DNA of 26,193 bases from a virus (IMGVR_UViG_3300021961_000551:1-26193), one strand, 5' to 3'. Shown: positions 1-26,193, counted from the stretch's first letter. Numbers and translations are program-made. The notes: generated from the letters alone by a model not told the origin.

Positions 1-71
1 GCGCGGCGGAGAAGGAGCGCGCTACGCGCCGCAAACGCTCAAAGAAACAGGGAGTCGGGGGGAAACCAACC

Positions 72-395
72 ATGGTTAAATCATGTGCATGTCCCACTTG
101 CGACCTGCTCACAAAGACCATTATTGGCCGTGACAAGAAGCCTTCAAATGATGCTAAAGCAGGCCGTATGTCCTGCATAACCTGTGAGGGAGAAGGAAAA
201 GCAGGTGGTTGTAAGGACTGTGGCAGACTCAAAATCATGGGCGGCACAGCACGAATCACAAAGCCTTCTCAAGCACGAAGGGAGGAGTCTCGTATAGACC
301 CATTGGAAAGAGCCAAGGAAAAAGTCATGCCAAAGATCGGCTACACAAAATTGAAATCCACCGATCAACTCTTGGTCGAAGCACTGTTGAGGTGA
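72..395 (+). CDS. Cys-rich putative zinc-binding protein (5' end uncertain)
   Basis: A 107-aa protein of unknown function. Three CxxC pairs (C7/C10, C35/C38, C47/C50), the last two within 16 residues and separated by a Gly-rich turn, look like a DnaJ-type or zinc-ribbon metal site. The C-terminal half is basic and ends with a predicted helix. Start is uncertain. The ATG at 72 has a G-rich stretch (57-62) upstream but no clear Shine-Dalgarno, and the frame stays open to the window's left edge (3-71) with a Lys/Arg-rich translation, so the true gene may begin outside. The alternative frame 2-79 also stays open and stops at TAA 77-79, which would be the tail of a previous gene overlapping this ATG. 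The next gene follows after 4 bases, so the two are probably co-transcribed. Confidence 0.65.
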   Translation: MVKSCACPTCDLLTKTIIGRDKKPSNDAKAGRMSCITCEGEGKAGGCKDCGRLKIMGGTARITKPSQARREESRIDPLERAKEKVMPKIGYTKLKSTDQLLVEALLR

Positions 396-399
396 ACGC

Positions 400-1239
400 A
401 TGAATGAATTTGATGCCGCTTGGGATATTTTGAAACGGAGATATACGGACGACGACATAGGGCGTTTGCACCGTGAATTACTTCGACAAAATCAATTTCG
501 ACAAGGCTATATTGACACTTCACAACTTGACTCCAATGACCGAATAAGGTTACAAAACCAACATGTGTTCGCAAATGACGGCGCACACAGATATGGGCCA
601 GGAGGAGGAAAAATAATGGTTGATAGCCATTCCAACCCGATTCCTCCACGCTCTTATGTCCCAGTGGCCCACATCGAAGAAAGCGGCAAAGGCAATATAA
701 GACCGAAACTTGCCCCCCGCTTGTCCTATGGTGAGGACAACCTGTATCAACCCGAAGGCCCAAGTGGAGGCAGTTATCCGATTTATGCCCTTCCTGGCGA
801 GTTTATGGTTGAACCCCGTGGGCAATATGGGAGTTATCGTGATAAAAAAGAGGCTCTCATGTCTCATCCATGGGATAATAAACGCTTCCCAAGACTTGCG
901 GTTCGAGATTCCGCAACCGACCCGTTGGGAGTTGACAAAGCATTGATCAAGGCTGTTCTCAAAGACAAAAAAGAATCTAAACCCTTTCATGGCTACAACC
1001 CAAACCGCCACAGCAAGGAAGGCGGATTGAATGCTAAAGGCCGAGCCAAATTCAAGCGTGAAACGGGTGCAAACCTCAAGCCCCCCGTCACCGAGAAACC
1101 ATCGACTCTCAAACCAGGCTCAAAGAAAGCCAAGCGAAGAAAATCATTCTGCGCTCGCATGTCGGGCGTTAAGGGGCCGACCAGCAAGGGCGGCAAATTG
1201 ACACCGAAAGGTGCGGCACTAAAGAGGTGGAATTGTTGA
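400..1239 (+). CDS. Basic phage-type protein with DUF6321-like C-terminus and N-terminal FDxxW motif
   Basis: A 279-aa protein. The start ATG at 400 sits 4 bases after GAGGTGA, a strong Shine-Dalgarno. Residues 4-8 are F-D-A-A-W, the short motif shared with neighbouring genes. The middle is Gly/Pro-rich without a recognised fold. The last ~75 residues are strongly basic and match by eye a small domain common in marine phage proteins: a GGLNAKGR-type opening, then RETGANLKPPV, RRKSFCARMSGVKGP and a final ALKRWNC. I believe this is filed as DUF6321; its function is unknown and it is often found at the end of phage proteins. Lysine density would suit nucleic-acid contact or packaging in the virion, but that is inference. 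The stop overlaps the TTG start of the next gene (TTGA). Confidence 0.8.
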   Translation: MNEFDAAWDILKRRYTDDDIGRLHRELLRQNQFRQGYIDTSQLDSNDRIRLQNQHVFANDGAHRYGPGGGKIMVDSHSNPIPPRSYVPVAHIEESGKGNIRPKLAPRLSYGEDNLYQPEGPSGGSYPIYALPGEFMVEPRGQYGSYRDKKEALMSHPWDNKRFPRLAVRDSATDPLGVDKALIKAVLKDKKESKPFHGYNPNRHSKEGGLNAKGRAKFKRETGANLKPPVTEKPSTLKPGSKKAKRRKSFCARMSGVKGPTSKGGKLTPKGAALKRWNC

Positions 1240-1547
1240 ACAACAAAAAGGCATTTGAAGACGCATGGCGACAGGTAAAAATCGCTAAGAACGAAGACCC
1301 CCCCCTTCATCAACGAGGGTATGAACAGTCTATGCAAACAGATATGATGCAAAGAATGAAATCATTCATTCAAGAATCAATGTTAAGCGAATTGGCGGCT
1401 CACTTGGAAAGTTTGGAATTGGACTACACCATCGAACAACTGATGGATGAATTCGGATTTGCGCCCTCGGACATTGACAGCAACATTATGAGTCTCATGG
1501 AAGATGTGCGAAACGATTTGGAACAGAAAGTGCGTTTCTTGAAGTGA
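1236..1547 (+). CDS. Small acidic protein with N-terminal FExxW motif
   Basis: A 103-aa protein of unknown function. I chose TTG at 1236 because GAGGTGG (1224-1230) lies 5 bases upstream and the codon overlaps the previous stop as TTGA, a spacing much like that of the gene at 400. A GTG at 1227 is the in-frame alternative. Residues 7-11 are F-E-D-A-W, near the N-terminus as in the genes at 400 and 1715. The remainder (about 40-103) is acidic, predicted helical and coiled-coil-like, with many Leu/Met residues and no cysteines. Position inside the plus-strand cluster suggests a virion or assembly-related role, but nothing in the sequence proves it. Confidence 0.7.
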   Translation: MNNKKAFEDAWRQVKIAKNEDPPLHQRGYEQSMQTDMMQRMKSFIQESMLSELAAHLESLELDYTIEQLMDEFGFAPSDIDSNIMSLMEDVRNDLEQKVRFLK

Positions 1548-1551
1548 TTTC

Positions 1552-1728
1552 ATGGTCGAATTGAAGAAGGACAAGTGTTGCTGTGGAGCAACAAAGGCCA
1601 AACCATGCGAGTGCATGAAGACTGGCGCAACTTGTTCGACTTCGGAACCAAAGTGTGCCTGTTACAAAGCCAAGGATTTGAAGAAATCATTTGAGGCGGG
1701 GTGGAGGAACATTCATGTCGGCATTTGA
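1552..1728 (+). CDS. 58-aa Cys-rich mini-protein with C-terminal FExxW motif
   Basis: A 58-aa reading frame running from the ATG at 1552 (4 bases after the previous stop) to TGA at 1726-1728. It is rich in cysteine: C9, C10, C11, C19, C21, C28, C35 and C37, which could hold one or two zinc ions or form disulfides. Residues 47-51 are F-E-A-G-W, the same short motif seen in four neighbours, here close to the C-terminus. Its last 14 bases overlap the start of the methyltransferase gene, whose Shine-Dalgarno lies inside this frame. Exact tiling between neighbours and the shared motif argue that it is real despite its size. No family recognised. Confidence 0.6.
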   Translation: MVELKKDKCCCGATKAKPCECMKTGATCSTSEPKCACYKAKDLKKSFEAGWRNIHVGI

Positions 1729-2809
1729 AATGGTGTGGGGCGATTTACGAGCCGACATCATTAACAAAGCCGATGCCTTTCGACGCGTTCCTGCATCTCG
1801 CTTTGATGAAATCATGCAGGACTTTCGAGGCCAGCCACAAAACATGATTCAAGGCCCAAAATGGACTGGCGGCAAAAGACAGCCCTATTACATCGGCCCG
1901 TTGCGAAGGGCCATGGCCCTCAACCCCTCAAAGCGTGGGGGGCGAAGACGAATCGTTGAGCCTTTCATGGGTGCTTTGAATGTCTCCGCAAATGTTAATC
2001 CAGGCCAGCGAGCCTTAGTGGGTGATTTTGACGACATGATGCCCGAAGTGTTCAAGCGAATACAGCAGGGCGACATGACTTTGGACATGACACCGTTCCT
2101 ACAAGACGGCAACATCGACCGAAGAACATTCTACGAGGACATCCGAGGCGCAACACCAAAGGGACGCAAAGGGAAGGACTTTGACAGCCGTTTTGAAACG
2201 CTGAAACCCGACTCCTTAAATGACTTCATTCGACGGCAGAAGGAAGGGGGGCTTACCGATCAAGAATTCCGAGACATGATAGAAAGGTTCGCCCAATATC
2301 AGCGCATGGCTTGGAGAGGAGAGCCACGAAGAAGCGGTTTGGGGTATGCAAACATGACCATTAACAATCCATCATTCTCCTTGCCTTCAACTCTTGATTT
2401 GGCTACAAACCAACCAGCATACGCCAACTTTGACATTCACGGTGGCATGGATTACAAGGACTTCTTCAAGTTGCCAATCAACCCCGATGATGACTTCGGG
2501 TTCATTGACCCGCCCTACGCTGGCGGAGAAGGAGCCAACTACGACTTCCCTGTTCCCGACCCAATGGAGGAACACAAAATTTTGGCTGAATTGGTTGGAG
2601 AGTTAGCCGCCGAGGGTATGCCCATCGTCGCCACCAACAACCCAATAGTCGCTCCTCTCTATGAGAAGCATGGGTTCAAAACGCAACTGATGGGCCGTCC
2701 CGACCGATACAGGAATTATGGTGGGGCCGAAACCCTCAAGCCCGAAGCCATCATGCACAACTTGGACGACTTCGATTTCTTGGAAGGGTTTGACGAAATG
2801 AGGTTGTGA
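1715..2809 (+). CDS. D12-class (Dam-like) adenine-specific DNA methyltransferase
   Basis: A 364-aa protein expected to transfer methyl from S-adenosylmethionine to N6 of adenine in DNA. E-P-F-M-G-A-L-N-V at residues 82-90 fits the SAM-binding motif I of D12 enzymes (usually DPFxGxGxV), followed by G-D-F-D near 103 in the place of the usual N-D-x-N. The catalytic D-P-P-Y is at 265-268, with a Gly-rich segment behind it. The long 110-260 insert would be the target-recognition region. ATG 1715 is preferred over TTG 1691 because GGAGG precedes it by 7 bases. Residues 4-8 are F-E-M-V-W, the cluster's shared motif, which is not part of known D12 enzymes. No restriction endonuclease is adjacent, so self-marking of viral DNA or evasion of host restriction is the likely role. 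Confidence 0.85.
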   Translation: MSAFEMVWGDLRADIINKADAFRRVPASRFDEIMQDFRGQPQNMIQGPKWTGGKRQPYYIGPLRRAMALNPSKRGGRRRIVEPFMGALNVSANVNPGQRALVGDFDDMMPEVFKRIQQGDMTLDMTPFLQDGNIDRRTFYEDIRGATPKGRKGKDFDSRFETLKPDSLNDFIRRQKEGGLTDQEFRDMIERFAQYQRMAWRGEPRRSGLGYANMTINNPSFSLPSTLDLATNQPAYANFDIHGGMDYKDFFKLPINPDDDFGFIDPPYAGGEGANYDFPVPDPMEEHKILAELVGELAAEGMPIVATNNPIVAPLYEKHGFKTQLMGRPDRYRNYGGAETLKPEAIMHNLDDFDFLEGFDEMRL

Positions 2810-2811
2810 AC

Positions 2812-3450
2812 ATGGTCTTTGGTCGTCGTCCTCAAAACCCTTTCATGAATCCTCCATCAGCCGAGGCTTTCAACCCCTACATGGAAAGCCAAGGTGAAGA
2901 GGAAATCCCCGAAGTCAAGACGAAGGATATGGACAATGACCCTTGCTGTGAAGAAGCACGAATGAAATTCCGTGAGGCATTAAGGAAACATTTTGGAAGG
3001 TCATCATGGGGGGACATTGACTCTATAATTGAAGGTTCATGCGAAGAGTTACAACGAGAATTAGAAAGTTGGATTAGCCAAAATTGGAATAGAGAAGAGG
3101 ACAAAGATAAACACGGCATCACTTTGCATGAGGATTTGTTGCGTATTCAAAACGAATGGGATGCGTGTTCGTCCGAATCGTTTGAAGGTGTTTTCACCGC
3201 TTCATCAGATCCATTTGAAATGGCATGGGGCATGATGGTCAAGGGCGAATTCCGTGGCTATTCCCCAAACCGCAACATCAGTGAACGCCCATACCGACAA
3301 GCCAAAGCAAAGACATGGCAACAAAGCAAGAAGGTTCAGCGAGGTCGAACACAAAAGCGATACCAGCGCAACAAGACGAGAGGAAACATTCGTCCACAGC
3401 AAAGACGGCAACTGGGCGCAGGTGGACGACGCTTTTCAACCAAGCGTTAA
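2812..3450 (+). CDS. Acidic/basic two-part protein with internal FExxW motif
   Basis: A 212-aa protein of unknown function. ATG 2812 lies 7 bases after GAGGT; a GTG at 2806 overlapping the previous stop is the alternative. The N-terminal ~130 residues are acidic and helical, with several cysteines and tryptophans. Residues 135-139 are F-E-M-A-W, the shared motif, followed by a short Gly/Tyr/Pro/Asn segment. The last ~60 residues are very rich in Arg, Lys and Gln without acidic residues, as in nucleic-acid-binding tails. The 20 bases around the motif (3212-3231) are almost identical to those at 1722-1741 in the methyltransferase gene. It ends in a tail-to-tail overlap of 15 bases with the minus-strand exonuclease-like gene. 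Confidence 0.75.
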   Translation: MVFGRRPQNPFMNPPSAEAFNPYMESQGEEEIPEVKTKDMDNDPCCEEARMKFREALRKHFGRSSWGDIDSIIEGSCEELQRELESWISQNWNREEDKDKHGITLHEDLLRIQNEWDACSSESFEGVFTASSDPFEMAWGMMVKGEFRGYSPNRNISERPYRQAKAKTWQQSKKVQRGRTQKRYQRNKTRGNIRPQQRRQLGAGGRRFSTKR

Positions 3451-4107
3451 GGACACTGTTTCAGTCCAACGCTTTCCTGTCTCTTTATGTTGAAAGGTCA
3501 ACTCCTGCTTCGCCCAAATGTAGTGGGCGGCGTTGGCGATCATGGAGATGTCTCGTGCGATTGAGCGCAACACAACCCGATGCCCTCCTCTCCTCCATTC
3601 CTGTAAGCGTATGATGGCTGAATGGAGGTGCTGTGCATAATAGAATTGATTGCCACCGTTGTTCTTGGCGATTTCCTCAAGCGTGAGCCTTTGGCCCATA
3701 TCCCCGTAGGTTTTTGCCGTGGCATCCTTTCCAACCTTCATCAAATCAAAGGCCTTCTCCTGTAACTTCAAATCAAACGCCTTCTCTAAAATCGGGATTT
3801 CGATCCTCATAATGTTGTGACCGATGATTGCTTCTGCCTCCTCAAGAATTGTTCGGAAGTCTTGCTTGGCAGTGTCGTCTTCGACTTTAATTGAGGCGAG
3901 GGGATAGTTGAGGGCTTGATTCTCAAGGTAAATCCCCACATCCCCTTGCTCCTGCCCCGTGGAATACAAAATGAAATTGAAGTCGCAATCGTCAACCCAT
4001 TCTTCCCAACTGTTGAAAGTGCCTTCAGCAACACTTTCGGAGAACAACTTGACCGCTACGATTTTCTTTCGCTTGAGCCATTCCTTCGTCGCTTTCTTTA
4101 TCATCAT
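3436..4107 (-). CDS. DEDD-type 3'-5' exonuclease-like protein, divergent
   Basis: A 223-aa protein resembling the RNase-H-fold exonuclease family (DnaQ/YprB-type). I see G-H-N-I-M-R-I-E-I-P-I-L at 96-107, which matches the GHNxxxFDxxxL motif with Glu in place of the usual Asp. F-D-L-M-K at 120-124 and a following Leu-rich 'RLTLEEIAKNNGG' segment (140-152) correspond to the family's second half, and R-D-I at 185-187 lies where the final acidic residue is expected. The first D-x-E motif is not clear, so activity is uncertain. The start is ATG 4107 (or 4104) right after GAGGTGAT, and the helicase-like gene ends 6 bases upstream. A proofreading or end-trimming role with that helicase is inferred. 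Confidence 0.55.
   Translation of the reverse strand: MMIKKATKEWLKRKKIVAVKLFSESVAEGTFNSWEEWVDDCDFNFILYSTGQEQGDVGIYLENQALNYPLASIKVEDDTAKQDFRTILEEAEAIIGHNIMRIEIPILEKAFDLKLQEKAFDLMKVGKDATAKTYGDMGQRLTLEEIAKNNGGNQFYYAQHLHSAIIRLQEWRRGGHRVVLRSIARDISMIANAAHYIWAKQELTFQHKETGKRWTETVSLTLG
3442..3474. terminator. Hairpin at the convergent gene boundary
   Basis: AAGCGTT (3442-3448) plus GGAC (3451-3454) pair with GTCC (3464-3467) plus AACGCTT (3468-3474), leaving a 9-base loop and a 2-base bulge: 11 base pairs in all. The element covers the stop codon of the plus-strand gene and the last codons of the minus-strand gene, exactly where the two transcription units meet. A T-rich stretch follows on the plus side. 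A bidirectional terminator or transcript-end stabiliser is the simplest reading; archaeal termination depends less on hairpins than on U-tracts, so the function is inference. Confidence 0.45.
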
Positions 4108-4113
4108 ATCACC

Positions 4114-5565
4114 TCAATGGTCAAGAGCAACAAACGATTTCTTCCCTGTTTGATAACGGGTGAACACGCCACCGTCCACCATTTTGTTCAAACGGCGTTC
4201 TGCTGTGCGCTCGGCCACGCCTTCCAAGGTGGCGTATGCTTTCTGCAAATCGGTTTTTGACACGACCTCTCGGTTGGCTCTCTTGTCCACCATTTTTTTG
4301 CATTTGTTGTAAGCCTTCTTCCATGAGGAAATCGCCATTTCACGCTTCTTTCCTTCCTTGTAGTCCTGCTTTTGCTCAAGCCAAATGGTGAGGTTGTGAA
4401 GGTTGTCGTAGATGATTTCTGTTGCCATCATCACATGATCGGCAGTGATAACCTTTTGCCGCATGGTTGCCGCTATGATGTTTGAGAAAATGATGGTATA
4501 ATTCTCCACATTCGGAATGAATGTCATGGCGGTTTCACGAATGCTCTCATTTTGAATGCCCTTTACGAGCGCATAATAGTCGTCCACGGCGTTCAACAGG
4601 GCCGCATGATAATTCGGCCCCACCGAGAACAATTCGTGGGCGTGGTTAATGGCGGTGTCCTCCCGTTCCGCATCGGATAATTCGTTCCATTCTTCTAAAG
4701 TGATTCCTGCCGCATCTAACATCCTGTCACGCACCTCGGACTGAATCTCAAGCAGGAACCCGCCCAAGTCCTCATAACTCCAAAGAGCATCGGGGACAGG
4801 GACATAAACGCCACCCATGCGGTGTTCACTGGTCGATTGTCGCTGTTCAATCCCAACATCATTTTGAAATAGGAATACACGCTGAAAGAAACCCTTCTCA
4901 AGAACATGGTGCATGATGTCTTTCGGCGGGAATGTAGTAGCCCAAAGGGAGATGCCCGATGGTGTTCGGACTGAACCTCCGACTAAGTGCTTCACGAGAA
5001 CATTCGTGGCTGAACCAATCGGGGCCATGGCCTGTTGCAGATACAGAATTTTGTCGCTGAAATATGCCTTGGAGTCGTTGAGCAGAACGCTTCCCTCGTC
5101 GAACAGAAGTGTCTTGTAGCCGTTCAAAATGCCAGGCACAGTCTCGTATTCAACCTCTTTCGTAGGCTTTCCATCATCGTCATAGACCACCTTCTCAATG
5201 ACTGTCCCGATCAACTTAGCGTCGGAACCAGCACTGAATTGTTCTCCTTCAATGCCACACGACTTGAGCAACTTCTCGGTGAATTCGTAGGCAATCGACT
5301 TACCTGTTCGGGACTGTTGAATCCAATACACATGGACTCGGCAATCAATGTGCGCCCCGTGGATGGGGATTCTCATGTAAGGGGCAAGGACTTGACCGCA
5401 GACGAAGAAATACGAAAGGAGGCCTGCGTATTCGTTGAAGAATGACACTGTGTTGAAACGCTCAATGTAGTTACGCAGGAATTTGCTTCCGTCCCACGGT
5501 GCGGTGACCAAGGAATAATCGTTCCACTTGCGGCCACCCGCATTCGTTGTCGGTTTCAACATCAT
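4114..5565 (-). CDS. P-loop ATPase with C-terminal winged helix, candidate replicative helicase
   Basis: A 483-aa protein. The Walker A motif is Q-S-R-T-G-K-S at 84-90, lacking the usual first glycine. Walker B is L-L-F-D-E at 153-157. A G-F-F-Q-R-V-F-L-F segment further on could supply the arginine used in ATP hydrolysis between subunits. The last ~60 residues read as a winged-helix domain (helix, TAERRLNKMV recognition-like helix, then a YQTGKKSFVAL wing). This arrangement suits an MCM-like or DUF3987-like DNA helicase; I cannot tell which. It starts at ATG 5565 in an ATGATGA overlap with the upstream methyltransferase stop, and a TATA-like box at 5598-5610 could give it its own promoter. 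The context with primase, nucleases and the exonuclease-like gene supports a replication role. Confidence 0.65.
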   Translation of the reverse strand: MMLKPTTNAGGRKWNDYSLVTAPWDGSKFLRNYIERFNTVSFFNEYAGLLSYFFVCGQVLAPYMRIPIHGAHIDCRVHVYWIQQSRTGKSIAYEFTEKLLKSCGIEGEQFSAGSDAKLIGTVIEKVVYDDDGKPTKEVEYETVPGILNGYKTLLFDEGSVLLNDSKAYFSDKILYLQQAMAPIGSATNVLVKHLVGGSVRTPSGISLWATTFPPKDIMHHVLEKGFFQRVFLFQNDVGIEQRQSTSEHRMGGVYVPVPDALWSYEDLGGFLLEIQSEVRDRMLDAAGITLEEWNELSDAEREDTAINHAHELFSVGPNYHAALLNAVDDYYALVKGIQNESIRETAMTFIPNVENYTIIFSNIIAATMRQKVITADHVMMATEIIYDNLHNLTIWLEQKQDYKEGKKREMAISSWKKAYNKCKKMVDKRANREVVSKTDLQKAYATLEGVAERTAERRLNKMVDGGVFTRYQTGKKSFVALDH

Positions 5566-6230
5566 TTCTTCATCTCCTCTCGCCCCACAGGGGGTTTCCT
5601 ATTTAAACGCTCTTGGTAATCAGAAGAATTCTTGAGAACATCCTTTGACATTCGGCTACCGACATAATGTTTGTTTGAATTGTTGTGATCCAAATGGTGA
5701 AAAATGAGGTCTTGATATAAAAAATCCCAACAGAAATAAGAGTTGTTAAACGATGCCGTGTTTCCATCAAATGAAACCTTCTTATCGACAATCAAGAGTT
5801 GTAGATTTTTGTTTTCTTTTTGTTTCTCGCTGAAAAACACCCCCACCTCTTGATAATTCAAAATAGGCAATCCCATGACCATAGCAAAAGGCTTTCCTAA
5901 ATTGTAAAGCCTTTCAAAAACCTGCAATTTTTTGGTATATGGTGGATTTGAAACGATGTAGTGATATTCATCATCGGGTTCGTAGTGAAAAAAGTCTTGG
6001 CCCGTCCAAATGTGCGAATGAATAACCTTGAAACCCGCTTGCCTTAAACGAATAACAAACTCACTGTTTTCGGTATCAAATGGACACCAAATGGTTAATT
6101 TTTCGGGCGGTATATCAAAGGTATTCGAGTTGATTTTCAAATACGGAATAATCGCATCAACCAAAATAGGAGGCGTGTAGTATTCGTCTTTTTTATTCCA
6201 ATTTCCCCGTTTAAAGTAATCATCAGCCAT
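5562..6230 (-). CDS. NPPY-type DNA adenine methyltransferase-like protein, AT-rich gene
   Basis: A 222-aa protein. N-P-P-Y at 95-98 is the catalytic motif of N6-adenine (or related) methyltransferases. W-C-P-F-D at 48-52, followed by a polar stretch, would be the SAM-binding loop, and the N-terminal D-E-Y-Y-T-P-P (15-21) is typical of phage adenine methyltransferases. It starts at ATG 6230 behind GGTGG. Base composition stands out: in four 60-base lines sampled by hand (5641, 5701, 5821, 5881) GC is about 36%, against about 43-57% in lines sampled from neighbours. This suggests recent acquisition. It sits between the XPF-like nuclease and the helicase-like gene, but its foreign composition argues that it is a passenger rather than a core replication gene. 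Confidence 0.65.
   Translation of the reverse strand: MADDYFKRGNWNKKDEYYTPPILVDAIIPYLKINSNTFDIPPEKLTIWCPFDTENSEFVIRLRQAGFKVIHSHIWTGQDFFHYEPDDEYHYIVSNPPYTKKLQVFERLYNLGKPFAMVMGLPILNYQEVGVFFSEKQKENKNLQLLIVDKKVSFDGNTASFNNSYFCWDFLYQDLIFHHLDHNNSNKHYVGSRMSKDVLKNSSDYQERLNRKPPVGREEMKK
5598..5610 (-). promoter_or_regulatory. TATA-type promoter P6 for the helicase-like gene
   Basis: On the minus strand GCGTTTAAATAGG lies inside the end of the upstream methyltransferase gene, centred about 39 bases before the ATG at 5565. It shares TTAAATAGG with the promoters at 25987-26014 and 21148-21175, and an ACC-rich then GGGG stretch follows where those have ACC..TTCGG. An archaeal TATA box at -26 would give a short leader of roughly 13 bases. 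Confidence 0.45.
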
Positions 6231-6238
6231 AATACCAC

Positions 6239-6949
6239 CTAAGCCCGACTCATTTTGACCCGTTCTTGGGCTAACGGCTCCTCGCTGTTGAACGCTTTCA
6301 CAATGCGTTCTGCACGAACCTTGCCGATTCCTTCTGTTTGCGCCAACTCCTTCGCATTCAGTGAGGAAATCTCAACCACGGAGCCATGCTCGTCGAGAAG
6401 TCGCTTGGCGATTGTCTCACTGCATCCTGCGGCCTTTAGAACATCAACTCTCATGTCCTCGGTGGCCGTCCGACGCATCAAACGGTATGTGGATGTTGAT
6501 CGTAGCGTCCCATGCTTCTCAAATCGCTTACAAATGAAACGAGCGGCCATGGACTTTGAGGGGAGCGTGATGATGTGCAGGTCGAAATCTACGGAGAACC
6601 GAGCCAACGATCCAGTGAAGGAAGCAAAGGCTCTCGCATACGGTATTTTGCGCCCCCCTTTCTTGGCCTTAGCAATATAGGCATCAAGCGTCCCATGAAC
6701 CAGCAGGATTGCTTGGTTGTAGTTGTCATCAAGGTTCTGCAATTGATTCGCAAGGTGGCCCGAATACAGGCTTTGCATGTAGTCTTCAATGGATTTTGCT
6801 TCTATTCCAACGCTCCCAAAGGAATAGTCCGTGAGCATTGTTTGGCGCACTTGAAACTGCAATTTGTTCTTCTCACAGTATTCCTTCACCAAGTCCTCAA
6901 GACCCGACTGTTCCCTGTTATCAATGAACAGAATCCTCTCGTCGCTCAT
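6239..6949 (-). CDS. XPF/ERCC4-type structure-specific nuclease with helix-hairpin-helix tail
   Basis: A 236-aa protein. The N-terminal nuclease domain shows D10-N-R-E13 and then E50-A-K52 with D56, matching the XPF pattern DxRE ... ERKxxxD except that the Arg of ERK is Ala. A H-L-A-N-Q-L segment follows, as in XPF-family cores. The C-terminus (about 165-225) holds two helix-hairpin-helix-like repeats, including T-E-G-I-G-K-V-R-A-E, which bind DNA backbone. The family cuts branched or flap DNA in repair and stalled-fork processing (archaeal XPF, Hef nuclease domain). Start ATG 6949 overlaps the previous stop (ATGA), with GAAGGT upstream. Length fits a helicase-less archaeal XPF. It lies in the replication block with the primase and helicase. 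Confidence 0.8.
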   Translation of the reverse strand: MSDERILFIDNREQSGLEDLVKEYCEKNKLQFQVRQTMLTDYSFGSVGIEAKSIEDYMQSLYSGHLANQLQNLDDNYNQAILLVHGTLDAYIAKAKKGGRKIPYARAFASFTGSLARFSVDFDLHIITLPSKSMAARFICKRFEKHGTLRSTSTYRLMRRTATEDMRVDVLKAAGCSETIAKRLLDEHGSVVEISSLNAKELAQTEGIGKVRAERIVKAFNSEEPLAQERVKMSRA

Positions 6950-7194
6950 TGTTGACCTTCCCCTGCAAGAAGAACGCTGTTCAGCATGTCGCACACCAAT
7001 TTAGCCCAGTTGGGGTCGGTAGTGATTGCCACTACGCGTTCATCGTTTTGAACAATCTCATGCGTGAGGGTGAGGAGGTTGTAACGGAATGACCACGGAA
7101 GGACTTGCGGCGGCAACTCATTATTGTGATGAGCGTTCAACAATTCTTCTGCTTTCTTCTTTCGGATTTCATCAATGTCTTCATCGTTGCTCAT
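6946..7194 (-). CDS. Small protein of unknown function
   Basis: An 82-aa acidic protein. ATG 7194 overlaps the methyltransferase stop as ATGA and has GGAGTGA 5 bases upstream; an in-frame ATG at 7209 is less well placed. The first 25 residues form a charged helix (D-E-I-R-K-K-K-A-E-E-L), superficially like the start of archaeal PDCD5 proteins, but the rest does not match. The remainder is a mixed alpha/beta stretch ending in a hydrophobic helix. It overlaps the XPF-like gene by 4 bases, so the two are translationally coupled and may work together. No family recognised. Confidence 0.6.
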   Translation of the reverse strand: MSNDEDIDEIRKKKAEELLNAHHNNELPPQVLPWSFRYNLLTLTHEIVQNDERVVAITTDPNWAKLVCDMLNSVLLAGEGQQ

Positions 7195-8537
7195 GTGTTC
7201 ACTCCCCATTTGTCAAGTGTTTTTTGCTTGCGCTGTTCGATGACCACCTCTTCGTATTCATCCGTCCAGTGCTTGATTCTGTCTCGTGCTATCGGAATGT
7301 ATTCCTCATCCCTTTCTATTCCGATGAATCCGAAACCTTGCGTAGTGGCCGCAATCCCTGTCGTGCCGCTCCCCATGAATGGGTCAAGGACGATCCCGTT
7401 TGGAGGCGTGATGAGTCGGCAAAGGTATTTCATCAAGTCCACGGGTTTGACGGTGGGGTGAATGTTTTTCATTATGGCGGCGTTCTCTTCTCCTTCCTGC
7501 AACCGCTTCTCAACACTGATTTCTCTTCCGATGCCGCCACTGTTATGCTGTGACTTCTTCGATGGGTGATGGTCAAGGCCTGCGTTTCGCTCGGCTTTGC
7601 TCGCCTTAGCGCAGTAAAAGAAACGGGCGGCTGAACCCGAATCACCGAATCCTCCCATCGGTGTTCCTGCTGGTCGGCTTTCTTTACCGTAGGCCGCACC
7701 ATCGTTGCCTCCATTCTTGACACCTGGCTTTCCGCTTTTGGTTTCGGGAAACAGACTCACGACCTCATCCGAGCCATCGTGAATGAAATTGGCGGGGAAG
7801 CGTCCAGCGTCATGCCTTTCTCCTTCGGGAGTCGATGAGCGACCTTTGTTCTCAACACCCACTTGATAAAGCGACCCCTCGCTTTTCCCTTCGCCCCATG
7901 CGCCGTCCTTTCCGCTATGCGGAATACGGCAAGCGTCAATGTTCAAGCCACCTGTCCCATGCTCAAGCACATTCTCAACGATAGTGCCGATGAGGGGCTT
8001 ACGGGCGACCACGATAGGCTCATGGGCGGGTTTGAGGGCTGAACCCCAACCATCCCATTGTTGCGCTTCGGGAGTGGTGGGCTTGGTTTCCATAGCCTGT
8101 TCCTTGAATCCTCCTTCATAGAGCGTATCAATCCCCGCAGTTTTACGGGCTAACGACCCATCTCCGAGCCTCTTTACCCCAACGACTTCCCGTTCCGCAC
8201 CTGCGGCTTTGTCTATCCCTTTGCTGATGTCATACGACTTCGGAAAGCCCGAACCATAGACCCACATGATTTGGTCACGAATCTCAAAGCCAGCATCCTC
8301 AACATTGACCACGAGGCGGTGATAGGTGCGAGAACCAGCGAAGGCCAGCAGGTGTCCACCATGCTTCAGCACCCGAAGGCATTCACGCCACACTTCGACA
8401 GAAGGAACATCGTAGTCCCATTTCTTTCCCATGAATGAAAGCCCGTATGGTGGATCGGTGACGATTGCATCAACCGAGTTATCATCAATCTCCTTCAACT
8501 TATCTAAGCAATCGCCATGAAGAAGTTGATAGGACAT
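7191..8537 (-). CDS. Beta-class DNA methyltransferase (DPPY type)
   Basis: A 448-aa SAM-dependent DNA methyltransferase. The catalytic D-P-P-Y is at 28-31, followed by G-L-S-F-M-G-K-K-W, a form very common in phage and prokaryotic solo methyltransferases. Near the C-terminus H-P-T-V-K-P and then V-L-D-P-F-M-G-S-G-T-T (383-393) form the SAM-binding motif. This order (catalytic motif first, SAM motif last) defines the beta class. The long Gly-rich middle (about 110-340) is the target-recognition region. I chose ATG 8537 because M-S-Y-Q-L-L-H-G-D-C is the usual beginning; TTG 8546, overlapping the upstream stop, is possible. DPPY makes N6-adenine the likelier target. No partner nuclease is seen. 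Confidence 0.85.
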   Translation of the reverse strand: MSYQLLHGDCLDKLKEIDDNSVDAIVTDPPYGLSFMGKKWDYDVPSVEVWRECLRVLKHGGHLLAFAGSRTYHRLVVNVEDAGFEIRDQIMWVYGSGFPKSYDISKGIDKAAGAEREVVGVKRLGDGSLARKTAGIDTLYEGGFKEQAMETKPTTPEAQQWDGWGSALKPAHEPIVVARKPLIGTIVENVLEHGTGGLNIDACRIPHSGKDGAWGEGKSEGSLYQVGVENKGRSSTPEGERHDAGRFPANFIHDGSDEVVSLFPETKSGKPGVKNGGNDGAAYGKESRPAGTPMGGFGDSGSAARFFYCAKASKAERNAGLDHHPSKKSQHNSGGIGREISVEKRLQEGEENAAIMKNIHPTVKPVDLMKYLCRLITPPNGIVLDPFMGSGTTGIAATTQGFGFIGIERDEEYIPIARDRIKHWTDEYEEVVIEQRKQKTLDKWGVNT

Positions 8538-8542
8538 ACGCC

Positions 8543-8728
8543 TCAATCCTCGTCGGGGGGTGAAGTGTATTGAATTTCAGCATCGCAACCGCTACATCGG
8601 AGGAATGAAACAATTCCCTCCCCTTCCATGCAACAGTCCTCTCTCGTAAAGTCGCTTTGCCAAATACATTCTGCGCCACACCACCAACAGGGGTGTGTTT
8701 TTCGTTTAGAAGCCTGCTTTTTCGTCAT
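8543..8728 (-). CDS. Small zinc-ribbon protein
   Basis: A 61-aa protein. ATG 8728 follows GGAGGTG by 8 bases and overlaps the end of the primase gene by 23 bases. C-W-W-C (residues 14-17) and C-S-G-C near residue 47 form a pair of zinc knuckles, with further cysteines between them (C22, C34, C35), so one four-Cys ribbon and perhaps a second partial site. The N-terminus is basic and the C-terminus acidic. Placement between primase and methyltransferase suggests an accessory DNA-binding or protein-docking role. This is inference; no family recognised. Confidence 0.65.
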   Translation of the reverse strand: MTKKQASKRKTHPCWWCGAECIWQSDFTREDCCMEGEGIVSFLRCSGCDAEIQYTSPPDED

Positions 8729-9812
8729 AATACGGACACCTCCCCACGCACAATCCTTCTCGGAAGAAGGTTGAACAGGTTGGAGTTTGATAGAATCGGT
8801 TCGCACCGTGGGATAGCATTTTTTGTGTGATGGTTGGGTTGTAGTCGGCCCAGTCCAGCGTCTTGATAAAGGCGTGGGTTTTGTTCACCACCTCCATGTT
8901 TTTCACTTGACTTGTTGCAGGTGGTCGAGCGAAGTTGCGAAAGAAGTCCATTAAATACATCATGAGATATGTCCTGTGCTGGTGCGTAGGGTTGCTTCCC
9001 TTCTCGCAGGCTCCTGCCGCTAAACAAGGCAGGACAGGAATGTTTTGAATCCTCTCCATCTCAATTTGAATGTCTTCGGCGTTGAATTGCACATCGGAAT
9101 AGGGAACAGCGAAGTGGTTGTTTGGGTCACGCTTGACGATTTCAATCTCCAATCCTTTCTCACCGACGAGGTAAAAACCAGGTTTCGGCTCCTGCGCCAT
9201 TTGTTCGTAGAACGACCATTTATCGCCCAATGAGCCAGGAAACAGGGGAATAGTCCACAAATTGCGCTTGAAATTGAAAGAGTTGGGGATTCGGATATGG
9301 CGGTCGGGGCGGAAAGAAACCACGGGGTCGAGGGTGACCAAGTCCATGTCCCGAACCCATTTGTTGATGAGGGTTCTGCCCGAAAACAACAACTCGTTGG
9401 CCTCCTTGGGGGGCAAGGCATATTCCTTATCCAGCATCACCCAAATGTGAAAGCCGCCACCTGTGAACCAAATAGCGTGTTTGATTTTGTTCTCAAGAAG
9501 GTGCATCGACAAACGCCATGCTTCCTCGGAACAGCGATCTCCTGCCTCCTCCTCGGTCATGCCCAACTTTTCCTCGGCCCTGTTCCTGTCCATATCCACG
9601 ACAAAGTGAGGAATAATAGCAGTTATGTATTCTGCACGAGTCCCGTTTGGTTTCAACTCCCTAAACCCATAAACCGTGGTTGTGATATTCTCCTTCCCGT
9701 TCATGGCATTGATGAATTTCTGCAAGCCCTCTCGGTTCTTGACCACCTTTCGGGTGTTCATGTCAACTTCCCTTGGGAAATGCTGAAAGAGGTTCCTCCC
9801 GCTCATGCTCAT
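8706..9812 (-). CDS. Archaeo-eukaryotic primase, PriS-like with PriL-like Fe-S C-terminus
   Basis: A 368-aa protein expected to make primers on single-stranded DNA. The catalytic half shows V-V-D73-M-D75 (metal-binding DxD), G-G-G-F-H122-I-W (nucleotide-binding sxH-type motif) and L-D162-P followed by the basic R-I-P-N-S-F-N-F-K segment (174-182), all diagnostic of the primase fold. The C-terminal part (about 260-368) has C263 (or C269), C346, C355 and C359 around a G-S-N-P-T-H-Q-H-R helix, matching the 4Fe-4S domain of the large primase subunit. Both subunit types are therefore in one chain, as in some plasmid and viral primase-polymerases. ATG 9812 overlaps the upstream stop; ATG 9806 has better Shine-Dalgarno spacing. 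A primase-polymerase activity cannot be excluded. Confidence 0.8.
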   Translation of the reverse strand: MSMSGRNLFQHFPREVDMNTRKVVKNREGLQKFINAMNGKENITTTVYGFRELKPNGTRAEYITAIIPHFVVDMDRNRAEEKLGMTEEEAGDRCSEEAWRLSMHLLENKIKHAIWFTGGGFHIWVMLDKEYALPPKEANELLFSGRTLINKWVRDMDLVTLDPVVSFRPDRHIRIPNSFNFKRNLWTIPLFPGSLGDKWSFYEQMAQEPKPGFYLVGEKGLEIEIVKRDPNNHFAVPYSDVQFNAEDIQIEMERIQNIPVLPCLAAGACEKGSNPTHQHRTYLMMYLMDFFRNFARPPATSQVKNMEVVNKTHAFIKTLDWADYNPTITQKMLSHGANRFYQTPTCSTFFREGLCVGRCPYYDEKAGF

Positions 9813-10021
9813 GCCTCAATGGTTTCGTTGGAGAAAGACGGGCTGTGAACCCTTTCTCCTCGTTTGTTCGATGCCTCCCACGAGAACATGTTGAGGGAAC
9901 AGGGGCGGCAAAGTGTCGCCCGCTTCATTTGTTCCCCAAGCAACTCCCATGTAACAGAAGAAACGATTTTGCGACGACATCCACAAACACTGCAAGTGCC
10001 AATTTCTCTTGCCCTCATCAT
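9809..10021 (-). CDS. Small zinc-ribbon protein
   Basis: A 70-aa protein. The ATG at 10021 (or 10018) follows GAGGTGACGA and overlaps the stop of the nuclease gene upstream. C10-S-V-C13-G-C15 and C38-R-P-C41 form a treble-clef or ribbon-like four-Cys zinc site. The rest is basic. Its stop overlaps the primase start, so nuclease, zinc protein and primase are translationally chained. A DNA-binding accessory role next to the primase is plausible but not shown by the sequence. A second frame over the same bases gives a similar length but lacks the paired cysteines. Confidence 0.65.
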   Translation of the reverse strand: MMRAREIGTCSVCGCRRKIVSSVTWELLGEQMKRATLCRPCSLNMFSWEASNKRGERVHSPSFSNETIEA

Positions 10022-11049
10022 TCGTCACCTCGTAGAACCGCACCGTATTTGGGACAATACCCCTTGACGGCACACCATGGTTCACAAATCCTTGACTCGG
10101 CCCCCACTGGCTTCACAGCGAATGCGTCCCACTGCTTAACCTGCCCCATGCTCATGTGCGTCAAGACCATGTTTCGTATGTTCTCCATGACCTTCTTAAT
10201 CGAAGCAATTTGAACAGGCTCAACAAACCGATACGCAGAATCTCCCAACACGAGGCCCATTTGTTTCGCCTCCTTGTCAGTGACTCCTCCCGTATGATCC
10301 CATCCCCAATAGGCGGCATCCATGCCCCCAAAGTCTGCGTCCTTGGATTTCTTGATGAGGATTGCGTAGAACGCCATCTCCTCTCTCATGCTCTCCAACT
10401 TGAAGTTGCTATCCTTGTTCCAAACACCAGTCTTCAATTCATGCAGGTGCAAGTCCTTCCAGTTGCCCTCGTCGTCTAATTCTGCGTAGGCTCGGTCAAC
10501 GATTCCCGTTAAGTGAACAAGAACAGGTTTGCCGAACACATCAATTTCAACGATTGCGTCAAAGGGCAACTCGTTAAGGACAGGAAGGAAGTCGTGAGCA
10601 TCCGAATGAATCAAACGCAGTGCTTCCTTCTCCATGAATTTGCGAAGGTGAATTTCCTCGCCCAAGGTGAACGGTTTAGCGGGGGTGATAACCCCTTCCC
10701 ATTCCTTTTCGATTGATTCCGAGGGGATGTATTTCTTGAAGGTTGACAGGATCGTATCGTAGTCCTGCTTCTTCAATTCGGCCAAATCCTCTTCTTGATA
10801 CAGGTTGTGATAGAAATCCTCCACTGCATCGTGAACATTTGTTCCCCGAACCATGTTGTCGTTTTGTGGCTCCTTGACACCGAGAATGTATTTGATGTAG
10901 GCCTGCTGTTCGCAGAACCCGAAGGTGTTGTAGGAGGTCTTGGAGATACGCAGAATGGTCTTGCCCCCCATTGAGGGGTTCCATGCGTATGACGACTTCA
11001 AATCCGAATTCGGAATATCAAAGACGCGTGGCTCTTTTCGGGTAAGCAT
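10018..11049 (-). CDS. Cas4/RecB-family PD-(D/E)xK nuclease with Fe-S cysteines
   Basis: A 343-aa protein. Motifs run in the order of the RecB/Cas4 family: C46, R-G-T-N-V-H73 (the H of motif I), G-I-V-D185-R (motif II Asp), E204-L-K206 (the ExK of motif III), a following M-R-E-E-M-A-F-Y helix (QxxxY-like), and C322, C326, C332 at the C-terminus. One N-terminal plus three C-terminal cysteines is the arrangement that binds a 4Fe-4S cluster in Cas4 and AddB-type exonucleases. The protein would resect DNA ends. ATG 11049 follows GAGGTGGACAC. It lies directly after a RecA-superfamily ATPase, a pairing typical of viral recombination modules. There are no cas genes nearby, so a CRISPR role is unlikely. 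Confidence 0.85.
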   Translation of the reverse strand: MLTRKEPRVFDIPNSDLKSSYAWNPSMGGKTILRISKTSYNTFGFCEQQAYIKYILGVKEPQNDNMVRGTNVHDAVEDFYHNLYQEEDLAELKKQDYDTILSTFKKYIPSESIEKEWEGVITPAKPFTLGEEIHLRKFMEKEALRLIHSDAHDFLPVLNELPFDAIVEIDVFGKPVLVHLTGIVDRAYAELDDEGNWKDLHLHELKTGVWNKDSNFKLESMREEMAFYAILIKKSKDADFGGMDAAYWGWDHTGGVTDKEAKQMGLVLGDSAYRFVEPVQIASIKKVMENIRNMVLTHMSMGQVKQWDAFAVKPVGAESRICEPWCAVKGYCPKYGAVLRGDE

Positions 11050-11058
11050 GTGTCCACC

Positions 11059-12210
11059 TCAACTGTTCCAAAGAACATCGTCGGGGTGTTCAAACGAACC
11101 GTCACGAAGGCCCTTCCAGCCATGCCAAACGCCGCCGTCGCTGTTCTTCTCAAACAGAACCACGGAGGGCGGCACATGAAGAGATTGGCGGTTGTCGGTG
11201 AGCGTAGCGACGGAATGGGAAACCCCAGTCAACGCTCCGCTTTCATCACGCTCTCGCTCAATGCGAATTTCAATGATTTGCTGAAGCCATGCCTCGGTGT
11301 GGCCCGTAAGCCAGTTGGGGACTTCGGCTCCTGCGATTTCATTCCCCTGCGAGTCGTAGGAGGGCTTCATGTGTGCGATGAAATAACAGTGAACGCCACG
11401 GCGAGCAATCTCCATAAGGGCCATCATCGCGCTATTGTAGCGGTTCTTTCGGATGTTCCAGTTGAAGCGACCGATCTTGGTGGTGGTCTTCTGTCCTGCG
11501 ACAGCGATACCGTCCACGCCCAATTCCAAGTCCTCAATTTTCATCACGGTTTCACAGATGTTCAACCAGTGGTCTGCGCCGTCAAAGACCAGCGTTTTGA
11601 GGTATGGGTTTGGCATACGGCCATGTTCGGCATAATACGCGTTCTGCCGCTCCGCCTGTTCTGCGGCTTCTTGGAGGATGTCGAGGGCGCGTTGGAATGA
11701 AGCAGGGAAGTCCTGCGGGACACGGCTTTGGGTCTTCGCAAGAACCCATGGGTTGATGACAACGATGTTCGCCGCCTTGTCACGGTGATGAGCAGACTTC
11801 GTGGATTCTCCGCCCAAGTCGTAGTCCATGTGCCAAATCTCCGCACCGTTGGCGATTTCCTCATCAGTGAGGGAATCCATGACCGCCCCCGACTTTCCAG
11901 CCTTGGGGGGTGCGGCGATTCCTGCAAAGACGATGCGTGGGCTTCGCTTGCTGATGCCTCGTGCCGCCTGCACAATCCTTCCACCTGCGGTGGCGGAGAA
12001 GGTCTTGACAGGGGGTGCGGGGGTGTGTGAAGGCTCAACGACAGGCTCCTCTTCGACGGGAGGGAAACCCTCATCGGGGTCGTTTTGAGGCCAGTTGTCG
12101 GTGATCACTGGCTCCTGTTCAACGGGAGGTTCTGCGACCTCAACAACGGGAGTCGTCTGCGGCTTGTTGGTGTCCACAGGCTCCCACTTGCCAAAGAAAC
12201 CTGCGCTCAT
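11059..12210 (-). CDS. RecA-superfamily ATPase (RadA/Sak4/AAA_24-like)
   Basis: A 383-aa protein. The first ~75 residues are a disordered Pro/Glu/Val-rich tail. The ATPase core has A-P-P-K-A-G-K-S at 100-107 as Walker A, with Ala replacing the first Gly, and L-V-F-D-G (207-211) as Walker B. A region near H-C-Y-F-I-A-H-M-K would match the sensor strand of RecA-type folds. Phage Sak4 and AAA_24 nucleotide-binding proteins, which act in single-strand annealing or strand exchange, are the closest match I can name; a divergent RadA is the alternative. ATG 12210 overlaps the upstream stop (ATGA). Its neighbours are a nuclease downstream and a possible single-strand binder upstream, consistent with a recombination-dependent replication unit. 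Confidence 0.7.
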   Translation of the reverse strand: MSAGFFGKWEPVDTNKPQTTPVVEVAEPPVEQEPVITDNWPQNDPDEGFPPVEEEPVVEPSHTPAPPVKTFSATAGGRIVQAARGISKRSPRIVFAGIAAPPKAGKSGAVMDSLTDEEIANGAEIWHMDYDLGGESTKSAHHRDKAANIVVINPWVLAKTQSRVPQDFPASFQRALDILQEAAEQAERQNAYYAEHGRMPNPYLKTLVFDGADHWLNICETVMKIEDLELGVDGIAVAGQKTTTKIGRFNWNIRKNRYNSAMMALMEIARRGVHCYFIAHMKPSYDSQGNEIAGAEVPNWLTGHTEAWLQQIIEIRIERERDESGALTGVSHSVATLTDNRQSLHVPPSVVLFEKNSDGGVWHGWKGLRDGSFEHPDDVLWNS

Positions 12211-13514
12211 TGTTCATACCCCATGTCAAGGTGCGAGAGGCTGTTCACATCAGCATCAATGTTCGGTGCGACGATAGAGCGCAAAGGCATGGCATAAACA
12301 GCCTTGGCATCCATGTTGATGTTGAGGTCGCCACTGGTGGCTTCCCAAGAGCGGGTGCGAACAATGGCCCACACACGGGAACCCTTGGTGTAGTCGTGCC
12401 AGCCATCGGCCTTCTTGACCTTGAAGGCGTGGTGTTCGTTGACGAGGCGACGGGAGACATCAACCCACATGGAGGCGGTGGGGTCATCACGGCGCAACGA
12501 TTGACTGGCAATCGTCAAGGCGTGTTTGTAGCCGCCCTCGGTGTATTGGTTCTCTTTGCCATCGTGGTCGATGTAGTCCACAACGCCAGTGACAGCGAAA
12601 ATCGGCCCGAAGTCTCGGCCCGACTGAAGGATGACTCGGTGTTGCATGTGGTAATCGAACACCTCTCCCAAGTCCACAACGGGGGTGAATTGAGCGAGGT
12701 ATTGGTCGGGAGAGAACATGCGGGTGGCAGTGGCGAGGTTGGCCTCATCCACCCAGTCCAAACCGTAGTCGGGCGCGATGTCCAGTGCCTTGAGAATTTT
12801 TCTGTTCTCGTCGTTCCATGCAGACTCAATCTCCGCCTTGAAGGTAATGGGGCGGAGGAGTTGGAGGTCAACATCAGCCGCACCGAATGAGCATTCAAGA
12901 GGCATGATTTCGGGCAGGGGGCCATCCTCCATGAAGGAGGTTTTGCGGTTGCCAACAAAGAGCCATGTGCGCTTCGGCATGTAAGCCGTCTTGGGTTTGT
13001 TGTCGTCACGCAGGAGGCAAATGTTTGAGGCATCAAGGGGAATCACCCAACGGGGCTTCTCGTCCTTGGCATCCTCGGTGTGAATGGTGGTGTCGTTGCC
13101 GTCAACAACATGCCACTTGCCGTCGCGCTCAAAACAGCGACCGATCTTGACGATGCGCTCATTCATTTTGATGCCATAACGAAGGGTTTGGCTGATGTTG
13201 GCTCGTGCTGATTCGACAGCGAGGTTGCGCTGGCGTTCCATGGTGTCTCGCTCGCCATCGTAACCGATGAGCATCCCGACCCATTCTTCGCCCTTCCCAC
13301 TGCTTCCACGGCGGTTTTCTGTAACTTCCCACGAGGCGGAAAAGAAATCAAAGTCTTCTTCGTCCAACGCCGTGACCTTCCTGCCTGCGGCTTCCCAAAT
13401 TTCGGGGAAATTTGCTTGCACGAACACGCCAAACTCTTCCAGCGTTTCTTCGTCGTTCCATCCGTTCTTCTGCTTCATTCGGTTCAATGCTTCGTTCATC
13501 ATGTCGTTCACCAT
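12207..13514 (-). CDS. Unknown protein heading the replication block, possible ssDNA-binding protein
   Basis: A 435-aa protein with no motif I can name with confidence. The ATG at 13514 is the first after the promoter at 13533-13561; ATG 13502 has a GGTGA Shine-Dalgarno 5 bases upstream and may be used instead. The chain is mixed alpha/beta. Residues of the type G-K-W-H-V-V-D-G-N-D and F-A-V-T-G-V-V-D-Y-I-D look like OB-fold strands, and there are many aromatic residues. Being first in an operon with a RecA-like ATPase, nuclease, primase and helicase, an RPA-like single-strand-binding role is a reasonable guess, but it rests on context only. It ends in an ATGA overlap with the ATPase gene. 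Confidence 0.7.
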   Translation of the reverse strand: MVNDMMNEALNRMKQKNGWNDEETLEEFGVFVQANFPEIWEAAGRKVTALDEEDFDFFSASWEVTENRRGSSGKGEEWVGMLIGYDGERDTMERQRNLAVESARANISQTLRYGIKMNERIVKIGRCFERDGKWHVVDGNDTTIHTEDAKDEKPRWVIPLDASNICLLRDDNKPKTAYMPKRTWLFVGNRKTSFMEDGPLPEIMPLECSFGAADVDLQLLRPITFKAEIESAWNDENRKILKALDIAPDYGLDWVDEANLATATRMFSPDQYLAQFTPVVDLGEVFDYHMQHRVILQSGRDFGPIFAVTGVVDYIDHDGKENQYTEGGYKHALTIASQSLRRDDPTASMWVDVSRRLVNEHHAFKVKKADGWHDYTKGSRVWAIVRTRSWEATSGDLNINMDAKAVYAMPLRSIVAPNIDADVNSLSHLDMGYEQ

Positions 13515-13532
13515 TTTTCGTCTGCGACAAAC

Positions 13533-13561
13533 CCTCCGAAGGCGGTCAGACACTTAAAGGC
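13533..13561 (-). promoter_or_regulatory. Promoter P5 of the replication block
   Basis: On the minus strand, GCCTTTAAGTG is followed by TCTGACCGCCTTCGGAGG. The TATA-like box includes the stop codon (TAA, 13554-13556) of the upstream gene. C-T-G-A-C-C-G-C and T-T-C-G-G-A-G are the same words found in P1 (25987-26014). The box centre is about 42 bases from ATG 13514, as at P1, P2 and P3. Confidence 0.6.
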
Positions 13562-14024
13562 TCTCGTATGTGCTATCAAGGAGAGACAGTGCTTCAATCA
13601 CTTCCTCATGGTTTCGGGGTTGCTTCAGCACCCCGTTTAGATGTCGCACCATTTCATACCCTTTAGGATTTTTGAGCAACCACTTTAGCGACTGGACTGA
13701 ATGAAGAATGCGCGTGATTTCTTCGGGGTTGACATAGACCTTCTTTGGCTCAAGCCCCAGTCCAACCAAAGCCGCCTTTACCCCATCGTTGAATCGAATA
13801 AACCAAACCTTCGGCTGAATCAAATATCCGCATTTGCGATCAACAGAACGCTGGCAAACAATGTCAGCCCTCATCGAATGGACGAGAACCAATGTTTGAA
13901 TCATTGATGTTGTGAGGCCGCTATTTTTGAAATTGGGTAAAGAATCAAAATCAGCACCCATACCCCTAAAATCACTGCCATTATCGGTAGCATCAAAATC
14001 AAAGATGCCACCCTCTTCTTCCAT
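13554..14024 (-). CDS. Protein of unknown function
   Basis: A 156-aa protein. ATG 14024 has GGTGA 6 bases upstream and starts 6 bases after the ligase-like gene ends. The first ~35 residues are acidic and Gly/Asp-rich (E-E-E-G-G, F-D-F-D), probably disordered. The rest is predicted helical with a hydrophobic centre (T-L-V-L-V-H) and two cysteines that do not form a clear metal site. It is the last gene of its block, and its stop codon is part of the next promoter. No family recognised; a regulatory or adaptor role would fit equally well. Confidence 0.65.
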   Translation of the reverse strand: MEEEGGIFDFDATDNGSDFRGMGADFDSLPNFKNSGLTTSMIQTLVLVHSMRADIVCQRSVDRKCGYLIQPKVWFIRFNDGVKAALVGLGLEPKKVYVNPEEITRILHSVQSLKWLLKNPKGYEMVRHLNGVLKQPRNHEEVIEALSLLDSTYESL

Positions 14025-14030
14025 CCGTCT

Positions 14031-15488
14031 TCACCATTCCAAATTTGCATCGGTTATCCCATCCGAAAGGAAGTCAAGTTGTTCAACACGAACCACTTTG
14101 CCCTTCCCTGCGTTTTCAGCGACGGAAACAATCTCGCCTTGAACATATCCCCCAAATTCACCCCAACCTGCCGAAATGACATCCACATTGACGAACACGG
14201 GTGACTTCATCAAGACCTTTTCGCCTTCGTATGCCGACGAGGATTCACAAAAAGACCTCAAGCGTTTCGAGGTGTCAACACTTGCTTCCACTATTCCGAC
14301 CTCCAAATAGTCGTCGCCATCAACTGCGCCAAGAATCCATTTAGAAAGCGACACGCCGCTATTCTCCACAACCTCGCCCCACACGCCACCCAAGACCACA
14401 AAGACGCACTGGTTCTCTTGCTTGTCCACCAACACGACCTCATCCTTTGTGTTCTCATAGGACAACAACGCATGAGCAGACCATATTAAAACCGCTTTGT
14501 CGTTTGATTTAGCAGTGGCCGCCGCAGAAGGAAATGGATGTTGTTCCATTGGTTTGACGAGCATTTTCGGAATAGCCTTCCGTCGCTGTTCAAAGGTTTG
14601 TTCGGTTTGGTTGTATGAGTCAATGACCATCACCTCAAGGTCACGACCGTAAGCGTATTCGACGAGGTAAATGCCATCATCAAGAGCAGTGAATGGGACA
14701 GCCCAACCGAACATGTCCTCGTCCACCACGGCCTGTTCAAATTGATGCCCTGCGCTATCAAAGAGCGTGATTGATTCCTTGCTCTTGTGTAAGGTCATAA
14801 ACACGCCTTCGGGCGAGCAGGAATAACACTTGGAGAAATTGATTGATTCAATGGTGCTGGTGATCGGCGTGGGGATGATGAGTCCTTGATTGACCCTCGG
14901 AGCCTGTGCCTCAAACAGCGCATCGTAATCTCGTAAAGAACACAACTTGGCGACTTGACGAAAACCAGTTATCAAACAGGCCCTCCTCATTTGCGTGAAT
15001 GGAAATTCGTTTGCTATGCTCAATGCTTTGATGATGTGAATTCGTTTGCACAATGAAGAAACAACGGACAAACGGCGAAACAAAATCCGAAGGTCGGTGC
15101 TGGTGATACGAGCAAAACAAGGACGAAGCAACAAAGCACGACCTTCATTTGTTTGGTCTTTAGACAAGACGCGTTCAATGATGCGAGACACTGTGGCTAA
15201 ATTCATGGTGGTCGATTCGGCTTGACTCAATGAGGAGATGAGCAAAACCAAGTCGGGGTTTTCATCAACTTCTTCGGGGTATGCGTCGGTCAAGTTGAAG
15301 AAAATTTCTCGGAAGTCCTCATCGGAAAGCCTCACTGATGATGCAGGGGAATAGAAGAAATGAATCAACTCCCACTGTTCACTGTTGGAGTTGGCTATGC
15401 ACCCTGCTATGGCGTTGTGAGGATGGCGCAATTTAGGAAGGACTCGCGCCGTTTCAGCGACGAGGCGGAAGGAAATCACCTTCACCAC
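14031..15488 (-). CDS. ATP-dependent DNA ligase homologue with lost catalytic lysine
   Basis: A 485-aa protein that aligns by eye over the full length of archaeal ATP-dependent DNA ligases. There is a helical N-terminal DNA-binding half (1-195), then a linker like the 'P.G.P..PM' segment (196-208). The adenylation core follows: T-L-H-K-S at 232-236 fits the strand after KYDG, and V-I-D-S-Y ... F-E-Q-R-R-K-A-I (288-306) fits the FDxLYxDG...ERR segment. Last is an OB domain with V-V-L-G-G-V-W-G (364-371) and W-I-L-G-A-V-D-G-D (384-392). The nucleotidyl-lysine motif KxDG reads S-P-E-G at 225-228, and the following Arg is Phe, so sealing activity is probably lost. GTG 15488 is the likely start, overlapping the previous stop. 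It may act as a structural clamp or decoy. Confidence 0.55.
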   Translation of the reverse strand: MVKVISFRLVAETARVLPKLRHPHNAIAGCIANSNSEQWELIHFFYSPASSVRLSDEDFREIFFNLTDAYPEEVDENPDLVLLISSLSQAESTTMNLATVSRIIERVLSKDQTNEGRALLLRPCFARITSTDLRILFRRLSVVSSLCKRIHIIKALSIANEFPFTQMRRACLITGFRQVAKLCSLRDYDALFEAQAPRVNQGLIIPTPITSTIESINFSKCYSCSPEGVFMTLHKSKESITLFDSAGHQFEQAVVDEDMFGWAVPFTALDDGIYLVEYAYGRDLEVMVIDSYNQTEQTFEQRRKAIPKMLVKPMEQHPFPSAAATAKSNDKAVLIWSAHALLSYENTKDEVVLVDKQENQCVFVVLGGVWGEVVENSGVSLSKWILGAVDGDDYLEVGIVEASVDTSKRLRSFCESSSAYEGEKVLMKSPVFVNVDVISAGWGEFGGYVQGEIVSVAENAGKGKVVRVEQLDFLSDGITDANLEW

Positions 15489-15895
15489 TCCGAAACCATG
15501 TCCTCGTATGCGTCCGAATCATCAATGATGTGCAAAATCATTTCGGCGTAACGCTCCTCAAGAGGCCACTTCTTCTTTGTTTTCTTTGGAGTTGCCAAAA
15601 TGCGAATCGGTTTCTCAAAAAGGAGCAAGGCGATTTCTCGCATTTTGCGAACAGAAATGCGATACCCTGTCATTTTGCAGACGATGTAGCAACAGTCCAT
15701 CGAAAGCGGAACAAGAGTCCGTGGTGGATTATTCATGACCGCCTGCCAAAGCCGCCATGCTAAACGCTTCAATTCTTCAATCACTTCGGGAGAAGCATCA
15801 ATCAATTGTTCCTCTTCGACATGGTGAAAAAAGTGGCTGATTCGATCTCTCCCATTTTCAATTTTCCACATCCAGTCTTCCTGCGATGGCATCAT
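15482..15895 (-). CDS. Possible TFB-like single cyclin-fold protein
   Basis: A 137-aa protein. Residues 35-98 read like one cyclin repeat of archaeal TFB: S-P-E-V-I-E-E-L-K helix, then P-P-R-T-L, M-D-C-C-Y-I-V-C-K-M-T-G-Y-R-I (compare the AAAxYxACRxxGxPR core of TFB) and K-M-R-E-I-A-L. A full TFB has a zinc ribbon, B-finger and two such repeats; this has only one, with a basic K-K-T-K-K-K segment after it. If correct it would bind near the TATA/BRE region or interfere with host TFB. The match is by eye and could be chance in a helical protein. ATG 15895 overlaps the upstream stop (ATGA), linking it to the PC4-like candidate. Confidence 0.45.
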   Translation of the reverse strand: MMPSQEDWMWKIENGRDRISHFFHHVEEEQLIDASPEVIEELKRLAWRLWQAVMNNPPRTLVPLSMDCCYIVCKMTGYRISVRKMREIALLLFEKPIRILATPKKTKKKWPLEERYAEMILHIIDDSDAYEDMVSEW

Positions 15896-16170
15896 TCAAC
15901 CCCCCTTTCTTCCTCTTCCCAAAAGGTGTCGTCGCTCAAAACCTCGTTGAGCGTGTCCCTCAACATGGCCGCTTCCTGTTTGGTCAACATGAATCCTTGT
16001 CGGGTGTAACCAAGGTAACCTGTTTTCGATGGGATTTTTCGGTGCATTCGCAGGTTCAAAACCCACTGCCCGTATGCCTCCGTTGTCATAACATGCAAAT
16101 CTAAGTGAGGCGATAGTTGCGGAGCAATCTCACCAGCCAAACGATTGTTGAATTTCTCCTCGGCGGCCAC
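15892..16170 (-). CDS. Small protein, possibly PC4-like
   Basis: A 92-aa protein. GTG 16170 follows a GGAGGAG run directly after the previous stop. The segment W36-V-L-N-L-R-M-H ... T-R-Q-G-F-M-L-T-K-Q-E-A-A-M-L (56-70) has the strand-strand-then-helix layout of the PC4/Sub1 single-strand-DNA-binding coactivator, where a 'G-x-x-L-T-x-x-x-x-x-x-L' end is typical. The C-terminus is acidic. PC4-like proteins are found in phages and archaea. The evidence is weak, and an unrelated small alpha/beta protein is equally possible. It is translationally coupled to the TFB-like candidate downstream. Confidence 0.55.
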   Translation of the reverse strand: MAAEEKFNNRLAGEIAPQLSPHLDLHVMTTEAYGQWVLNLRMHRKIPSKTGYLGYTRQGFMLTKQEAAMLRDTLNEVLSDDTFWEEEERGVE

Positions 16171-16710
16171 TCACTCCTCCTCCTCCGCCGCTAATTTTGA
16201 TTGTTTCAACAACCATCCTCGGTCATCAACGACCACATGGACTCCCCTCAATTCGGGGTCAATCGCTTCTGCTTCTCCACAGCAGGGGCAGGTTCCTTCC
16301 TCATCAATTTGAATGTAGGACACCCCCGATGTTTGCAGTGGCTCAACACGAAGCATCGCGCCACACCTCTTCTCACAGGCGAATACATCCCCAATCAATT
16401 CGTCGGGAATAAAAATCTCAACTTCATGGTCAAAGGCCCGAACAACTTCTTCCTTTACAGTGTAGCCGATCAAGTCTGCAAGTTGCATAATCCAGTGGTG
16501 ATTATCAAACGGACTTCTCTTGAAGTCATCAAGAATTGGTCGTGAGAACCATATTTCAACCAGCGTCAACTCATTTTTCCCTGTCTTGCGATAGCGTCCC
16601 ACATTCGGCAAATCCCATTCGCCATCAATAGCGAGGCTATTCCAAAGAAGGTAAGCCCAAGAAACATCTTCCGTCGAAGGCGACGGCATTTCCATTTCAT
16701 TTTCGGTCAA
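16171..16710 (-). CDS. Acidic zinc-ribbon protein of unknown function
   Basis: A 179-aa protein. TTG 16710 is chosen because GGAGGTG lies 5 bases upstream; in-frame ATGs follow at residues 6 and 8. It overlaps the previous gene by 14 bases. The body (20-110) is mixed alpha/beta with many aromatic residues. C-E-K-R-C near residue 115 and C-P-C-C-G near 141 could bind one zinc ion. The ends are strongly acidic, finishing in a run of glutamates. No family recognised. Its place in a run of small coupled genes suggests a host-interaction or regulatory product. Confidence 0.65.
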   Translation of the reverse strand: MTENEMEMPSPSTEDVSWAYLLWNSLAIDGEWDLPNVGRYRKTGKNELTLVEIWFSRPILDDFKRSPFDNHHWIMQLADLIGYTVKEEVVRAFDHEVEIFIPDELIGDVFACEKRCGAMLRVEPLQTSGVSYIQIDEEGTCPCCGEAEAIDPELRGVHVVVDDRGWLLKQSKLAAEEEE

Positions 16711-16849
16711 GAGTCCACCTCCTGCATTGTAGGCATCTCCATTTGCTTTTCATCTCCTTTGTGATGATGTCTCTTTTTGTTCCCTCGGAAACCATTGGGC
16801 AACCACAATCGGGACAAATGGGTTTATTCAAAGAAGGCGATTCAGCCAT
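16697..16849 (-). CDS. 50-aa zinc-ribbon mini-protein
   Basis: A 50-aa protein. ATG 16849 lies inside the end of the previous gene and has GGAGGA upstream. C12-P-D-C15-G-C17 and C39-L-Q-C42 form a classic zinc ribbon of about 30 residues, with a basic connecting loop and a basic C-terminus. This resembles the small ribbons that bind DNA or RNA polymerase subunits in archaea. It ends overlapping the TTG-started gene downstream. The tight ribbon and overlaps argue that it is real although short. Confidence 0.65.
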   Translation of the reverse strand: MAESPSLNKPICPDCGCPMVSEGTKRDIITKEMKSKWRCLQCRRWTLDRK

Positions 16850-17180
16850 TTGCCTTCCTCCTCGCCTTTGTGGTGAAAACATAATTCTTGTATTCCTTGG
16901 TTGTCTTTTCTTCTTTCCAACTCATCCTTATGCGATTGCTGGTAACAAAATTTTCACGAAGGGCTTTTTCAATTTCGGGAAGAATCTCTTGCTTTGCCTT
17001 ACGAAGTGATAGGAAGGGATTTTGCTTGGGGATCTCAACGAACACATCACACCATGCGGCATGGTCGAGAGGATAGATTGCTCCTTTCACAGTATGTCCT
17101 TTGATTTTCATCTCAAGGCCCACTGGTTCATTCTCGTTAAGAATGTCAAGCACTGATTCTTCATTCTGCGATTCGGACAC
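16842..17180 (-). CDS. Protein of unknown function, GTG start
   Basis: A 112-aa protein. GTG 17180 is preceded by GGTGGAGG with 4 bases between, so the non-ATG start is well supported; it overlaps the upstream gene by 20 bases. The N-terminus is acidic (S-E-S-Q-N-E-E-S), the middle has beta-type alternation (W-C-D-V-F-V-E-I), and the C-terminus is basic (K-E-E-K-T-T-K-E-Y-K, A-R-R-K). No motif recognised. It is translationally coupled on both sides. Confidence 0.6.
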   Translation of the reverse strand: MSESQNEESVLDILNENEPVGLEMKIKGHTVKGAIYPLDHAAWCDVFVEIPKQNPFLSLRKAKQEILPEIEKALRENFVTSNRIRMSWKEEKTTKEYKNYVFTTKARRKANG

Positions 17181-17451
17181 TTAGCCTCCACCTCTTTCTT
17201 TTCCAAAACGGCAACTTGTTGATTTCTTCCCTGTATTTCGCCTCGTGCTTCTCAATCATTTCTTGTGCCTTGAAAATGGCGTTTTCAATTTTTGACAGTG
17301 CATCTGTTCTTTCAATGCCGTTCATCTCGGCATAAATATCAGTCCCCAAGAGCATTCCTCGGTCGGCTCTCAACTCAACCAAAATTCTTCTCCACGGGGT
17401 TCTCGCAACCTCCAAAGCGACCTTAGCGTGTGAGGCCTGTTCCTCGTTCAT
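17161..17451 (-). CDS. Small helical protein of unknown function
   Basis: A 96-aa protein. ATG 17451 follows GGAGGAAGAC; a TTG at 17463 is in frame but lies upstream of that Shine-Dalgarno. The sequence is mostly helical and heptad-like from residue 45 on (I-E-N-A-I-F-K-A-Q-E-M-I-E-K-H), ending with a basic W-K-R-K-R-W-R segment. This suggests a coiled-coil dimer with a nucleic-acid or membrane-surface contact at the end. It is the first gene of the block that runs to 13554. Only 28 bases separate its start from the TATA-like box, so its mRNA may be leaderless or the promoter may lie elsewhere. Confidence 0.6.
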   Translation of the reverse strand: MNEEQASHAKVALEVARTPWRRILVELRADRGMLLGTDIYAEMNGIERTDALSKIENAIFKAQEMIEKHEAKYREEINKLPFWKRKRWRLSVRIAE

Positions 17452-17473
17452 GTCTTCCTCCAAGGGGGGACGA

Positions 17474-17484
17474 CTCTTAAAGGC
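17474..17484 (-). promoter_or_regulatory. TATA-like box P4
   Basis: GCCTTTAAGAG on the minus strand directly follows the stop (TGA 17485-17487) of the gene upstream and shares GCCTTTAAG with P5. A C-rich then TTGGAGG sequence follows, resembling the CTTCGGAGG of P5 but serving also as Shine-Dalgarno. The distance to ATG 17451 is only about 28 bases, shorter than at the other promoters, so this is the weakest of the group. Confidence 0.4.
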
Positions 17485-18045
17485 TCACCGCCATTCTTCG
17501 CCAAGTGTGCTTGATGCGTCGAACACAATGGTTGCTGGTTCTTCTCCTTTGGACAACTCATAACCGCACTCCTCGCACTCCTCGTGTTCATCCGAGGCAT
17601 ACATTGGGTGAGCGCAATACGGACAAATCACCATGTCCTCCAACGAGTTGAAAATCGCCTTGGTGACCATGTCAAACATACCGTCGTCACCTCTCCTTGA
17701 GAATTGTCTCTCAAAGTCAATGTTGGGCCACGACAGGTAAATTGGTTCCCAATTCTTGTCCTGCCACAGCAGGTGAAAGTCAACTATTTCTTGCGCCTCG
17801 TCCCATGGGTTTCGAGGGATGGTGAATTTCTCAATCGTTTCTCTCGTGATGATTCCTCGCTGGCCGTTGGCCCGAATGTAAGCAAAACCTCCTCGCTCTT
17901 TGTCCTTCTTTGGTAAGTCCAAATACGGCAGGATCGCATGAACGCCTGCATTCTCTTTGGTGAATTCCTCGTTGGGGTCATAAACCACTTCACGATACAT
18001 CACATAAATTGGGGTCACTGGTGCTTTGGGTAATCCGATTGTCAT
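17485..18045 (-). CDS. Zinc-ribbon-ended protein of unknown function
   Basis: A 186-aa protein. ATG 18045 overlaps the methyltransferase stop as ATGA, with GGAG upstream; a GTG at 18054 is less likely. The first ~130 residues are mixed alpha/beta with many Trp and Pro residues. C-P-Y-C-A-H-P-M and C-E-E-C-G-Y near 140-162 make a compact four-Cys zinc ribbon, followed by an acidic tail. It is the last gene of its block; its stop abuts promoter P4. Coupling to the methyltransferase hints at a partner role (for example target recognition), but this is only context. Confidence 0.65.
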   Translation of the reverse strand: MTIGLPKAPVTPIYVMYREVVYDPNEEFTKENAGVHAILPYLDLPKKDKERGGFAYIRANGQRGIITRETIEKFTIPRNPWDEAQEIVDFHLLWQDKNWEPIYLSWPNIDFERQFSRRGDDGMFDMVTKAIFNSLEDMVICPYCAHPMYASDEHEECEECGYELSKGEEPATIVFDASSTLGEEWR

Positions 18046-18902
18046 TCTATCCACTCCTGCATCGTCCGTTGTTCTTTGCTCCTGCCACTGATTGATTCAA
18101 TTCGGGAGGGTATCAACCTTGCGAAGTCCTCATTCAACTCACAAAGAATCGCTCTCCTGCCACGGAGAAGGGCTACGCCTGCGGTTGTTCCCGACCCTGC
18201 GAAGGGGTCAAGCACAGTCCCGCCAGCAGGACAACCAGCAAGAACGCAGAAGTCAATCAATTCGGGAGGGAAGACAGCAAAGTGGGCTTCGGGGTATGGC
18301 CTTGGTGATACCTGCCATACGCTCCTTCTGTTGCTCGTTGGTGTTCGGATTGCTTCATGGTCGAAGAAATACGACTTGGACTTTGAGAACAAAAAAATGT
18401 ATTCGTGGCTCTTGGTGCATCGGTCTTTGACTGATTCGGGCATACAATTTGGTTTGCTCCAAATGATGTCTTGCCGCAACCACCAGCCGTCCTTCCGCAT
18501 GGCGAAGGCCAGCATCCAAGGAATGCCCACCAAGTCCTTGTCTTTGAGATCGCCACTGGCTTTATTCCTCCTGCTCAAAGGCAGGTCGTGAGCCTCATCA
18601 GCATGAAACGATTGTGGGCGTTGCGAGGAGCGAGAGCCAGCGCAATAGGAGTCTCCGATGTTCACCCACAGGGTTCCGTCTTCACGAAGGACGCGCTTCA
18701 CTTCTCGGAACACCTCAACCAAACGGTCGATGAATTCCTGTGGAGTCTCCTCCAATCCGATTTGTTCCTCTATGCCGTAGTCCCGAAGGCCCCAATACGG
18801 AGGGCTGGTGATGCAACAGTGGACTGATTCGGAGTCCAGTTGCTTGAGCGTGGTCAAACAATCTCCGATGAGCAGTTGGCATCCATCAAGAAGTTGTTTC
18901 AA
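18042..18902 (-). CDS. Beta-class DNA methyltransferase (SPPY type, probable N4-cytosine)
   Basis: A protein of about 286 aa. S-P-P-Y-W-G-L-R-D-Y at 33-42 is the catalytic motif; Ser rather than Asp in first place is typical of N4-cytosine methyltransferases. A G-D-S-Y motif lies downstream, and V-L-D-P-F-A-G-S-G-T-T at 230-240 is the SAM-binding motif, so the order is beta class. Start: TTG 18902 has GGTGG 6 bases upstream and gives the compact N-terminus expected for the family (L-L-I-G-D-C). GTG 18911 is an alternative, and the frame remains open far upstream without a good start. It overlaps the preceding gene by 17 bases. No restriction endonuclease is seen nearby. Confidence 0.8.
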   Translation of the reverse strand: MKQLLDGCQLLIGDCLTTLKQLDSESVHCCITSPPYWGLRDYGIEEQIGLEETPQEFIDRLVEVFREVKRVLREDGTLWVNIGDSYCAGSRSSQRPQSFHADEAHDLPLSRRNKASGDLKDKDLVGIPWMLAFAMRKDGWWLRQDIIWSKPNCMPESVKDRCTKSHEYIFLFSKSKSYFFDHEAIRTPTSNRRSVWQVSPRPYPEAHFAVFPPELIDFCVLAGCPAGGTVLDPFAGSGTTAGVALLRGRRAILCELNEDFARLIPSRIESISGRSKEQRTMQEWIE

Positions 18903-19185
18903 TGGCCCCACCTGCTTCAAGAATGCGACAAACCTCCTTCCCCGAACCATTGAGGTAAATGGGGTCGTCCTCTTCTTCGGGCTTCCCGATAATCCACATC
19001 GTCGTCTTCGTGAGGTATGGCTCGCCATGTCGGTCTTTCGTCCAACGGTGAGCAGGAACCACATGCAGGAAAGAAGGGGGCTGGCCGAAACGGGTGTATG
19101 CAGAAACCCACACTTTCGAGGCCATGGAACGGCTCTTGGGTTTCTTGAGGTATCGCATCTCTTGAGGCCCCTTGTTGTTTCTCAT
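18886..19185 (-). CDS. Small basic protein of unknown function
   Basis: A 99-aa protein. ATG 19185 overlaps the previous stop as ATGA and follows GGTGG; longer versions from 19209 would overlap the neighbour more. The N-terminus is basic (R-Y-L-K-K-P-K-S-R-S), followed by beta-type segments (V-W-V-S-A-Y-T-R-F, T-M-W-I-I-G) and an acidic turn. An alternative frame over the same bases is a shadow: it does not tile with the neighbours. No family recognised; it is translationally coupled to the methyltransferase downstream. Confidence 0.55.
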   Translation of the reverse strand: MRNNKGPQEMRYLKKPKSRSMASKVWVSAYTRFGQPPSFLHVVPAHRWTKDRHGEPYLTKTTMWIIGKPEEEDDPIYLNGSGKEVCRILEAGGAIETTS

Positions 19186-19442
19186 TGAACCACCGCCCCC
19201 CATGTGCAAAGCCGACCGTTGGTTTTGTTTGCCTCCTCAACTTTTCGGAAGTGGTTTGGATAGCGAGAAAGCAACTGGCCGATCTCGTTTGGAGTCACGG
19301 ACATTGAAGGGTATCTCGTATTGAATCGTTTCATCAAAATGTTGGTGTTGGCTTCGCCTTGCAGGTCTTCAACCAACACACGATGAAGCATGTTGACCTT
19401 GCCTTTGCCACGGGTTCTCGTCTTGCTGTTGCCTCGCCCCAT
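19182..19442 (-). CDS. Small winged-helix-like protein
   Basis: An 86-aa protein. The first 20 residues are basic (R-T-R-G-K-G-K). The rest fits a winged helix: a helix around V-L-V-E-D-L, a second at I-L-M-K-R-F, then V-T-P-N-E-I-G-Q-L-L-S-R-Y-P as turn plus recognition helix and a beta wing (R-L-C-T-W-G-A-V-V). The recognition-helix stretch resembles that of the gene at 21180-21479 (M-G-Q-I-A-N-I-L-S-K-S-P), so the two may be distant paralogues. Start ATG 19442 is 6 bases after the previous stop. A DNA-binding regulator is likely; its target is unknown. Confidence 0.6.
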   Translation of the reverse strand: MGRGNSKTRTRGKGKVNMLHRVLVEDLQGEANTNILMKRFNTRYPSMSVTPNEIGQLLSRYPNHFRKVEEANKTNGRLCTWGAVVQ

Positions 19443-19448
19443 GCCAAA

Positions 19449-21128
19449 TCAACCCTGCATTTCGCCCGAAAGTGTCTTGCTGATGAGCGCGTTCAAGCGT
19501 GGGTCACGGGAGCCGCCTTCGGAAGAGGCCTCTCCTGCCTCGTGAGCGTCCTCCACGGCCTCGTTTGCCTCTTCAAGCACTTCTTCCGCCACTTCGACGG
19601 CAGGGGGTCGTGGGAGTCCGTAAGGATTGTTTTCCGAAACAGCGACAGCCGTTGTAAATCCGTAGAATCCCTCGCCATGGTATTCGGAAGCGGTGTATTC
19701 ACACCAGCACTTTTCGGTGCAGAATGAACGGGGGCCAATCGGAGATTCGTTGTCGGTGAAAGTGGCCTCGGCGTTGTTGCACATAGCGCATGGGTTGTAG
19801 AAGAATGCCTTCGTATCGGTGTTGTCAGTGGCCTTCAACTCAATGACGACCTCCTCTTCAGCAGGAATGAAACCGTCCTCCTCGTCTTGAGAGAGGATTT
19901 CATCAATGGAAAGGTTCTCCCATGAGGTGTCCATTTCGACGACAGCGTATCGCTTTCCTCGGCGTTCACCAGTGGAGGCCATGAGAGCCTGCTCAACGAG
20001 AGAGGCGGCGGCCTTGGAGAGTTGCTTCGCTGTGGCCTCTTTCAGCAGGTCAAAGGTGGAGAGGTCTGCGACGGCCTTCTTGACTTGACCCATGGTGAAG
20101 AAGCGGCGTTCTACGCCATCGGGACAAACTGTGGCTTCGCCCTGTTCCATGATGGACACGGTGGCGTGAGAGAAGGCGGCGTGGATGACGGCCTCCAAGT
20201 CGGAAGGCTTGTTCACATCAAGGTCGGGCTGGATCAACAGAAGCGGTTCTTCATCCACAGGTTCGGACTCAACCGCCACAACAGGTTCGGGAGCAGGCAT
20301 CTCTTCAATCAAACCTGCTTCAATGTAGGCGGCCATGGCTTCGTCGTCATCCATGTTCATGTCCATGTTGTCGGGGAAGTCGGACAACAAAGCATCGGGT
20401 TCGGGAGCGTATTCTGCCGCAGGGTCGGTCGGAGGCATGGTGTAGTCGTCATCGTCAAAGACACCAAGAACACGGGCTTTCATCTCATCGAGCGAGGGGC
20501 CTTCAACCACTGGTTCGGGAACAGGCTCGGAGGGGATGTCCTCAAGGACAAAGCCCATGTTCACTTGAGGGCTTCCTGCCGACTTGGTTTTGAAGGTGCG
20601 CTTCAAACGCTCCAAGCCCTCGGAAACAGCCACAGCGTAACGAACAGGCGGCAACAATTTTTGGTCGATTTTGAGGCGACCCGTTTCGGGGTCAATGATG
20701 GAGGCGGCATCAATGGCTTCGCACATGCGGTCAATCAAGGCGAGGAACACCTGCTCGTCGCCATCAAAAATGCTGATGAGAGCCGCCCCCAACTGGCCTT
20801 CTATCCAGTCGGAAGGCTTGGTGGCGGTGGCCGTCTTGTCGGACATGCCGTAGGGGAATTTGACAACAGGCTTACCCTCTTCAGCAGGAACAAAACGAAG
20901 CCGCTTCCCGCCAAGTCGAATCTCCAAGTCGGTGTCTTCAACAACAGCCAACGGCTTCTTGTTGTTCTTGCGCTCGGCGGCGGAGAGGTATGCGTCATCA
21001 CCTATGCGCTCCAACATCTCGTCTTGCAGGACAGCACCCAACATTTTGAGGGCAGGCCCCAATTCGGCAGGGATAACAGGCAGGTCTTTTGCGTTCTCTT
21101 TCATCGTTTTTCGGCTCATGTTCTTCAT
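19449..21128 (-). CDS. Large acidic protein with a cysteine cluster
   Basis: A 559-aa protein of unknown function. ATG 21128 follows GGCGGAGA closely; ATG 21119 gives better spacing. Residues 1-210 look like a folded domain with helical stretches (I-E-G-Q-L-G-A-A-L-I-S-I-F). Residues ~220-310 are Pro/Glu/Asp-rich linkers repeating P-E-P-V-V and D-M-N-M-D-D-D. A second helical domain follows (~310-420). C447, C450, C470, C474 and C476 form a zinc site of the CxxC...CxxxCxC kind, similar to MYM-type fingers. An Ala/Glu-rich helix ends the protein. It heads its block behind promoter P3. A scaffold for virus-host or virus-DNA complexes is conceivable but not demonstrable. Confidence 0.75.
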   Translation of the reverse strand: MKNMSRKTMKENAKDLPVIPAELGPALKMLGAVLQDEMLERIGDDAYLSAAERKNNKKPLAVVEDTDLEIRLGGKRLRFVPAEEGKPVVKFPYGMSDKTATATKPSDWIEGQLGAALISIFDGDEQVFLALIDRMCEAIDAASIIDPETGRLKIDQKLLPPVRYAVAVSEGLERLKRTFKTKSAGSPQVNMGFVLEDIPSEPVPEPVVEGPSLDEMKARVLGVFDDDDYTMPPTDPAAEYAPEPDALLSDFPDNMDMNMDDDEAMAAYIEAGLIEEMPAPEPVVAVESEPVDEEPLLLIQPDLDVNKPSDLEAVIHAAFSHATVSIMEQGEATVCPDGVERRFFTMGQVKKAVADLSTFDLLKEATAKQLSKAAASLVEQALMASTGERRGKRYAVVEMDTSWENLSIDEILSQDEEDGFIPAEEEVVIELKATDNTDTKAFFYNPCAMCNNAEATFTDNESPIGPRSFCTEKCWCEYTASEYHGEGFYGFTTAVAVSENNPYGLPRPPAVEVAEEVLEEANEAVEDAHEAGEASSEGGSRDPRLNALISKTLSGEMQG

Positions 21129-21147
21129 TCTCCGCCTTCGCAGGCAT

Positions 21148-21175
21148 TGACTCCGAACAGGTGAGCCTATTTAAT
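21148..21175 (-). promoter_or_regulatory. Promoter P3
   Basis: On the minus strand ATTAAATAGG is followed by CTCACCTGTTCGGAGTCA. Over 28 bases it is identical at 24 positions to P1 (25987-26014), which drives an unrelated gene. The box centre is about 43 bases from ATG 21128, so with an archaeal start site near -26 the leader would be ~17 bases. It begins a few bases after the stop (TGA 21180-21182) of the gene upstream. Confidence 0.65.
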
Positions 21176-21179
21176 TCCT

Positions 21180-21479
21180 TCACCGCCAATTGACGGAGTT
21201 ATCGGGGTTTAGCGACAGGTCTTTTGTGAACACATCTCCTTGAAGGCCTACGAAAATCCACAGTCTGTTGTCGTATGAACCAGCCACCCCTTGCACCTTA
21301 ACTGCGCCCAAGTCCATGAAAGAGGGGGACTTGGAAAGGATGTTTGCGATTTGTCCCATCGTGGCTCCATGCCTTGAGTTGTCATTGACATAATCAAGAA
21401 TCGCTGTGGTCGTCAACGGCTCGTCGTCGTTTTTGAGAAGTGATTCAACGATTTTCGCCGTAATAACACGCGTCCTCAT
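21180..21479 (-). CDS. Small winged-helix-like DNA-binding protein
   Basis: A 99-aa protein. ATG 21479 overlaps the chaperonin stop by one base (TGATG). Residues 1-25 form a helix (I-V-E-S-L-L-K-N), T-T-T-A-I-L-D-Y-V (23-31) a second, then T-M-G-Q-I-A-N-I-L-S-K-S-P (40-52) a turn and recognition helix, and R-L-W-I-F-V a wing strand. This layout is typical of small archaeal winged-helix proteins. It resembles the protein at 19182-19442. Co-translation with the chaperonin suggests either a regulator of this block or simply a shared promoter. Confidence 0.6.
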   Translation of the reverse strand: MRTRVITAKIVESLLKNDDEPLTTTAILDYVNDNSRHGATMGQIANILSKSPSFMDLGAVKVQGVAGSYDNRLWIFVGLQGDVFTKDLSLNPDNSVNWR

Positions 21480-23089
21480 CAGCCCATCCCCTGCATTGGG
21501 GAGGGGTTTTCGGCTTTCATCATTATCACATCGTCGATTCGTAGAATCATGACCGCCGCTTCGGTTGCGCTCTTGAGGGCTTGAACAACCACTTCTTTCG
21601 GTTCGACCAAGCGAACAGTGATTGCGTCCACCGTAGGTGGGCCGCCGACTTCCCCATCCGAAGGAATGCGAATCGCTTCCTGCCAGCCGCCTGCGTTGTG
21701 CTGTGCGATCAAATCAAGGGCGACATCCACAGGGTCAAGACCTGCGTTCTCACCGATGGTTTGAGGAATCGACAGCATAGCCTCACCGAATTCTGCGATT
21801 GCCATGCTCGTCCGACTTCCGATGCCTTGAGACAACTCGGACAACTTCTTCGCAATCTCTACATGGGTCGCTCCACCGCCCACGGTGTATTCGTTTTTCT
21901 GCGTGGTGAGCCACAGCACACCCAACGCATCATCCAACGCTCGCTCAATCTCGGCGGCGACATGGGGGGTTGAACCCATGGTGATGATTGAAACAGGCGT
22001 GTGAACGCCACTGGCTTTGTGACAGGGCTTCACAGTGATGAACGGGTTGTCAAATTCCGTATTGACCCTGCAAATCGCAAGGCCCATGTCCTCTTTCTTC
22101 AAATCATTCAAGTCCGAAACCATGCTTGAACCCGTGGCTTTGCACAGTGCGTCAAGGTCGGAGCGAACCACCTTCTCAACAACCAAAATGTTGTTTCGAC
22201 GCAGATAATGAATTGCCAAATCGTCAACGCCCTTCTGCACGAACACTGCTGATACCTTCAAGTCCACCAATTTTTGAACCATGTCCTTGATTGCGTTCTC
22301 TTCTTCTTCCAAGAATGCGGCCACTTGATCGGGATTGGTGATTTGCACCTGCGCTTCCATCGCGCCCTTCTTCGCTTCAAGAGCGCAGGAGAGAATGGCG
22401 ACTGGCCCCTCGGCCAAGTCGGGGAGGCGTGGGTGAGCCTTGTCCTTCTCAACGGCCACGCCCTCAAACAACCAAGTGTCCTCAACGCTTCCACCAGTCA
22501 AGGTGAGGATGCGAATGTCCTCCAAGTTGCCTGCGGCGTTCACTGCATCCACACACAGCGTTGCCAGCAAGTCTCGTGACGATTCTGCCGATTTGCCCGT
22601 CAGTGAAGTGGACGCGATGTGCAACATCGGTGCGCTGTTAATTTCTTTCTTGGTCTTCTCGCTCACTTCATCAACGACAGCCAAGGCCGCTTGAAGTCCG
22701 ATTTGAAAACCACTGCAAATGGTGGATGGGTGGATGCCTTTCTCAAGAAGTCCTTCGGCACGACGCAACAACTCGCTGGCGATAACCACAGCAGAAGTCG
22801 TGCCATCGTAGCAACGACTCTCCTGCGTCTGTGCCACGGCCACGACCATTTTTGCGGCGGGGTGTTCGATGCCAATCTCACGAAGGATGGTCGCACCGTC
22901 ATTGGTGACCACGACTTGCCCCGTGTTGTCCACCAGCATTTTGTCCATGCCCTTCGGCCCAAGCGTTGAGCGCACAGCATCACCAACGGCCTTTGCCGCG
23001 CTGATGTTGTTTGACTGTGCGTTGCGCCCTCGCTTCTGTTCTGTTCCTTCCTGCATGATGAAAATCGGTTGTCCGTTGTGGGCCATCAT
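21479..23089 (-). CDS. Group II chaperonin (thermosome subunit)
   Basis: A 536-aa ATP-driven folding chaperonin. Its family forms double rings with a built-in lid. Diagnostic motifs: G-Q-P-I-F-I near the start, [11 protein letters not shown] (41-51, nucleotide loop), [11 protein letters not shown] (62-72, catalytic Asp), Y-D-G-T-T-S-A-V-V (94-102), [12 protein letters not shown] near residue 410 and [10 protein letters not shown] near 470. Usual GDGTT is YDGTT here, with Asp kept but Gly replaced by Tyr. The C-terminal tail is short (M-Q-G-M-G instead of a long GGM run). ATG 23089 or 23086 fits family N-termini; TTG 23101 is possible. A virus-borne copy could fold virion proteins or replace host subunits. 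Confidence 0.95.
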
Positions 23090-23116
23090 GTGTTGTCCCA
23101 AAACGGGGCGTGTTTA

Positions 23117-24184
23117 TCAAGCCTCTTCTCGGAGCGATTTGATGTAGGCATACATGGCGGTGAGGCCACGCTCACGAGCAGGAGAGGTCATGGCACTATC
23201 CCAGTTGTAGGGGTTCCATTCGTCGTAGGCATCGTCGTGAATCCATTCAAAGAATTTCGCCTCGTTGTCCGTCAAGCAGGAGATGTGCATGTCGTTGTCC
23301 AGCAATTTGTTGCACACCTGCTCGGTGGCCTCACGCCAGCAATCGGGCAAGTCGTCCATCTCCTTCAACTCGTCAATGAAGCAATCGTCGCCACCCACTT
23401 CCGAGTTGCGCTTGATGATGGCCTTCAGTTGTCGCTTGGCGTTGGAGGCCTGCTTCTTGGCCTCCTCCTCCTCGCTCGGCTCCTCCTTCGCTTCGACAGG
23501 AACGCTGTGCTTGAGGATGCGCTTAGGGAACCGACGCTCACCTGCAATCATGGCCTTGATAATGGGCCTCAATGCTTCGGTTGGTGCGTAGCCCCTGCCA
23601 ACGGAATAACCCATGTTGAATGGGTTGCATTCCTTCTTCGTGAGGCCGAGGTATGGTTTCGCCAGCATGAGCATCATGCGGTTGAACATGAGATCGTGCG
23701 GCCTCTCCTTGCCGTTGATGCGAGCGCAGGTGTAAGCGTAGAGTTGAGCGACATGGATTGCCTCATGCAACACCGCCTCAATGTCCCACCACAAAAGCGA
23801 GGCTGTCTTTGCACCAACATGGACGCTGTATCGGCGGGGGCCTGCTGATGCGTTCTTTCGTCGGTCGGTGTTGTTGCGCTTCATGACGATGTGTGGGCCA
23901 CGCACATTCCGTGTCTGCCCCTTGTCCTTGTTCGTGTTGAACCACATCATGTCCATGATGTAGGAGGGTCTGCCGCCCATTTTGCGACGGGGGTTCTCTC
24001 CTTCACGCACAGCGAAGGCGTGTGCTTCTTCTGCGATTGCATCCCAATCGGGCTTCGTGAAGATGTCCTTCACAAGCCGCATCATGTTCACAGCGTAGGT
24101 TCCACAGGAAGCCGTCGAGAGGTATTTCTCGTCGTCTATCCAGTTGTTGTTCTTCTTCATTTTGTTCTCTCTCCTTCGGGGCAT
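23117..24184 (-). CDS. SprT-like zinc metallopeptidase (HExxH)
   Basis: A 355-aa protein. H140-E-A-I-H144 in an [12 protein letters not shown] helix is the zinc metallopeptidase motif, and P-H163-D-L-M-F about 19 residues on gives the third ligand, as in SprT/Spartan-like proteases (HExxH ... HxxxF). Residues ~215-250 are a charged coiled-coil stretch rich in Glu/Lys. The remainder, including several Asp/Glu/Trp-rich segments, is unrecognised. ATG 24184 has GAGGGGA upstream and lies ~41 bases from the TATA box, like the other promoters; ATG 24160 behind GGAGAG is the alternative. It is the first gene of the chaperonin block. A role in removing DNA-bound proteins, or in virion processing, is inference. 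Confidence 0.65.
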
Positions 24185-24202
24185 TTTATTCCCCTCAATC
24201 TA

Positions 24203-24228
24203 ACCGAAGGGGTGTTCCGACATAAAGG
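24203..24228 (-). promoter_or_regulatory. Promoter P2 of the chaperonin block
   Basis: On the minus strand CCTTTATG is followed by TCGGAACACCCCTTCGGT, sharing the GCCTTTA(A/T)G start with P4 and P5 and the CCTTCGG word with P5. The box centre is about 41 bases before ATG 24184. A 7-bp inverted repeat lies directly upstream. Confidence 0.5.
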
Positions 24229-24248
24229 CATCGGCACTAAACCGATGC
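24228..24248. repeat. Perfect 7-bp inverted repeat upstream of P2
   Basis: GCATCGG (24228-24234) and CCGATGC (24242-24248) flank a 7-base AT-rich loop. The element overlaps the upstream edge of the P2 TATA-like box and lies after the end of the 43-aa gene. It may be a terminator for the preceding block or an operator for the chaperonin block. The surrounding gap, 24185-24281, holds P2 and this repeat and no other gene that I can support. Confidence 0.5.
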
Positions 24249-24281
24249 ACTGCGAGCCATTTTGGGGTTTATTCCGCCCTT

Positions 24282-24413
24282 TCACCAAGGAAGGAAGGAG
24301 AAATCGCCCACGGTATGCTCCACTGGCTCCTGCGGCTTCGCAGGGGGGTTCAATGAATTCGTCCCGTAGGTCACGACTTTCCATGCAATCCTCATTCGTT
24401 CTCGTATGCTCAT
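24282..24413 (-). CDS. 43-aa basic/amphipathic mini-protein
   Basis: A 43-aa frame starting at ATG 24413 with a very strong GAGGAGGAG Shine-Dalgarno 6-7 bases upstream, 13 bases after the previous stop. It begins with a basic amphipathic helix (R-E-R-M-R-I-A-W-K-V-V), then a Pro-rich segment (P-P-A-K-P-Q-E-P-V-E) and ends in L-P-W. A perfect 6-bp GC hairpin (24329-24344) lies within it and may affect expression. A different frame over the same bases, 24157-24384, is a shadow without a ribosome binding site. Too short to assign a function. Confidence 0.5.
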   Translation of the reverse strand: MSIRERMRIAWKVVTYGTNSLNPPAKPQEPVEHTVGDFSFLPW

Positions 24414-24426
24414 GTTCTTCTCCTCC

Positions 24427-24852
24427 TCAATCGTTGATTTCAAGTTGCATGACGATGGGGCCGTAAAGCACCGCGTCTGCCCGTGTGATGGCTGTTGCCT
24501 TGATGTTGATAGGCATTTTCTTCAACATGCCCTCCTCGTCGGCGTAAATCTCACCAATGCAGGCGTTGAATCCGAATTCCATCGAAACATCCTGTCCTCG
24601 GAAGAACGGGACTGGTTCGATCAAACCGTCTGTGCCAATTTCCATTTTCTCACGCAACCATTCAAAGGTCGGCGTGAAGCACATCGGAGCGTCTTCAATC
24701 AGCACTTCGTAGTCCTTGGGGTCAAAGGGAACAGTGATGACGAGTCCTTGTCCATCTCGGCTCACTTCGGGGTGGTCTATCAGTTGAGCAGAACCGTTCT
24801 CAACCATGGCTTCAACCGTTTCTGCCCGTAGCAGAATCCATTGAACCGTCAT
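24427..24852 (-). CDS. DUF3846-like protein
   Basis: A 141-aa protein. ATG 24852 overlaps the preceding stop as ATGA. The second half fits by eye the phage/plasmid family DUF3846: F-E-W-L-R-E-K-M ... G-L-I-E-P-V-P-F, then Y-A-D-E-E-G-M-L-K-K-M-P-I-N and a final L-Y-G-P-I-V-M. The family's hallmark is an 'EEGxxKxxPxN...GxxvV' pattern. The function is not known; members are frequent in mobile elements. The N-terminal ~60 residues are a separate acidic segment. The next small gene follows after 13 bases. Confidence 0.6.
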   Translation of the reverse strand: MTVQWILLRAETVEAMVENGSAQLIDHPEVSRDGQGLVITVPFDPKDYEVLIEDAPMCFTPTFEWLREKMEIGTDGLIEPVPFFRGQDVSMEFGFNACIGEIYADEEGMLKKMPINIKATAITRADAVLYGPIVMQLEIND

Positions 24853-25397
24853 GCTATCAACTCCTGCGGCTTCCACCAGTGAGGGGCAGGCGTTCCCCGC
24901 TCCCACTTGGCAAAGGAGGCTTTGTCTCGCATGTAATAGATGCGATACGCTTCAACGGCGGTGTATTTGTCCTCGTCCAGCAGGTCGAGGTTTTCACCTT
25001 TGGATTGGTTGAAGCAACGAGCGAAGGGAGTCATGTCTCCTGCGGGGATGTATTCGTCCCAAGGAAGCGTTGCGAGATGTTCCAGTTGGCCGAGCGCAAA
25101 GTGTTCCTTGCCGAACCGCTTCTTGAATTCAATGCACAATCCGAGGGTGTGCATCCATGACCAACAAAAATTGCCCATGTTCGCAGATGTCCAGCGAGTC
25201 GCAGGGTGATTCTTGTAACCGCCCTTATGGGGTTTTTTTGTGGTCTTTGTGAGCGGCATTGATTCGGGGGCCATGCCATTGAGCAGGCAGGCCGATACGA
25301 GCATTTGAACGCCCTCCGTGGCCTGTTTGTTCACATGCTGGTCGCACATCATCAGTGGAGCGTGAATGGCTGATTCATGGAGAGGGAACCAATTCAT
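24849..25397 (-). CDS. Conserved phage protein of the CDxHVxK family
   Basis: A 182-aa protein. ATG 25397 follows GGAGG by 7 bases; a TTG at 25403 is less likely. C18-D-Q-H-V-N-K24 followed by T-E-G-V-Q-M-L matches a conserved opening seen in many marine phage proteins ('CDKHVxKMxxExxQML'). Later N-H-P-A-T-R-W and Y-R-I-Y-Y-M-R-D-K-A-S-F-A-K-W match its middle and end. Members are sometimes annotated as pyrimidine-dimer DNA glycosylase-like, but I see no proof of that activity. The histidine, cysteine and aspartate of the opening could bind metal. It is coupled to the DUF3846-like gene downstream. Confidence 0.65.
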   Translation of the reverse strand: MNWFPLHESAIHAPLMMCDQHVNKQATEGVQMLVSACLLNGMAPESMPLTKTTKKPHKGGYKNHPATRWTSANMGNFCWSWMHTLGLCIEFKKRFGKEHFALGQLEHLATLPWDEYIPAGDMTPFARCFNQSKGENLDLLDEDKYTAVEAYRIYYMRDKASFAKWERGTPAPHWWKPQELIA

Positions 25398-25399
25398 GT

Positions 25400-25762
25400 T
25401 CAAGCCTCCACGATCAAGTGAGAGATTTCATTCCGCTCAAGCGTGAGCGTGAATTTGTATGCGTCATCGAGAGTCTCAAAATCGGCGTAAAGCGTTCTGC
25501 CGCCGCCTCCGTCGCCCGACTCCTCTCCTGTCGCCATCTCTTCCAACCAGTCGTTGAAAGAGCCGTGGTCGTCCTCCTCGGACAGCAAGTGGTATTCAAC
25601 ACGAACACCGCTCGTTTGGGGTTGCCCGCATCCCTTGGGTTGCCAGTTGATGACCATGTGTTCGTCCCACCATTCGCTGATGTCCCACCCCTCCATCTCA
25701 ATGAATTCCAAAAGTGATGTCATTTTGTTCTCCCAGTCGATTCCGTTTTCGTTGTTCGTCAT
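25400..25762 (-). CDS. Acidic protein of unknown function
   Basis: A 120-aa protein. ATG 25762 is 3 bases after the previous stop, with AGGAGGA 6-7 bases upstream. It is Trp-rich in the first 45 residues (W-E-N, G-W-D-I-S-E-W-W) and strongly acidic, with a Gly run (G-D-G-G-G-G) before a final alpha/beta stretch (Y-A-D-F-E-T-L-D-D-A-Y-K-F). The acidity could mimic DNA, as in some phage anti-restriction proteins, but no specific family is recognised. It overlaps nothing and is followed closely by the CDxHVxK gene. Confidence 0.6.
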   Translation of the reverse strand: MTNNENGIDWENKMTSLLEFIEMEGWDISEWWDEHMVINWQPKGCGQPQTSGVRVEYHLLSEEDDHGSFNDWLEEMATGEESGDGGGGRTLYADFETLDDAYKFTLTLERNEISHLIVEA

Positions 25763-25765
25763 TTT

Positions 25766-25963
25766 TTATTCCTCCTTTCCTTCTTTTGGCAACTTTTTCT
25801 CCAAGCGTTCAAAGGCTTCAGTCAAGTCCTTTTGGGTAAATCCAAGGAGGGTGTTCACCTCTCCGTTGTCGCACCAGTTGAGGTCGTCGTCACGAATGAA
25901 CATGACCCCCCATTCAACAATAGCGCGCATGGCTTTCTTCACATCTTTTTTGATTGCACCCAT
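25766..25963 (-). CDS. Small helical protein of unknown function
   Basis: A 65-aa protein. ATG 25963 has GGAAGGTGA 6 bases upstream and is the first start behind promoter P1 (47 bases from the TATA centre). The sequence is helical: a basic helix (K-K-D-V-K-K-A-M-R-A), a W-C-D-N turn, and a second helix F-T-Q-K-D-L-T-E-A-F-E-R-L-E-K-K. A helix-turn-helix is possible but not clear. It is the first gene of its block. Confidence 0.6.
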   Translation of the reverse strand: MGAIKKDVKKAMRAIVEWGVMFIRDDDLNWCDNGEVNTLLGFTQKDLTEAFERLEKKLPKEGKEE

Positions 25964-25986
25964 AATGATTCACCTTCCGTTGGCAG

Positions 25987-26014
25987 TGTCTCCGAAGCGG
26001 TCAGCCTATTTAAT
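25987..26014 (-). promoter_or_regulatory. Promoter P1
   Basis: On the minus strand ATTAAATAGG is followed by CTGACCGCTTCGGAGACA. The TATA-like box contains the stop codon (26010-26012) of the gene upstream. It matches P3 at 24 of 28 positions and shares CTGACCGC and TTCGGAG with P5. The only sizeable gap here (25964-26009) holds this promoter and the Shine-Dalgarno of the following gene. Confidence 0.65.
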
Positions 26015-26193
26015 CGTGGCTCCTTGTGAATGAGCAGGGCCGCCTGTATTGGCCGCCGTCGCAGGCCATGAATGTCTCGTGCTTCTTGTTCAGCACAGGG
26101 CGCACAGAAGCCTCGGATTTGCAGTTGGGGCAATCGGAGTCCACCTCATCACGAATGAGGCCATCGTCGAGCCGTTCCATGATGTAGTCAATG
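26010..26193 (-). CDS. C-terminal part of a zinc-ribbon protein (5' end outside window)
   Basis: The last 60 residues of a gene that starts beyond the right edge of the window. C21-P-N-C24 and then C44 and C53 (counting from the first complete codon) could bind one zinc ion in a rubredoxin- or topoisomerase-like ribbon. The ending is basic with S-F-T-R-S-H-D. This frame is preferred over the overlapping 25939-26133 frame, which lacks paired cysteines and runs through the promoter. Its TAA is part of P1. The function cannot be told from this fragment. Confidence 0.6.
   Translation of the reverse strand, partial: IDYIMERLDDGLIRDEVDSDCPNCKSEASVRPVLNKKHETFMACDGGQYRRPCSFTRSHD

Follow-up and report, generated by a model that had tools for sequence, protein, structure and literature searches.

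Why would five neighbouring and otherwise unrelated viral proteins share one short peptide? This question is raised by IMGVR_UViG_3300021961_000551:1-26193, a 26,193-nt fragment (the window, by which we mean the whole stretch of DNA analysed). A sequence-only reading had reported the motif F-[DE]-x-x-W in five consecutive plus-strand ORFs, and all five copies lie where it had placed them: FDAAW at 409-423, FEDAW at 1254-1268, FEAGW at 1690-1704, FEMVW at 1724-1738, and FEMAW at 3214-3228. The motif lies close to the N-terminus in three of these proteins (residues 4, 7, and 4), close to the C-terminus in one (residue 47 of 58), and inside one (residue 135 of 212), and F[DE]xxW was found in no minus-strand ORF of at least 40 aa in the window. 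Pfam confirmed the two carrier identities that had been suggested, a DUF6321 protein and a D12 adenine methyltransferase (Table 1). When we shuffled the five window proteins, a mean of 0.097 motifs was obtained, and among 20,000 shuffles none reached a total of five motifs or placed one in each protein. The motif is therefore real, but its five-residue limit had been drawn too narrowly, as the conserved unit reaches a lysine four residues beyond the tryptophan. This terminal lysine is missing from the window's Cys-rich protein (KSFEAGWRNIHVGI) and retained in its homologues (KSFDFGWSMVKG in L006 and KSFDVGWSLMKR in L008).

Table 1. Copies of the tag in the window and the proteins that carry them.
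Feature	Position	Strand	Description
Tag 1, MNEFDAAWDILK	400..435	+	Extreme N-terminus of the DUF6321 protein; PSSM score 28.0
Carrier 1, 279 aa, C-terminal basic DUF6321 domain (residues 204-277)	400..1239	+	Pfam PF19846, E 2e-18; homologues in G001 and G003
Tag 2, KKAFEDAWRQVK	1245..1280	+	Residues 4-15 of carrier 2; score 23.7
Carrier 2, ~103 aa	1236..1547	+	Start TTG 1236 or GTG 1227; no Pfam or PHROG match
Tag 3, KKSFEAGWRNIH, degenerate	1681..1716	+	Close to the C-terminal end of carrier 3; window copy scores 4.6
Carrier 3, 58 aa, Cys-rich mini-protein	1552..1728	+	63-64% identity to G001 and G003 homologues; no Pfam or PHROG match
Tag 4, MSAFEMVWGDLR	1715..1750	+	N-terminus of the methyltransferase; R instead of K, likewise in homologues; score 18.6
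Carrier 4, D12-class adenine methyltransferase, 364 aa	1715..2809	+	PF02086, E 7.2e-06; 63% identity to relatives
Tag 5, SDPFEMAWGMMVK	3205..3243	+	Internal in carrier 5, immediately ahead of the basic tail; score 19.6
Carrier 5, 212 aa, tag plus K/R-rich tail (about 3205-3447)	2812..3450	+	No Pfam or PHROG match

To what kind of virus does the window belong? There is no capsid gene within it. Three IMG/VR records carry the window's methyltransferase at 61% identity and are syntenic with the window across most genes (G001 and G003 are among these syntenic relatives); a profile re-scan for the methyltransferase found no further relatives. One of the syntenic records (G003, 45 kb) extends into a structural module with terminase (TerL), portal, S78 protease, HK97-type capsid protein, and tape measure genes. 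The capsid protein (MCP) shares 31% identity with those of the haloviruses HVTV-1 and HCTV-1 and has 139 relatives in IMG/VR, several of them in records of 90-108 kb. The genes of the window include a group II chaperonin, which relatives also encode, and an ERCC4 nuclease. A Druskaviridae-like capsid protein, together with an HK97-type morphogenesis module and a replication module on opposed strands (the layout given in PMC12999244), is seen in the relatives and is characteristic of the magroviruses (order Magrovirales), which are viruses of Poseidoniales archaea (PMC10160649, PMC12999244). Because of the chaperonin, the ERCC4 nuclease, the opposed replication and virion strands, and the relatedness of the capsid protein, the sequence of the window fits a fragment of a magrovirus-type tailed virus of Poseidoniales archaea.

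Across 20 related records, F-[DE]-x-x-W is the core of a 12-residue tag with the consensus M-T-A-F-D-x-A-W-x-[LIV]-[VLM]-K, and the tag was present in all 20 records examined, each of which holds between 2 and 22 copies. With two genomes as its training set, a profile found 129 tags in 17 held-out records, compared with 0 in shuffled proteins and 1 in reversed proteins; the records are kin, so counts across genomes are not independent, while counts within a genome (up to 22 vs approximately 0) are unaffected. A chance origin of the motif was rejected on the window shuffles and these held-out counts. The comparison with shuffled proteins that the sequence-only reading had set as its own test thus places the motif far above expectation, in the window as well as in related genomes. 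Among 291 N-terminal copies, the lysine at position 12 was present in 289, the tryptophan in 283, and the alanine in 276, figures whose exact percentages are biased upward as the copies were chosen by the profile. In these N-terminal copies, conservation ends sharply straight after K12.

Synonymous codons vary freely at the conserved residues (TTT 171 times and TTC 120 times for phenylalanine, AAA 158 times and AAG 131 times for lysine, six codons for leucine), and selection is therefore on the peptide and not on the DNA. Most copies begin at a start codon, as might be expected if the conserved stretch were a nucleic-acid signal for ribosome binding, translation start, or recombination; however, the codon variation refutes this explanation for most copies, approximately 30% of copies are internal or C-terminal, and we consider its probability negligible. 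Drawn as a helix, the tag presents an amphipathic F0-A3-W4-[LIV]6/7 face closed by the lysine, and its helical hydrophobic moment is 0.53 vs 0.32 for untagged N-termini. In two structure models, the tag is a separate short helix (residues 3-12 in one and 5-14 in the other) ahead of the matched domain. The tag is thus predicted to be a short helix lying outside the cargo domain.

Over all loci, we found 558 unique carriers, and masking the tag left them in about 209 groups; single large genomes hold up to 18 unrelated tagged families. The phenylalanine of the tag lies within the first 10 residues in 383 of the 558 carriers, with 165 copies internal and 10 C-terminal, gene starts having been assigned mechanically by taking the longest ORF. 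Pfam and PHROGs gave few matches for the carriers, and PADLOC gave none for 120 of them. An H-G-T motif resembling that of ADP-ribosyltransferases (ARTs) follows shortly after the tag in 47 carriers (for example, MTAFDQAWGLLKAPYHGTTS), and Pfam matches for these carriers, all sub-threshold, nonetheless hit ART families time and again at one position. For one such cargo protein (L106:5815-6441), we obtained an AF2 model (pLDDT 81) that matched KptA/Tpt1 with a Z score of 9.4 over 87 residues; other ARTs came next, and nearly all of the best matches were ARTs. This model places the protein in the ADP-ribosyltransferase superfamily, with a predicted ART fold that includes the H-G-T strand. A second family, A4 (12 members), has conserved VVK, DRxxxN, and FDxD motifs, and the Foldseek matches listed for its model were essentially all kinases (best E value 3.8e-05, RIO2), with a Z score of only 6.3; a protein-kinase-like fold is a prediction of moderate strength for this family. 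Further tagged proteins include D12 methyltransferases, a protein with a weak C5-type methyltransferase match, and DUF6321, GP88, and zinc-ribbon proteins. A GNAT-like cargo, suspected by sequence in a 17-member family, was dropped as its Pfam support was weak.

This diversity bears on the possibility that the carriers are diverged paralogues that arose by gene duplication, the tag being the remnant of a common N-terminal domain. Long head-to-tail arrays are what such a history would produce, and some families do have 2 to 3 members per genome. The division of 558 carriers into some 209 groups with the tag masked, together with folds as different as ART, kinase-like, D12 methyltransferase, and DUF6321, nevertheless excludes the common ancestry of whole genes that had already been judged unlikely from the window. 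Tags are also found at N-terminal, internal, or C-terminal positions, and one changed its place between homologues, making descent from a shared domain very improbable. Specifically, the tag is at residue 40 in one homologue (G001 19396), while the other (G003 42553) is without that copy and has a tag at residue 109; the motif is retained in homologues, this once at another place, which agrees with the conservation expected by the sequence-only reading. Moreover, the tag-plus-basic-tail module at 3205-3447 in the window closes the methyltransferase at its C-terminus in both G001 and G003 and opens a C5-methyltransferase-like protein at its N-terminus in G042 (L096), and the module therefore moves between proteins. 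Some internal copies lie at the junctions of apparent fusions of two tagged proteins, as in L161:12147-13526.

Next, we considered where the carriers are encoded. Tagged ORFs number 195 of 988 on the virion-gene strand and 5 of 556 on the opposite one (Fisher p 4e-34), and one of these five is a probable chance match in the chaperonin. Carriers occur in runs of up to 8 consecutive ORFs that form two arrays, one adjoining the structural module (between it and the replication module) and the other following the tail-fibre genes; the window comes from this part of the genome. In core head and tail proteins (MCP, protease, portal, terminase, tape measure, and two others), the tag was found in 0 of 120, and we therefore take it to mark cargo, not parts of the shell. 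It is conceivable that the tag docks late proteins to a viral partner outside the capsid interior, such as the tail, the tail-fibre base, the terminase, the chaperonin, or an intracellular assembly site, with no loading into the head. The array directly after the tail-fibre genes would suit this explanation, as would the chaperonin encoded in the window and its relatives; against it, the cargo resembles host-modifying enzymes and not tail parts, and the tag was absent from every core tail or head protein tested. We regard this alternative as unlikely.

The tag is restricted to this virus group. Its strict DNA form occurs in 88 stretches of IMG/VR viral contigs; of the 80 loci from the strict scan, 68 include an untagged protein related to the magrovirus set, and almost all of the remaining 12 are very short fragments. 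No tag was found in the structural half of HVTV-1, whose capsid protein is homologous, and the mechanism is therefore not evidently ancestral to the whole capsid-protein group. A search of the GenBank phage collection with the tag and the first residues of an ART gave no match. We found no mention of the tag sequence in the literature searched, which includes part of the magrovirus literature, so an earlier mention is possible. Neither the strict tag pattern nor a looser one had a match in 84,980 bacterial and archaeal species; no cellular protein is therefore known to use the tag in that form, and a host factor is accordingly less likely to be its partner. This counts against a host-directed signal, in which the amphipathic helix would bind a protein or the membrane of the host and so gather viral effectors at one cellular site. 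Such a signal would be in keeping with the high hydrophobic moment relative to untagged N-termini and with the effector-like cargo, but if effectors were required early, their near-confinement to the virion-gene strand would be surprising, and near-fixed F, A, W, and K residues are more specific than membrane helices require. We therefore consider a host-directed role quite improbable.

The natural reading of these observations is that the tag docks its carriers to a common partner, and we favour the capsid or scaffold as that partner because of the gene placement and the type of cargo. We propose that the peptide is a capsid-targeting tag on a broad and exchangeable repertoire of proteins whose genes accompany the virion genes of magrovirus-type archaeal tailed viruses, and give this reading a probability of roughly 0.65. 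Against it, approximately 30% of the copies are internal or C-terminal, unlike the N-terminal capsid-targeting sequence (CTS) of phage T4, five tagged ORFs lie on the other strand, and HVTV-1 shows no tag in its structural half. For docking, partner, packaging, cleavage, and injection, we infer the following course. As the prohead grows, the helix would attach every carrier to a single viral partner, for which the probable candidates are the scaffold portion of the S78 protease-scaffold fusion and the inner surface of the capsid protein. The docked cargo would then be packaged into the particle, possibly with a maturation-protease cut behind the lysine of the tag, and be set free in the next host cell, in which its enzymes may modify host or viral components.

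The likeness drawn to T4 is one of layout. The T4 CTS comprises about 10 N-terminal residues, of which 4 and 7 serve targeting and 8 and 10 processing, and through it internal proteins, the ADP-ribosyltransferase Alt among them, reach the prohead core (PMC9026906). Alt is an ART that is packaged in the head and injected (PMC5512222, PMC9026906), and T4-type internal proteins are highly diverse, with the CTS as their only common part (PMC3012670). As in IPI, IPII, IPIII, and Alt, the magrovirus tag is a short, mostly N-terminal peptide on diverse proteins, with a comparable succession of putative targeting and processing residues (F4, W8, K12), ADP-ribosyltransferase-type cargo, fast-changing effectors, and placement with virion genes. 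T4 has a prohead scaffold and a serine protease (PMC3012670, PMC9026906), and magroviruses have a protease-scaffold fusion. Because layout, cargo, virion-gene placement, and the protease-scaffold fusion match T4 in this way, we favour a capsid-targeting sequence that was reached independently. The differences are also clear. The magrovirus lineage is archaeal, and its S78-type protease is fused to the scaffold; the T4 protease cuts at L/I-x-E, whereas the magrovirus tag ends in lysine; and magrovirus genomes have more carriers (up to about 20), with internal and C-terminal copies among them. For the magrovirus carriers, packaging is a proposal.

A more detailed version of the proposal is a plug-in tag, independent of T4, that loads host-modifying enzymes (ADP-ribosyltransferases, kinases, methyltransferases, and others), with docking through F and AW and removal by the S78 protease after the lysine; this version we advance tentatively, at somewhat short of even odds. 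Invariant [LIV][LI]K sites are present at the MCP N-terminus (DLLK/AD) and at the protease-scaffold junction and linker (TILK/MD, YVIK/Q), which are places where cleavage would be expected. These sites resemble the LLK/M or LLK/A end of the tag, and M and A are enriched directly behind the lysine of the tag, as they are there. Had [LIV][LIV]K been generally enriched on the virion strand, cleavage would have gained support, but we looked for such an enrichment and did not find it (3.05 vs 3.87 per 1000 aa). The cleavage idea rests on [LIV][LIV]K strings, which are short and common, and only the invariant MCP and protease-scaffold sites remain.

Other systems deliver comparable cargo by different routes. 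Phage polyvalent proteins and MuF- or portal-fused effectors contain effector domains (ARTs, methylases, and others) for which packaging and injection along with the DNA are predicted (PMC5512222, PMC9503650). In these systems, the effector travels fused to a large protein or a virion protein; in magroviruses, each small effector would have its own short tag. The cargo-loading peptide of encapsulins is likewise short and loads unrelated cargo into an HK97-fold shell. Encapsulins are cellular compartments, however, and their cargo peptides are mostly C-terminal, unlike the magrovirus tag.

Magroviruses infect archaea that rank among the most abundant in surface ocean waters, and almost none of the viruses' accessory proteins has an annotation. 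A recognisable tag would let these proteins be classed at once as probable virion cargo and would offer a defined entry point to the takeover of uncultured hosts by magroviruses. It would also supply a second case for comparison with the T4 system, and a short tag peptide of this kind might be used to load chosen proteins into the shell of an archaeal virus.

At window 1681-1750, the last 14 bases of the Cys-rich ORF are also the first 14 of the methyltransferase ORF, read in a different frame, and therefore two copies of the 12-residue tag fall inside 50 bases. Four tag copies were found in a single protein of another viral record (L190). For the 483 aa protein encoded on the minus strand of the window, searches of PHROG and of GenBank phages returned no match. 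Homologues of the virus-encoded chaperonin were present in further magrovirus records.

Coordinates of the features discussed (L010 and L190, loci from related or compared viral records)
Feature	Location	Strand	Remark
Capsid protein	L010:12845-14023 and relatives		
S78 prohead protease fused to long scaffold-like C-terminal part	L010:11444-12829 and relatives		
Conserved magrovirus protein, 1114-1169 aa	L010:8051-11395		between portal and protease
Group II chaperonin (thermosome)	window 21479-23101	-	Cpn60_TCP1, E 1e-135
690 aa protein with tag copies	L190:7408-9480	-	
483 aa protein	window 4114-5565	-	83% identical in G001, a syntenic IMG/VR record

The large magrovirus protein is similar in position to gp115 of the halovirus HVTV-1 (L258:8623-12564), which is 1313 aa long and annotated as a zeta toxin. 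The protease fusion, an arrangement common to all relatives (18/18), contains a linker with invariant [VI]IK sites. In the capsid protein, GTDLLKAD is invariant approximately 40 residues in; this stretch is a candidate maturation cleavage site.
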